From assembly GCA_019115805.1 (NCBI GenBank), contig DXCW01000207.1, forward strand, positions 1 to 53,486: a stretch of DNA of 53,486 nt. Direction: 5' to 3'. The notes beneath the pieces were generated by a model, which was not told where the DNA came from, did not search any database, and saw only the letters and a program-made list of their open reading frames with translations. The position numbers were made by a program, and so were the translations under genes. Positions within the stretch are counted from its first letter, which is position 1. Each line of letters opens with the position of its first letter. Origin of the DNA: Candidatus Sphingobacterium stercorigallinarum. Lineage in GTDB: Bacteria > Bacteroidota > Bacteroidia > Sphingobacteriales > Sphingobacteriaceae. Positions 1 to 53,486 of this stretch are shown here, piece by piece.

Positions 1-727
1 CTATTTTATCGGAAACGGCTCTAAAGGAAATTCCGGTCTTTTCGAAACCCGCCTGTATTTTATAGAAAGCCTGTGGTTTGAAGTTTTTATGTTCCAAATA
101 GCGCGCGCAAATCATGGCTAAGGTGGGGGTCTGTACTCGTCCTAGAGATAAAAGCCCTCTATTTCCCGCGGCTAGCGTCAATGCTTGTGTCGCGTTAATT
201 CCGATAAGCCAATCCGATTCGGACCGGGACTTTGCAGACATATACAAACTATCGTACTCGCTGCCATCTTTCAATTTCTGAAAACCCTCCCGAATCGCTT
301 TGTCCGTTTGAGACGAAATCCACAAGCGTTTAAACGGGAGTTCACATTTCAAAAACTGGTAGATATTCCTAAAAATCAACTCGCCCTCGCGTCCGGCATC
401 AGTCGCAACAATAATCTCGGACGCGTTCTTGAGCAATTCTCGAATGATACCCAATTGTTTAAGCGCTCCCTGATCGTCGCTCGTTTTACCATCACGCTTC
501 ACCTTCTTTACTTCCAAAGCGAATTGATCCGGTATAATCGGTAAATTCGAAATCGACCAAGAGGAATACCCGTAAGCTTGTGGTGTACACAATTGTACCA
601 AGTGCCCAAAAGCATACGTAAAAGCATAACCATTTCCCTCAATATATCCATCCCGAGCCGTTGATGCCCCCATCACTCGGGCTAAATCACGTGCTACAGA
701 TGGCTTTTCTGCAATAACAACTTTCAT
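1..727 (-). CDS. topB: DNA topoisomerase III, N-terminal part (runs off window)
   Basis: Type IA topoisomerase that relaxes or decatenates DNA through a transient 5'-phosphotyrosyl break. Translating the minus strand from the ATG at 725-727 gives about 242 residues. The start MKVVIAEKPSVAR is the TOPRIM opening with its catalytic Glu. TDAGREGELIF near residue 110 is the TOPRIM acidic motif. LSLGRVQTPTLAMI comes close to the window edge. The catalytic tyrosine and the rest of the enzyme lie outside the window. The EGELIF context and the start fit TopB better than TopA. dgt lies upstream of it on the same strand, with a gap of about 47 bp. Confidence 0.93.
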   Translation of the reverse strand, partial: MKVVIAEKPSVARDLARVMGASTARDGYIEGNGYAFTYAFGHLVQLCTPQAYGYSSWSISNLPIIPDQFALEVKKVKRDGKTSDDQGALKQLGIIRELLKNASEIIVATDAGREGELIFRNIYQFLKCELPFKRLWISSQTDKAIREGFQKLKDGSEYDSLYMSAKSRSESDWLIGINATQALTLAAGNRGLLSLGRVQTPTLAMICARYLEHKNFKPQAFYKIQAGFEKTGISFRAVSDKI

Positions 728-774
728 CTCAACAACTTCTTTGCAAAATCCTATATTTTACTATTGGTGTAGGT

Positions 775-2121
775 TTACTCAAGTGATGCGATGGAAATGC
801 CTTTGATTTTTCTATATAAATCAACCGCATATACATCGGTCATGCCCGATACGAAATCGAGCACCGCTCTAATTTTGTCGTACGCCTGATCGCTGCTTGT
901 ATGAAACTGCTCTGGAATCATCGCCACCAGTTTTTTATCAAACATCGATTTGTTGGCTTTCAAGTATGCGGGGATAAATTCTTCCAACAATGCGTTCATC
1001 ACTTTAAATCCGGCGATCTCGATCTGTACTACACTTGGCGCATTATAGATGCGCTTTACCGATATGCTATTGATAACCTTCAATTGCTCGACCACATGGG
1101 TATCCAAAGCATCCATCAAAGGCCTGTCAAACGTGCCTGCCAATATCTCTTGCTGCCGATTCATAAACACCTCTGCACATCTCGTCACCAAGATATTGAT
1201 AGCTTTGGCACGCAATAAGGAGACCCGGCTCCCTTTATCGGCCAACGAGTCTAGGCGACTGCGCAGGTTTTCGTCTCCACAAAGCGGCAATAATAAATCT
1301 TCTACCTCTTGGTAGGTTAAGATTTTCAAGTGATGGGCATCCTCCAAATCAATAATATTGTAACAAATATCATCGGCAGCTTCCACCAGATACACAAGCG
1401 GATGACGTAGGTATCCAGCCGGATTCTGCGGGTCAGCTTGCAAGCCTAATTCCGTAGCAATTTTTTCGAACACACCTGTTTCTGAATGAAAATATCCATA
1501 TTTTTTTCGGTGGTGTGAGGTATTATCGTGCCCATCTATTGCGGCACAGGGGTATTTCACAATAGCCGCAAGACTCGTGTAGGTTAAGGCAAACCCTTTG
1601 GGGTCTTTCCCGTTAAACGGGTGTGTCAGGATACGTAATGCATTGGCGTTCCCTTCAAAATGGGTCAAATCTGCCCACTGCTCTTTTGTTACTCGGTCTC
1701 GATAGTTTTGTCCCATTCCGTCTGTGAAAAATGACGAGATGGCGGCTTCTCCAGAGTGGCCAAAAGCCGGATTACCCAAATCATGAGAAAGACAAGCGGC
1801 TGAAATGATGTTTCCAATTTCTTGTAAGAATGGAATATCTTGATCCACATTGGGCTGATCCTTTTTAACCAGATTGTAAAACAATCGTCCTAGTGATCGT
1901 CCCACTGAAGCCACCTCCAAACTATGCGTTAACCGGTTGTGTACGAACACAGCGCCTGGCAACGGAAATACTTGCGTCTTATTCTGCAACCTGCGAAACG
2001 GTGAAGAGAAAATCAAACGATCGTAATCGCGTTGAAACTCAGAACGTGCGTCAAATTGTTCGTTTATTCCACGATTTTCGTATCCCCATCGTTTAGCTGA
2101 TAAGAGTTGTTTCCAATTCAT
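775..2121 (-). CDS. dgt: Deoxyguanosinetriphosphate triphosphohydrolase (dNTPase)
   Basis: Hydrolyses dNTPs to deoxynucleoside plus triphosphate, helping to control dNTP pools in the cytoplasm. The 448-residue protein has the HD-domain signature of the family: RLTHSLEVASVGRSLG carries the first metal-binding His and SHDLGNPAFGHSGE carries the HD pair. The N-terminal stretch RDYDRLIFSSPFRRLQNKTQ is the typical dGTPase opening. The length fits the Dgt class of about 450-500 aa. The ATG at 2119-2121 is the only start that keeps the conserved N-terminus. It precedes topB on the same strand and the two may be cotranscribed. Confidence 0.95.
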   Translation of the reverse strand: MNWKQLLSAKRWGYENRGINEQFDARSEFQRDYDRLIFSSPFRRLQNKTQVFPLPGAVFVHNRLTHSLEVASVGRSLGRLFYNLVKKDQPNVDQDIPFLQEIGNIISAACLSHDLGNPAFGHSGEAAISSFFTDGMGQNYRDRVTKEQWADLTHFEGNANALRILTHPFNGKDPKGFALTYTSLAAIVKYPCAAIDGHDNTSHHRKKYGYFHSETGVFEKIATELGLQADPQNPAGYLRHPLVYLVEAADDICYNIIDLEDAHHLKILTYQEVEDLLLPLCGDENLRSRLDSLADKGSRVSLLRAKAINILVTRCAEVFMNRQQEILAGTFDRPLMDALDTHVVEQLKVINSISVKRIYNAPSVVQIEIAGFKVMNALLEEFIPAYLKANKSMFDKKLVAMIPEQFHTSSDQAYDKIRAVLDFVSGMTDVYAVDLYRKIKGISIASLE

Positions 2122-2175
2122 CTATAATGCGGGTTTTAGTAGCGCAAATATACGTTTTAAAACCGGAGACCCTAT

Positions 2176-2640
2176 TCATCTCTGGGAATTTCGATGAAAA
2201 GCCCCTACTGCCAAATTCAAGAAACAGGAAAGCTGCATCGCCACCAAAAGGACTAAAGTACGCGAATAAAAAACACGTATTCGATCGAGTCGATCGGACA
2301 GCTCATTTGTATCCATATTCTTTAAGTCCGCTAATGGCATTTTCGCTCCCCATACTTGTTCCAATATACCTAGTGTCCATATTGTGATGACCAAACACAG
2401 AAAACACACCCAATGCATTGCACTCCATCTCCACGAATACAATAATGATTCGGTGTAGCGATAAAACAAACCGAAGATTAAAGAGACGACGCCTAAAACT
2501 TTAAAAACATCAGAAGAAGAATAGGTCAGTAAATGATCAAAGAGCTCGACGGTCACGACCGAGTTTGCAGCGGGTACAAACAATGCAAATCCGAGAGTAA
2601 GAAACCCTGTCGCAAAAAATAATATCGAAACATTAACCAT
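2176..2640 (-). CDS. Unknown small integral membrane protein
   Basis: I do not recognise the family. From the ATG at 2638-2640 it encodes about 154 residues. Four hydrophobic segments are visible: around residues 2-22 (VSILFFATGFLTLGFALF), 47-60 (VFKVLGVVSLIFGLFY), 73-95 (HWVCFLCLVITIWTLGIL) and 125-145 (TLVLLVAMQLSCFLNLAVG). A polar, charged stretch (DTNELSDRLDRIRVFYSR) precedes the last one. A TTG five codons upstream is also possible, but the ATG gives a cleaner membrane-anchor start. It lies upstream of dgt on the same strand with a gap of about 54 bp and is divergent from galM. Confidence 0.6.
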   Translation of the reverse strand: MVNVSILFFATGFLTLGFALFVPAANSVVTVELFDHLLTYSSSDVFKVLGVVSLIFGLFYRYTESLLYSWRWSAMHWVCFLCLVITIWTLGILEQVWGAKMPLADLKNMDTNELSDRLDRIRVFYSRTLVLLVAMQLSCFLNLAVGAFHRNSQR

Positions 2641-2746
2641 CAAGCATCTCGTCAAAGCTGATGATTAATTTACAGAATCCAAATGAAAAATTAAAAACAA
2701 TCAGACCGAAAACCTCACCCTAATTTAGTAACTTGGCGATACTAAC

Positions 2747-3817
2747 ATGGCCCAAATGATGACTTTTCAACTTCCCAACTTCGACTCATTTTCAAGTAAA
2801 ATAAACGAAAAAAACACACACTTGATTACCCTAAGGAATCGAGCCGGAATGCAGATTGCACTTACCGACTACGGCGCACGGCTGGTTAGTGCATTAGTGC
2901 CAAACAAACAAGGCGAGCTGGTCGATGTGGTATTAGGCTTTGATTCCATACACGGATATATCAGCGCGCAGGAAGCGTATCACGGTGCAACTATTGGTCG
3001 CTATGGTAACCGCATCGCAAATGGAAAGTTTTCGTTGAAAGAGAAGACGTTTACTTTAGCCCAAAACAATGGAACCAACTCGCTCCACGGCGGCCCCGAT
3101 GGCTTTCATAGACAAGTCTGGGACAGACAGGTCAATTTTAATAAGGTGGTTGTTTTTTATCATACATCGGCTGCAAATACAGAAGGTTTTCCGGGAGCCC
3201 TCCAAACCACCGTCTCTTATGAATTAACCAACGACAATCAGATTATTATCCGTTACCGAGCTACCACGAATGCCACGACAGTAATCAACCTTACTAACCA
3301 CGCGTACTTCAATCTTAATGGCGAAGGGCAGGGAAACGTCTTGGCTCACGAAATTCAAATTTTCGCTGACGAATACTTGCCGATTAACAAGGCGCAAATC
3401 CCAATAGGTAAACTGTCAAAGGTAGCGGGGACGCCATTTGATTTTCGAGAACCATCGAGAATCAAAGAGCGTATCGAACAGACCAATGAGCAACTTCAAC
3501 ATGCGAATGGATTCGATCATACTTTCGTTAATAAGTTGAGTTTAACGCAACCCATAGCCTCCGCCTATTCCCAAGATTCGGGGATCATGCTGGAAGTGTT
3601 CACCACAGAGCCAGGCCTCCATTTCTATTCTGGAAACTTTTTAGCGAATGATTTGGGGAAATCAGGCACAAACTATCAACCCCATAGTGGCTTCTGTTTT
3701 GAGACGCAACATTATCCAGACAGTCCAAATCAACCTCAATTTCCGACTGTTATCCTGGAACCAGGAGAAGTATTTGAAAGCGAAACCCGATATCAGTTTC
3801 GTCTGATAAAATCGTAG
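2747..3817 (+). CDS. galM: Aldose 1-epimerase (mutarotase)
   Basis: Interconverts the alpha and beta anomers of hexoses such as galactose and glucose. The 356-residue protein shows GATIGRYGNRIANGKF (substrate loop), NGTNSLHGGPDGFHRQVW, LTNHAYFNLNGEG with the catalytic His, and FCFETQHYPDSPNQP with the catalytic Glu, in the normal order. The length matches the cytoplasmic GalM family. No convincing signal peptide is present. The start could instead be the Met four or five codons in. It stands alone, divergent from the upstream membrane gene and convergent with argH, whose stop lies only 21 bp away. Confidence 0.95.
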   Translation: MAQMMTFQLPNFDSFSSKINEKNTHLITLRNRAGMQIALTDYGARLVSALVPNKQGELVDVVLGFDSIHGYISAQEAYHGATIGRYGNRIANGKFSLKEKTFTLAQNNGTNSLHGGPDGFHRQVWDRQVNFNKVVVFYHTSAANTEGFPGALQTTVSYELTNDNQIIIRYRATTNATTVINLTNHAYFNLNGEGQGNVLAHEIQIFADEYLPINKAQIPIGKLSKVAGTPFDFREPSRIKERIEQTNEQLQHANGFDHTFVNKLSLTQPIASAYSQDSGIMLEVFTTEPGLHFYSGNFLANDLGKSGTNYQPHSGFCFETQHYPDSPNQPQFPTVILEPGEVFESETRYQFRLIKS

Positions 3818-3838
3818 CTCAATGCCAATCAGCTGGCC

Positions 3839-5176
3839 TTAGCCTTCTGTTAGCAAGCTATTTAAAGTGTCGTTCACCTTTTCGAAACCAAAGGTATCTT
3901 TAATCTCCTCAAACATACGCTCGATCTGGTCATTACAAAGGTTTCCGATACTCCCCTGGTGTGTGTGATGTACCTCTTTGGCAGGCTTAAAACGACCTTC
4001 CTCTATATCTACACCTATTTTCTTATAGGCCTCGCGAAATGGAACACCGTTTAACACCTCGTTGTTTACCACCTCTACACTAAACAGGTAGTCGTATTTA
4101 GGGTCTTTTAGAATATCCTTCGATACAATGATATGCTCTAGCATGTAGTGGGTAATCTGCAAACAATCATTCAGCGATTCAAACGCTGGGAAAAGGTTTT
4201 CTTTCAACAACTGCAAGTCCCGATGGTATCCAACCGGGAGGTTAGTAGTCATTAACGCGATCTCGTTAGGAAGCGCTTGTATTTTATTACACCGTGATCG
4301 GATCAACTCAAAAACATCCGGATTTTTCTTATGTGGCATAATGGAGGACCCCGTGGTCAAATGAGCCGGAAAGGAAATAAACCCAAAATTTTGATTGATA
4401 AACAACGTGACGTCCATCGCAAATTTAGCCAGAGTCGCAGCTATCGAGCTAATCGCTTGTGCAAGTATACGTTCTGTCTTTCCCCGTCCCATCTGCGCAT
4501 ACACCACATTGTAATTCAAATCGTCAAAGCCTAACAATTTCGTTGTTAAATCACGATCTAAGGGAAAGGACGAGCCGTACCCCGCAGCAGACCCTAAAGG
4601 GTTCTTGTTGCATATGTTCCATGCCGCTTTCAACAAGTGTAAATCGTCCACCAAACTCTCAGCGTATGCGCCAAACCAGAGCCCGAATGAGGATGGCATA
4701 GCAATTTGTAGGTGTGTATAGCCTGGCATTAACACTTCCTTGTATGTGTTGCTCAAGTAGATCAATTGATGAAAAAGCTGCTCGGTATTCTTGAAAATGA
4801 TCTCTACCTCAGACCGAAAATACAGCTTCAAATCGACGAGGACCTGATCGTTTCTGGAACGGCCAGAATGAATCTTCTTACCCGCTTCCCCAACCCTACG
4901 AGTTAACATCATTTCAATTTGAGAATGTACATCCTCGACGCTATTTTCGATAATGAAATCTCCACGTTGAATCTCATTGTATATGTTTTTCAACTCAGCT
5001 TGCACTTTTTGAAGGTCCTCATTAGGCAGTAGGCCGATGTGGTTCAACATACGGGTATGTGCTAGAGAACCCAACACATCTACTGCTGCAAGATGCATAT
5101 CCAGTTCGCGATCCATGCCGACAGTAAAACTTTCCACAAAGGAATCCACATCAATATTTTTTTGCCAAATTTTCAT
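3839..5176 (-). CDS. argH: Argininosuccinate lyase
   Basis: Last step of arginine synthesis: splits argininosuccinate into arginine and fumarate. The 445-residue protein belongs to the fumarase/aspartase superfamily and carries its signature GSSIMPHKKNPDVFELIR. It also has HSGRSRNDQVLVDLKLYFR near residue 105 and TLPGYTHLQ-like text (VLMPGYTHLQIAMPSS), all typical of ArgH. It is a single gene here; no other arg gene is in the window. A clear Bacteroidota promoter lies 20-49 bp upstream. Confidence 0.97.
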   Translation of the reverse strand: MKIWQKNIDVDSFVESFTVGMDRELDMHLAAVDVLGSLAHTRMLNHIGLLPNEDLQKVQAELKNIYNEIQRGDFIIENSVEDVHSQIEMMLTRRVGEAGKKIHSGRSRNDQVLVDLKLYFRSEVEIIFKNTEQLFHQLIYLSNTYKEVLMPGYTHLQIAMPSSFGLWFGAYAESLVDDLHLLKAAWNICNKNPLGSAAGYGSSFPLDRDLTTKLLGFDDLNYNVVYAQMGRGKTERILAQAISSIAATLAKFAMDVTLFINQNFGFISFPAHLTTGSSIMPHKKNPDVFELIRSRCNKIQALPNEIALMTTNLPVGYHRDLQLLKENLFPAFESLNDCLQITHYMLEHIIVSKDILKDPKYDYLFSVEVVNNEVLNGVPFREAYKKIGVDIEEGRFKPAKEVHHTHQGSIGNLCNDQIERMFEEIKDTFGFEKVNDTLNSLLTEG

Positions 5177-5195
5177 CTTCTTACATTTTGAGAAA

Positions 5196-5225
5196 CAAAA
5201 ATACCAATATATAAGGATTATTCAA
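5196..5225 (-). promoter_or_regulatory. Promoter of argH
   Basis: Read on the minus strand: TTG, 19 nt, then TATTTTTG (5196-5203). This matches the Bacteroidota -33/-7 form TTTG-N19..21-TAnnTTTG. The start of transcription would fall about 13 nt before the argH ATG. Confidence 0.65.
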
Positions 5226-5290
5226 GACCCAGAATAAGCAATCCGACACCGAGTCACAAACTTCCAAAAGATAGCGGGCACTCACACCAA

Positions 5291-5307
5291 TAAGTGATTG
5301 CTTACTT
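5291..5307. repeat. Inverted repeat 1 of cassette A (operator-like)
   Basis: TAAGTGA-TT-GCTTACTT, an imperfect palindrome resembling TetR-type operators. It sits 16 bp upstream of the -33 box of the promoter at 5324-5354. The same half-sites recur at 5383-5403 with a wider centre. Confidence 0.45.
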
Positions 5308-5323
5308 TTTTTTAAAAAACTTC

Positions 5324-5354
5324 TTGCAGATACTTTACTAAAGCTCTATGTTTG
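5324..5354 (+). promoter_or_regulatory. Promoter of candidate small RNA A
   Basis: TTG at 5324-5326, a 20-nt spacer, then TATGTTTG at 5347-5354: a full match to the Bacteroidota promoter form. It lies 270 bp upstream of rbfA and a terminator stands between them, so it does not obviously serve rbfA. Confidence 0.65.
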
Positions 5355-5382
5355 TGATGTAAAGGGGAATGAAAACCAGACG

Positions 5383-5403
5383 TAAGTGAGCATAAGCTTA
5401 CTT
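5383..5403. repeat. Inverted repeat 2 of cassette A
   Basis: TAAGTGA (5383-5389) and GCTTACTT (5396-5403) separated by 6 nt. These are the same half-sites as at 5291-5307, where they are 2 nt apart. It lies about 22 nt downstream of the predicted transcription start, so the two copies bracket the promoter. Confidence 0.5.
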
Positions 5404-5494
5404 ACAATAACCAACTAACTCTCTAAACATGATAGACCGGAAAGTCTTTAAACTTTGAACGAATTATACTATCCAATTATAAACTAGTTTGAGT

Positions 5495-5533
5495 AAAGAC
5501 TTGTCAGATTGCCCACGACAAGTCTTTTTTTTT
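5495..5533 (+). terminator. Rho-independent terminator of cassette A
   Basis: Perfect 11-bp stem AAAGACTTGTC / GACAAGTCTTT with an 11-nt loop, followed by a T run that ends at 5533. It separates cassette A from the rbfA promoter. Confidence 0.85.
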
Positions 5534-5572
5534 GCGCCACCTGAACAACCATACGGGTACATATAATTTATC

Positions 5573-5580
5573 TATATTTG
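5573..5580 (+). promoter_or_regulatory. -7 box of the rbfA operon promoter
   Basis: TATATTTG fits TAnnTTTG. No clear TTTG lies at the right distance upstream. Transcription would start near 5587, about 37 nt before rbfA. Confidence 0.45.
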
Positions 5581-5587
5581 TATAGCG

Positions 5588-5607
5588 AAAAGGCAATACC
5601 GCCTTTT
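5588..5607 (+). other. Hairpin at the 5' end of the rbfA leader
   Basis: AAAAGGC (5588-5594) pairs with GCCTTTT (5601-5607) across a 6-nt loop. It sits directly at the predicted transcript start. It may stabilise the mRNA; no long T run follows, so terminator function is unlikely. Confidence 0.4.
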
Positions 5608-5623
5608 CCTAGCAGAAAGCACG

Positions 5624-5995
5624 ATGGGAACAGAAAGCAAAAGACAACAACGGTTCGCTGGAGTCATTCAGCAAGATTTGGCTGAAATGTTTCAACGCGA
5701 TGGGAGCTCCTGGGCCCCAGGCGCCTTTATTACCGTTACCAAAGTTAGAGTGACCCCGGATTTAGCTATTGCGCGCATATACTTGAGTTTCCTGAACACG
5801 AAGACTGCCAACACTGACTTGGAGGCTGTTCGGAGTAAGACGAGTGAAATTCGGTATAAATTGGGTAACCGAATCAAGAATCAGGCGAGGATCGTGCCGC
5901 AACTAGAGTTCTTCTTGGACGACACGAACGAATATGTAGAGCACATGGATAAAATTTTCGAAAAAATAAGTAAAGAGCCCCGTCAACCAGAATAG
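5624..5995 (+). CDS. rbfA: Ribosome-binding factor A
   Basis: Small KH-like protein that binds the immature 30S subunit and helps 16S rRNA 5'-end maturation. The 123-residue product opens with SKRQQRFAGVIQQDLAEMF, the usual RbfA helix. It contains ITVTKVRVTPDLAIARIYLSF and ends with the IVPQLEFFLDDTNEYVEHMDKIFEKI pattern around residues 89-115, as in the family. The ATG at 5624 is the only reasonable start. It heads a probable operon with aat 13 bp downstream, then the aminotransferase and the DUF2027 gene. Confidence 0.95.
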   Translation: MGTESKRQQRFAGVIQQDLAEMFQRDGSSWAPGAFITVTKVRVTPDLAIARIYLSFLNTKTANTDLEAVRSKTSEIRYKLGNRIKNQARIVPQLEFFLDDTNEYVEHMDKIFEKISKEPRQPE

Positions 5996-6008
5996 CTTTT
6001 TCATAACT

Positions 6009-6644
6009 ATGGTTTTTCAGCTCGATCGCCACACCCTGAATTTCCCAGACCCTTCGCTAGCGCAACCTGATGGCTTACTAGCTATTGGCGGAGATTTAAG
6101 TGTCGCACGTTTAATCTCCGCTTACCAAAATGGGATTTTTCCTTGGTATGATGAGCAGACTCCGATCTTATGGTATGCGCCCTTACTTCGGTTTGTACTG
6201 AACCCTAAGAAACTACGTATTTCCAAGAGCTTGCGTCAGGTGATCCGTTCGGAGCGATTCCGTATTACCGAAAACCAATGTTTCGAACAAGTCGTAGCGC
6301 GCTGCGCCACGGTGGAGCGAAAAGATCAGGACGGAACTTGGATTCTTCCTGAAATGCAAAAAGCGTATTTAGATCTACACCATGCAGGGTATGCACACAG
6401 CATTGAGATATGGGAGAACAACCAACTTATGGGAGGACTCTACGGGGTCCAGATTGGCAAAGTGTTTTGCGGAGAAAGTATGTTCAGCCAAGTAAGTAAC
6501 ACGTCAAAAATTGCCCTAGTCCACCTCTCATCAAAAGTGGACATTGAATTGATTGACTGCCAAGTTCCGTCGGAACATTTGAAGAAAATGGGCGCAGAAC
6601 TCATTTCACAACAGGCATTCTTAAACCAACTTAAAAACACCTAG
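6009..6644 (+). CDS. aat: Leucyl/phenylalanyl-tRNA-protein transferase
   Basis: Transfers Leu or Phe from aminoacyl-tRNA to proteins with N-terminal Arg or Lys, marking them for ClpS/ClpAP degradation (N-end rule). The 211-residue protein shows the family blocks LLAIGGDLSVARLISAYQNG, FPWYDEQTPILWYAPLLR, the AHSIEIWENNQLMGGLYGVQ block and FCGESMFS. The length is typical. It is located between rbfA (13-bp gap) and the aminotransferase (10-bp gap), so it is very likely cotranscribed with them. Confidence 0.95.
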   Translation: MVFQLDRHTLNFPDPSLAQPDGLLAIGGDLSVARLISAYQNGIFPWYDEQTPILWYAPLLRFVLNPKKLRISKSLRQVIRSERFRITENQCFEQVVARCATVERKDQDGTWILPEMQKAYLDLHHAGYAHSIEIWENNQLMGGLYGVQIGKVFCGESMFSQVSNTSKIALVHLSSKVDIELIDCQVPSEHLKKMGAELISQQAFLNQLKNT

Positions 6645-6654
6645 GAGAAAAGAC

Positions 6655-7734
6655 ATGGAAGATTTCAAATCGAACTTCGATATCAGTGCGGGCGTTACCT
6701 ATCTAAACACACCGGGGAATGGCCTGATCCCGCAGGGTGTCAAGCAATGGCGAAGGGAATTTGAACAAGAGTTCTACTCCTCAGGCACCGATCTCCGCGA
6801 TCGCCAGCAAGATTTTATAAATACGGTGAAACAAGAGCTAAGCTCATTTTTTAACGGGAGTCCTGAGCACACTTTTTTGACGCCCAACTTTTCATTTGCC
6901 TACAACGCTATTATTAATCTGCTGCCGCCAACCTTCACTTACCTCCTTCTTGAAGATGAATATCCGTCACTGGCCTATCCACTGATTGCACAGCGACGCG
7001 CACACCATTCCATTCCGGTTACCGCCGACGTGGAAACACAGCTCATGGAAGCTGTGACCTATTACAGCCCAGACGTTTTGGTAATCAGTATAACCCAGTA
7101 CATTTCGGGGTTACAAATTGATTCGAACTTTTTCAAGAAACTCAAACATCAGCATCCTGAGCTTATTATTATTGCTGACGGCACACAATTTCTAGGCACA
7201 CAAGTTTTCGATTTCGCGCAATCCGGGATTGACGCTATAGCAGCAAGCGGGTATAAGTGGTTGTTATCCGGATTCGGAAACGGCTTTTTAATGTTAAACG
7301 AAACGTTGCAACAGCCTTTAAATGAACGTGTATCGGACATTCCACCTCCTACAGTTCCCATGTGGGCCGGCAAAACAACCTTACACACTTTTTTCGAACC
7401 CGGTCACCAAGATTGTATCGCATTCGGGACATTACGTGAATCGTTAAGGTTTATGCAAAGGCAAGGCATGCAGCGCATAGAGACTCACTTGCAAACGCTC
7501 ACTCAATACGCCTACAACGCATTATCGCAAAGAGGGTGGCTTCTGCCGCATATCCAACAGCGCGACCAGCGATCTCCTTTAATAAATGTGCAGATCGACC
7601 CACGCTTATACCCTAAATTGCAGAACCATAAGATCATGTGTTTCCCAAGAGGGACGGGTATTCGAATAGGCCTCCATCTTTATAACAACCCAACAGACAT
7701 CGATCGATTGATTGATTTAATAGAAAAACAATGA
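6655..7734 (+). CDS. Class V aminotransferase-fold PLP enzyme
   Basis: PLP-dependent enzyme of the cysteine desulfurase / class V aminotransferase fold, 359 aa. VTYLNTPGNGLIPQGV is the typical N-terminus of the group. ADGTQFLGTQVFDF provides the PLP-ring Asp, and AIAASGYKWLLSGFGNGFLM carries the Schiff-base Lys in the SGYKWL context. It lacks an obvious C-terminal active-site Cys loop like that of IscS or SufS, so a sulfur-transfer role is not implied. The substrate cannot be told from the sequence. Its stop overlaps the start of the next gene by 4 nt (ATGA), indicating translational coupling to the DUF2027 protein. Confidence 0.85.
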   Translation: MEDFKSNFDISAGVTYLNTPGNGLIPQGVKQWRREFEQEFYSSGTDLRDRQQDFINTVKQELSSFFNGSPEHTFLTPNFSFAYNAIINLLPPTFTYLLLEDEYPSLAYPLIAQRRAHHSIPVTADVETQLMEAVTYYSPDVLVISITQYISGLQIDSNFFKKLKHQHPELIIIADGTQFLGTQVFDFAQSGIDAIAASGYKWLLSGFGNGFLMLNETLQQPLNERVSDIPPPTVPMWAGKTTLHTFFEPGHQDCIAFGTLRESLRFMQRQGMQRIETHLQTLTQYAYNALSQRGWLLPHIQQRDQRSPLINVQIDPRLYPKLQNHKIMCFPRGTGIRIGLHLYNNPTDIDRLIDLIEKQ

Positions 7735-8375
7735 AATTTAAAATAGGCGACTTTGTTCGTTTCGTAGACGAACCGATCGAGGGGCACATTACCTCTTTTT
7801 TAGAAAACGATCTTATTGGTGTAACCGATGACACGGGGTTTGAAATTCCCGTTTTACAAAATAAAATCACCTTGGTGCACGGCAACATGCGCAGTATAGA
7901 AGATCACGAAGACTTCCCGTCGGCACTCCCTACAAAATTCTTTGAAGAGGGCGTATTTCTAGGCATCGCCGGCGAGCAGAAGGATGGATTGGCTAAGTTT
8001 TATTTGGTCAACGAAACTTCATACGAATTGTTAGTTCATGTCGCGAAGCCCGAAGGGAATAAAAAGTCCAGCATATTCTCCAACGTCGTGCCAGCTAGAG
8101 AATACCAACAAATTTTCACGGGCAATTTCTCTTCGGTACAAAAATGGCCGACCCTACATTTCCAAATTCTACGTTGCTCGGTCAAGCCGCACCTGCAACT
8201 CCCACCCATCGAGCAACTGGTAAAGGTTAAACCGATGGACCTCATCCGATCAAAAGAACAATTGGAAGTCCTTCCTGAAAAAGCATGGGTCTATCGCTTA
8301 GACATCGAAGAAGAAGACATAGGTTTAGATAAGCTGCAAGATCACTTTATATCACATCGACCGAAAAAACGGTAA
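7731..8375 (+). CDS. DUF2027 family protein, apparently lacking the Smr domain
   Basis: The 214-residue protein begins KFKIGDFVRFVDEPIEGHIT and continues with a strand-rich DUF2027 body (FEIPVLQNKITLVHG, FYLVNETSYELLVHV). In the Bacteroidota relatives I remember, this domain is followed by a linker and a C-terminal Smr (MutS2-type) nuclease-like domain of about 80 residues. Here the chain stops at HFISHRPKKR, about where the Smr domain would start. The following 160 bp hold only the hemA promoter, with no shifted-frame Smr remnant. It is translationally coupled to the aminotransferase. The molecular role is unknown. Confidence 0.75.
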   Translation: MKFKIGDFVRFVDEPIEGHITSFLENDLIGVTDDTGFEIPVLQNKITLVHGNMRSIEDHEDFPSALPTKFFEEGVFLGIAGEQKDGLAKFYLVNETSYELLVHVAKPEGNKKSSIFSNVVPAREYQQIFTGNFSSVQKWPTLHFQILRCSVKPHLQLPPIEQLVKVKPMDLIRSKEQLEVLPEKAWVYRLDIEEEDIGLDKLQDHFISHRPKKR

Positions 8376-8392
8376 TAAACATACGCAAATCA

Positions 8393-8406
8393 GGGATTGC
8401 AATCCC
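8393..8406. repeat. 14-bp palindrome upstream of hemA
   Basis: GGGATTGCAATCCC, self-complementary, in the 167-bp gap between the DUF2027 gene and hemA. It could be an operator or a weak terminator stem; no T run follows. Confidence 0.35.
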
Positions 8407-8477
8407 CTTCAGGTCATTCTTTAACATTTTCTTAACACTATTTATAATCGTTCTAAATTCGTTCTATTTACAGATTT

Positions 8478-8511
8478 TTGACAATACAAAACCTCTTTTA
8501 ATCTACATTTG
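8478..8511 (+). promoter_or_regulatory. Promoter of hemA
   Basis: TTGACA (8478-8483) upstream of TACATTTG (8504-8511). The -7 box is perfect; the spacing is 2-4 nt longer than the usual one. Transcription would start near 8518, about 25 nt before the TTG start codon. Confidence 0.55.
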
Positions 8512-8542
8512 CAGTACAATTTATTTGGAGAGATCTTAGGCT

Positions 8543-9784
8543 TTGAAGAATTTAAAAGTTATAGCGTTTACCCACAAACATGTCGACTTAAAAGACTTGG
8601 GGCATCTGGTTGTATGTAATGAAGAGTTAGATAGCCGGCTTATCAATGTGAAAAACACATTGGACATTCCAGAGATTTTTTATATCGGCACATGTAACCG
8701 GGTAGAGTTTGTCTTCTACGGTCCTCACGAATTAACAGACGAATTCGTAGCACAATTCCTCGATGCGATGAACTTCTGTGTTCCTACCGAACGCATGCAG
8801 TGTTATCTGGGGCAAGTAAACCGGTATAGCGGCGTAGAAGCCTTGAACCACTTGTTCCGTATCTCTTGTTCATTAGAAAGCCTAGTTGTCGGTGAAAAAG
8901 AAATTTTAGCCCAAATCCGGAAAGCCTACGATCGTTGTCGAACAGCGGGCGTTACCGGAGACTTCCTTCGCCTAATGATGGACCGATTAGTAAAAACGGC
9001 CAAAGAAGTATACACATTCACGAGCATCTCGCGCAATCCCATTTCGGTGGTTTCCTTAGCATACCGAAAATTAAGGGAAGTGAAATTGTCAGACAATCCA
9101 AGAATTTTGATTGTGGGTTCAGGTGAGACGAATCAGAATCTTGCGAAATATCTAAAAAAACACAAATACACGAATTTCACCATCTTTAACCGCACGGTTG
9201 CCAACGGCAAAAACCTTGCAGATGAACTCCAAGCACCAGTATATCCGCTGAGTGAGCTTCAAAATTATAAAGGAGGATTCGATGTACTGATGACCTGTAC
9301 CGGAGCACCAGAATCGATCATCAATGAAGAATTATACCGTTCGCTTTTGAACGGAGAAGATGACAAAAAGGTCATTGTAGACTTGGCTGTTCCTAACGAC
9401 ATTGATGCAGAAGTAGTAGCCCAATACCCTACCCACTATATCGAAGTGAGTAGCTTACAGCAAATCGCTGAAAAGAACATCCAGGAACGCTATTCTGAGT
9501 TAGCCAACGCGGAAAAGATTATCGAAAGAAACATTAAGGAGTTTCTTCCTATTCTGAAGCAACGTCGTGTAGAGGTTGCAATGAAAGAAGTTCCTGAAAA
9601 AATAAAAGAAATTCGAGCAACAGCCTTAACGGAAGTGTTTGCCAACGAACTTGAACAGTTGGATCCCGAAGCACGTGAGACGTTACATAAAGTCATCAAC
9701 TACATGGAAAAAAAATACATTAAAGTTCCTATGGTGATGGCAAAAGAAATCTTGGTGAAATCCACTGAAGCTGAGAACAACTAA
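8543..9784 (+). CDS. hemA: Glutamyl-tRNA reductase
   Basis: First committed step of tetrapyrrole synthesis by the C5 route: reduces glutamyl-tRNA to glutamate-1-semialdehyde with NADPH. The 413-residue protein starts at TTG (8543-8545), giving MKNLKVIAFTHKHVDL, a family-typical N-terminus. YIGTCNRVEFVF contains the catalytic Cys near residue 50. SCSLESLVVGEKEILAQIR follows the family. ILIVGSGETNQNLAKYL is the NADPH Rossmann motif. The C-terminal helical dimerisation domain is present. It is followed by hemC-hemD and hemB; the aminomutase gene hemL is not in the window. Confidence 0.96.
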   Translation: MKNLKVIAFTHKHVDLKDLGHLVVCNEELDSRLINVKNTLDIPEIFYIGTCNRVEFVFYGPHELTDEFVAQFLDAMNFCVPTERMQCYLGQVNRYSGVEALNHLFRISCSLESLVVGEKEILAQIRKAYDRCRTAGVTGDFLRLMMDRLVKTAKEVYTFTSISRNPISVVSLAYRKLREVKLSDNPRILIVGSGETNQNLAKYLKKHKYTNFTIFNRTVANGKNLADELQAPVYPLSELQNYKGGFDVLMTCTGAPESIINEELYRSLLNGEDDKKVIVDLAVPNDIDAEVVAQYPTHYIEVSSLQQIAEKNIQERYSELANAEKIIERNIKEFLPILKQRRVEVAMKEVPEKIKEIRATALTEVFANELEQLDPEARETLHKVINYMEKKYIKVPMVMAKEILVKSTEAENN

Positions 9785-9845
9785 TTCCGCATTGATTATT
9801 TCTTGATTCTGACATTCAGTAGTCAGAAATGACGGGGCATTTGCT

Positions 9846-9853
9846 TAAATTTG
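9846..9853 (+). promoter_or_regulatory. -7 box upstream of hemCD
   Basis: TAAATTTG fits TAnnTTTG. Transcription would start near 9860, which leaves a TTG codon at 9867 almost without a leader and favours GTG at 9882 as the translation start. Confidence 0.45.
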
Positions 9854-9881
9854 TCCAAACATTCATTTGAACCCAATTGAC

Positions 9882-11468
9882 GTGAATAGAAAACTAATCA
9901 TCGGTACTCGGGGAAGTGAGTTAGCGCTTTGGCAGGCCAATTATGTCAAAGATCGTCTGGCTGAAATTTCAATCGATGCCGAATTAAAAATCATCAAGAC
10001 TCAAGGCGACATTATCCAACATCTCCGACTAGACAAACTGGAAGGGAAAGGATTCTTTACTAAAGAATTGGAAGAAGAGCTTTTATCGGGAGGTATTGAT
10101 TTAGCCGTACATTCCCACAAAGATCTGCCCACAACGAATCCGCCTGGATTAATGATTGCGGCGGTTTCCGAACGAGAAGATCCATCCGAATTACTGATCA
10201 TTCATAAAGATTGCGTCGATATCACAAAGCGACTAGGGATTAAACATGCGGCTACGATTGGTACATCTTCCAACCGGAGAAAAGCGCAGCTGCTTTCCAT
10301 CCGCCCCGATTTGGTTTTCGATGACCTCCGGGGAAATGTACAGACACGTATCCGAAAATTAAGGGACGAAAACTACGACGGTATTGTGCTAGCCAAGGCG
10401 GGTGTAACACGCGTCAATCTAGATATTTCCGACTTCCACGTGGAAGAAATCGCCCCGGTAGAAGTGATTCCTGCGCCTGCTCAGGGTGTCTTAGCGATTC
10501 AAATCCGGGATACCGACAAAGAACTTTACGATGTGCTTCAGAAAATAAATGATGATGAGGTTGCCGAGGCCATTAGCGTGGAGCGGAAAGTGCTCAATTT
10601 ATTCGAAGCGGGTTGTCATGCCCCTTTAGGCAGTTATTGCCGCAAAGTTGATGGCAAGTTTCAATCTTGGACCTCCATCGCCGACACCAATGAAGACTTT
10701 CCTGATCGTTACTTTCTGGAGTCCGACACGGTAGCAGGCATGTCTGAAAAGATATTTTCTAAATTTCAGAAGGATCGAAAAATGCCTTCGTCTGTTTTTA
10801 TCTCAAGAGATCTATCGGAAAGTTCCTATTTAGCTCGGTTTTTACATAAACATAATATACAAATCGATGCACGCTCATTAATACGCATCTATCCGACCAT
10901 CAACAAACTGGATTCTTTTATCCTAAAGCGAGCAGACTGGATCTTTTTTAACAGTAAAAATGCCATCGAGCACTTTTTTAAACTGGATCCTTGGATTCTT
11001 AAGAAAACGAAAATAGCCGTACTCGGCAGAGGATCTGAGAAAACCTTACGGAAATTCAATCGAGTAGCGGATTTCTCGGGCGATGATTTGGGCATTGATA
11101 CCGAAGGCATTGCGAAAGCGTTTGCCGAGATGGTCGACGGACAAACGGTACTCGTTCCACGGGCGGAAGCTTCGCTGAAGACCATACAGAAAGCGTTGAC
11201 TGAAAACACAACGATTATCGACATGCCGATCTACGAAACCGTAATTGAAGAAGATGTAGACAAGTCAAATGCCGAAGTCCTTATTTTCACCAGCCCGAGT
11301 AATGTAGAAGCATACTTTCATAAAAACCTCGTGGATCCGGACCAAAAAATCATCTGTATTGGATATTCTACGGCAAAGGCGATTGAAGCATTAGGATTAA
11401 ACTACCATTTGCCGTTTTCACCGGACGAGATGGGGCTAGCCGAGGCTGTATTTGGTTTAGATTACTAA
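9882..11468 (+). CDS. hemC-hemD: Fused porphobilinogen deaminase / uroporphyrinogen-III synthase
   Basis: One chain of about 528 aa covers two consecutive haem-pathway steps: assembly of hydroxymethylbilane and its cyclisation to uroporphyrinogen III. The HemC half (to about residue 295) has LIIGTRGSELALWQA, KTQGD, HSHKDLPT, GTSSNRRKAQL and FEAGCHAPLGSYC, whose first Cys anchors the dipyrromethane cofactor. The remaining 230 residues match HemD: VFISRDLSESSYLARFL, WIFFNSKNAIEHFF, VLVPRAEAS, LIFTSPSNVEAYF and ICIGYSTAKA. I chose GTG at 9882 because it yields the usual MNRKLIIGTRGSE start; an in-frame TTG at 9867 would add five residues. Confidence 0.9.
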   Translation: MNRKLIIGTRGSELALWQANYVKDRLAEISIDAELKIIKTQGDIIQHLRLDKLEGKGFFTKELEEELLSGGIDLAVHSHKDLPTTNPPGLMIAAVSEREDPSELLIIHKDCVDITKRLGIKHAATIGTSSNRRKAQLLSIRPDLVFDDLRGNVQTRIRKLRDENYDGIVLAKAGVTRVNLDISDFHVEEIAPVEVIPAPAQGVLAIQIRDTDKELYDVLQKINDDEVAEAISVERKVLNLFEAGCHAPLGSYCRKVDGKFQSWTSIADTNEDFPDRYFLESDTVAGMSEKIFSKFQKDRKMPSSVFISRDLSESSYLARFLHKHNIQIDARSLIRIYPTINKLDSFILKRADWIFFNSKNAIEHFFKLDPWILKKTKIAVLGRGSEKTLRKFNRVADFSGDDLGIDTEGIAKAFAEMVDGQTVLVPRAEASLKTIQKALTENTTIIDMPIYETVIEEDVDKSNAEVLIFTSPSNVEAYFHKNLVDPDQKIICIGYSTAKAIEALGLNYHLPFSPDEMGLAEAVFGLDY

Positions 11469-11514
11469 AGTAAGAAGGTTTATAGGCCTTTTCATGTTTA
11501 ATTAGATTTTGGAA

Positions 11515-12486
11515 ATGTTACACCGTCCCAGAAGAAATAGAAAATCAGCTGTGATTCGCGACATGGTACAAGAACACCATTTGCACGCAGCCAATCTTGT
11601 TTTTCCACTATTTATTATTGATGGGGAGCATCAAAAGGTGGAAGTAAGCTCCATGCCCGGAATATACCGATATTCGATCGATTCTCTTTTAAAAGAAATT
11701 GAGTCTTGTCTGAAACTCGGCCTAAGATCGTTCGATTTATTTCCTGCAGTAGAGGAATCATTAAAGGACAAATATGCTACCGAGAGTTACCGAAAGGGGA
11801 CGCTGTATTTAAGAGCCATTCAGGCCGTAAAAAAGAACTTTCCCGAAGCCTGTGTAATCACCGATGTGGCGATGGACCCTTACAGCTCCGATGGGCACGA
11901 CGGAATTGTTGAAAACGGAGAAATACTCAACGACCCGACCTTAGAAGTCCTAGGTAAAATGGCACTGGCCCACGCAGAAAACGGAGCAGACATTATCGCA
12001 CCGTCCGATATGATGGATGGGCGAATAGGATACCTTCGTTCCCTGTTAGATGAAAACGGCTTTACTTCCGTTTCGTTAATGTCTTATACGGCTAAATACG
12101 CGTCCGCTTATTACGGTCCTTTTCGCGACGCCTTAGGCTCAGCACCAAAAAATGGGGATAAGAAGACGTATCAGATGAACCCTGCTAATACCAGGGAAGC
12201 ACTTATTGAAGCCGAGTTAGACCTGCAGGAGGGTGCCGATTTTCTAATGGTCAAGCCAGGCCTGCCTTACTTAGATGTCATCAAATCCTTAAGCGATAGA
12301 TTTAATTTACCTATTGCCGCCTATAATGTTTCTGGTGAGTACGCCATGTTAAAGGCTGCAATCGCTAAGGGCTGGTTGAGTGAACAAGTCATCCCGGAGA
12401 CGTTACTGAGCTTTAAGCGTGCCGGCGCCACCTCAATTTTAACCTACCATGCTAAAGAAGCCATCGTTCAAGGGTGGGTAAAATAA
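11515..12486 (+). CDS. hemB: Delta-aminolevulinic acid dehydratase (porphobilinogen synthase)
   Basis: Condenses two 5-aminolevulinate molecules to porphobilinogen. About 323 residues from the ATG at 11515. The two Schiff-base lysines are in SYTAKYASAYYGPFRDA and FLMVKPGLPYLDV. At the metal site, where zinc enzymes have DVCLCPYTSHGHCG, this one reads DVAMDPYSSDGHDG: the three zinc cysteines are Ala, Asp and Asp. It is therefore of the zinc-free, Mg/K-type class like the Pseudomonas enzyme. It ends the haem gene cluster and is followed by a strong terminator. Confidence 0.95.
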   Translation: MLHRPRRNRKSAVIRDMVQEHHLHAANLVFPLFIIDGEHQKVEVSSMPGIYRYSIDSLLKEIESCLKLGLRSFDLFPAVEESLKDKYATESYRKGTLYLRAIQAVKKNFPEACVITDVAMDPYSSDGHDGIVENGEILNDPTLEVLGKMALAHAENGADIIAPSDMMDGRIGYLRSLLDENGFTSVSLMSYTAKYASAYYGPFRDALGSAPKNGDKKTYQMNPANTREALIEAELDLQEGADFLMVKPGLPYLDVIKSLSDRFNLPIAAYNVSGEYAMLKAAIAKGWLSEQVIPETLLSFKRAGATSILTYHAKEAIVQGWVK

Positions 12487-12493
12487 AGCTAAC

Positions 12494-12518
12494 GCGAGTG
12501 TCTTACACTCGCTTTTTT
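12494..12518 (+). terminator. Terminator after hemB
   Basis: Perfect 8-bp stem GCGAGTGT / ACACTCGC with a 3-nt loop, followed by six T. Confidence 0.9.
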
Positions 12519-12562
12519 ATATCCGATGAATTCTTATCGATTAGATTAATCAATTATTTCTT

Positions 12563-12570
12563 TACTTTTG
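12563..12570 (+). promoter_or_regulatory. -7 box of asnS
   Basis: TACTTTTG fits TAnnTTTG. Transcription would start near 12577, consistent with translation from the ATG at 12607 rather than from further upstream. Confidence 0.5.
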
Positions 12571-12606
12571 TCTGTTATACCGACATCTATTATATGCATT
12601 CATAAC

Positions 12607-14052
12607 ATGGAACACACGCGAATTAATCGACTATTAAAAACGGATGAATTTGGGCAAGAAGTTATTGTCAAAGGTTGGGTCAGGACGTTCCGTAACAATC
12701 AATTTATCGCCATTAACGACGGCTCATCGATCAATAATATACAAGCTGTAATTGACTTTGCGAACACGCCTGCAGAGGTGATGAAAAAAATCCACACCGG
12801 TGCAGCGGTGCGCGTAAAAGGCACCTTAATTGAGTCCCAAGGAAAAGGGCAACGTGTAGAAATAAAAGCAAGCGAAGTCCATATCATTGGCGAGGCCGAT
12901 CCAGATAGATACCCCCTGCAACCCAAAAAGCACTCTTTAGAGTTTTTACGGGAAATTGCCCATTTGAGATTCAGGACAGGCACATTTAACGCTATATTCA
13001 AAGTACGAAATGCGTTGTCCTTCGCAATACACAAGTTCTTTAACGAACGTGAATTTGTTTACATCCACACCCCTATCGTTACAGGATCCGATGCTGAAGG
13101 AGCGGGAGAAATGTTTCGTGTTACTACACTTGACTTAAACAATGTGCCGCGCACAGATACAGGAGAAGTCGATTTTAAGCAGGACTTTTTCGGCAAATCC
13201 ACCAACTTGACCGTTTCCGGTCAACTGAACGGCGAACTTGCTGCATTAGCTTTCGGAAACATTTACACGTTTGGTCCCACATTCCGCGCCGAGAATTCCA
13301 ACACGACGCGACATTTAGCGGAGTTTTGGATGATCGAACCCGAGATGGCGTTTTACGAACTGGAAGACAACATGGACTTAGCGGAAGATTTACTGAAAAA
13401 TGTCTTACAATACGTACTGGATCATTGCCCTGAAGAACTCGAATTCTTAAAGAATCGCTTACTGGAGGAAGAAAAATCGAAACCACAAAAAGACCGGTCA
13501 GAACATAACCTCATCGACAAGATCAAATTTGTGGTTGATAATAAGTTCGAACGTGTCAGCTATACCGACGCCGTTGACATCTTGAAACGCAGCAAGCCCA
13601 ATCAGAAAAAACAATTTAAATATCCTATAGAAAGTTGGGGTGCCGACTTGCAGTCGGAACATGAGCGCTATTTAGTCGAAAAACATTATAAAAAGCCTGT
13701 GATCTTAACCGATTATCCACGGGATATTAAGGCGTTTTATATGAAGCAGAATCCCACAGACGAAAACGGGAACCAAACCGTTCGAGCCATGGACATCCTT
13801 TTCCCTGGAATCGGAGAAATGGTAGGCGGATCCCAACGGGAGGAAAATCTGGAAAAGCTCATCACCCGAATGGAAGAAGTCGGCATACCTCAGAAGGAAA
13901 TGGATTGGTTTCTAGATACACGTCGTTTTGGATCCGTTCCACATTCCGGCTTTGGTGTCGGATTCGAACGATTAGTGCTATTTGCTACCGGAATGAGTAA
14001 CATACGGGACGTTATTCCTTTCCCTAGAACACCAAATAACGCAGAATTCTAA
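12607..14052 (+). CDS. asnS: Asparaginyl-tRNA synthetase
   Basis: Charges tRNA-Asn with asparagine. About 481 residues from the ATG at 12607. An OB-fold anticodon-binding domain ([20 protein letters not shown]) is followed by a class II catalytic core. [61 protein letters not shown] (motif 2) and [20 protein letters not shown] (motif 3) distinguish AsnS from AspS. An in-frame upstream TTG would place the start inside the promoter, so the ATG is preferred. It is a single gene, followed by a hairpin. Confidence 0.96.
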
Positions 14053-14056
14053 AGGT

Positions 14057-14148
14057 ATGAAACAATAACCGTCCATACATTGTTCATTAACTAAAGGGGA
14101 AGCTGACGTGTGGTTTCCCCTTCCCTGTTTACTCGATGAAACAATAAC
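14057..14148 (+). repeat. 13-bp direct repeats flanking a hairpin
   Basis: ATGAAACAATAAC occurs at 14057-14069 and again at 14136-14148, just before the yciO-like start codon at 14152. Between them lies a stem AAGGGGAA (14094-14101) / TTCCCCTT (14115-14122), perhaps the asnS terminator, though its T run is poor. Confidence 0.55.
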
Positions 14149-14151
14149 ACC

Positions 14152-14772
14152 ATGTTAATAAGAATATACAACGAAAACCCTAACCCAAAGTCTATCCAAG
14201 AAACGGTCGATGTTCTACGAAATGGAGGAGTCATCATTTATCCTACGGATACCATCTATGGAATTGGTTGTGACATTACCAACCAAAAAGCCATCCAGCG
14301 GGTTTGCGCCATCCGAGGGCTGAAACCAGAGAAATCCAATCTTTCTTTTATTTGTTATGATTTGACTGATATTTCTCAATATACCAAGCCGTTTGATACT
14401 CCTGTATTTAGAGTGTTAAAAAAAGCACTCCCGGGCCCCTTCACTTTTATATTCAACGCCAGCAGCCAAGTACCCAAACTGCTTAGCTCAAAAAAGAAAA
14501 CCGTAGGTATTCGCGTTCCGGATAACAATATCGTGCGTGACATTGTCAGAGAACTAGGGAACCCTATCCTAACGACATCGATTCGCGATGAAGACGAAAT
14601 CATTGAATATTCGACGGATCCAGAATTAATCTATGAAAAATATCAGGACTTGGTTGATCTCGTGATTGACGGCGGATATGGGGATAACTTTGCATCGACT
14701 GTTGTTGATGTCACACAGGGCGATTTCGAAATTTTAAGGGAAGGGAAAGGCGATCTCAGTCAATTTTTATAG
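14152..14772 (+). CDS. Sua5/YciO/YrdC family protein, YciO-type
   Basis: The 206-residue protein has the YrdC fold: GGVIIYPTDTIYGIGCDITN, RGLKPEKSNLSFICYDLTDI, PGPFTFIFNASSQVPKLL, KKTVGIRVPDN and the closing EILREGKGDLSQFL. The whole layout, including the end, follows E. coli YciO more than Sua5/TsaC. TsaC makes threonylcarbamoyl-AMP for tRNA t6A; the cellular role of YciO-type members is less clear. Its last 13 nt overlap the end of the convergent maf gene. Confidence 0.88.
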   Translation: MLIRIYNENPNPKSIQETVDVLRNGGVIIYPTDTIYGIGCDITNQKAIQRVCAIRGLKPEKSNLSFICYDLTDISQYTKPFDTPVFRVLKKALPGPFTFIFNASSQVPKLLSSKKKTVGIRVPDNNIVRDIVRELGNPILTTSIRDEDEIIEYSTDPELIYEKYQDLVDLVIDGGYGDNFASTVVDVTQGDFEILREGKGDLSQFL

Positions 14773-15365
14773 CGGAACACTTCTTTCAGTTCCTTTTGTA
14801 GTCGCGCCGTAGGTAGTCCAATCACATTTTCATAGGATCCCTCGATTTTCTCCACCCCAATCTTCCCTATCCATTCTTGTATACCATAAGCACCCGCCTT
14901 GTCAATCGGGTGATACCGTTCGACATAAAACGCTATTTCCTCGGCATCCAACAAGGCAAGCCAAACTTTGGTGCATTCGGAGAAGCTCACTCTAATATTC
15001 CGATAACCAAACGCTACCCCGGTGTACACTTTATGACATTTTCTCGATAAGGATTGAATCATTTCAGCAGCGTTTGCCGCATCATTAGGTTTGCCCAAGA
15101 TCTCCCCATTAGGCGCTACTACGATGGTATCCGCACAAATTACCAGATGCCCATTCGCGCACTCCTCATTAAATTGATTCAATTTCTCCTTAGCGATAGC
15201 CTGAACGATAGAATCTGGTGAGTCGCCGGATTCAAATGTTTCCTGCGTTTCTCGAACAATGACATCAAAGTCGATCTCCATGGCTTGTAGCAATGCACTA
15301 CGTCTAGGTGACTTCGAACCTAAAATAATCGGAATGGTCCTCAATCGTTCTTGCAGCAACATCAT
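14760..15365 (-). CDS. maf: Maf-type nucleoside triphosphate pyrophosphatase
   Basis: Maf proteins hydrolyse non-canonical or selected NTPs/dNTPs to the monophosphate and are linked to septum control. About 201 residues from the ATG at 15363-15365, which overlaps the kdsC stop in an ATGA arrangement, implying translational coupling. Motifs: IILGSKSPRRSALLQAM at the N-terminus, VICADTIVVAPNGEILGKP with the catalytic Asp, and DKAGAYGIQ. The stretch encoded further upstream (MVGVVGGKER) lies inside kdsC and is unlikely to be translated. Confidence 0.92.
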   Translation of the reverse strand: MMLLQERLRTIPIILGSKSPRRSALLQAMEIDFDVIVRETQETFESGDSPDSIVQAIAKEKLNQFNEECANGHLVICADTIVVAPNGEILGKPNDAANAAEMIQSLSRKCHKVYTGVAFGYRNIRVSFSECTKVWLALLDAEEIAFYVERYHPIDKAGAYGIQEWIGKIGVEKIEGSYENVIGLPTARLQKELKEVFRYKN

Positions 15366-15880
15366 ACGCTCTTTACCTCCGACGACACCGACCATTTACC
15401 TTGTAACTTCAATACTTTCTCAATAATATCACGCACCGCACCTCGACCGCCCACGAATGGAGAAACATATTTAGAGATCGCCTTGATTTCCTCTACCGCG
15501 TCAGCTGGACAAACGGGAACACCTACAGAACGCATCACGTCAAAATCAGGAATATCATCTCCGACGTACAACAGGTCTTCCCAATCGGCCTGATAAACGG
15601 TTAACAATTCCTCAAGTTTCTGTCGTTTATCCCCCACCCCGATATGAATTTCCTGAAGACCTAATCCCTGTAAACGGAAACGCACACTTTCTGACGTTCC
15701 TCCCGAGATCACCCACAGCGGTAAGCCCGATTTTATGGCAAGCTGCATCGCGTAGCCATCTTTCACAAAGAAGTCGCGAAGTTGTTCCCCGGTCTCCGTC
15801 ACGAAGACTCGACCATCGGTCAACACACCGTCTACATCCAAAACAATCACCTTAACTTTTGCAAGCTCTCGTAAAATCAT
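15362..15880 (-). CDS. kdsC: 3-deoxy-D-manno-octulosonate 8-phosphate phosphatase
   Basis: HAD-superfamily phosphatase that produces free KDO for lipopolysaccharide core synthesis. The 172-residue protein has VIVLDVDGVLTDGRVFV (motif 1 with both Asp), LPLWVISGGTSESVRFR (motif 2) and LLYVGDDIPDFDVMRSVG (motif 4). The small size without a cap domain is typical of KdsC. It is the first gene of a two-gene unit with maf. Confidence 0.93.
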   Translation of the reverse strand: MILRELAKVKVIVLDVDGVLTDGRVFVTETGEQLRDFFVKDGYAMQLAIKSGLPLWVISGGTSESVRFRLQGLGLQEIHIGVGDKRQKLEELLTVYQADWEDLLYVGDDIPDFDVMRSVGVPVCPADAVEEIKAISKYVSPFVGGRGAVRDIIEKVLKLQGKWSVSSEVKSV

Positions 15881-16025
15881 ATTTAAAAATTATCGCACTA
15901 AAGATTCCGCTGTTCAATTTTCCCCAAATGTAGCCAAACTTCTCTTTAAAAATCGCTCATGATTAATTCGATTTCGCCATTAATTTATCTGTTATCGCAA
16001 TAAAATCAGATTATTGTCAGAAATT

Positions 16026-16041
16026 AGTTGCAATCGCAACT
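16026..16041. repeat. Operator-like inverted repeat upstream of cassette B promoter
   Basis: AGTTGC-AATC-GCAACT, a perfect 6-bp dyad resembling MarR-type operators. It ends 15 bp before the -33 box at 16057, nearly the same offset as the inverted repeat of cassette A. Confidence 0.45.
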
Positions 16042-16056
16042 TTTAGTTTAAATTAC

Positions 16057-16087
16057 TTGCCAAATACCAAATCTCGACGTACATTTG
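16057..16087 (+). promoter_or_regulatory. Promoter of candidate small RNA B
   Basis: TTG at 16057-16059, a 20-nt spacer and TACATTTG at 16080-16087: the full Bacteroidota form, with the same spacing as cassette A. No gene lies downstream on this strand before the terminator at 16171-16207. Confidence 0.6.
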
Positions 16088-16093
16088 TAATGT

Positions 16094-16207
16094 GATCGGA
16101 GGGAATTAGTCCAGAGATCACATCTTAAAATTGTCTTTTCATAATTTAGGTTTATAATTGGTTAGTATCGAAAACCCTGGCGCCCATCGTCAGGGATTTT
16201 CTTTTTT
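16094..16207 (+). ncRNA. Candidate small RNA B
   Basis: About 114 nt between a full promoter and a terminator, with no usable reading frame on this strand. ATGTGATC / GATCACAT forms an 8-bp stem around an 18-nt loop; it begins at 16090, so its first bases may precede the transcript start. GTTTATAATTGGTTAGTAT at 16150-16168 is complementary at 18 of 19 positions to 5466-5484 in candidate RNA A. The gap from 15881 to 16211 (331 bp) holds no protein gene that I can support. On the opposite strand the same segment would be the 3' region of floA. Confidence 0.4.
16171..16207 (+). terminator. Terminator of cassette B, possibly bidirectional with floA
   Basis: CCCTG / CAGGG core with extra inner pairs and flanking AAAA/TTTT, then a T-rich tail ending at 16207. 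Read on the minus strand it also gives a stem followed by TTTT, so it may stop floA transcripts as well. Confidence 0.75.
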
Positions 16208-16211
16208 AAAC

Positions 16212-17192
16212 CTATTTGTTACCCGTCTTTCCTGAAGGTTTTGAAATCGATGTGCGCATATCCGTATCGGCTTGGATATTTTGCATTTTATAGTAATCCA
16301 TAATGCCCAGGTTTCCGTTTTTGAATGCCTCAGCGAGTGCCAAAGGCACCTCTGATTCTGCTTCAATTACTTTCGCTTTCGCTTCTTGGGCTTTCGCACG
16401 CATTTCCTGTTCGGTAGCGACCGCCATTGCTCGACGTTCCTCCGCTCTCGCATTCGCTACCTTGAGATCGGCTTCTGCTTGGTCGGTTTGTAACTTCGCT
16501 CCGACATTCTCACCAATGTCGATATCTGCTATATCAATCGAAAGGATTTCGAAAGCGGTACCTGAATCTAATCCCTTAGAAAGAACCGTCTTCGAAATCC
16601 GGTCAGGATTTTCCAAGACCTCTTTATGGTTTGATGAGGAGCCAATCGTGGTTACAATCCCCTCACCAACTCGCGCTAAGATGGTTTCCTCTCCTGCACC
16701 CCCAACCAATTGATTAATGTTTGCGCGTACCGTAACACGTGCTTTAGCAATGAGCTGTATACCGTCTTTGGCTACTGCCGCTACCGGAGGGGTGTTAATC
16801 ACCTGCGGATTAACGGACAACTGCACAGCGTCAAACACGTCTCTCCCCGCTAAATCGATAGCTGTAGCCAATTTAAAATCAAGAGGAATGTTCGCCTTAT
16901 CCGCTGAAATTAGCGCCTTTATCACTTTATTGACATTGCCCCCTGCTAAATAGTGGGTTTCAATTTCATTGGTGGATATTTTTAAACCGGCCTTCGTAGA
17001 GGTAATCATTGCATTGGTGACTAAGGCAGGCGAGACTTTTCTAAGCCGCATCAAAACCAAATTCAGTAGGCTGATTTTTACATTCGACAATTGGGCGGTA
17101 AACCAGAGGTTGACCGGAAGAAGATACAGCAGTAAGAAGATCGCGATAACACCGCCTGTAATCAGCAGCACTAATTGTAAGGGAGTTTCCAT
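16212..17192 (-). CDS. floA: Flotillin-like membrane protein FloA
   Basis: Scaffold of membrane microdomains. The 326-residue protein has one N-terminal hydrophobic hairpin ([20 protein letters not shown]), an SPFH-type body ([60 protein letters not shown]) and an Ala/Glu-rich coiled region ([20 protein letters not shown]) near residues 235-290. It ends in a short polar tail. This is the layout of the YqfA/FloA family. It stands alone, divergent from the kinase operon. A hairpin lies directly downstream of the stop. Confidence 0.93.
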
Positions 17193-17457
17193 TCGTTAAG
17201 ATTATTCAGATTAATGTTTTTTAGTTGTTTCTAAGATAGGAATAAAACCACCGAAAAATAATCTCATTATGTATTTTTTCGAATAAAGCTCGTATTTTGC
17301 TCCGCAAACTAAACTGACGATCAGCCGGGGATGTCCTTAGCGAAGATAATTCAGGTCCATTGTGCGTGCTGAATTGTTAATTTCCTTCGTATATTTACGT
17401 TGCTCCTCTTAAAAAAGAGCTATACATAAAACGTCTGCGCATCGCTGAAAGATAACC

Positions 17458-20400
17458 ATGAATAAGTTTACCCGATTGAAATTGCAATTTATTGGAAGTA
17501 CGATTATCGCATTGTTAATTATCGTGTTTTCGTACTGGTATTTTATCAACCGTCAGGCTACCTATACGAACCAGATTCGTACGTATATGCAGACGGCAGA
17601 AGAACGTTTTATACTCGCACAAGATTGGGAGACTAACCTACAACGATTCGTACAACATCAACTCACTGAGAACCAAAAAGAAGAACTCGTCGAAAAGATC
17701 AACACGTCCGTTGAGGCCTTGGCTACCCCCTCCCTGTTGTACGAAGACGTGCCTGAAGAAGTTCGACACCTCAAAGATATCACCACTCGTACCACGAACC
17801 GGCTAAGAACCATCGAAAATGAAACCGATTCGTCTGGGAATTTCCTGAGCATCCAAGCTGAGATTGCCGCAGCGAGAACTGAATTTAACGCCATGGTACG
17901 AGAGCTCAGGCAACACCACCTCGAGCAGGAGACACAGAATTTTCGTAAAACGCGTACCTATACGGCCATTTCTGGAGTCGTTGCTATGCTGTTCATTTTA
18001 CTGATCGTGTTCCAGGTACTACGCATACTAGGACACCTTCGACACACCTCAGAAAAAAGCCGATCACTTAACCACAATCTAGCCAAAACATCACATCAGC
18101 TTGAAGCGGTGAATTGGGTATTAACGAAATCGTCAGAGGTGCACAATTTGGTTTCTAGTCTACAATCGGAACGTGAGATTGCACGAGTTTCCTTGGAGGC
18201 ATTTATTGATGCGCTAGAGGGCTACGCTGGTGCTTTTTATATACGCAAACCCAATTCAAATGATTTCAGTTTGGCCCAATCGATTGGGATGGAGCAACAC
18301 GATACGTTACAAGCCTTCGAATTGGGTGAGGGCATCCTGGGTTCGGTCGCCGAGTCGCAGAAATATAAAACACTACGTATTGAAGATGTGACACAAGTAA
18401 AAATCGAGACAGGAACGATAAGAAACTTGCCTGCCGACGTCATACTGTTTCCGATCATCTATCAAGACTACTGCATTGCTGTTCTTGAACTTATTGGAAT
18501 GCTGCCGATTGAAAAAAGAAAGAATACGATTGACTATTTGAACCGAACGGGTCGATCTGTCGGTTCGGTCTTGCATACGCGTCAAAATCACGGTGTCGTA
18601 GAGGAGTTACTGACCGAAACGCAACGTCAGACCGAAGAATTGGAAGCACAACAGGAAGAGCTCAGAATCACCAATGAAGAATTGGTTTATAAAACAAACC
18701 TTCTAGAAGCATCCGAAGAAGAACTCCGGGTACAACAAGAAGAATTATCGCAAGCCAACAAAGAACTGAATCAGAAGGCCGCCGAGTTAGAACGTCGCAA
18801 TGGAGAACTGAACGCAGCCCATCAAATCGTAGAACAAAAAATCATCGAAGTTGAACAGGCCAGTAAATACAAGTCCGAATTTATGGCCAATATGAGTCAT
18901 GAATTACGCACCCCCTTGAATAGCATTCTGATCCTGGCCAAGTTGCTACAAGATAACAAACATCAAAACCTAAACGAGGAACAAATAAAGTATGCATCGG
19001 TCATCCATAATGCTGGTTCCGACTTATTGCAACTCATTAATGAGCTTCTAGATTTAGCAAAAATCGAGGCAGGAAAAGTGGAAATTCAGGAAGATCGAAT
19101 CCTTACCGACCTGTTTACCGCTAACCTTGAAGGCTTATTTAAAGAAATTGCGAAAGACAAAAACATTAGGTTCCACGTGGATATTCAGGAGGCACCGACT
19201 GAATTCGTCAGTGATGAATATCGTCTGGAGCAGGTATTAAAGAACTTCCTCTCCAACGCGTTCAAATTTACGGACCAAGCCGGAGAAATAAAACTGCAGA
19301 TATTCCAGCAAAGCAACAATCTTCATTTCTCCGTAATTGATACTGGAAAAGGTATATCAGAGGACAAACAACGCCTCATATTTGAAGCCTTTCGACAAGA
19401 GGACGGTTCAACGAGTCGAAAATATGGTGGAACAGGTATGGGGCTTTCCATCTCTAAGGAGATCGCCTCGCTATTAGGCGGTCGAATCACGCTCGAAAGT
19501 TCACCTGAGCAAGGCAGTAATTTCACTCTGATTATTCCACATCGGAATTCGGCCTTCTTACCGGGCCCAAAAACGGACGGGCCCAAAACGAAAAGCAATC
19601 CCAAGCAGCCGAGCGTAATCACTACTCCGCCGCCGGAGATCAGCCCGCGCAGTCCCGAGGTCAGTGAGGGCAAATCCATTCTGATTATTGAGGATGACAT
19701 AAATTTTGCCGAAATCCTGAATAATTTTGCGAAAAATTACGGTTTCGATGTTTGGAACGCACACGATGGCGTCTCAGGCATCCAACTGGCAAAGCAACAT
19801 CAACCGAACGCTATTATTCTGGATGTCATGTTACCACTAGCCGACGGATGGGAAGTGCTCCGTAAACTCAAGGATGATCCACAAACCCGACACATTCCTA
19901 TCCACATGATGTCTGCTGCAAACTTCGATAAGAAAGACATTTTGGAGGGTGGTGCAATCGGTTTCATGTCAAAACCGGTTACCGAGGACAGTATTGCGGA
20001 GGCTTTTCAAAACATCCAGCTGAACCTCGATCATACCATCAAAAAAATCCTCTTGATTGAAGACCAAGAACTTCAAAGCGACCACATCAAAAATGCATTC
20101 GCCGAACAGGACATTCATGTCATACAGGCATTTACAATGGAGTCTGGTTTAAAGAAGCTAGATGAAGAACCCCATATCGATTGTATTATATTGGACATCA
20201 AACTGCCAGATGGAAGCGGATTAGAGATGTTAGATAAAATCAAAGCAAACCCTAAATTTGAAAAGCTACCCGTGATTATCAACACAGCCTACGAGCTTAG
20301 CAGTGAGCAAACAGAACGTATTATGCGTCATACCCAATCGATGGTGTTGAAATCCAGTAAATCCAATAGCCGCTTAATTGATGAAGTGAATCTTTTTCTC

Positions 20401-20853
20401 AATAAACTTTCCACCCCCTCATACCATCCGGTGAAAAACCCTGAACAATTCAGCAATGTCCAATCTTCTACGAGCACCTTAGAAGGTAAAACGGTGCTGA
20501 TCGCTGATGATGACATGCGAAACGTGTTCGCACTGACGGCATCGCTACAACAACACGATATGCAGATCGAGATCGCCAATAATGGGCTAGAGGCTTTACA
20601 GATCCTCCGTGAAAAAGACACACCTATCGACATCATTCTTATGGATATTATGATGCCCGAAATGGATGGATACGAGGCTATTCAGGAAATCCGTCAAGAC
20701 AGTCGCTTCAAAGAAATCCCTATTATCGCCGTCACGGCGAAAGCAATGAAAGGCGACCGAGAAAAATCCATTGAATTGGGGGCTAATGATTACATCAGTA
20801 AACCCATTGATCTTGGTAAATTAATTTCGTTGATGCAAGTATGGCTCAGTTAA
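17458..20853 (+). CDS. Hybrid sensor histidine kinase with three receiver domains
   Basis: Membrane sensor kinase, 1131 aa. TM1 is at about residues 11-33, a helical extracytoplasmic segment runs to about 165, and TM2 is at 167-190. A GAF-like domain (about 215-375) and a long coiled coil (about 380-475, EELEAQQEELRITNEELVYK) follow. HisKA has His481 in NMSHELRTPLN. The ATPase domain shows the GTGMGLSI box. Three receiver domains have phospho-acceptor Asp at about 789, 913 and 1063. It heads a four-gene operon: its last 13 nt overlap cheR. Downstream partners suggest a phosphorelay combined with methylation-type control. The signal is unknown. Confidence 0.93.
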   Translation: MNKFTRLKLQFIGSTIIALLIIVFSYWYFINRQATYTNQIRTYMQTAEERFILAQDWETNLQRFVQHQLTENQKEELVEKINTSVEALATPSLLYEDVPEEVRHLKDITTRTTNRLRTIENETDSSGNFLSIQAEIAAARTEFNAMVRELRQHHLEQETQNFRKTRTYTAISGVVAMLFILLIVFQVLRILGHLRHTSEKSRSLNHNLAKTSHQLEAVNWVLTKSSEVHNLVSSLQSEREIARVSLEAFIDALEGYAGAFYIRKPNSNDFSLAQSIGMEQHDTLQAFELGEGILGSVAESQKYKTLRIEDVTQVKIETGTIRNLPADVILFPIIYQDYCIAVLELIGMLPIEKRKNTIDYLNRTGRSVGSVLHTRQNHGVVEELLTETQRQTEELEAQQEELRITNEELVYKTNLLEASEEELRVQQEELSQANKELNQKAAELERRNGELNAAHQIVEQKIIEVEQASKYKSEFMANMSHELRTPLNSILILAKLLQDNKHQNLNEEQIKYASVIHNAGSDLLQLINELLDLAKIEAGKVEIQEDRILTDLFTANLEGLFKEIAKDKNIRFHVDIQEAPTEFVSDEYRLEQVLKNFLSNAFKFTDQAGEIKLQIFQQSNNLHFSVIDTGKGISEDKQRLIFEAFRQEDGSTSRKYGGTGMGLSISKEIASLLGGRITLESSPEQGSNFTLIIPHRNSAFLPGPKTDGPKTKSNPKQPSVITTPPPEISPRSPEVSEGKSILIIEDDINFAEILNNFAKNYGFDVWNAHDGVSGIQLAKQHQPNAIILDVMLPLADGWEVLRKLKDDPQTRHIPIHMMSAANFDKKDILEGGAIGFMSKPVTEDSIAEAFQNIQLNLDHTIKKILLIEDQELQSDHIKNAFAEQDIHVIQAFTMESGLKKLDEEPHIDCIILDIKLPDGSGLEMLDKIKANPKFEKLPVIINTAYELSSEQTERIMRHTQSMVLKSSKSNSRLIDEVNLFLNKLSTPSYHPVKNPEQFSNVQSSTSTLEGKTVLIADDDMRNVFALTASLQQHDMQIEIANNGLEALQILREKDTPIDIILMDIMMPEMDGYEAIQEIRQDSRFKEIPIIAVTAKAMKGDREKSIELGANDYISKPIDLGKLISLMQVWLS

Positions 20854-21674
20854 AAAAAATAACGGAAATTTCCTTCGAACAACTCCAAGAAATCGTAGTC
20901 GTGTTAAAGAACGTTTCCGATTACGATTTGTCTGGTTATACGCGTTCCTCATTGAAACGTCGCGTAGAACGCATTCTGAACCTAGAACAGATGGATATTG
21001 TCGATTTGAAAAACGCGTTGATTAATACCGAAGGGTTCAAACAGTATTTTGTTGAAGAAGTTACCGTAAACGTAACCGCCATGTTTAGGGATCCCGCCTT
21101 TTTCAACAAGCTAGCAACCGACATCATCCCCTATCTGCAAACATTTCCTAGATTAAAAGCTTGGTGTGCGGGATGCTCTACTGGCGAAGAGGTGTATTCA
21201 ATTGCCATCTTATTACAAGAAAACAAGTTATACGAAAGAACGTTCATTTATGGTACTGATGTAAATAGCAAGGTGCTCGAGATTGCCAGGCGTGGGATAT
21301 ATCCACTCAGCAAATTGAAAGAATATACAGATAACTTTAATACATACAACTCCAAGGAGAGTCTATCGACTTATTATACTGCAGGGTACGACGGAGCGAT
21401 TATCAATCACGACGTGCGACAAAACATTTTGTTTTCTACACACAATCTCGCTACCGATCACGTTTTTAACGAATTCCATTTGATTTTATGTAGAAACGTG
21501 TTGATTTATTTCGACATGGAGCTCCAAGAGCGTGTCATCAATTTATTTTATGAATCATTGGCGCTTTTCGGCTTCCTCTGCTTGGGCACGAAGGAAACGA
21601 TTCTCCGCCAACCGGTTTTGGATAACTTCAAGGTTATTGACAAAGAACTGAACATTTATCAAAAAATTCGATAG
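20841..21674 (+). CDS. CheR-type protein-glutamate methyltransferase
   Basis: SAM-dependent methyltransferase of the CheR family, 277 aa. An N-terminal helical domain (LSGYTRSSLKRRVERIL) is followed by VEEVTVNVTAMFRDPAFF, the substrate-side motif with Ala-Met where flagellar CheR often has Glu-Phe. KAWCAGCSTGEEVYSIAILL is the SAM-binding loop, and HLILCRNVLIYFDMELQERV is the conserved core. No receptor (MCP), CheA or CheW gene is nearby, so it probably modifies the adjacent kinases or another partner instead of chemoreceptors. It overlaps the upstream kinase by 13 nt and is 2 bp from cheB. Confidence 0.92.
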   Translation: MAQLKKITEISFEQLQEIVVVLKNVSDYDLSGYTRSSLKRRVERILNLEQMDIVDLKNALINTEGFKQYFVEEVTVNVTAMFRDPAFFNKLATDIIPYLQTFPRLKAWCAGCSTGEEVYSIAILLQENKLYERTFIYGTDVNSKVLEIARRGIYPLSKLKEYTDNFNTYNSKESLSTYYTAGYDGAIINHDVRQNILFSTHNLATDHVFNEFHLILCRNVLIYFDMELQERVINLFYESLALFGFLCLGTKETILRQPVLDNFKVIDKELNIYQKIR

Positions 21675-21676
21675 CT

Positions 21677-22270
21677 ATGAAACCGACTGCTCCTTTATTG
21701 GTGGCCATTGGAGGCTCAGCTGGCGCCTACGAACTGGTAGTGGCAATTTTAGAAAACCTCCCCACTCACTTCGATGCCGCTATCGTCATCGTGTTACACC
21801 GCAATTCAAAATACGAAACAAGAATCGAATCCAGTCTGTCGGACCGATTTGGCAGGGAAATACGTGCTATACGTGATAAGATGCCTATTTTAACCAATGA
21901 GATTTATTTTGCGCCTCCTGGATATCACACTTTGGTGGAACCCGATTTTATATTTTCGCTTGACGTCTCGGACCCCGTACAGTACTCGCGTCCTTCAATA
22001 GATGTCTTTTTTGAGTCCGTAGCTGATGTCTATCAAGATCGATGTGTGGCTCTATTGCTTTCTGGCGCGAATAAGGACGGAGCGAATGGATTTCGCGCCC
22101 TGATTCGTCATGGCGCCTCTTGTTACGTACAGCAACCCGGAGAAGCATTGATAAGTACCATGCCCCAAGCGGGATTAGATGTGCATTCAAAGGTCGTTCC
22201 TTGGAACCACCAAGAAATCATTAACTTCTTTCGAAATAATCTGAAAACAGAAACGCATGAAAACGATTAA
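21677..22270 (+). CDS. CheB-type protein-glutamate methylesterase, catalytic domain only
   Basis: Removes methyl groups from (or deamidates) glutamyl residues in the CheB family. This 197-residue version has no receiver domain. The catalytic triad is visible: Ser in VAIGGSAGAYELV, His in IVIVLHRNSKYETR and Asp in LLLSGANKDGANGF. The substrate loop IYFAPPGYHTLVEPD is present. Regulation must therefore come from a partner, perhaps the receiver domains of the two flanking kinases. It overlaps the next gene by 14 nt. Confidence 0.92.
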   Translation: MKPTAPLLVAIGGSAGAYELVVAILENLPTHFDAAIVIVLHRNSKYETRIESSLSDRFGREIRAIRDKMPILTNEIYFAPPGYHTLVEPDFIFSLDVSDPVQYSRPSIDVFFESVADVYQDRCVALLLSGANKDGANGFRALIRHGASCYVQQPGEALISTMPQAGLDVHSKVVPWNHQEIINFFRNNLKTETHEND

Positions 22271-23873
22271 CATACTAATCTTAGATGATAAAGAAGAGAA
22301 TATCATTAGTCTTCACGCGTTACTCCGCGACATTGAAGGAGTAAATATTATTAACGCAACAGATCCGAATAAAGCGTTAAAGATATGCTGGAACGACAAT
22401 ATATCTATTGCACTGGTTGATGTGCAAATGCCTGAAATCAATGGCTTCGAGTTTGTTTCTCTATTAAAATCTAATCCAAAAACAAGTCATATTATGGTGA
22501 TTATGGTCACCGCGATATCAAAAGAGGACAAATATCTACTTCAAGGACTGCAGAGTGGAGCAGTCGATTATCTGTACAAGCCACTTAATCCCGACATCAC
22601 CATTGCGAAGGTCAAATCGTTCGTACAGCAAATTTGGATTCAAAATGAGCTCATCAAAAAAAACAAAGAGCTTGAAGAATCCAAAATTGCTTTGCTGAAA
22701 GCAAACCAAGAGGCCATTCAGGCAAGAAAATCTAAAGAGATCTTTTTAGCCAACATGAGTCATGAGATTCGCACCCCGATCAACGGGATCATGGGCGTTA
22801 TGCACATGTTCAAAGGCTCAGACTTGAATGAAGAACAGCACAATTGGCTTAAACATCTCGATAATGCCTCTCAATCGTTACTAATGATTATTAACGACAT
22901 CTTGGATTTATCACGAATAGATTCTGGATTGCTCAAGATAAAGGTAGACGATTTTAATTTGGAAAAAATGGTGGATGACCTCAACCGAATCTATCATGCC
23001 AAAGCGAGTCAAAAAGGCTTGGCCTTTAATATCCAAGTGGACGAGAGAATCCCCGAATACTTACGTTATGATTCCCTTCGTTTACAGCAAATCATCAGCA
23101 ACTTCATATCGAACAGCCTAAAATTCACGGAAAAAGGGCATATCACACTATCCATAGACCAGCTACAACAAAAAGATTATCGCCATAAATTGCGTTTCTC
23201 GATTCGCGACACCGGTATCGGCATCAAGCCAGAAGCGGTAGAGAAAATCTTCTTAGCTTTTGAGCAAGCGGATGACGGTATCACTAAGAAATTTGGCGGT
23301 ACGGGCCTCGGCTTAGCCATTGTAAAGCGGCTAGCTGACTTATTGTCGGGCCGGGTCGGTGCGCAGAGCGAGTATGGAAAGGGGTCCGAGTTCTTTTACG
23401 AAGGATGGTTTGAGGAGACGGAGTACAAGGAAGACAATACGGATAATTCACCGTTGACCTACAACCATTTCCCTAAGTTGAAAAATTTATCCGTTTTAAT
23501 AGCGGAGGACAATGAACTTAACTCGTTTATGCTCGCTCATATGCTGCATAGCTGGAATTGCCGGGTAGATGTCGTAAAAAACGGGAAATTGGCGGTGGAG
23601 AAAGCCGAGAAACAGCATTATGACCTTATACTGATGGACACACATATGCCGGTAATGAGTGGGTTCGAGGCCATAAAAAAGATCCGTAGTCACAGCGAAG
23701 AGCAAGCACACCACACCCCCATCATTACCATCTCCGCATCGGTTTTGGAGCATGAGCAAGCAGCTGCATTTCAGGTCGGGGCAGACGGTGTCATTGGTAA
23801 ACCCTTTGACCCCATCGAACTCTACGAGAAAATTATACAAGTGACCCGTGACCAAGGCCAGGAGAATAAATAA
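22257..23873 (+). CDS. Soluble REC-histidine kinase-REC protein
   Basis: 538 residues without a membrane segment. The N-terminal receiver has its acceptor Asp at about 55 (ALVDVQMPEINGFE). A short coiled coil follows (about 130-160). HisKA has His169 (NMSHEIRTPING). The ATPase domain carries FGGTGLGLAIVKRL. The C-terminal receiver has Asp461 (LILMDTHMPVMSG). The receiver-first layout suggests that it takes phosphate or a signal from the membrane kinase at the start of the operon and passes it on. No DNA-binding output domain is present in the operon. Only scattered bases follow before the azurin gene. Confidence 0.92.
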   Translation: MKTINILILDDKEENIISLHALLRDIEGVNIINATDPNKALKICWNDNISIALVDVQMPEINGFEFVSLLKSNPKTSHIMVIMVTAISKEDKYLLQGLQSGAVDYLYKPLNPDITIAKVKSFVQQIWIQNELIKKNKELEESKIALLKANQEAIQARKSKEIFLANMSHEIRTPINGIMGVMHMFKGSDLNEEQHNWLKHLDNASQSLLMIINDILDLSRIDSGLLKIKVDDFNLEKMVDDLNRIYHAKASQKGLAFNIQVDERIPEYLRYDSLRLQQIISNFISNSLKFTEKGHITLSIDQLQQKDYRHKLRFSIRDTGIGIKPEAVEKIFLAFEQADDGITKKFGGTGLGLAIVKRLADLLSGRVGAQSEYGKGSEFFYEGWFEETEYKEDNTDNSPLTYNHFPKLKNLSVLIAEDNELNSFMLAHMLHSWNCRVDVVKNGKLAVEKAEKQHYDLILMDTHMPVMSGFEAIKKIRSHSEEQAHHTPIITISASVLEHEQAAAFQVGADGVIGKPFDPIELYEKIIQVTRDQGQENK

Positions 23874-24142
23874 CCCGCCACTCCAAGTCATTCAAGGCAT
23901 ATCAAGCGTTGATAGCAGCCCGTGAAAAACCGCCCGTAGAGCCCAGACATCTAAAAAAAATTGCGTATATTCGTCCTGTTTTCAAAACAAAAACCCGAGA
24001 TGGATAAGGTATAGAAGAATCTACCGATCAGCCGAGTGTTAGAATAGCAATGATGCGCTAAACGACCTGACCGATAAGATCGAACGAACTTATCCAAACA
24101 GGGACAATAATTAAAGTACGTTTTAAAATTTATTCAAAAGCT

Positions 24143-24682
24143 ATGAAGAAATTATTTTTTGTTCCTGCCTTTTTACTAGCTGTAGGAATTACTTCATGTG
24201 GTAACAATGCAGAGAACAACGATGCGAACACTTCCACTGAATCACAAGCAACGACCGAAGAAACAACCGTTGATGTAGAAACGGTCCCTGGCATAGAGGA
24301 GGTCACTCTTTCTAATACGTGGGTCGTCGAAGGGAACGATCAAATGCAGTTTGATGTAAATTTAATTCGCGTAAAAGCGGGCGAGCCAGTAGAAATCACG
24401 TTGAAAAACGTCGGTTCCATGCCAATAGAATCAATGGGACACAACTTGGTAATTCTAACGCCAGGAACTGACATTGCGACCTTCGGTGGCGAAGCTACTG
24501 CTGCTGCAGATAATGAATACATTCCAAAATCCGCACTTTCATCAATCGTAGAGCACACGAAGCTGCTAGGACCCGGTGAAGAGGATAAAATCACAGTTAC
24601 GTTAGATAAAGGTGTGTACCCTTATCTTTGTAGCTTCCCTGGACACTTCGGCATCATGCAAGGTAAAATTGTTGCTGAATAG
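24143..24682 (+). CDS. Azurin-like blue copper lipoprotein
   Basis: Electron carrier anchored on the periplasmic side. The N-terminus MKKLFFVPAFLLAVGITSC is a lipoprotein signal with the lipid-anchored Cys at residue 19. An acidic, Thr/Ser-rich linker follows (about 20-45). The cupredoxin domain then has the four azurin ligands: His100 (MGHN), Cys163, His168 and Met172 (CSFPGHFGIM). Total length is 179 aa. The gene is monocistronic, with a terminator 26 bp downstream. The 269-bp gap before it shows no gene; a possible TATATTCG box at 23966 is weak. Confidence 0.95.
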   Translation: MKKLFFVPAFLLAVGITSCGNNAENNDANTSTESQATTEETTVDVETVPGIEEVTLSNTWVVEGNDQMQFDVNLIRVKAGEPVEITLKNVGSMPIESMGHNLVILTPGTDIATFGGEATAAADNEYIPKSALSSIVEHTKLLGPGEEDKITVTLDKGVYPYLCSFPGHFGIMQGKIVAE

Positions 24683-24707
24683 TTATCATTTTATTCAGTT
24701 TATAGAC

Positions 24708-24740
24708 AAGGCTCTAACAGTGGTTAGGGCCTTTCTTGTT
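24708..24740 (+). terminator. Terminator after the azurin gene
   Basis: 11-bp stem AAGGCTCTAAC / GTTAGGGCCTT (one G-T pair) with a 4-nt loop, followed by TTCTTGTTTT. The rest of the gap to 24951 shows no gene. Confidence 0.85.
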
Positions 24741-24951
24741 TTCGTATAGGAGATGCGGCAAACCTTACGCCTTCACTTGATCAAGGGTTTCGTCTTTCTC
24801 TTCACCTAGCGGCGGTGTACGCTATTTATTTTAAAAACGCTTAGTCGCACGCGCGCTCATCCTCTGATTCGGCTAGATTGCTGCTTTTTATCCTCTCGAA
24901 ATCAACTGGAGGAAAAGTGACAAAATGTGATTCCCCTTAATTTGTATCTCC

Positions 24952-24983
24952 TTGTGTGTAATGGGGGATTTAATGTATATTTG
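24952..24983 (+). promoter_or_regulatory. Promoter of the first lpd gene
   Basis: TTG (24952-24954), a 21-nt spacer and TATATTTG (24976-24983). It lies 23 nt upstream of the start codon. Confidence 0.7.
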
Positions 24984-25006
24984 CTTAAACAATAAAACAA
25001 AATTCT

Positions 25007-26413
25007 ATGCAATACGACGTAATCGTGATCGGAAGTGGTCCTGGTGGTTATGTAGCAGCAATCCGTTGTGCACAGCTGGGCTTAAAAACCGCAGTGATCG
25101 AAAAATATAACACATTTGGTGGCACCTGTTTGAACGTAGGTTGCATCCCTTCAAAAGCCCTACTAGATTCGTCAGAACATTTTCATAACGCGTCTAAGCA
25201 TTTTGAGGAGCACGGCATCAGTTTGAGCAACCTTAAAGTGGATATAAAAAAGATGATTAGCCGTAAAAACGAGGTCATCTCACAAAACACAGCAGGCATC
25301 TCTTTCTTATTCAAAAAGAATAAAATTGACAGCTTTCAAGGAGTCGGTTCATTCATCGATAAAAACACGGTTAAGGTGACTGCTGAAGACGGAAAAGCCC
25401 AGGAATTAAAAGGCAAAAACATCATCATAGCGACAGGATCTAAGCCGACCGCACTCCCGTTTTTACCTGTGGACAAAAAGCGGATCATCACATCTACCGA
25501 AGCGTTGAACCTATCCGAAGTGCCAAAACACTTGATCGTTATTGGCGGAGGAGTGATTGGCTTGGAGTTGGGCTCTGTTTATGCTCGGCTTGGTGCAAAA
25601 GTCACTGTAGTGGAATACGCTAAGTCGATCATTTCGACTATGGATGCTGGTCTCGGCAAGGAATTACAACGCGTTTTAAAGAAAAACCTCAGCATGGAGT
25701 TTTTGCTCAGTCATAAAGTTACTGGCGCAAACGTAAAAGGGAAAAAAGTCACCGTTGAGGCAGAAGACAGTAAAGGCAACCCGGTAACAGTAGAAGGAGA
25801 TTATTGTATCGTCGCTGTCGGAAGAACGGCTTATACGACGGATTTAGGTTTGGAAAACATCGGCATTAAAACCGAAGAACGTGGTAATAAAATCCCGGTC
25901 AATGAGCACATGGAAACGACTGTTCCGGGCATTTATGCAATAGGAGACGTAGTTAAAGGTGCGATGCTTGCTCATAAGGCCGAGGACGAAGGAGTCTACG
26001 TCGCCGAACATATTCTTGGGCAAAAGCCACACATCGATTACAATCTCATTCCTGGCGTAGTTTATACCTGGCCTGAGGTGGCCTCGGTAGGCAAGACCGA
26101 AGATCAACTGAAAGAAGAAGGCAAAAAATATAAAGCCGGCAGCTTTTCTTTTAAAGCATCTGGACGAGCGAAAGCCTCTGGTGATACGGACGGATTTGTT
26201 AAAGTGCTAGCCGATGCCCAAACCGATGAGGTATTAGGCGTTCACATGATTGGGCCGCGTGCAGCCGATATGATTTCCGAGGCAGTCGTCGCAATGGAAT
26301 ATCGTGCTTCAGCTGAAGACATAAGCAGAATCTGCCATGCGCACCCCACATTTACCGAAGCGATCAAAGAAGCCGCGCTTGCAGCCACGGCGAATCGCGC
26401 TATACACGCCTAA
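25007..26413 (+). CDS. lpd: Dihydrolipoyl dehydrogenase (first copy)
   Basis: Flavoprotein E3 component that re-oxidises dihydrolipoamide in 2-oxo-acid dehydrogenase complexes or the glycine cleavage system. 468 residues: IVIGSGPGGYVAAIRCAQLG (FAD), GGTCLNVGCIPSKALL (redox-active Cys pair), VIGGGVIGLELGSVYARLG (NAD), the PGIYAIGDVVKGAMLAHKAE block and HAHPTFTEAIKEAA with the catalytic His-Glu. The NVGCIPSK form resembles the mitochondrial-type enzymes. It is a single gene with its own promoter and terminator. A different paralogue starts 1.2 kb downstream. Confidence 0.96.
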   Translation: MQYDVIVIGSGPGGYVAAIRCAQLGLKTAVIEKYNTFGGTCLNVGCIPSKALLDSSEHFHNASKHFEEHGISLSNLKVDIKKMISRKNEVISQNTAGISFLFKKNKIDSFQGVGSFIDKNTVKVTAEDGKAQELKGKNIIIATGSKPTALPFLPVDKKRIITSTEALNLSEVPKHLIVIGGGVIGLELGSVYARLGAKVTVVEYAKSIISTMDAGLGKELQRVLKKNLSMEFLLSHKVTGANVKGKKVTVEAEDSKGNPVTVEGDYCIVAVGRTAYTTDLGLENIGIKTEERGNKIPVNEHMETTVPGIYAIGDVVKGAMLAHKAEDEGVYVAEHILGQKPHIDYNLIPGVVYTWPEVASVGKTEDQLKEEGKKYKAGSFSFKASGRAKASGDTDGFVKVLADAQTDEVLGVHMIGPRAADMISEAVVAMEYRASAEDISRICHAHPTFTEAIKEAALAATANRAIHA

Positions 26414-26416
26414 GCA

Positions 26417-26450
26417 ACAAGAGGTGAGCACTTGCTCACCTCTTGTTTTT
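26417..26450 (+). terminator. Terminator after the first lpd gene
   Basis: Perfect 12-bp stem ACAAGAGGTGAG / CTCACCTCTTGT with a 6-nt loop and a T run. Confidence 0.92.
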
Positions 26451-26500
26451 ACCATATCAAGAAACACACCATTAACCCAAACCTTCAATAATTTTACGTT

Positions 26501-26923
26501 ATGAACTTTCACACCCGTAAATGGGTAAAACCCGAAGATCTTAACCCCAATGGCACTTTATTTGGCGGCACGCTACTCAGATGGATAGATGAGGAAGCCG
26601 TCATTTATGCAATCGTACAATTGGGAAATCCGCTAGTCGTCACCAAATTTATTTCCGAGATCAATTTTGTAAGTTCCGCCAGACAGGGCGACATTATTGA
26701 ATTAGGAATCAAAGCGACGGAGTTTGGTCGAACATCGATTACCATGCGGTGTGAGGTACGCAATAAGATTACCAGAAAGACCATTCTTTCCATTGACAAA
26801 CTGGTCTTCGTCAACTTAGACCAGGATGGCAACCCCGTTCCGCACGGCAAGACCGAAATCACGTACGCTTATATGAGCGTCAACGCCAATGTCAAAAAGA
26901 ATACGGGCCCAGAAAAAGCCTAA
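26501..26923 (+). CDS. Hotdog-fold acyl-CoA thioesterase
   Basis: 140-residue single hotdog domain of the YciA/BACH type, which hydrolyses acyl-CoA esters. PNGTLFGGTLLRWIDEEAVI is the conserved helix region with the active-site Asp, VTKFISEINFVSSARQGDII is the second strand block, and GRTSITMRCEVRNKIT follows. The length is typical for a one-domain member. The substrate chain length cannot be inferred. Its end overlaps the convergent DUF3817 gene by 4 nt. Confidence 0.88.
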   Translation: MNFHTRKWVKPEDLNPNGTLFGGTLLRWIDEEAVIYAIVQLGNPLVVTKFISEINFVSSARQGDIIELGIKATEFGRTSITMRCEVRNKITRKTILSIDKLVFVNLDQDGNPVPHGKTEITYAYMSVNANVKKNTGPEKA

Positions 26924-27216
26924 CTCGTCTTATGATTGGCAATAAGTTTTTTCAAGTCGCGTTCTACCCAGAAAGAAATAATTGGAAATAAGCTCAAAAT
27001 GAAATATTTGAGTACTCTATTGATTTTCCAATTATAGGTTTGCCAACACGCAATCAGTAAAACAACAAATAAAACGACTAAGAAGCCGTGAATTGATCCC
27101 GCAATACGAACGGCCTCGGGCACATCGGCCAAGTATTTCAGCGGCATGGCCACAAAAAACAACAATATCGTCGAAATGGCTTCCCAAAGTGCAATTTGTT
27201 GAAAAATCCTGAGCAT
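26920..27216 (-). CDS. DUF3817 family membrane protein
   Basis: 98 residues with three hydrophobic segments: about 4-26 (IFQQIALWEAISTILLFFVA), 43-62 (GSIHGFLVVLFVVLLIAC) and 70-85. The GSIHGFLVVLF stretch with its buried His fits the DUF3817 family, whose function is unknown. It is encoded opposite to both neighbours. Upstream on its own strand a TATTTTG box lies close to the start codon. Confidence 0.75.
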   Translation of the reverse strand: MLRIFQQIALWEAISTILLFFVAMPLKYLADVPEAVRIAGSIHGFLVVLFVVLLIACWQTYNWKINRVLKYFILSLFPIISFWVERDLKKLIANHKTS

Positions 27217-27611
27217 AGTATGAGCATTTGTTTGCGCAAAATAACATAAAAGACCGGGGCGAATGAAATATATCTCCGGGAAGTGACTCCCGAATGACAG
27301 AACGAAGAGGCTTTTATGACCACCGGGTCTTCTTGCCTACCAAATGTATCAAGTGCTAATCAGACAAAACGAATATTATGCTTTTTTATCCCACACTACT
27401 TCAAGTGGAATTCTAGCACCGCCCCCCTATTCCGACGACTTAAATCCGTACCAACAAATCAGAATCTATCGTTCACAAAATCGAGGTTTAGCGAAGTACT
27501 GAATACCGCTTAAGCGAAAAATAGATACGCAAAGAGAAAGAATCGATTCCCCAAAAAAAATGTGTATTTTTGAAGAACTAGAAATTGTACATATAACGAC
27601 AACTAACTCTT
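27217..27611. other. 395-bp intergenic region before the second lpd gene
   Basis: I see no protein gene. The region contains a small hairpin CGGGA / TCCCG in the first 80 bp. Near its right end is a -7 box TATTTTTG (27565-27572) that should serve the lpd gene starting at 27612; no clear -33 box is visible. The reading frame at 27316-27513 has no family-like features. Confidence 0.5.
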
Positions 27612-29000
27612 ATGAATTACGACATTATAGTTATCGGTAGTGGTCCTGGTGGTTATGTAGCCGCAATCAGAGCGTCTCAATTAGGATTCAAGACAGCAAT
27701 CATTGAGCGCGAAGCTTTAGGCGGAATATGTCTCAACTGGGGTTGTATCCCAACCAAAGCCTTATTAAAAAGCGCGCAGGTTTTCGAATATTTAAATCAC
27801 GCAGCAGACTACGGCATCAAGGTGAACGGAGGAGAAGCAGACTTCGGTGCAATCGTCAAACGGAGTCGTGGCGTAGCTGACGGTATGAGCAAGGGCATCC
27901 AGTTCTTAATGAAGAAGAATAAGATTGATGTGATAATGGGAACTGCAACGATTCAAAAAGGCGGGAAGATTGCAGTTAAATCAGATGATGGCTCGACTAA
28001 AGAATACCAAGCCAAGCATACTATTTTAGCTACAGGAGCTCGATCCAGAGAACTTCCTAATCTTCCTCAAGATGGAAAGAAAATCATCGGATATCGCCAA
28101 GCCATGAATCTACCTAAACAACCCAAGTCGATGGTGGTCGTGGGGTCAGGCGCTATAGGTGTTGAATTTGCATATTTCTATAGTGCCATTGGCACTAAAG
28201 TAACCATTGTCGAATTTATGGATCGCATTGTACCCGTAGAAGACGAAGATGTATCCAAGCAACTTGAAAAATCACTTAAAAAGGCGGGCATCAACATCAT
28301 GACAAAGTCTGAGGTGGAATCCGTCGACACGAAAGGTGACGCATGCTCGGTAAACATTAAAACCGCAAAAGGCAACGAAAAAATTGAAGCAGAGATCGTA
28401 CTTTCCGCAGTTGGCATCACGCCCAACATTGAAAACCTTGGTTTGGAACAAGTAGGTGTCAAGACCGAAAAAGGACGAGTAATTGTGGATGATTTTTACA
28501 AAACGAATGTGGACGGTGTCTATGCGATCGGTGATATTGTAAAGGGCCAAGCGCTAGCGCACGTCGCTTCTGCAGAAGCCATCACTTGTGTTGAGAAAAT
28601 AAAAGGACTATCGGTCGACCCTATTGATTATAACAACATCCCAGGGTGTACGTATTGTTCTCCTGAGGTAGCGTCCGTAGGATATACCGAAAAAGCTGCG
28701 AAAGAAGCTGGCTATGAAGTAAAAGTGGGCAAATTCCCTTTCTCCGCATCCGGGAAGGCCTCTGCCGCTGGCGCTAAAGATGGCTTCGTCAAAGTTGTGT
28801 TCGACGCGAAATATGGCGAATTCTTAGGTGCACACCTGATTGGCGCTAACGTAACGGAAATGATTGCAGAAGTCGTTGTTGCCCGCAAGTTGGAGACAAC
28901 GGGACATGAGGTTCTTAAAGCAGTACACCCCCACCCTACCATGAGCGAAGCTATTATGGAAGCGGTAGCAGATGCGTACGGGGAAGTGATACACTTATAA
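27612..29000 (+). CDS. lpd: Dihydrolipoyl dehydrogenase (second copy)
   Basis: Same E3 reaction as the gene at 25007, but clearly a different subfamily. 462 residues: IVIGSGPGGYVAAIRASQLG, GGICLNWGCIPTKALLKSAQ (the NWGCIPTK form of the pyruvate/branched-chain E3 group), VVGSGAIGVEFAYFYSAIG, VDGVYAIGDIVKGQALAHVA and HPHPTMSEAIMEAV. All catalytic residues are intact. The two copies probably serve different 2-oxo-acid complexes or the glycine cleavage system; no E1 or E2 gene is in the window to decide. Confidence 0.96.
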   Translation: MNYDIIVIGSGPGGYVAAIRASQLGFKTAIIEREALGGICLNWGCIPTKALLKSAQVFEYLNHAADYGIKVNGGEADFGAIVKRSRGVADGMSKGIQFLMKKNKIDVIMGTATIQKGGKIAVKSDDGSTKEYQAKHTILATGARSRELPNLPQDGKKIIGYRQAMNLPKQPKSMVVVGSGAIGVEFAYFYSAIGTKVTIVEFMDRIVPVEDEDVSKQLEKSLKKAGINIMTKSEVESVDTKGDACSVNIKTAKGNEKIEAEIVLSAVGITPNIENLGLEQVGVKTEKGRVIVDDFYKTNVDGVYAIGDIVKGQALAHVASAEAITCVEKIKGLSVDPIDYNNIPGCTYCSPEVASVGYTEKAAKEAGYEVKVGKFPFSASGKASAAGAKDGFVKVVFDAKYGEFLGAHLIGANVTEMIAEVVVARKLETTGHEVLKAVHPHPTMSEAIMEAVADAYGEVIHL

Positions 29001-29039
29001 CAGCAAAAGTTCGCACGACACACCGTGCAAATACACATC

Positions 29040-29080
29040 ACAACGCACCGCGATCATCGTCACGGTGCGTTGTCATTTTT
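29040..29080. terminator. Terminator shared by lpd and the convergent membrane gene
   Basis: Perfect 11-bp stem ACAACGCACCG / CGGTGCGTTGT, then CATTTTT on the plus strand. The right arm contains the last codons and stop of the minus-strand gene that ends at 29060. Confidence 0.85.
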
Positions 29081-30133
29081 ACGTTTCACACTGCTGTGCT
29101 TTTTTTTCCAGATTCGCTCAGCCCATCTTCCTACGAACCAAAACGATATGGCCAGCAGTAGGAAGAATATTGTCCGATTCAAATTATCCCAAAGATATTC
29201 GACAAAGCGCGTGTATAGATTTAAAATAAAGAAAACGAAGCCGATATCCCGACTCACATGATCCTTCGTCTTCATGCCATACCACGCTAACCCGAGAGAA
29301 ATGATAATGCCCAGTACGCCCCAATAAAAAATTTCATATTGGCGCACCCCTGACCAACTATCCCAGTCACTATAGTTGCCGAAAATGGACAACAGCCATA
29401 AGGCAATCATCGTATAAAGTAACCCTACCACAAACGATATAGACGTAAAACCCTCTATACGCTTTATCTGGGGTTGTATAAACACGGCAAACAGCGTCAA
29501 AATGACACCAAATATGGTGAATCTAAGCGGATAGTTCATCCCCCAGAATCTGAAGCCCCAGTTGCTGTGATACGCTGTCTCTGTAGCGAACCAAATGCCC
29601 AGTGCAACCAACATAAATACCCAAAGCAGTTTCGATCTCAATCGAACAGATAAAATGCCGTATACCACAATGGAGAGGAGGAACAATAAAGTGTAGTGGC
29701 TATTCTCACGGCTCAGTACCTGTCCTAGAAACCCGATAGCGGCAGCTGTGGAGAATGCGCCAGCTAACATAAGGGTCTCACTAGAAAAAGTCCGATCAGG
29801 ATGCTTCGTTTTATTACGAAAGCCTAAATAATAAAACAGGATTGCTAAACCTGAAAAAGAAAGGCAAAACACGACATTCGGTGTTTCGTAAAACCGCTCA
29901 ATCAACGTGGTTAAGTAATCGTCAGAAAAAAGAGATACGACCGAAAATATCAACGAAGCAAGCGCAATCCAAAATGCATATCTCGCCAATATGCCCCATT
30001 CAAATCCTTTATCATCAAGATTCTCTTTCAGGATAAGCTGTTGATCAGAGGAAATTAATTGCTGTTCTCGCCAATGGTCCAAGGCTTGTTCAATGATCTC
30101 TCGTTCTCGTTTATTGACATCCAATTTATTCAC
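29060..30133 (-). CDS. DUF2157-like multi-pass membrane protein
   Basis: 357 residues. A soluble N-terminal helix pair (EIIEQALDHWREQQLISSDQ) precedes about nine or ten hydrophobic segments starting near residue 50. This is the layout of DUF2157 proteins, whose function is unknown. A basic tail (IWKKKHSSVKRKN) closes it. It is divergent from uvrA across 130 bp. Its last codons are part of the terminator stem at 29040-29080. The family assignment rests on overall layout, so I hold it only moderately. Confidence 0.65.
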   Translation of the reverse strand: MNKLDVNKREREIIEQALDHWREQQLISSDQQLILKENLDDKGFEWGILARYAFWIALASLIFSVVSLFSDDYLTTLIERFYETPNVVFCLSFSGLAILFYYLGFRNKTKHPDRTFSSETLMLAGAFSTAAAIGFLGQVLSRENSHYTLLFLLSIVVYGILSVRLRSKLLWVFMLVALGIWFATETAYHSNWGFRFWGMNYPLRFTIFGVILTLFAVFIQPQIKRIEGFTSISFVVGLLYTMIALWLLSIFGNYSDWDSWSGVRQYEIFYWGVLGIIISLGLAWYGMKTKDHVSRDIGFVFFILNLYTRFVEYLWDNLNRTIFFLLLAISFWFVGRWAERIWKKKHSSVKRKNDNAP

Positions 30134-30230
30134 TTCGCTGAGGTTTGTCGGTTAAATGCTATGCTACGCAATAATCCTGCCTAATAACGATTTACCTTCT
30201 CTACCTCCTAAAGTTCTGCCTAAAAATCAG

Positions 30231-30238
30231 TAACTTTG
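30231..30238 (+). promoter_or_regulatory. -7 box of uvrA
   Basis: TAACTTTG fits TAnnTTTG, 26 nt upstream of the uvrA ATG. The -33 element is not clear. Confidence 0.45.
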
Positions 30239-30263
30239 CACATTCAAAAAAGGACGAAATTGA

Positions 30264-33098
30264 ATGGCTAAACAACGTGTAGTTGACCTCGGCGATCAGA
30301 GCGAAGTAGAAGTTTTTGGGGCTCGGGTGCATAACCTGAAAAATATCGATGTTACCTTTCCTAGAAATCAACTCGTGGTGATCACTGGATTGAGTGGGAG
30401 TGGCAAGTCTTCACTAGCCTTCGATACGATATACGCGGAGGGCCAGCGACGATATATGGAAACCTTTTCGGCTTACAGTCGCCAATTCTTAGGAGGAATG
30501 GAACGCCCTGATGTCGATAAAATATCGGGTTTAAGCCCCGTTATATCCATCGAGCAGAAGACGACGTCCAAGAATCCACGATCGACTGTAGGCACCATCA
30601 CGGAGATCTACGACTTTCTAAGATTACTTTACGCGAGAATTGGTGAAGCCTATTCCTATTTAACTGGTAAGCCGATGCAGCGCATGTCAGATGAGGAAAT
30701 CACCAACCGTATCTTACAAGATTTTGACGGCGAGATCATCCATATACTGGCGCCTGTTGTCAAAGGCAGGAAGGGGCACTACCGAGAACTATTTGAACAA
30801 ATTAGAAAACAGGGATATACCAAAGTTCGAGTCGATGGTGAACTGTTAGACCTTGCTCCTAAAATGCAAGTGGACCGCTATAAGATCCATGATATTGAAA
30901 TCGTGGTGGATCGAATTCGCGCCGAAGAAGGGAGCAGGAAACGGCTATATGCCTCCATCGATCAAGCATTAAAAACGGCCAGAGGCGTTATTAAAATTTC
31001 ATCGGAAGATAAAGAGCAGTTTTTTAGCCGTTTTTTAATGGATCCGGAATCTGGGATATCCTATGACGAACCTCAACCCAATACCTTCTCCTTTAATTCG
31101 CCCTATGGCGCCTGTCCGAAATGTGATGGTTTAGGTTATATTTTTGAATTCGATAAAAATATTTTAATCCCGGATCCGAAATTAAGCATTCAAAAAGGAG
31201 CCATCGTCCCGCTAGGTCCCGCAAGAGATTCTTGGAGTTTCGCGGTACTGAAAGCAGTGGCCAAAAAACACGATTTTTCGTTAAGCACCCCAGTAGAGAA
31301 ATTGCCTGATGATCTCGTTGAAAAAATTCTCTTTGGGGAGGCTGAGCCCATGTCTTTGACCGTTTCTTATGGTTCTTATGGCTCCCGTGAGTATAAGGTT
31401 CAATTTGATGGAGTCATGAAGTTTTTGGAGGAAATGAATTCCAAACACCGAGATGACGGCCAGGCATTAGACGATTTCCGCACTCAGATTGAGTGCCCAG
31501 ACTGCCGTGGAGCGCGTCTGCGCACAGAAGCGCTACATTTTAAGATAGATGGCGCTAATATTTCTGAGTTAGCTGAAATGGACATCGACCATTTATTCCA
31601 ATGGTTTAATCAGATGGAGGATCGACTTTCAGCACGTCAAAAAGTTATTGCTTCAGAGATTGTTAAAGAAATCAAAACAAGAATTGGCTTCTTACTGGAC
31701 GTTGGGTTAGATTATCTCACGCTAAACAGAAGTTCTCGCAGTTTATCAGGAGGAGAAGCACAGCGGATTCGTTTAGCCACACAAATTGGCTCCCAATTGG
31801 TTAATGTACTTTATATATTGGACGAGCCCAGCATCGGATTACACCAACGGGATAATGAGCGCTTAATCATTGCACTTAAAAATCTGAGAGATATCGGCAA
31901 TTCGGTGTTAGTGGTGGAACACGATAAGGACATGATTCTCCATGCAGATCACGTAATCGACATGGGGCCCGCAGCCGGACTGTATGGTGGAAAAGTCGTT
32001 GCTCAGGGTACCCCTGATCAGCTAATGCGCACCCATACCTTAACCACAGACTATTTGTCCGGAAGACGAGAAATCGCTATACCGAAAAGCCGACGATCCG
32101 GCAACGGTCATACGCTCTCACTTACTGGGGCGAATGGAAACAACTTAAAAAATGTTGATGTCGACATTCCATTAGGCAAATTGGTTTTGGTTACGGGTGT
32201 ATCGGGATCAGGGAAATCAAGCTTGATCACTAATACACTGTACCCCATCCTCAACCACCATTTTTTCAGAGCAAAAGCGAAACCCCTAGCCTACGAAAAC
32301 ATCAAAGGTTTGGAACATGTCGATAAGGTCATTGAAATCGACCAGTCGCCTATCGGGCGAACTCCCCGATCAAACCCCTCTACTTATACAGGTGTTTTTT
32401 CCGACATACGCTCACTTTTCGTACAGCTCCCCGAAGCCAAAATACGAGGCTATAAACCGGGACGTTTTTCATTCAACGTAAAGGGAGGTCGCTGCGAAAC
32501 CTGTCAGGGGGCTGGGATGAAGATAATTGAAATGAACTTCCTTCCAGATGTCCAGGTGCCGTGTGAAACTTGCCATGGCAAAAGATATAATCGGGAGACC
32601 TTAGAGGTACGTTACAGAGGAAAATCTATCTCAGACGTCCTGGATATGAGCATTGACGAGGCGGTTCTGTTTTTTGAGAACATCCCATCTATATTTAGAA
32701 AAATTAAAACCATGCAAGACGTAGGTTTAGGGTATATCACCTTGGGGCAATCCTCAACCACCTTGTCTGGAGGGGAGGCTCAACGTGTCAAGCTGGCTAC
32801 CGAACTTTCCAAAAAAGATACCGGAAAAACATTCTACATTTTAGACGAGCCGACCACAGGACTCCACTTTGAAGATGTAAATGTTTTGCTCGGCGTAATC
32901 AATCGTTTGGTCGATAGAGGCAATACAGTCTTAATCATCGAACATAACATGGACATGATCAAATCGGCAGATTGGATTATAGACATGGGGCCGGAGGGTG
33001 GAAAAAAAGGCGGACACCTTCTTTTTCAAGGAACTCCAGAAGAGCTTACTAAGGTTAAGGACAGCGAAACAGGTCGTTTTCTCAAAGCAGAAATGTAA
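30264..33098 (+). CDS. uvrA: Excinuclease ABC subunit A
   Basis: DNA-damage recognition ATPase of nucleotide excision repair, 944 aa. Two ABC modules are complete: Walker A GLSGSGKSSLAFD and GVSGSGKSSLIT, signatures SLSGGEAQRIRLATQ and TLSGGEAQRVKLATE, and Walker B YILDEPSIGLHQRD and YILDEPTTGLHFED. Zinc ligands appear as CPKCDGLGY with CPDCRGARL, and as CETCQGAGM with CETCHGKRY. The length matches typical UvrA1. uvrB and uvrC are not in the window. It is a single gene. Confidence 0.97.
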   Translation: MAKQRVVDLGDQSEVEVFGARVHNLKNIDVTFPRNQLVVITGLSGSGKSSLAFDTIYAEGQRRYMETFSAYSRQFLGGMERPDVDKISGLSPVISIEQKTTSKNPRSTVGTITEIYDFLRLLYARIGEAYSYLTGKPMQRMSDEEITNRILQDFDGEIIHILAPVVKGRKGHYRELFEQIRKQGYTKVRVDGELLDLAPKMQVDRYKIHDIEIVVDRIRAEEGSRKRLYASIDQALKTARGVIKISSEDKEQFFSRFLMDPESGISYDEPQPNTFSFNSPYGACPKCDGLGYIFEFDKNILIPDPKLSIQKGAIVPLGPARDSWSFAVLKAVAKKHDFSLSTPVEKLPDDLVEKILFGEAEPMSLTVSYGSYGSREYKVQFDGVMKFLEEMNSKHRDDGQALDDFRTQIECPDCRGARLRTEALHFKIDGANISELAEMDIDHLFQWFNQMEDRLSARQKVIASEIVKEIKTRIGFLLDVGLDYLTLNRSSRSLSGGEAQRIRLATQIGSQLVNVLYILDEPSIGLHQRDNERLIIALKNLRDIGNSVLVVEHDKDMILHADHVIDMGPAAGLYGGKVVAQGTPDQLMRTHTLTTDYLSGRREIAIPKSRRSGNGHTLSLTGANGNNLKNVDVDIPLGKLVLVTGVSGSGKSSLITNTLYPILNHHFFRAKAKPLAYENIKGLEHVDKVIEIDQSPIGRTPRSNPSTYTGVFSDIRSLFVQLPEAKIRGYKPGRFSFNVKGGRCETCQGAGMKIIEMNFLPDVQVPCETCHGKRYNRETLEVRYRGKSISDVLDMSIDEAVLFFENIPSIFRKIKTMQDVGLGYITLGQSSTTLSGGEAQRVKLATELSKKDTGKTFYILDEPTTGLHFEDVNVLLGVINRLVDRGNTVLIIEHNMDMIKSADWIIDMGPEGGKKGGHLLFQGTPEELTKVKDSETGRFLKAEM

Positions 33099-33126
33099 GC
33101 TGCTGTTGTCCAGCTCATGCTTCCCG

Positions 33127-33158
33127 GCGCTACCGCTCAGTACCACGAGCGGTAGTGC
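33127..33158 (+). terminator. Hairpin after uvrA
   Basis: CTACCGCTC / GAGCGGTAG, 9 bp plus a few outer pairs and an 8-nt loop. There is no strong T run, so its terminator function is uncertain. Confidence 0.5.
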
Positions 33159-33211
33159 GTTTCAAGAGGTGGATACATTTAGCAAAACGACGGGTATTTG
33201 CTGAATAAACC

Positions 33212-34111
33212 TTATTCAACGCGCAATATCCTGTCTTTTTTCTTTCCGTTAAAATACGAAACGTTAAACAAGACAACCGCAATAAAAATAAGGGTAAAGG
33301 CAATCAATTGAACCGTTGTAACCGGCTCGTTGTAGTAGAAAATCCCTAATCCAAACCCAATTAATGGATTTAAATAAAGCAAGATGCCGACTACCGAGGA
33401 ATCTAATTTTCTTAGTGCAAAAACGTTGAGCAAGAGAGGAATAATCGTATAAACCAATGCAATCAAACCGATATAACCAAAGAACATAACGGGCTTCGGT
33501 CTAGAAAAATCCGACACCGACAGCAAAGGCAATAAGCACAATGTGGCAATAATAATATGGGTTGCCAACATCAACATCCTGTCCATCGGAAACTTATTTT
33601 TCTGTAATATCAGGTACATCGCATAGGTTAATGCGATCACCGAACTAAAAAGAATATCTAAAAAATGACCGTAACCCATAATGAGACAGCTCAGGACACA
33701 AATCGCCACCGCAACACGTTGCAATTGGTACAGTCGTTCTTTCAAAAATAGACTCGCTAAAACCGTCGTTATGATGGGGCATATTAAATAAGCTAGTGCC
33801 GTTGCACTAACACTAACCTGATTCATCACATAGATAAAGAGATACCAATTGATCGCGAGTAATAGGGCACTAGTCACTAAATTTACCGCCAACATGCGGC
33901 GCGTCTTACCGGAAAGCTTGCGTATGTACCGAAGCGTATACAACAGCTGTTTACGCCGCCAAAGCAAACAAGCGCAGCCGATTAGAATCGATGCGAAAAT
34001 CACCCGGAACAATAAAATATCTAATGCTGCAAAATCACTAAGCGGCTTGAGGACCAGCGAGAAGGTCCCCCAGATCACGAATCCCAGTATCGCTGCTAAA
34101 TAATGCTTCAT
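33212..34111 (-). CDS. EamA-family (DMT) transporter, RarD-like
   Basis: 299 residues with about ten hydrophobic helices in two repeats, as in the drug/metabolite transporter superfamily. The first helix, YLAAILGFVIWGTFSLVLKP, and the later SATALAYLICPIITTVLASL, LALVYTIIPLLLN-like and VVGILLYLNPLIGFGLGIFY blocks follow the RarD branch of EamA proteins. The substrate is unknown. It ends with a short basic tail. It lies 36 bp downstream of the DUF721 gene on the same strand and could be the last gene of the recF unit. Confidence 0.82.
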   Translation of the reverse strand: MKHYLAAILGFVIWGTFSLVLKPLSDFAALDILLFRVIFASILIGCACLLWRRKQLLYTLRYIRKLSGKTRRMLAVNLVTSALLLAINWYLFIYVMNQVSVSATALAYLICPIITTVLASLFLKERLYQLQRVAVAICVLSCLIMGYGHFLDILFSSVIALTYAMYLILQKNKFPMDRMLMLATHIIIATLCLLPLLSVSDFSRPKPVMFFGYIGLIALVYTIIPLLLNVFALRKLDSSVVGILLYLNPLIGFGLGIFYYNEPVTTVQLIAFTLIFIAVVLFNVSYFNGKKKDRILRVE

Positions 34112-34146
34112 GAAAATATCGAGAAACCAAATGTCAGCTGGCCAGA

Positions 34147-34461
34147 TTAAAGAATAACCAACTCTTCAATGACTACTTTTCCTACGTATTCATTGACCCT
34201 GCCAATGATTTGACGCCGAATCATAGCCAGTTCGTTTTTTATTACCGCTGACTCTAAACGAACGAACAACTTCTTATCTCGGATATAAATTTGCTGCGTA
34301 CGATTCGCTATCGCTTGACCGATAATTTCAGGCCAGGCGCTCACAATAGACGTCTCATCAAACTTCCTCCTAAGTCGATACAGGTCCAGCAGTTTGTCCA
34401 CTGCTTGCTTAATCGTCACATCGTCGCTTCTTCTAAAAGCATCGTCATTATACCTCGCCAT
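34147..34461 (-). CDS. DUF721 / DciA-like protein
   Basis: 104 residues of the DUF721 family: TIKQAVDKLLDLYRLRRKFD, IVSAWPEIIGQAIANRTQQI and LFVRLESAVIKNELAMIRRQ. In other bacteria this domain forms DciA, which helps load the replicative helicase DnaB. Overlapping the end of recF by 14 nt, it is translationally coupled to it, a gene order seen around recF in many genomes. That fits a replication role, which remains an inference for this phylum. Confidence 0.82.
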   Translation of the reverse strand: MARYNDDAFRRSDDVTIKQAVDKLLDLYRLRRKFDETSIVSAWPEIIGQAIANRTQQIYIRDKKLFVRLESAVIKNELAMIRRQIIGRVNEYVGKVVIEELVIL

Positions 34462-35557
34462 ACACTTGACCTCGTTCTATTTCAAAGATACGAATTGGTT
34501 GTCCGATTTCACTAAATATTTTCTCTAACCGCGGACGATTGGTATCGGTAATAAAAAGCTGCCCAAACGCATCTTCCGAGACCAACTCCATTAATCTTTT
34601 TGTTCGCTGATCATCCAGCTTATCGAAAATATCATCCAATAAAAGCAGGGGATTGAACTGCTTTTTATTTTTCAGAAACGTATATTGTGCCAACTTTAAA
34701 GCGACCAAAAATGATTTCTGCTGCCCCTGTGATCCAAATTTCTTCAACGGCAACTGATCATGAATGGTAAACAGTAAATCATCTTTATGTATACCCACCG
34801 TAGTCCTCTCCAAGGCACGATCTCTATCTATATTTTGCACCAGCAATTCCTGAAAATCACCGGCCTGTAGCGGTGATTCATATACCAAACGCACCTGTTC
34901 AGCGCCCTGGGTTAAAAATTGATAAAAATACCGGAACTCCGACAAAAATTCTTCGACAAACTGAGTTCTCCGAGCATAAATGGACTGACCGACTTCGACA
35001 AGCTGGATATTCAATACATCAATTAACCCCTGATCAAAAACACCGTGCTGGCGCACATTTTTTAACACTGTATTCCGCTGAAGCAAAATGCGGTTATAGG
35101 TAATTAATTGATCTAAATATAATGGTTCAGTCTGTGAAATCACATTATCTACGAACTTCCGGCGCTCCTCACTACCTCCCATAATCAGAACACTATCATT
35201 TGGCGAGATCATAACCAAAGGAAATCGGCCAATATGATCAGCCAGGCGATCGTACTCCTTCTTATTATTTTTCAATTGCTTCTTCTGATTTCTCTTGAGA
35301 CTGCAGGAAATCAAGTATGAACTATCCTGCTTTTCAAAATCTCCCTGCACCATGAACCAATCCTCTCCGTTTTTTATCTGCTGAGAATCAATCGGGTTAA
35401 AGTAGGATTTACACAGCGACAAATAGTGAATAGCATCCAAAAGGTTCGTCTTACCAGCCCCATTAGGCCCAGTAAATGCATTGGCATGTGGCGAGAACTC
35501 CAAACGCGAGTCAGCATAGTTCTTGAAATTCAGAACGTTCAGGTATTTTAACCACAT
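34448..35557 (-). CDS. recF: DNA replication and repair protein RecF
   Basis: SMC-like ATPase that helps load RecA at gaps in damaged DNA. 369 residues: Walker A GPNGAGKTNLLDAIHYLSLC near residue 30, the signature KKFGSQGQQKSFLVALKLAQ, and Walker B NPLLLLDDIFDKLDDQR. The length is typical. It is not next to dnaA/dnaN here. It is followed by the coupled DUF721 gene and preceded by the DUF4834 gene on the same strand. Confidence 0.95.
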   Translation of the reverse strand: MWLKYLNVLNFKNYADSRLEFSPHANAFTGPNGAGKTNLLDAIHYLSLCKSYFNPIDSQQIKNGEDWFMVQGDFEKQDSSYLISCSLKRNQKKQLKNNKKEYDRLADHIGRFPLVMISPNDSVLIMGGSEERRKFVDNVISQTEPLYLDQLITYNRILLQRNTVLKNVRQHGVFDQGLIDVLNIQLVEVGQSIYARRTQFVEEFLSEFRYFYQFLTQGAEQVRLVYESPLQAGDFQELLVQNIDRDRALERTTVGIHKDDLLFTIHDQLPLKKFGSQGQQKSFLVALKLAQYTFLKNKKQFNPLLLLDDIFDKLDDQRTKRLMELVSEDAFGQLFITDTNRPRLEKIFSEIGQPIRIFEIERGQVYGEV

Positions 35558-35592
35558 CTTCAGTCAGTCGGAATAGTTGGATAGCGTAATTT

Positions 35593-35889
35593 CTATTTTA
35601 CTTCTTCAAAATCGATAAACTCCCCAGCCGTTTGCGGTCCCTTTCTTTCACTCTTCTCTTTGGGTGGCATATAGGAAACATGGACTTTCCCGTCTGGACG
35701 AGCATGAGCGTTTCTTCTTTCAAAAGGATTTTGTGAACGAGAGCGATTCTGAGTGAACCCACCTTGGGAATTGCCGTTCATCATCTTTTCAGCCAATTTT
35801 CTAAAGAAGAACGGCATCAAAAGACGAACACCGAATTTGAATATATAATAAAATAATACTACCGATATAAGGAAATAGATAAATGTCAT
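35593..35889 (-). CDS. DUF4834 family small membrane-anchored protein
   Basis: 98 residues. One N-terminal membrane helix (FIYFLISVVLFYYIFKFGVR) is followed by a Asn/Ser/Arg-rich linker (about 40-65) and an acidic end with GEFIDFEEVK. This matches the DUF4834 family of Bacteroidota, of unknown function. It is the gene upstream of recF, with a 35-bp gap. Confidence 0.72.
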   Translation of the reverse strand: MTFIYFLISVVLFYYIFKFGVRLLMPFFFRKLAEKMMNGNSQGGFTQNRSRSQNPFERRNAHARPDGKVHVSYMPPKEKSERKGPQTAGEFIDFEEVK

Positions 35890-35973
35890 CGTATAACGCT
35901 TTTGCTCAAATTTAATAAAAAAATAAAAAGCAGAGCCCAGCCGAATGTCAAGGAAATCTCAATTAACGTTTTT

Positions 35974-36459
35974 TTAAGGCTTCAATCGGGCTTTCTCGAT
36001 AGCCTGAAACAGCTGACTCGGATGTTGTGAACCGATCACGTAAATTAGTCCGTCTTTATCAGTCAGCCAAACGGCCTCCTTACCGCCCGAGTAAAACCGT
36101 ACTTTACCGGCTTTATGCAAATTGTAAACCGGATTGTTGAAAAAAAATGTCGAGTACGCCTTTTTCTCCACGGCAACGATAGAATTTAAATCGATTTTCA
36201 CTAAACTTGTTGTCCATAGCCCACTTAAAATCAAGTGTGTAGGCGTGACTAACGTCCGATAACTGACCATGTACAACATAATAATCGAGACCAAAAGGAT
36301 CCCTACCCCAACGATAAAAAACAGTTGCTGGGAAACGACATGCTCCCAATTGATGTAATAAGCGACAAAACAAAACAGCGCGAGAATTAGGCGCACGCTA
36401 ATCCAAGACCAATCCCGTCCCAAATATTGTTTTTCGTCAAATAATGCCTCCTCGTCCAT
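35974..36459 (-). CDS. Unknown membrane protein with a PH-like domain layout
   Basis: 161 residues. Two hydrophobic helices (about 22-40, SVRLILALFCFVAYYINW region; 47-68, LFFIVGVGILLVSIIMLYMV) precede a strand-rich C-terminal half. That half has YRTLVTPTHLILSGLWTTSL, VRFYSGGKEAVWLTDKDGLI and a final helix SQLFQAIEKARLKP. This is the order of bacterial PH-like proteins with two N-terminal TM helices. I do not recognise a named family. It lies 5 bp downstream of tilS and is probably cotranscribed. Confidence 0.6.
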   Translation of the reverse strand: MDEEALFDEKQYLGRDWSWISVRLILALFCFVAYYINWEHVVSQQLFFIVGVGILLVSIIMLYMVSYRTLVTPTHLILSGLWTTSLVKIDLNSIVAVEKKAYSTFFFNNPVYNLHKAGKVRFYSGGKEAVWLTDKDGLIYVIGSQHPSQLFQAIEKARLKP

Positions 36460-36464
36460 TGCTT

Positions 36465-37793
36465 TTATTTAAATACGAAAGTAAGCACTTTCTTTGTATT
36501 TTCCGTGATTTTGTAGCGATTATCTAAACGCAGACCCACTATCCAAATGATCTCACCGTTTCCATTTAGCAGAATCGGAATGCGCTCTTTTTCAAACCGA
36601 TCTATCTTTTGTTGTATAAAAAAATCGCTTACTTTTTTTCGCCCCTTCATCCCTAAAGGTTGAAAACGATCGCCTTGCTGCCAGCTCCTTACTGACAATG
36701 GAAATATCAATTGATCCGCGTCCACACGCTCACATATCGCCCCGACACCTTCCTGGTTAGCACAATCAGCGGTCAAAACTTCAATAGAATGGTCGGCCCA
36801 CTTCACTGTGGTCGGAACCTCCTCAATCTCCAACACGAGACCTTCGGTATGCGTATGCTGGCGTAAAAAGATACAAGCTCGATCCAGCAACAACTCATAA
36901 TGGTCAGCATTAAATGTGGCGCCACTTTGTCGATGATAACTACCGATTAAATCATCCGTCGTCGTTCGATTAAAGCCAAAAGGTTTGAACAGTTCATATA
37001 CCAAAAAAGGATCGTCTATATATTGTCCCAATTCCTGTTTGTCAACTCGGTATCCTGCAGCGCAGGGAACCAGCAACTCATTGCGAATGGCATCTACTGT
37101 CCGTTGGATAAAAGCATGGGCTTCGTCGAAGCGCCTTATGTTACTCCGCATAACATGCTCAAAATCGGGTTGTATCTCCTTAAACTTAGGTATGATTTCA
37201 AGCCTAATTTTATTCCTGGCATATTGTGTAGAAAAATTCGACTGATCGTCTCTATAAGGCACAGACAGCTGGCCCACCAAGCACGTGACTTCCTCAGCAG
37301 AAAGAAATAACAGCGGTCGAATAAAAACATCTCGTTTTATCTTAATGCCAGCCAAACCGCGAATACCCGTACCTCTCGTCAAATTCAAAAGCGCAGTCTC
37401 TAAGTGATCATTCCCGTGTTGGGCAATGGCTATACGTCGGCAATGGTGCTTTTCACTCAACCCATCGAACCATTGGTAGCGTAATTCCCGAGCGGCCATC
37501 TGAGTGGAAACACGTGCTTCCCGAGCGTATTCAATTGTGTTGAAATGTTTGACGAAAACCGGTATTTTCCATTTTTCACCCATCTCGCGAACCAGCGCTT
37601 CATCCTTATCCGACTCCTTTCCCCTCAAATTAAAATTGCAGTGCGCGATAATACAATCATACGGCAATTGACTGAATAAATAAGCCATCAACATAGAATC
37701 ACGTCCCCCGCTAACCGCCAACAGCACTCGGTCACCCGTCTCCAGCAAATCATGCTCATGGATAAATCCTTTAAGTCGATCAATCAGCTCCAT
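36465..37793 (-). CDS. tilS: tRNA(Ile)-lysidine synthase
   Basis: Modifies C34 of tRNA-Ile(CAU) to lysidine so that it reads AUA codons. 442 residues: VLLAVSGGRDSMLMAYLFSQ is the PP-loop ATP site near residue 25. IAQHGNDHLETALLNLTRGT and IRGLAGI follow as in the N-type ATPase domain. The C-terminal domain ends with the substrate-binding WQQGDRFQPLGMKGRKKVSD block. Note SGGRDS where many enzymes have SGGVDS. Divergent from the OstA-like gene across 96 bp that contain a perfect palindrome. Confidence 0.95.
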   Translation of the reverse strand: MELIDRLKGFIHEHDLLETGDRVLLAVSGGRDSMLMAYLFSQLPYDCIIAHCNFNLRGKESDKDEALVREMGEKWKIPVFVKHFNTIEYAREARVSTQMAARELRYQWFDGLSEKHHCRRIAIAQHGNDHLETALLNLTRGTGIRGLAGIKIKRDVFIRPLLFLSAEEVTCLVGQLSVPYRDDQSNFSTQYARNKIRLEIIPKFKEIQPDFEHVMRSNIRRFDEAHAFIQRTVDAIRNELLVPCAAGYRVDKQELGQYIDDPFLVYELFKPFGFNRTTTDDLIGSYHRQSGATFNADHYELLLDRACIFLRQHTHTEGLVLEIEEVPTTVKWADHSIEVLTADCANQEGVGAICERVDADQLIFPLSVRSWQQGDRFQPLGMKGRKKVSDFFIQQKIDRFEKERIPILLNGNGEIIWIVGLRLDNRYKITENTKKVLTFVFK

Positions 37794-37839
37794 CTTTCAA
37801 AAATACTTATTATCACATACCTTTTCTTAGTGTAACTAA

Positions 37840-37860
37840 AAATAATTGTTTAACAATTAT
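37840..37860. repeat. Perfect palindrome between tilS and the OstA-like gene
   Basis: Arms AATAATTGTT and AACAATTATT around a single central T. It lies between two divergent genes, a position where an operator could act on either. Confidence 0.55.
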
Positions 37861-37876
37861 TTGCTAATTAATTCTC

Positions 37877-37884
37877 TATTTTTG
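37877..37884 (+). promoter_or_regulatory. -7 box of the OstA-like gene
   Basis: TATTTTTG fits TAnnTTTG. The expected transcription start, about 6-7 nt downstream, falls on or next to the GTG start codon at 37890. Confidence 0.45.
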
Positions 37885-37889
37885 CCCTT

Positions 37890-40202
37890 GTGAGATACAT
37901 AGTTATTCTGATGCTTTGCTTATGGAGCTACATCGCTCTTGGTCAGACTGGGCGCCAATCGGGCCAGCCCAGCCCCATGCGTTTGGTATCCTCAGATGTA
38001 TCAGGCGCTCGTGACCAAGGTGTCTTTTGGAGCGTAAACCCCGTATATGAGCATCAAGGTTCTACACTGAAGTCCGATAGCGGTCAATTGTATACCGATG
38101 AAGTAGGGAACGAATTTTTCGAAGCCCATGGAAATATTGTCATCACCCAACCTTCCGGGACCGTAATTACAGGCACTCATTTACACTATGATGCCTCTAG
38201 CCAACATGCGATTTTAACCGAGCGCGTGCGGATGATCGACGGGCAGACCACATTGACTACGGATTATCTCACCTATAACCTGAGAAGTGAGCGTGGCACC
38301 TATCAGAACGGAGGTCGCATTGTGGGGCAAGGCGACACCATTACCTCTCAGCGTGCCTATTATTTTGAGCGGACAAAAGACGCCTATTTCAATAATAAAG
38401 TAGTCGTCCGCTCACCGAGTGTCGTGATTTACTCCGACACCATGCAATACAATACCCTACGCCGTGACGCTTACTTTTTCGGCCCGACACATATCAATGG
38501 TCGAGACGGAGAAAGTCTATACACCGAAAGAGGAACCTATAATACAGAATCGGGAATTGCTAAATTCAACAAGAATAATCTTTATACCGAAGAAAGCCGC
38601 TTTTTGAAAGGCGACAGCTTATACTACGATCGAGACAGTGGCGTTGGAGAGGCCTTTCGAAATGTACTATTCGTTGACACCTTAGATAAATTCTATGCCA
38701 GTGGCCAATACGGAAAATATTTGGAGTCGGATCAATCCATTTTAATGACGGATAAGCCGCTGATTAAGTACGTTGTTCGCTCCGATACGAGTGAGGGGAA
38801 TGACTCGGTCAACGTCGCTATAGATTCGGTGGAGTCGAAACCCGAACAATTATCAAGGAAAGAACGTAGGCAGCTTGAAAAAGAAGAACAAGCGGCAGAT
38901 CAGCTGAACACTTCGGTCGATTCCATCCAGTTATCAGATTCAACGGCATTCGACACAACCAGCAATTCTTTGCCCTCATCGCCACCGGTTGTCGATACGG
39001 CGTACATGACCGCAGACACCCTGTATTCCAGAGTGATATTGGTTAGCGCGTATCGCCCTTTAGACCTCAAGCTCGATAGGGATGGTGGAGAAATCGATGA
39101 TCAGGAGGACGTTGACTATGGGAATATAGACGAGCTTGACCTATTTGAGTCGGAAGGTGATGTTGATTCTTTATCCGAAAATATGGACGAGAGTTCTGTT
39201 TCTCTGGATTCAACACAAGTCACCTCGACGACAGACCAGGAAGTTCGCGATATCGTTAACGAAAAGCTCAGTCCACCCGATAGCTTGGAGGAGATCAGCA
39301 GAATTACTTTAGCAGACAGTATACTTCGGGAACATGCCGTTATCCCAACAGGTCTCGAGCAGGATAGCTTAATGAACGATGCAATTCGAGCGGTGCATAC
39401 AGCCGACACCACGATTAGGGATTCCTCCGAAATCTTTGCCGACACCGCCAAAACACGAATTGTCAAAGCATACTATAATGTTCGAGTGTTCAAATCCGAT
39501 TTACAAGCTGTCGCCGACTCGGCATATTATGGCATGGCGGATTCCATGTTCCGTTTCATGGGGCATCCAATGATCTGGTCGGACGGCAGTCAGATCAGTG
39601 CGGACACCATCTACATGCAGCTTCAAAATGGTTCCATGGACAACGCATTACTAAAAGACAACGCGTTCATGGTTAACGCCGTATTGGACACACTTAAATT
39701 CAATCAACTAAAAGGTCGCAGGATTACGGCATTTTTTGCCAACAATAATATCGACCGATTATATGTGGATGGCAACGCAGAGAACCTGGTGTTCTCAACA
39801 AATGACAAAACCAATACGATTACCGAAATGTTTTACGATCGCAGTAGTCGCATTAAGGTACGCATGGAAAATAAAGAAATTGTGGATTACGTGTCCATTC
39901 GTAAAGTAGATCAAAAAGTCTACCCATTCAATATGGTTACGCAAGAGAATGAAATCCTACCCGGATTCATTTGGCGACCACAGGACCGTCCTAAATCGGT
40001 CGAAGACATGCTGAATCGATCACGGACACCGGTAGCAACAGACGACACCGATGATAAAAACGATCAGGGAGATCTGCCCCCCAATGGGGAAATCGAGCAA
40101 GTTCCAATGAAGTCTCTCGAGGAAGAGCCCATAGAGATCGAAATGCAGGGCTCGGAAGCAGAGGAAGAAAACTCCTCACAGGAAAAACACGATGCGAAGT
40201 AG
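37890..40202 (+). CDS. OstA/LptA-like periplasmic protein
   Basis: Probable LPS-transport (Lpt bridge) protein. 770 residues with an N-terminal signal peptide (VILMLCLWSYIALGQ). OstA-type strand repeats fill about 35-300 (TLKSDSGQLYTDEVGNEFFE, HGNIVITQPSGTVITGTHLH, IYSDTMQYNTLRRDAYFFGP) and resume at about 525-700. Between them lies an acidic Ser/Asp-rich stretch of about 200 residues (about 300-510), and the C-terminus is also acidic. The start is GTG at 37890; an ATG at 37911 would still leave a signal peptide. Divergent from tilS. Confidence 0.82.
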   Translation: MRYIVILMLCLWSYIALGQTGRQSGQPSPMRLVSSDVSGARDQGVFWSVNPVYEHQGSTLKSDSGQLYTDEVGNEFFEAHGNIVITQPSGTVITGTHLHYDASSQHAILTERVRMIDGQTTLTTDYLTYNLRSERGTYQNGGRIVGQGDTITSQRAYYFERTKDAYFNNKVVVRSPSVVIYSDTMQYNTLRRDAYFFGPTHINGRDGESLYTERGTYNTESGIAKFNKNNLYTEESRFLKGDSLYYDRDSGVGEAFRNVLFVDTLDKFYASGQYGKYLESDQSILMTDKPLIKYVVRSDTSEGNDSVNVAIDSVESKPEQLSRKERRQLEKEEQAADQLNTSVDSIQLSDSTAFDTTSNSLPSSPPVVDTAYMTADTLYSRVILVSAYRPLDLKLDRDGGEIDDQEDVDYGNIDELDLFESEGDVDSLSENMDESSVSLDSTQVTSTTDQEVRDIVNEKLSPPDSLEEISRITLADSILREHAVIPTGLEQDSLMNDAIRAVHTADTTIRDSSEIFADTAKTRIVKAYYNVRVFKSDLQAVADSAYYGMADSMFRFMGHPMIWSDGSQISADTIYMQLQNGSMDNALLKDNAFMVNAVLDTLKFNQLKGRRITAFFANNNIDRLYVDGNAENLVFSTNDKTNTITEMFYDRSSRIKVRMENKEIVDYVSIRKVDQKVYPFNMVTQENEILPGFIWRPQDRPKSVEDMLNRSRTPVATDDTDDKNDQGDLPPNGEIEQVPMKSLEEEPIEIEMQGSEAEEENSSQEKHDAK

Positions 40203-40254
40203 TTGTTTCTTGCGTTACATTGGGCAAGCAAACCGAGCAGAGTACAGCCCCCCT

Positions 40255-40839
40255 CTAATTCGCTTCTCTGGACTGCAGAAAGCCTGTCAATTTCTGTATA
40301 GCAATGGCGCGATGACTCATACGATTTTTTTCTGCTAAATCCATTTCGGCAAAGGTCCTGTCATGTCCATGAGGAATAAATATCGGATCGTAGCCGAACC
40401 CTTTTTCGCCTCTTTTCTCAAGCGTAATAACACCTTCGATGATGCCTTCAAAAAAATATTGATCCCCGCCAATATAAAGGGAAATTACGGTCTTAAACTG
40501 CGCCCTTCTATTCGATACCCCTTTCATTTTTTCCAGTACTAAATCAATATTTCGTTCCATATCACGCGTGCCGGAATAGCGTGCGGAATACACGCCGGGC
40601 TCTCCTTGTAGTGCAGCTATTTCCAACCCAGAATCATCTCCAAAACAAGCCACTGCATAATCTCTTTGGATCAAATAATCCGTTTTCTGTCTCGCATTTT
40701 CTTCAAAAGTAGTTCCGGTCTCAGGAATATCCTCTAAAAGATTAATGTCAGTCAGCGATTTTAACTGTACCTTCGATCCGAGCATCGACTGAACTTCTTC
40801 AAGTTTGTGTTGGTTATGCGTAGCGAAGACTAATTCCAT
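40255..40839 (-). CDS. rdgB: Non-canonical purine NTP pyrophosphatase (RdgB/HAM1)
   Basis: Hydrolyses ITP, dITP and XTP to the monophosphate, preventing their incorporation. 194 residues: LVFATHNQHKLEEVQSML at the N-terminus, CFGDDSGLEIAALQGEPGVY with the metal-binding Asp, GYDPIFIPHGHDRTFAEM and MSHRAIAIQKLTGFL. The length is typical. It is the last gene of a same-strand run with the unknown gene (41-bp gap) and the deoxyhypusine-synthase homologue. Confidence 0.96.
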   Translation of the reverse strand: MELVFATHNQHKLEEVQSMLGSKVQLKSLTDINLLEDIPETGTTFEENARQKTDYLIQRDYAVACFGDDSGLEIAALQGEPGVYSARYSGTRDMERNIDLVLEKMKGVSNRRAQFKTVISLYIGGDQYFFEGIIEGVITLEKRGEKGFGYDPIFIPHGHDRTFAEMDLAEKNRMSHRAIAIQKLTGFLQSREAN

Positions 40840-40880
40840 TTTTTATTTGATTTTAAGATACTGATATAGAACACATTGGT

Positions 40881-41414
40881 CTAGTTCTTTAGGAAATCCC
40901 TAAACTGATACCAAAAGCTTTTTTTCTTTTCCACATCCGCAAACATCTCCTCGAAACTAAAGGTATGAAATACGGTTGCCTTTTTTCCTTTCATAAAGGT
41001 GTTATGAACAATTTCCGGCAAGTTGAGTGAACGAGGTTCAACGCCTAGTAAGGTGATTTTCACAGGATTAAAAAACCGCATTATATGTCCCCAATCATTC
41101 GGATTGTGGGCATTATCCAAATTTACAATCGCCACACGAGCCGGGTCTAAACCTATCGCTTGCAATGTTTTTTCGAAAGCGTCTTCCGCACGCGGCGAAA
41201 AATAAGGAAAATCGGAATACCGTAAAATAAAAAGAATTCCTGAAGATTTATCCCCTTTATAAATAAACTCCTCAGTCGCTGCTATCACAGCCGACTGAGG
41301 AGCTTCCGTTGATGTGCTCACCGTCATTGTTTCTACAACAGGTGTTCCCTTTTCAATATTTCTGAAAAGTGTCTCATCGAACAAATGTTGAAGAGCAATA
41401 GGATTAAAAGTCAT
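40881..41414 (-). CDS. Unknown protein, possibly of the HolD/uracil-glycosylase-like fold
   Basis: About 177 residues from the ATG at 41412-41414; the longer frame starting inside the upstream gene is unlikely. An N-terminal tail (about 1-55) is followed by an alternating strand/helix region: GILFILRYSDFPYFSPRAED, TLQAIGLDPARVAIVNLDNA, PVKITLLGVEPRSLNLPEIV, ATVFHTFSFEEMFADVEKKK and a last helix with FWYQFRDFL. The order vaguely recalls the psi subunit (HolD) of DNA polymerase III, but I cannot support that assignment. No signal peptide. It is 43 bp downstream of the deoxyhypusine-synthase homologue. Confidence 0.6.
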   Translation of the reverse strand: MTFNPIALQHLFDETLFRNIEKGTPVVETMTVSTSTEAPQSAVIAATEEFIYKGDKSSGILFILRYSDFPYFSPRAEDAFEKTLQAIGLDPARVAIVNLDNAHNPNDWGHIMRFFNPVKITLLGVEPRSLNLPEIVHNTFMKGKKATVFHTFSFEEMFADVEKKKSFWYQFRDFLKN

Positions 41415-41457
41415 CAATGGTTTTTTGTGATCCAAATTTATCTCCTCTCTAGTTGCT

Positions 41458-42438
41458 TTACTGTCCAAGGACCCAGGCAAAAACCAAGGGCGCTACAATC
41501 GTAGCATCAGACTCTATAATGTATTTCGGTGAAGTGGTGTCTAATTTCCCCCAGGTAATTTTTTCATTCGGCACAGCGCCAGAATACGAACCATAGGAAG
41601 TTGTGGAATCTGATATCTGACAGAAGTAAGACCAAAACGGCACGTCATGCCATTCCAGATCCTGATACATCATAGGTACGACACAAATCGGGAAATCTCC
41701 AGCGATACCGCCCCCGATCTGAAAAAAGCCTACTCCTTTACCGCCTGAATTAGCGCGGTACCATTCGGTCAGGTAGATCATATACTCAATGCCCGTCTTC
41801 ACGGTGCTTGCTTGTAATTCCCCTTTAATCACATAAGAGGTAAAAATATTACCCGAAGTGGAGTCCTCCCATCCCGGTACAATGATCGGAATGTTCTTCT
41901 CAGCCGCAGCAAGTATCCAAGAGTTTTTGGGATCAATTTCATAATGCTGCTCTAACTCACCAGATAATACCACTTGATATAAGAATTCATGCGGGAAGTA
42001 TCGTTCGCCTTTAGCTTCTGCATCTTTCCAAACTCGCTCCAAATGAGATTGTAGGCGACGAAACGCTTCCTCTTCCGGAATACAGGTATCGGTAACCCGG
42101 TTGTAATGATTTTCTAATAATTCCCACTCATCTTGTGGGCTCAGGTCACGATAATTCGGCACTCGTTTATAATGCGAATGTGCCACTAAGTTCATGACAT
42201 CCTCTTCTAAATTAGCACCGGTACAGGAAATGATTGCAACCTTGTCTTGACGAATCATTTCTGCTAAAGAAATCCCAAGCTCGGCCGTACTCATAGCGCC
42301 GGCCATAGAGATCAACATTTTACCACCCTCCTCCAGGTGTTTTTCATAACCCTTAGCGGCATCAACCAACGATGCGGCATTAAAATGGAGGTAATTTCGC
42401 TCCATAAACTGGGATATAGGCCCTCTTTCTTTACTCAT
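41458..42438 (-). CDS. Deoxyhypusine synthase family protein
   Basis: About 326 residues from the ATG at 42436-42438, chosen because a promoter -7 box at 42463-42470 rules out the longer frame. Family features: MLISMAGAMSTAELGISLAE, VAIISCTGANLEEDVMNLVA, IIVPGWEDSTSGNIF, GGGIAGDFPICVVP and EKITWGKLD, where the Lys matches the catalytic lysine of eukaryotic deoxyhypusine synthase. The eukaryotic enzyme modifies eIF5A, absent from bacteria. Bacterial homologues are thought to use polyamines otherwise, for example homospermidine synthesis. The actual substrate is not evident here. Confidence 0.88.
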   Translation of the reverse strand: MSKERGPISQFMERNYLHFNAASLVDAAKGYEKHLEEGGKMLISMAGAMSTAELGISLAEMIRQDKVAIISCTGANLEEDVMNLVAHSHYKRVPNYRDLSPQDEWELLENHYNRVTDTCIPEEEAFRRLQSHLERVWKDAEAKGERYFPHEFLYQVVLSGELEQHYEIDPKNSWILAAAEKNIPIIVPGWEDSTSGNIFTSYVIKGELQASTVKTGIEYMIYLTEWYRANSGGKGVGFFQIGGGIAGDFPICVVPMMYQDLEWHDVPFWSYFCQISDSTTSYGSYSGAVPNEKITWGKLDTTSPKYIIESDATIVAPLVFAWVLGQ

Positions 42439-42462
42439 TTTTTTATTCTTATGATAGTGTTT

Positions 42463-42470
42463 CAAAGTTA
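42463..42470 (-). promoter_or_regulatory. -7 box of the deoxyhypusine-synthase homologue
   Basis: TAACTTTG on the minus strand. Transcription would start near 42457, leaving a leader of about 19 nt before the ATG at 42438. Confidence 0.5.
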
Positions 42471-42558
42471 CAAATTCTTCCCGCAATGTGCCTCTTCAAA
42501 ACCGCAATAAAGGCGTATACGGAGATCTCTATAAGGTGTACTGGAATAGCGATCTAAA

Positions 42559-42675
42559 TTATTTTCTTTTTAAGAGTTTAGAGAAAAACCATAGGGAGAA
42601 CACCAATATGGTTACCATAATCGTTAAAATGATAATTTCTGTTGTGCCGATATCCCAAGTGCTATTATTTAACAT
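42559..42675 (-). CDS. 38-residue single-span membrane protein
   Basis: Reading the minus strand from ATG at 42673-42675 gives 38 codons and a TAA at 42559-42561. The peptide has a polar N-terminus (MLNNSTWDIGTTE), one hydrophobic helix of about 20 residues (IIILTIMVTILVFSLWFF) and a basic end (SKLLKRK), a classic small membrane protein with a positive-inside C-terminus. Its start codon follows the stop of the dipeptide epimerase after a single base (TAA-T-ATG), implying translational coupling. I know no family for it. Confidence 0.6.
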   Translation of the reverse strand: MLNNSTWDIGTTEIIILTIMVTILVFSLWFFSKLLKRK

Positions 42676-42676
42676 A

Positions 42677-43783
42677 TTATTCAAAATTTAAACGTGTCAT
42701 TTCACATTTCTCTAAAAAGTCGGGGTCAATGTCAGCCCCAATACCCGGGCTGTCATCAACGGAAACCTGATACCCTCGATATATCGCGCCCCCTATTACA
42801 GGATCTTCTAAATGTCCCACCATACAGGTATCCAAATCAAAGAATTTAATATTCGATGCCGCGTAAGCGAAATGTACTTTTGCGGCAAGAGCCAATCTAC
42901 TTTCCAACATGCCCCCAATCATACATGGAATCCCATATTCGGCAGCAATTTCTTGAATTTTTAACGCCTCTAAAATCCCTGAAGATTTGGAAAACTTGAT
43001 ATTGATAAAGTCCACACTATCGGTCCGACAAAGACGTTCTGCGTCGTGGTGATCGTACACCGACTCATCAGCCATAATCGGGATGATCGTTTCCGATCGG
43101 AGTTGTGGGAGTAAATGATCTTCAAATTTGCGCATAGGCTGCTCACAAAACTGTACTTTCAAGGGCTCCATCCCAGACAGCGCTTCCACAGCTTCTTCGT
43201 AGCTCCAACCTTGATTGGCATCAATGCGTACAGGGATATCAAATCCCACAGCTAAACGTATCGCTCTCATCCTCTCGATATCCTGCTGAGGCGATTCCCC
43301 TAACTTGATCTTTAGCGCTACTGCTTGGCTATCATACAATGTCTTTGCCGCTCTGGCCATTTGATCTGGCGTTCCCATACCAATGGTGATGTCCGTTGAA
43401 ATCACCCGTCTCTCTCCGCCTAAATACCGATACAATGGGACTTGCTCGTGCTTAGCTGCAAGATCGTGTAAGGCCATATCGAATGCAGATTTCACCGTCG
43501 AATTACCCGAAATATAGCGATGAAAATCATGCATCCTTTCAGAAATATCAAGCGGATTTTTGCCTAGACACAATCGGGCAAGATCTTGCGCAACAACAAA
43601 GCATGTTTCCTGTGTCTCGCCAACAATCATAGGGAATGCCGAACATTCCCCGACACCATACCCCCCTTCGTCGGTCACTATTTTAACCAACAAATTTTGC
43701 GCATAATCCATGACACCGGTCGCAATTACAAACGGTTCCATGGCGATCGGCATTTTATAGATTTCGATGGATTGAATTTTCAT
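42677..43783 (-). CDS. Dipeptide (L-Ala-D/L-Glu type) epimerase, enolase superfamily
   Basis: About 368 residues from the ATG at 43781-43783, preceded by a promoter box. Enolase-superfamily features: a capping domain with GYGVGECSAFPMIVGETQET, VALKIKLGESPQQD with the KxK base, RIDANQGW, KVQFCEQPM and IMADESVYDHHDA with the three metal ligands, and FINIKFSKSSG with the second catalytic Lys. The group epimerises L-Ala-D-Glu and related dipeptides in murein peptide recycling. The exact dipeptide cannot be read from the sequence. It is coupled to the 38-aa membrane protein downstream. Confidence 0.9.
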   Translation of the reverse strand: MKIQSIEIYKMPIAMEPFVIATGVMDYAQNLLVKIVTDEGGYGVGECSAFPMIVGETQETCFVVAQDLARLCLGKNPLDISERMHDFHRYISGNSTVKSAFDMALHDLAAKHEQVPLYRYLGGERRVISTDITIGMGTPDQMARAAKTLYDSQAVALKIKLGESPQQDIERMRAIRLAVGFDIPVRIDANQGWSYEEAVEALSGMEPLKVQFCEQPMRKFEDHLLPQLRSETIIPIMADESVYDHHDAERLCRTDSVDFINIKFSKSSGILEALKIQEIAAEYGIPCMIGGMLESRLALAAKVHFAYAASNIKFFDLDTCMVGHLEDPVIGGAIYRGYQVSVDDSPGIGADIDPDFLEKCEMTRLNFE

Positions 43784-43804
43784 TACGGATAAAGTTAGTA
43801 GAAA

Positions 43805-43812
43805 CAAAGGTA
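43805..43812 (-). promoter_or_regulatory. -7 box of the dipeptide epimerase gene
   Basis: TACCTTTG on the minus strand, 22 nt upstream of the ATG at 43783. It supports that start over an in-frame TTG at 43807. Confidence 0.5.
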
Positions 43813-43874
43813 CCTATTGTCATTGCAAAATCACAGGTTAACATACTCCCAACGCAATTCCAAAGCAAAATGAA

Positions 43875-43974
43875 ATTACATTAAAATCAATTTTATTCAT
43901 TTTTATTACCGATTCATTAATATTTAACACCATTTATTCATATATTAGCAAACTATTCTAGTTTTTAATGTAAT
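43875..43974. repeat. Widely spaced 12-bp inverted repeat upstream of gltB
   Basis: ATTACATTAAAA (43875-43886) and its exact complement TTTTAATGTAAT (43963-43974), 76 bp apart. The second arm ends 11 bp before the gltB start codon. The pair brackets the AT-rich region where the gltB promoter must lie. Confidence 0.5.
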
Positions 43975-43985
43975 TCAAAAAACCA

Positions 43986-46900
43986 ATGAAACAAGAGGGA
44001 CTTTACCATCCGGAGTTTGAACACGACGCCTGCGGCGTGGGCTTTGTTGCACACATCAAAGGCGAAAAATCACATCAGCAAGTCGCCGATGCACTCACCA
44101 TGTTAGAGAATATGGAGCATCGTGGAGCGTGTGGATGTGACCCCGAGTCTGGTGATGGCGCGGGAATTATGATTCAACTTCCCCATGAGTTCCTCTGGGA
44201 TGAGTGCATTGATTTAGGCATCCAATTGCAAGAACCCGGCTATTATGGTGTTGGAATGGTTTTCCTACCTAAAGACAGCGAAATGAATCAAATTTGCCGA
44301 CAAGTCATACTGGATGCTATTGGCGAGCGCGGCATGGAGTTTCTAGGTTTTCGTAACGTACCGGTCTGCAGAGACGGCATCGGCTCCACGGCCTTGAGTG
44401 TCGAACCTGAAATTATGCAATTCTTCGTCAACCGGCCTCAACAGGTGACCGACACGACAGACTTCGAAAGAAAACTCTATATACTCCGTCGACTCATCAT
44501 CCAGAAAATCAAAGAGCACCAGCAATACCCACTCCCCCTATACATTGCATCACTATCTTGTAAAACCATCGTTTATAAAGGGCAATTGACCACTTATCAG
44601 GTAGGACGCTATTTTCTCGACTTACAAAACCCCAAAGTGAATTCTGCCTTCGGACTCGTTCACTCCAGATTCTCCACCAATACATTCCCCTCTTGGGCAT
44701 TAGCTCAGCCGTTCAGGTTGGTCGCCCATAACGGCGAAATCAACACCTTAACGGGCAATCTAAATGGTTTCTATGCCGGTATCCGCGCATACTGTTCGCC
44801 TTATTTCACAAAAGAGGAAATGGAGATATTATTGCCTGTTGTAGATTACGGGCAATCCGACTCGGCCTGTCTGGACAACGTCGTTGAACTCTTATTGCAT
44901 TGCGGTAGAAGCCTTCCTCACGTTTTATTGATGCTTGTACCAGAAGCCTGGGATGGGCATACAAAAATGGACCCGTTGAGAAAAGCATTTTACGAGTACC
45001 ATGCAACCCTAATGGAACCGTGGGATGGACCAGCTGCATTATGTTTTACTGACGGCAACATCATAGGAGCGACATTAGACCGTAATGGGCTTCGTCCGTT
45101 GCGGTACGCAATCACGTCAGACCACCGTGTAGTCGTAGCTTCAGAAGCGGGAGCGTTGCCTATTGATGAGCGTTTAATCATCCAAAAAGGCCGACAGCAA
45201 CCGGGTAAAATATTCCTAGTAGATATGGTAAACGGTCAAATTCAATCTGACGAAAATGTAAAGCATGAATTGGCTACCCGTCAACCATATGGCGAATGGA
45301 TCCACAAATACAGAATAAAAATGGAAGAATTGGCCAAACCTAGAGTAACTTATAGTTACCTCTCCCGTGAGGCGGTCTTCAAATATCAGTTGTCATTCGG
45401 TTATAGTAGGGAAGATCTAGAAGCGATTCTCACTCCTATGGCACTTACTGGCCATGAACCCATCGGGTCAATGGGATCAGATGTACCTTTAGCCGTGCTT
45501 TCTGACAAACCCCAACACCTGGCCAGCTACTTTAAACAATTTTTCGCCCAAGTTACCAATCCGCCGATTGATCCGATTCGGGAACGATTAGTCATGAGTC
45601 TGGCAACATTTATTGGGAATTCTGGAAATATTTTAGTCGAAGAAAAGAAATCTTGTCATTGTGTCACATTAGAACATCCTATTCTTACTTCCAGTGAGTT
45701 GGAAAAGTTACGATCTATTGACACCGGTGCTTTTCAGGCAAAAACACTTCAAAGTTATTTTCGCGCAGATGGCAGCTCGGGCGCACTGCAAGCCGGCCTA
45801 GATCGCCTGTGCAGGTATGCTGATGACGCCGTCAGAGATGGTTTTGAGGTCATCATTTTATCCGATCGGGCAATTGATTCCCAACACGCTGCCATTCCGT
45901 CCATTTTAGCGGTATCGGCTGTTCATCACCATCTTATAAAAACTGGAAACCGAGGAGCTGTAGGCTTAGTCGTAGAAACCGGCGACACCTGGGAAGTCCA
46001 CCATTTCGCCTGTCTACTCGCTTTCGGAGCTACAGCTATAAACCCCTATATGGCCCTGGCAAGTATCCGAACAATGAAAGAGATAGGTCAACTTAAAACA
46101 GCCTTAACATGGGAAGACCTGAAGAAAAACTATGTCAAAGCAGTCTGCAATGGTCTTTTAAAAATCTTCTCCAAAATGGGGATTTCGACCTTACAATCTT
46201 ATCATGGGGCGCAGATATTTGAAATACTCGGCATCGACTCATCGGTAGTTGATCAATATTTCTGCGGTGCGGTCTCTCGTATTGGTGGGCTTGGTTTAGA
46301 CGATTTGGCCGCCGAGGCCTTAGCTAAACATCAACGGGGTTTTGCTTCCCTTAGAGACACTCCGATTAACCTTCCTGCCGGAGGAATTTACCAGTGGAAA
46401 AGGCGGGGAGAAGGCCATCTTTGGAATCCGAAAACAGTACATTTATTACAAGCGGCATGTAGAAACACAGATTTTACCGCTTACCGGCAATACGCGGCGT
46501 TAATTAATAACCAGCACGAACGAATGTTCACCTTACGTGGGCTCCTAGAATTTGCGCGTCACCGCAGTTCTATTCCAATAGAAGAGGTAGAAGCCGCCAG
46601 CTCGATCATGAAGCGATTTGCCACAGGAGCAATGTCCTTTGGATCCATCTCTCATGAGGCGCACAGTACCTTGGCAATCGCTATGAACCGCATAGGAGGA
46701 AAGTCGAACACCGGCGAAGGTGGTGAAGACGAAATTCGCTATACCACCTCCTCTAATGGTGATTCCATGCGCTCAGCAATAAAGCAAGTCGCTTCGGCAC
46801 GGTTCGGTGTGACGTCTAATTACCTTACCCAAGCAGATGAAATACAAATCAAAATGGCACAAGGTGCAAAACCAGGAGAAGGAGGTCAGCTTCCTGGCCA

Positions 46901-48485
46901 CAAAGTGGACGACTGGATTGCACGTGTCAGACATGCCACGCCCGGGGTCGGATTAATCTCCCCTCCCCCACACCATGATATCTATTCTATTGAGGATCTA
47001 GCTCAACTCATATTTGATTTGAAAAACGCAAATCGACAAGCACGTATAAATGTAAAGCTTGTCTCTAAAGCTGGCGTCGGTACGATTGCAGCCGGTGTAG
47101 CTAAAGCGCACGCTGATGTCATCCTCATAGCGGGATACGATGGTGGCACAGGAGCGTCTCCGGTCAGCTCGGTGAAACACGCCGGACTGCCGTGGGAGCT
47201 CGGACTGGCGGAGGCGCATCAAACGCTGGTAAAAAATGGACTAAGAAGTCGAGTTGTATTGCAAGCCGACGGACAAATGAAAACCGGTAGAGATTTGGTT
47301 ATAGCGACCCTGATGGGCGCAGAGGAATGGGGCGTAGCGACCGCAGCACTAGTTGCTGGGGGTTGCATCATGATGCGCAAGTGTCACCTCAACACGTGCC
47401 CAGTCGGGATTGCCACACAAGATCCCGCATTGCGAAAATTGTTTTCCGGCAAACCGGAAGAGATTGTAAATCTGTTTATGTTTTTAGCAGAGGAGATGCG
47501 TGAAATCATGGCCGATCTCGGGTTTCGAACGATCAATGAAATGGTCGGCAAAGCCCACTTTTTAAAAAAACGGACAGATATCAATCACTGGAAAGCCAAC
47601 AAAGTAGATCTTAGAGATGTGCTAACGGTTCCCCACAATTCGTCTAAAGAGAGCTTATATCACACCCAGGAACAAGATCACGGTTTAGGATCGATACTGG
47701 ACTGGGAACTATTGAAACAGTCGAAGCATGCCTTAGAAACTAAAACACCTGTATTCGGCACATTTAATGTTAAAAATACGGACCGTACTATCGGCACGCT
47801 ATTGTCGAATGAAATATCAAAAACACACGGATCTGTCGGTTTACCAGACAATAGTATAAACTTCAAATTCGAAGGATCTGCTGGTCAATCTTTCGGCGCC
47901 TTTAACACTAGAGGCATTTCATTTGAGCTAGAGGGAGAGGCAAATGACTACGTAGGCAAAGGATTATCGGGGGCGCAACTTGCGGTTTACCCGTCGAGAA
48001 AAAGCCAATTGATTGCGCACGACAACATCATTATAGGAAATGTAGCCTTATATGGAGCAACCTCCGGGCACCTCTTTGTTAACGGACAAGCTGGAGAGCG
48101 CTTCGCGGTTCGAAACTCAGGAGCCATTGCCGTTGTTGAAGGCCTAGGCGACCACGGCTGCGAATATATGACCGGTGGCCGTGTATTAGTTTTGGGTGCA
48201 ACCGGCCGAAATTTCGCTGCCGGAATGAGTGGTGGAATTGCTTGGATTTATGATCTACTTTCCGACTTCGATCAAAATTGCAATGCAGAGATGGTTGACC
48301 TAGATCCCTTGGATACGGAAGACGAGACCGCCATCATTCAGCTGCTGAATCGACATATCCGACTGACCCAAAGTGCGCGAGCTACCTATATATTGAAAAA
48401 CTGGACGATGGAGAAGTCCAAGTTTATAAAAGTGTTTCCGAAAGAGTATAAATCCGTATTGAACAAAGCGTTCGTCAACAACTAA
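43986..48485 (+). CDS. gltB: Glutamate synthase, large (alpha) subunit
   Basis: Makes two glutamates from glutamine and 2-oxoglutarate. 1499 residues. The Ntn-type glutaminase starts after a 15-residue propeptide at Cys16 (FEHDACGVGFVAH). LVHSRFSTNTFPSWALAQP and RLVAHNGEINTLTGN follow in that domain. The FMN/synthase domain has GAMSFGSISHEAHSTLA, ISPPPHHDIYSIEDLAQLI and AGYDGGTGASPVSSVKHAG. The 3Fe-4S cysteines are in CHLNTCPVGIATQ. The C-terminal beta-helix (GXXG repeats such as GATSGHLFVNGQAGERFAV) completes it. Full length, upstream of gltD by 11 bp. Confidence 0.97.
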   Translation: MKQEGLYHPEFEHDACGVGFVAHIKGEKSHQQVADALTMLENMEHRGACGCDPESGDGAGIMIQLPHEFLWDECIDLGIQLQEPGYYGVGMVFLPKDSEMNQICRQVILDAIGERGMEFLGFRNVPVCRDGIGSTALSVEPEIMQFFVNRPQQVTDTTDFERKLYILRRLIIQKIKEHQQYPLPLYIASLSCKTIVYKGQLTTYQVGRYFLDLQNPKVNSAFGLVHSRFSTNTFPSWALAQPFRLVAHNGEINTLTGNLNGFYAGIRAYCSPYFTKEEMEILLPVVDYGQSDSACLDNVVELLLHCGRSLPHVLLMLVPEAWDGHTKMDPLRKAFYEYHATLMEPWDGPAALCFTDGNIIGATLDRNGLRPLRYAITSDHRVVVASEAGALPIDERLIIQKGRQQPGKIFLVDMVNGQIQSDENVKHELATRQPYGEWIHKYRIKMEELAKPRVTYSYLSREAVFKYQLSFGYSREDLEAILTPMALTGHEPIGSMGSDVPLAVLSDKPQHLASYFKQFFAQVTNPPIDPIRERLVMSLATFIGNSGNILVEEKKSCHCVTLEHPILTSSELEKLRSIDTGAFQAKTLQSYFRADGSSGALQAGLDRLCRYADDAVRDGFEVIILSDRAIDSQHAAIPSILAVSAVHHHLIKTGNRGAVGLVVETGDTWEVHHFACLLAFGATAINPYMALASIRTMKEIGQLKTALTWEDLKKNYVKAVCNGLLKIFSKMGISTLQSYHGAQIFEILGIDSSVVDQYFCGAVSRIGGLGLDDLAAEALAKHQRGFASLRDTPINLPAGGIYQWKRRGEGHLWNPKTVHLLQAACRNTDFTAYRQYAALINNQHERMFTLRGLLEFARHRSSIPIEEVEAASSIMKRFATGAMSFGSISHEAHSTLAIAMNRIGGKSNTGEGGEDEIRYTTSSNGDSMRSAIKQVASARFGVTSNYLTQADEIQIKMAQGAKPGEGGQLPGHKVDDWIARVRHATPGVGLISPPPHHDIYSIEDLAQLIFDLKNANRQARINVKLVSKAGVGTIAAGVAKAHADVILIAGYDGGTGASPVSSVKHAGLPWELGLAEAHQTLVKNGLRSRVVLQADGQMKTGRDLVIATLMGAEEWGVATAALVAGGCIMMRKCHLNTCPVGIATQDPALRKLFSGKPEEIVNLFMFLAEEMREIMADLGFRTINEMVGKAHFLKKRTDINHWKANKVDLRDVLTVPHNSSKESLYHTQEQDHGLGSILDWELLKQSKHALETKTPVFGTFNVKNTDRTIGTLLSNEISKTHGSVGLPDNSINFKFEGSAGQSFGAFNTRGISFELEGEANDYVGKGLSGAQLAVYPSRKSQLIAHDNIIIGNVALYGATSGHLFVNGQAGERFAVRNSGAIAVVEGLGDHGCEYMTGGRVLVLGATGRNFAAGMSGGIAWIYDLLSDFDQNCNAEMVDLDPLDTEDETAIIQLLNRHIRLTQSARATYILKNWTMEKSKFIKVFPKEYKSVLNKAFVNN

Positions 48486-48496
48486 AGTAAAGAGAG

Positions 48497-49972
48497 ATGG
48501 GAAAACCAACAGGATTTTTAGAATATAGTCGCGTATCGCCTAAAAAAGACAGAACCAAAGCCCGGACTAAACACTACCGGGAATTTGTACATCCCTATAG
48601 TGATACACAATTAAATCAGCAGGCCGCGCGCTGTATGGATTGCGGAATTCCTTTTTGTCACTCCGGTTGCCCGCTCGGCAATGTCATACCGGAATTTAAC
48701 GACGCAGTATACGACGGGAATTGGGAAGACGCATACCGAATTTTAACCTCGACCAACAACTTTCCAGAGTTTACCGGAAGAATTTGTCCCGCTCCTTGTG
48801 AATCCGCTTGCGTACTTGGAATAAATCGTTCGCCTGTAGCTATTGAAGAAATAGAGAAACACATTATTGAGATCGCGTTTAAAAAGGGGTTCGTGAAATC
48901 CAATAAAAGTCACCTAACAACTGGCAAGAAAGTGGCCATCATCGGCTCAGGACCGGCAGGACTAGCGTGTGCAGCGCAGTTGAACAAGGCGGGACACCAA
49001 GTCACCGTCTACGAGCGTGACGATAAAGCGGGTGGATTATTAAGATACGGCATTCCTGATTTCAAATTGGACAAAACAATCGTCGATAGACGCATTGACC
49101 TCCTTCGTAAGTCGGGCATCATTTTTCGACTAAATGCCGAAATAGGCAAAAACGTAAATACCGACGAGCTCAAACAGTACGACAGTGTGGTTCTAGCAAT
49201 AGGGTCCACTGTACCTCGTGATCTCCCGGTCCCGGGCAGAGCATTAAACGGTGTTCATTTCGCAATGGAATTTCTGAAACAACAGAATAAACGCCTGAGT
49301 AACGCTGCTATTGACGACCAAAACATCAGCGCCGCAGGAAAGAATGTGGTCGTTATCGGTGGAGGGGACACCGGATCGGATTGCGTAGGGACTTCGAACA
49401 GACAGGGTGCGACATCCGTTACACAACTTGAACTGCTTCCCGTACCACCTACCGAACGAACACCCAACATGCCATGGCCAAGCTATCCCATGTTATTGAA
49501 AACAACTTCATCCCATGAAGAAGGATGTCAACGTCATTGGGCTATCAGTACCAAGGCGTTTATCGGAGATGAACGAAATCAATTACGTGCTATAAAAGTC
49601 GTTGACGTAGAATGGGAGATCGATCCACAAGGACGTCCTACCGGTTTCGTTGAAATCGCGGGTACTGAACGTGAAATACCCTGCGAGCTCGCCACCTTAG
49701 CACTGGGTTTCCTACATCCTCAGAAAGACGGTCTACTCAATGAACTGGGCATCGAATTAACGGAGCGTGGACAAGTCGCCGCTGACGAACGTAGCTTTCA
49801 GACAAATATCCCGCATATTTTTGCAGCAGGCGACCTTAGACGCGGACAATCCTTAGTGGTGTGGGCAATTTCGGAAGGCCGAGAATGTGCAAAAAAGGTA
49901 GATGAATTCCTGATGGGCTCTTCGTCATTAGAATCTAAAGATCAAGAAACAGAGCGACACCTTGCACACTAA
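48497..49972 (+). CDS. gltD: Glutamate synthase, small (beta) subunit
   Basis: NADPH-oxidising FAD subunit that feeds electrons to GltB. 491 residues: the N-terminal iron-sulfur cysteines in ARCMDCGIPFCHSGCPLGN and GRICPAPCESACVLG, the FAD site VAIIGSGPAGLACAAQL, DKAGGLLRYGIPDFKLDK, the NADPH site VVVIGGGDTGSDCVGTSNRQ, and the final IFAAGDLRRGQSLVVWAISE. A purine-rich AAAGAGAG lies just upstream of its ATG. It forms an operon with gltB. Downstream of its stop, conserved gene content ends and a decayed region begins. Confidence 0.97.
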   Translation: MGKPTGFLEYSRVSPKKDRTKARTKHYREFVHPYSDTQLNQQAARCMDCGIPFCHSGCPLGNVIPEFNDAVYDGNWEDAYRILTSTNNFPEFTGRICPAPCESACVLGINRSPVAIEEIEKHIIEIAFKKGFVKSNKSHLTTGKKVAIIGSGPAGLACAAQLNKAGHQVTVYERDDKAGGLLRYGIPDFKLDKTIVDRRIDLLRKSGIIFRLNAEIGKNVNTDELKQYDSVVLAIGSTVPRDLPVPGRALNGVHFAMEFLKQQNKRLSNAAIDDQNISAAGKNVVVIGGGDTGSDCVGTSNRQGATSVTQLELLPVPPTERTPNMPWPSYPMLLKTTSSHEEGCQRHWAISTKAFIGDERNQLRAIKVVDVEWEIDPQGRPTGFVEIAGTEREIPCELATLALGFLHPQKDGLLNELGIELTERGQVAADERSFQTNIPHIFAAGDLRRGQSLVVWAISEGRECAKKVDEFLMGSSSLESKDQETERHLAH

Positions 49973-50050
49973 AACCACGGGATCCACACGTACAACAAGC
50001 TGTAATTCAACAGACCTGCTTATTTTGGCAATGGGATTGAACTGCAACGT

Positions 50051-51090
50051 ATGATCGCTATTTTCCGGCGAATCAAAAATACGTCAAGCAACCTATTGAA
50101 TCCAATGAGCGGCGAGTTCGACAACCAGCTACCTAGACTGAAATGCATAACTGGTATCAGGGAGATGCTCGTTCGCGAAGACTGGTCGATCAAACCACCT
50201 CTCGGTTACGATATCATCCGGCAACACGATCAGCGCAAGATCGTCGCCAATGCCAAACGCCAGGCATCAGAATGCAAAGCCTATGGTATAACCTCTCCGC
50301 GGGGAGTTTTAGGGCAAAGCTGGCCGAAAAAGAGTTTAAGGTCGGAAAACAACATATATCCAATAGCCTGCGGAACCCGTTTTATTGCGACCTGATGGCA
50401 CACAACATATCGGAAGGTAATCACGAAAGACTGATATCTCAGGAAGTATTCCTGAAGGTGAATGATCTGCTGAAAGAAAACCAGCGAGGACACACCGTCA
50501 AAGGAAGACGCCAATATCCCCGCTTAAGCGATTTCTGATTTGCGATCATCGCAGAAAACCTCTCTCCCTGGCTATATTGTCCAGAAAAAACACTTACAGT
50601 ATTACAAAGGCTGCAATAACAATAAAATCGCAAAGGTTCTAAACATTTAAAATCGATATGGCAACAAATGTTATTGATCTGATAAAGCAGCAGACTGTGG
50701 CCGTATCCAATCAGTTGACCGCCGGTAAGCAAGATGACTACCAACATCTGCAGCAACAGCACCGCGAATCAAGATCAATAGACTAGAGGTGAGATATATC
50801 AAAGAGGAAGTAGGAGCTGAATTGTACCACAAATACATCAACGATACAACGTTAAGAAGAACGAAATAGCGGAAAAACTGATGAGGCTGACCCGGCAGGT
50901 GTCGAACCTTGGTGATAGCATCGGTTCGTTATCAAATTCGCCCTTGAATTGACTTAAAAATCGGTTTCTGCCGATTATAACACCAAGCAACGTATTTAGT
51001 TTTTACTCTTCCCGCAAGGCAGTAGGTGCAGTAAGAAAACAGATGAAAGTCTAACCCCGAGAATAAATTTGTTGTCTTTGTATATTGCTT
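50051..51090 (+). pseudogene. Decayed large serine recombinase (C-terminal part)
   Basis: Fragments in shifting frames follow the order of a Bacteroidota large serine recombinase. ITGIREMLVREDWSIKPPLG and IIRQHDQRKIVANAK come first. In another frame come FKVGKQHISNSLRNPFYCDL and HERLISQEVFLKVNDLL. Then come GYIVQKKHLQYYKGCNNNK (zinc-ribbon region, cysteines partly lost), YIKEEVGAELYHKYIND, NEIAEKLMRLTRQVSNLGD and finally DYNTKQRI, stop, FLLFPQG. Several frameshifts and stops separate them. The N-terminal catalytic resolvase domain with its Ser is absent. It is therefore inactive, a scar of a former mobile element between gltD and the initiator tRNA gene. Confidence 0.85.
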
Positions 51091-51113
51091 ATTTTTAGCA
51101 AATTACAACAAAA

Positions 51114-51156
51114 AAAAAGAGGCGCACCAGAACTGGGTCTGAATTTGCCTCTTTTT
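51114..51156. terminator. Terminator of the initiator tRNA gene
   Basis: AAAAAGAGGC (51114-51123) and GCCTCTTTTT (51147-51156) form a 10-bp stem. On the minus strand it lies just past the tRNA 3' end and is followed by a T run; it could act in both directions. Confidence 0.75.
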
Positions 51157-51162
51157 CCACTT

Positions 51163-51238
<76 letters not shown>

Positions 51239-51253
51239 TTGTTTTTGGTGATA

Positions 51254-51285
51254 CAAAGGTAGGTTTTTCTATGCGTAAATCAAAA
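51254..51285 (-). promoter_or_regulatory. Promoter of the tRNA-fMet gene
   Basis: On the minus strand: TTTTG (51281-51285), a 19-nt spacer and TACCTTTG (51254-51261). A full match to the Bacteroidota form, placing the start about 9 nt before the mature tRNA. Confidence 0.75.
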
Positions 51286-51579
51286 CGAAATATACTTTTC
51301 TAAAAGAGAATAACGAAAAAAATTGGATAATGTTCTAATATTCTGTACTTTCATCTTATCAATTATAATGAATTGTGATGAAAAGAAGATTACTACTAAC
51401 CGTTGTAACGCTCGATTTATCCGTTCAGCACGTTTATTTGTCCTTCTCATATCGGAGGGGAAGTAGTACGTTGACGCGTAAAACGAGGGTTTTACTGCCG
51501 GATAGTCTGGCGGCAACACCACTTATTCAATCAAGGGAAGCTCATCTTTCCAACTGCTTATTTCAAATGCTCACTACGT
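51286..51579. other. Intergenic region before the HHH protein gene
   Basis: I see no gene that I can support here. A dyad TTTCATC/GATGAAA with an inner CAATT/AATTG lies at 51349-51383. A frame from 51378 begins with a signal-like stretch but shows no family features and runs into the next gene in another frame. Confidence 0.4.
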
Positions 51580-53486
51580 ATGCGTTTCGTCTTTGTCTTT
51601 AGCCTGACCGTTGTGGTATCGCTGGGGTATAGTACCTTGGCGAAGGGGCAAATTGGGGATGAAAGTTCCTTAGTAGAACAGTTGGTGGAAGAACTTGCGG
51701 CAGAATTGGATGAAGAGATCCATGTAGACGATTTTATCGAACTTCTTCGATACTATCGGATCCATCCTATAGATCTCAATAAGACCAATGAGCAAGAATT
51801 AGCCAAATTATTATTTTTATCACCTTTACAGATCACGAGTTTGTTAGCACATCGCGAACAAACAGGGGATTTTCTTTCTGTGCTTGAACTGCAAAGCATA
51901 GCCCATTTTGATATGCAGACTGTAGAACGTTTAGCGTCCTTTGTTAGGGTGTCGCCGCCCTCCACATTAAGGGGCTTAACCTGGAGAAATTTCTTTCAAG
52001 ATAGTGAGCAGCAAGTCATGGCCCGCTACGGGACTATCTTTCAAAAACAAAAAGGCTACCTGATTACAGACAGTAGCCGTTCGCGTTATTTAGGAGATGC
52101 AAATCGATATATGTTGCGTTACCGCTTCAACTTACATAACAAACTTCGCGTGGCGATTAACATGGAAAAAGATGCTGGAGAACCCTTTTTTCACGGGAAG
52201 CAACGTGGTGGGTTTGATCATTACGGCATTAGCTTGTACGCGAAAGACCTCGGTGTTTTTAAGGAAGTAGTGTTGGGCGACTACGCTTTGCAGGTCGGTC
52301 AAGGGCTGGTCATGTGGAATGGACTAAGTTTTGGAAAAGGAGCTATGATGACCAGTAGCGCCAAGCAAGGGACGGGTTTGCGAAGTTACAGTGCCATGAA
52401 CGAACATAACTATCTTTCGGGCTTTGCTGCCCGATTAGCATTTGGCCCTCATTGGGAAATTACCCCTTTTGTTTCGTGGCGAAAACTATCGGGAAACCGC
52501 GAGACGGCCGAAGAAGGATATCCCATTATTCGTTCCATTTCCACGTCCGGGCTACACCGAACGCCTAACGAACTCGCTAACCGTAACACCATAAGACAAG
52601 GTGCTGTTGGGGTGGATATAACTTATCGTTATAAGCGACTAAAGTTAGGTGCAGTAGCTGTCTATACACAATATAACGGCACCCTTGTGCACGACGGAAC
52701 TCCTCGGCAGGCCTATGCTTTTGAAGGCGATCGGTTAACGAATATGGGGATTAACTACCAATACACATTTAAGAATGTATTTCTATATGGAGAAAGCGCG
52801 AAAGGATATGGCCGGGGCTGGTCTACCCTGAATGGTTTGATCGCAAGCCTCCATCCAAAAGTATCCGTATTTGCAAATTACCGGAATTACCAAGCAGATT
52901 ATTACGCGGTATTTGCGCAGGCATTGGGCGAGGGGAGTAGCGTGGTGAACGAGGAAGGAATCTATATGGGTGGAATGTATCATCCTAACAGAAAAATCGA
53001 ATGGATCAATTATGTCGATTTATTCCGTTTTCCGTGGCTGCGCTATCGCGTCGATCAGCCCAGTGAAGGGTTCGATGTACTTTCTCAGTTTACCTACAAT
53101 TGGTACAAAATCGGACGCATCTCGCTGCGATACCGTCATCGCTTAAAGCAAGAAAACAATAGTGTGCCCTTACCCGATAGAACGGTGGTTGATGTCTTAA
53201 AAGATCAACTACGTGTCGCGTTTCAATACAAACTTTCTAAGCGCTGGGAAATTCGAACGCGGGCAGAGGGGCTACGGTATAGAAAGGATGGAAGGATCGA
53301 TTATGGATGGTTGATGTATCAAGATTTATTCTGGAAGCCTATGCGATTGCCCTTGCAGTTAAATATGCGCCTGGCATTTTTTGCGACAGACTCCTATGAT
53401 GCCCGGTTGTACGCGTACGAAAACGATGTGCTCTATGCAAGCGCGTTTCCCATGTATAATGGCCGGGGAGGACGTTCCTATATCAA
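51580..53486 (+). CDS. Helix-hairpin-helix (ComEA-like) outer-membrane protein, N-terminal part
   Basis: From the ATG at 51580 the frame stays open to the window end: 635 residues, C-terminus missing. A signal peptide (RFVFVFSLTVVVSLGYSTLA) comes first. A ComEA-type helix-hairpin-helix region follows at about 60-110 (HPIDLNKTNEQELAKLLFLS, GDFLSVLELQSI). The rest is rich in Tyr, Arg and Gly with alternating strands (LRYRFNLHNKLRVAINMEKD, GVDITYRYKRLKLGAVAVY), which suggests an outer-membrane beta-barrel. Such HHH-plus-barrel proteins are common in Bacteroidota; their role, perhaps in DNA or polymer handling at the surface, is not established. Confidence 0.8.
   Translation, partial: MRFVFVFSLTVVVSLGYSTLAKGQIGDESSLVEQLVEELAAELDEEIHVDDFIELLRYYRIHPIDLNKTNEQELAKLLFLSPLQITSLLAHREQTGDFLSVLELQSIAHFDMQTVERLASFVRVSPPSTLRGLTWRNFFQDSEQQVMARYGTIFQKQKGYLITDSSRSRYLGDANRYMLRYRFNLHNKLRVAINMEKDAGEPFFHGKQRGGFDHYGISLYAKDLGVFKEVVLGDYALQVGQGLVMWNGLSFGKGAMMTSSAKQGTGLRSYSAMNEHNYLSGFAARLAFGPHWEITPFVSWRKLSGNRETAEEGYPIIRSISTSGLHRTPNELANRNTIRQGAVGVDITYRYKRLKLGAVAVYTQYNGTLVHDGTPRQAYAFEGDRLTNMGINYQYTFKNVFLYGESAKGYGRGWSTLNGLIASLHPKVSVFANYRNYQADYYAVFAQALGEGSSVVNEEGIYMGGMYHPNRKIEWINYVDLFRFPWLRYRVDQPSEGFDVLSQFTYNWYKIGRISLRYRHRLKQENNSVPLPDRTVVDVLKDQLRVAFQYKLSKRWEIRTRAEGLRYRKDGRIDYGWLMYQDLFWKPMRLPLQLNMRLAFFATDSYDARLYAYENDVLYASAFPMYNGRGGRSYI

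Follow-up and report, generated by a model that had tools for sequence, protein, structure and literature searches.

Introduction

Sponge or anti-sRNA pairs are a known part of bacterial regulation. Within the Bacteroidota, small RNAs (sRNAs) beyond those of Bacteroides and Flavobacterium have been little explored. In Bacteroides, promoters of the primary sigma factor follow the consensus TTTG / TAnnTTTG, and the targets of the sRNA GibS have been determined experimentally (PMC7366714). In Flavobacterium psychrophilum, a transcriptome study revealed Rfp18, a structured intergenic sRNA present genus-wide, which affects metalloprotease mRNA levels (PMC9723704). A literature search found no RNA-seq or start-site data for Sphingobacterium.

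Here, a 53,486-nt contig of Candidatus Sphingobacterium stercorigallinarum (DXCW01000207.1, hereafter the window) is shown to carry an intergenic unit, termed RNA A, that resembles both systems. As compared by description, RNA A is, like Rfp18, a genus-wide, intergenic, structured and non-coding element of the Bacteroidota, although it belongs to another genus and family and is known from sequence alone, whereas Rfp18 was seen in a transcriptome. It shares with GibS and other Bacteroides thetaiotaomicron sRNAs a primary-sigma promoter of the TTTG / TAnnTTTG type and an intrinsic terminator (PMC7366714), but no homology to GibS was seen via Rfam. The unit is very probably a free-standing intergenic sRNA gene of Sphingobacterium and Parapedobacter, encoding a transcript of ~171 nt, preceded by a probable site for a regulatory factor and likely to act in trans by base pairing.

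Results and Discussion

Architecture of the unit - By direct reading, the unit at 5292-5533 comprises a dyad, a Bacteroidota promoter, a predicted transcript of ~171 nt and a terminator, all on the plus strand. The upstream repeat copy, TAAGTGATTGCTTACTT (5291-5307), holds the operator-like dyad AAGTGA-TTGC-TTACTT (5292-5307), which is centred near -61.5 relative to the predicted start and followed by a T/A tract reaching 5319. The -33 element TTG (5324-5326) lies 16 bp past this copy and is separated by a 20-nt spacer from the -7 element TATGTTTG (5347-5354), nearly invariant in the alignment as TAtgTTTG(T). With this spacer the promoter fits the Bacteroides consensus (PMC7366714). The predicted start, at ~5361, is 22 nt ahead of the second repeat copy, TAAGTGAGCATAAGCTTACTTA (5383-5404), which displays a wider spacer (AAGTGA-N8-TTACTT versus AAGTGA-N4-TTACTT upstream). 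A simple scanner missed both the promoter, since it models sigma-70 rather than the Bacteroidota type, and the terminator, whose loop of 11 exceeds the scanner limit of 8.

RNA A itself (5361-5531) is a predicted non-coding transcript, defined by its fold and its covariance model; it has no Rfam match and its ORFs are not conserved. It begins with a 5' hairpin, GTAAGTGAGC-ATAA-GCTTACTTAC (5382-5405), a 10-bp inverted repeat that an earlier note on this DNA had taken for a second operator and whose core stem is paired in most sequences. The conserved core, TGATAGAC-N6-GTCTTTAAACTTTG (5430-5457), was recognised in the alignment and by a pattern search of the genome collection, and contains a small AGAC/GTCT hairpin (5434-5437 with 5444-5447). 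Beyond it lie an unpaired, conserved stretch, CTATCCAATTATAAACT (5469-5485), which is complementary to a second sRNA-like unit, RNA B, described below, and the intrinsic terminator AAAGACTTGTC-N11-GACAAGTCTTT with its T-run (5495-5533), in which nine of the ten stem pairs have changed on both sides among relatives. The unit thus has its own promoter and intrinsic terminator within an intergenic region, as expected of an sRNA gene. Just two ORFs are present, encoding MKTRRK (6 codons) and MIDRKVFKL (9 codons). The parts listed in the earlier note (repeats, promoter and terminator) were all recovered within 1-2 bases, together with its two sole reading frames of 6 and 9 codons, and its distance of ~173 nt to the terminator agrees with the ~171 nt of the transcript defined here.

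Conservation and distribution - A profile built from ten sequences located the unit in 36 of 36 genomes of the same genus, at full length in 35 and cut by a contig end in the remaining one. In BLAST searches with a 441-bp query, matches within the genus begin and end at the unit borders (approximately query positions 84-336), and the flanking DNA does not align among relatives. A covariance model, R1, matches 5359-5530 with an E-value of 1.1e-20, the window being one of the model's own sequences, and in a sample of the family it detected the unit in every Sphingobacterium and, more weakly, in Parapedobacter. A second covariance model recovered 35 of 35 Sphingobacterium genomes (E-values of 1e-7 to 6e-13) as well as Parapedobacter, where the layout is the same, and nothing convincing outside these two genera among 201 genomes of the family. 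Model matches in other genera were discarded as terminators, gene ends or RNA B. A search of 84,980 species genomes with the core pattern gave 56 stretches, and the records concerned were named only Sphingobacterium, Sphingobacteriaceae (one) or Parapedobacter; the sister genus was assigned to Parapedobacter by sequence match to named records. None of 4227 Rfam families matches RNA A at the gathering score, and a relaxed threshold gave only a chance-level match (E = 5). RNA A thus looks like a new, previously uncatalogued sRNA family with no Rfam counterpart. The earlier note had held that lack of conservation in close relatives would speak against its reading; when tested, the repeats, the promoter and the terminator proved to be kept genus-wide. 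At the sequence level, the conservation of RNA A, its promoter, its terminator and the absence of conserved coding are established. The note's suggestion of a regulated small RNA is supported by dyad, promoter, RNA core and terminator all being kept throughout the genus, with the regulation itself putative.

RNA structure - The fold energy of RNA A has a z-score of -2.66 relative to shuffled sequences, arising mainly from the terminator, which forms the main stem of the fold, and from the 5' repeat. Taken jointly, the three helices have 96.1% of cells paired, the shuffle value being 88.8%; cells in which both sides have changed number 65, compared with 18 in the shuffles. Sliding the partner by 1-3 columns lowers pairing to 27-56%. 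Most of the covariation signal comes from the terminator, which all full-length copies examined retain; helix 2 hardly varies within the alignment. The core of the 5' hairpin, GTGAG/CTYAC, is almost fixed and varies little, and its outer pairs compensate in some lineages, such as TGAGTAAG/CTTACTCA and AATGTGAGT/ACTCACATT. A further complementarity links AAGTCTTTA (5442-5450) to TAAAGACTT (5493-5501) at the start of the terminator stem; an alternative structure based on this pairing could form at the expense of the terminator. This complementarity is not kept in lineages with other terminator sequences.

The upstream dyad as a candidate DNA site - In 50 of 50 Sphingobacterium sequences fitting the strict dyad pattern, the dyad centre lies 46-47 bp ahead of the -7 box; nine other sequences, mostly from Parapedobacter, deviate from this pattern. 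The dyad takes the form AAGTRA-N4-TYACTT and all four R/Y combinations are seen, including AAGTAA..TCACTT, which would give an A-C mismatch in RNA. With an unvarying distance to the -7 box and a symmetric R/Y degeneracy, the upstream dyad behaves as a DNA site, unlike an RNA stem, and two DNA half-sites would be expected to give such degeneracy. The downstream repeat, which lies at a variable distance of 91-103 bp from the upstream dyad, appears to be mainly a transcribed RNA hairpin. Because of the different spacer and this variable distance, the two repeats are not a matched operator pair, and the variation in distance also led to the rejection of a DNA loop between two operators. The twin operators proposed in the earlier note are thus only half borne out, through the upstream copy.

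The N8 form of the repeat occurs once in the 3.1-Mb genome and AAGTRA-N4-TYACTT in four places. In Parapedobacter, the aligned dyad form, GTRAGTGNNNACTYACTT, was found once per genome, at the RNA A promoter, in nine of nine genomes and gave no control matches. In Sphingobacterium, the strict dyad pattern with its T-run has few sites beyond the RNA A promoter, of which the one ahead of exbB recurs. The upstream dyad appears, from these searches, nearly private to the RNA A promoter. A dyad variant precedes the exbB ATG by 308-340 bp in 30 of 30 loci, which come from related genomes so that the counts are not independent; seven of these dyads are perfect, 22 have one mismatch and one has two. 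As read from the sequence, sui1, encoded on the same strand, ends a short way before the exbB-upstream dyad, and a terminator role is possible for this copy between sui1 and exbB. The ~330 bp ahead of exbB in Sphingobacterium contain the dyad with TTATTTTT and, ~30-65 bp after it, a block under strong conservation, TAATTTGCATATC(A)nATGGTTTTCATTG.

Alternative readings of the unit - The T-run directly after the dyad, and the position of the exbB copy just past sui1, would fit a terminator or terminal hairpin, belonging to a transcript from upstream or from the opposite strand, instead of an operator. This is unlikely, since no gene runs into the RNA A dyad, argH being divergent, since the A-C combination would be a mismatch in an RNA stem, and since the distance to the promoter is constant. 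The neighbouring genes bear on a different proposal, in which the unit acts in cis on rbfA, as its leader or attenuator, and transcription from 5361 enters that gene unless ended at 5533. In the window, rbfA lies on the same strand 91 bp past the T-run, and AAGTCTTTA could compete with the 5' arm of the terminator in the manner of an antiterminator. However, the distance varies, with rbfA mostly 150-420 nt past the core in Sphingobacterium and up to 1.7 kb in some genomes, the terminator is retained in all the full-length copies examined, and synteny comparison places no rbfA downstream of RNA A in Parapedobacter, although that genus conserves the RNA just as well. In both genera argH lies upstream and divergently oriented, in some cases with genes in between. 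The members thus do not share the same downstream gene, as those of a leader would, and RNA A is conserved as an independent unit that is not bound to one; the leader, rejected by the Parapedobacter synteny, is quite improbable.

A short coding gene was considered because the conserved ATGATAGAC...GTCTTAAAACTT would encode a peptide of the MIDxxVLKL type and the frame reads MID..VLKL in many sequences. Among relatives, however, ORF1 ranges from 2 to 30 codons and ORF2 from 4 to 42, with stops anywhere in the latter interval, whole clades have TTG or GTG as start codon, and third codon positions are no less invariant than the others. The spacing between AGAC and GTC is 4, 5, 6 or 7 bases, which breaks the reading frame and is tolerated by a hairpin loop. 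The peptide, rejected on these frame-breaking indels and variable stops, is a very improbable product, and the RNA A unit has no conserved coding capacity, as befits an sRNA. The same data bear on the other suggestion of the earlier note, a TetR-type autoregulated unit that has lost its gene body and kept promoter, operators and terminator. Two similar half-site pairs do bracket the promoter, and MKTRRK had been likened to a regulator N-terminus. Yet the gene-less layout is common to all genomes of the genus as well as to Parapedobacter, no relative examined has a regulator or other gene body between promoter and terminator, MKTRRK (ORF1) is not conserved, and the repeats differ in geometry (N4 versus N8, 91-103 bp apart). 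A conserved layout without a gene, combined with ORFs that are not conserved, leaves the deleted-gene explanation extremely improbable, and it was abandoned. A 6S RNA homologue lying outside the Rfam models would have a suitable length, and would fill a gap, as 6S RNA is absent from the annotation and neither 6S (RF00013) nor 6S-Flavo (RF01685) gave anything above cut-off in the Sphingobacterium genomes searched. RNA A nonetheless consists of three local hairpins with A-rich single strands rather than a long closing stem with a central bubble, and is limited to two genera where 6S would be expected family-wide. Given the lack of a model match and the wrong architecture, a 6S identity was rejected as highly improbable. 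The 6S RNA of the family of Sphingobacterium seems to be unannotated.

RNA B and its possible pairing with RNA A - A second sRNA-like unit, RNA B (16093-16207, plus strand), lies between kdsC and a flotillin-like gene, both named from their translations. Its -7 box, TACATTTG (16080-16087), is a perfect match, its 5' hairpin reads GTGATC..GATCAC and its own terminator, CCCTGGCGCCCATCGTCAGGG plus a T-run, ends near 16207. No Rfam match was found for RNA B. A dyad, GTTGCAATCGCAAC, is also present in the RNA B unit (16020-16207, plus strand). The last ~33 bases before the terminator are invariant in 12 genomes, while the 5' half differs. An RNA B-like 3' sequence was observed in another genus as well.

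Elsewhere in the window, the unpaired stretch CTATCCAATTATAAACT of RNA A has a single relative, located at 16151-16165 of the minus strand; the plus-strand form, AGGTTTATAATTGGTTAG, is inside RNA B, within the proposed pairing region (16148-16165). In 800 kb of S. mizutaii the motif was found at the RNA A and RNA B loci only, and CTAACCAATTATAAACC was accordingly rejected as a general leader of SusC/TonB-receptor mRNAs. The start-codon regions of the same 800 kb held no convincing match to the RNA B complement and yielded no mRNA target. Most changes of RNA A in 5469-5485 keep the pairing with RNA B through G-U pairs, as exemplified by CTAACCAATTGTGAATCGAAATT over 23 positions. One clade has CCACTT or CCATTT in the RNA A stretch, and its RNA B was not found within 400 kb around RNA A in three genomes. 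The ungapped complementarity score between both RNAs is 37; over 300 shuffles, scores averaged 21.8 and reached at most 39. The energy of the full-length duplex is no better than that of shuffles, probably because RNAs that are long and AT-rich can always form some bulged pairing. Pairing between RNA A and RNA B is put forward as a hypothesis. The two resemble sponge pairs in that each is a non-coding RNA predicted to be transcribed on its own and has, immediately ahead of its terminator, a conserved stretch complementary to that of the other, although the pairing is here predicted only. It is possible, if doubtful, that they form a conserved, mutually binding pair in which one is the sponge of the other, with a dedicated factor that would switch RNA A and control the exbB proton-channel operon as well.

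Proposed mechanism and significance - From the DNA we infer that RNA A is transcribed, regulated and engaged in pairing. It would be transcribed from a primary-sigma Bacteroidota promoter and end at the intrinsic terminator, giving an RNA made up of the 5' hairpin, the AGAC/GTCT hairpin, a single-stranded 3' segment and the terminator. A dyad near -61.5 occupies a classical position for an activator acting from upstream. A transcription factor most likely binds there and sets RNA A transcription, perhaps together with that of exbB; with the same element before exbB, the signal may concern TonB-dependent uptake. The most likely mode of action of RNA A is in trans, with the single-stranded 3' segment forming the base pairs, and RNA B, the sole candidate found, is a possible partner.

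RNA A represents a defined, single-copy, genus-wide RNA gene whose parts are mapped. With a nearly private control site common to exbB and a candidate RNA partner, the regulator, the signal and the target are each directly testable. If the proposed relationships are true, they would constitute an RNA-RNA circuit tied to TonB-dependent uptake in Sphingobacterium.
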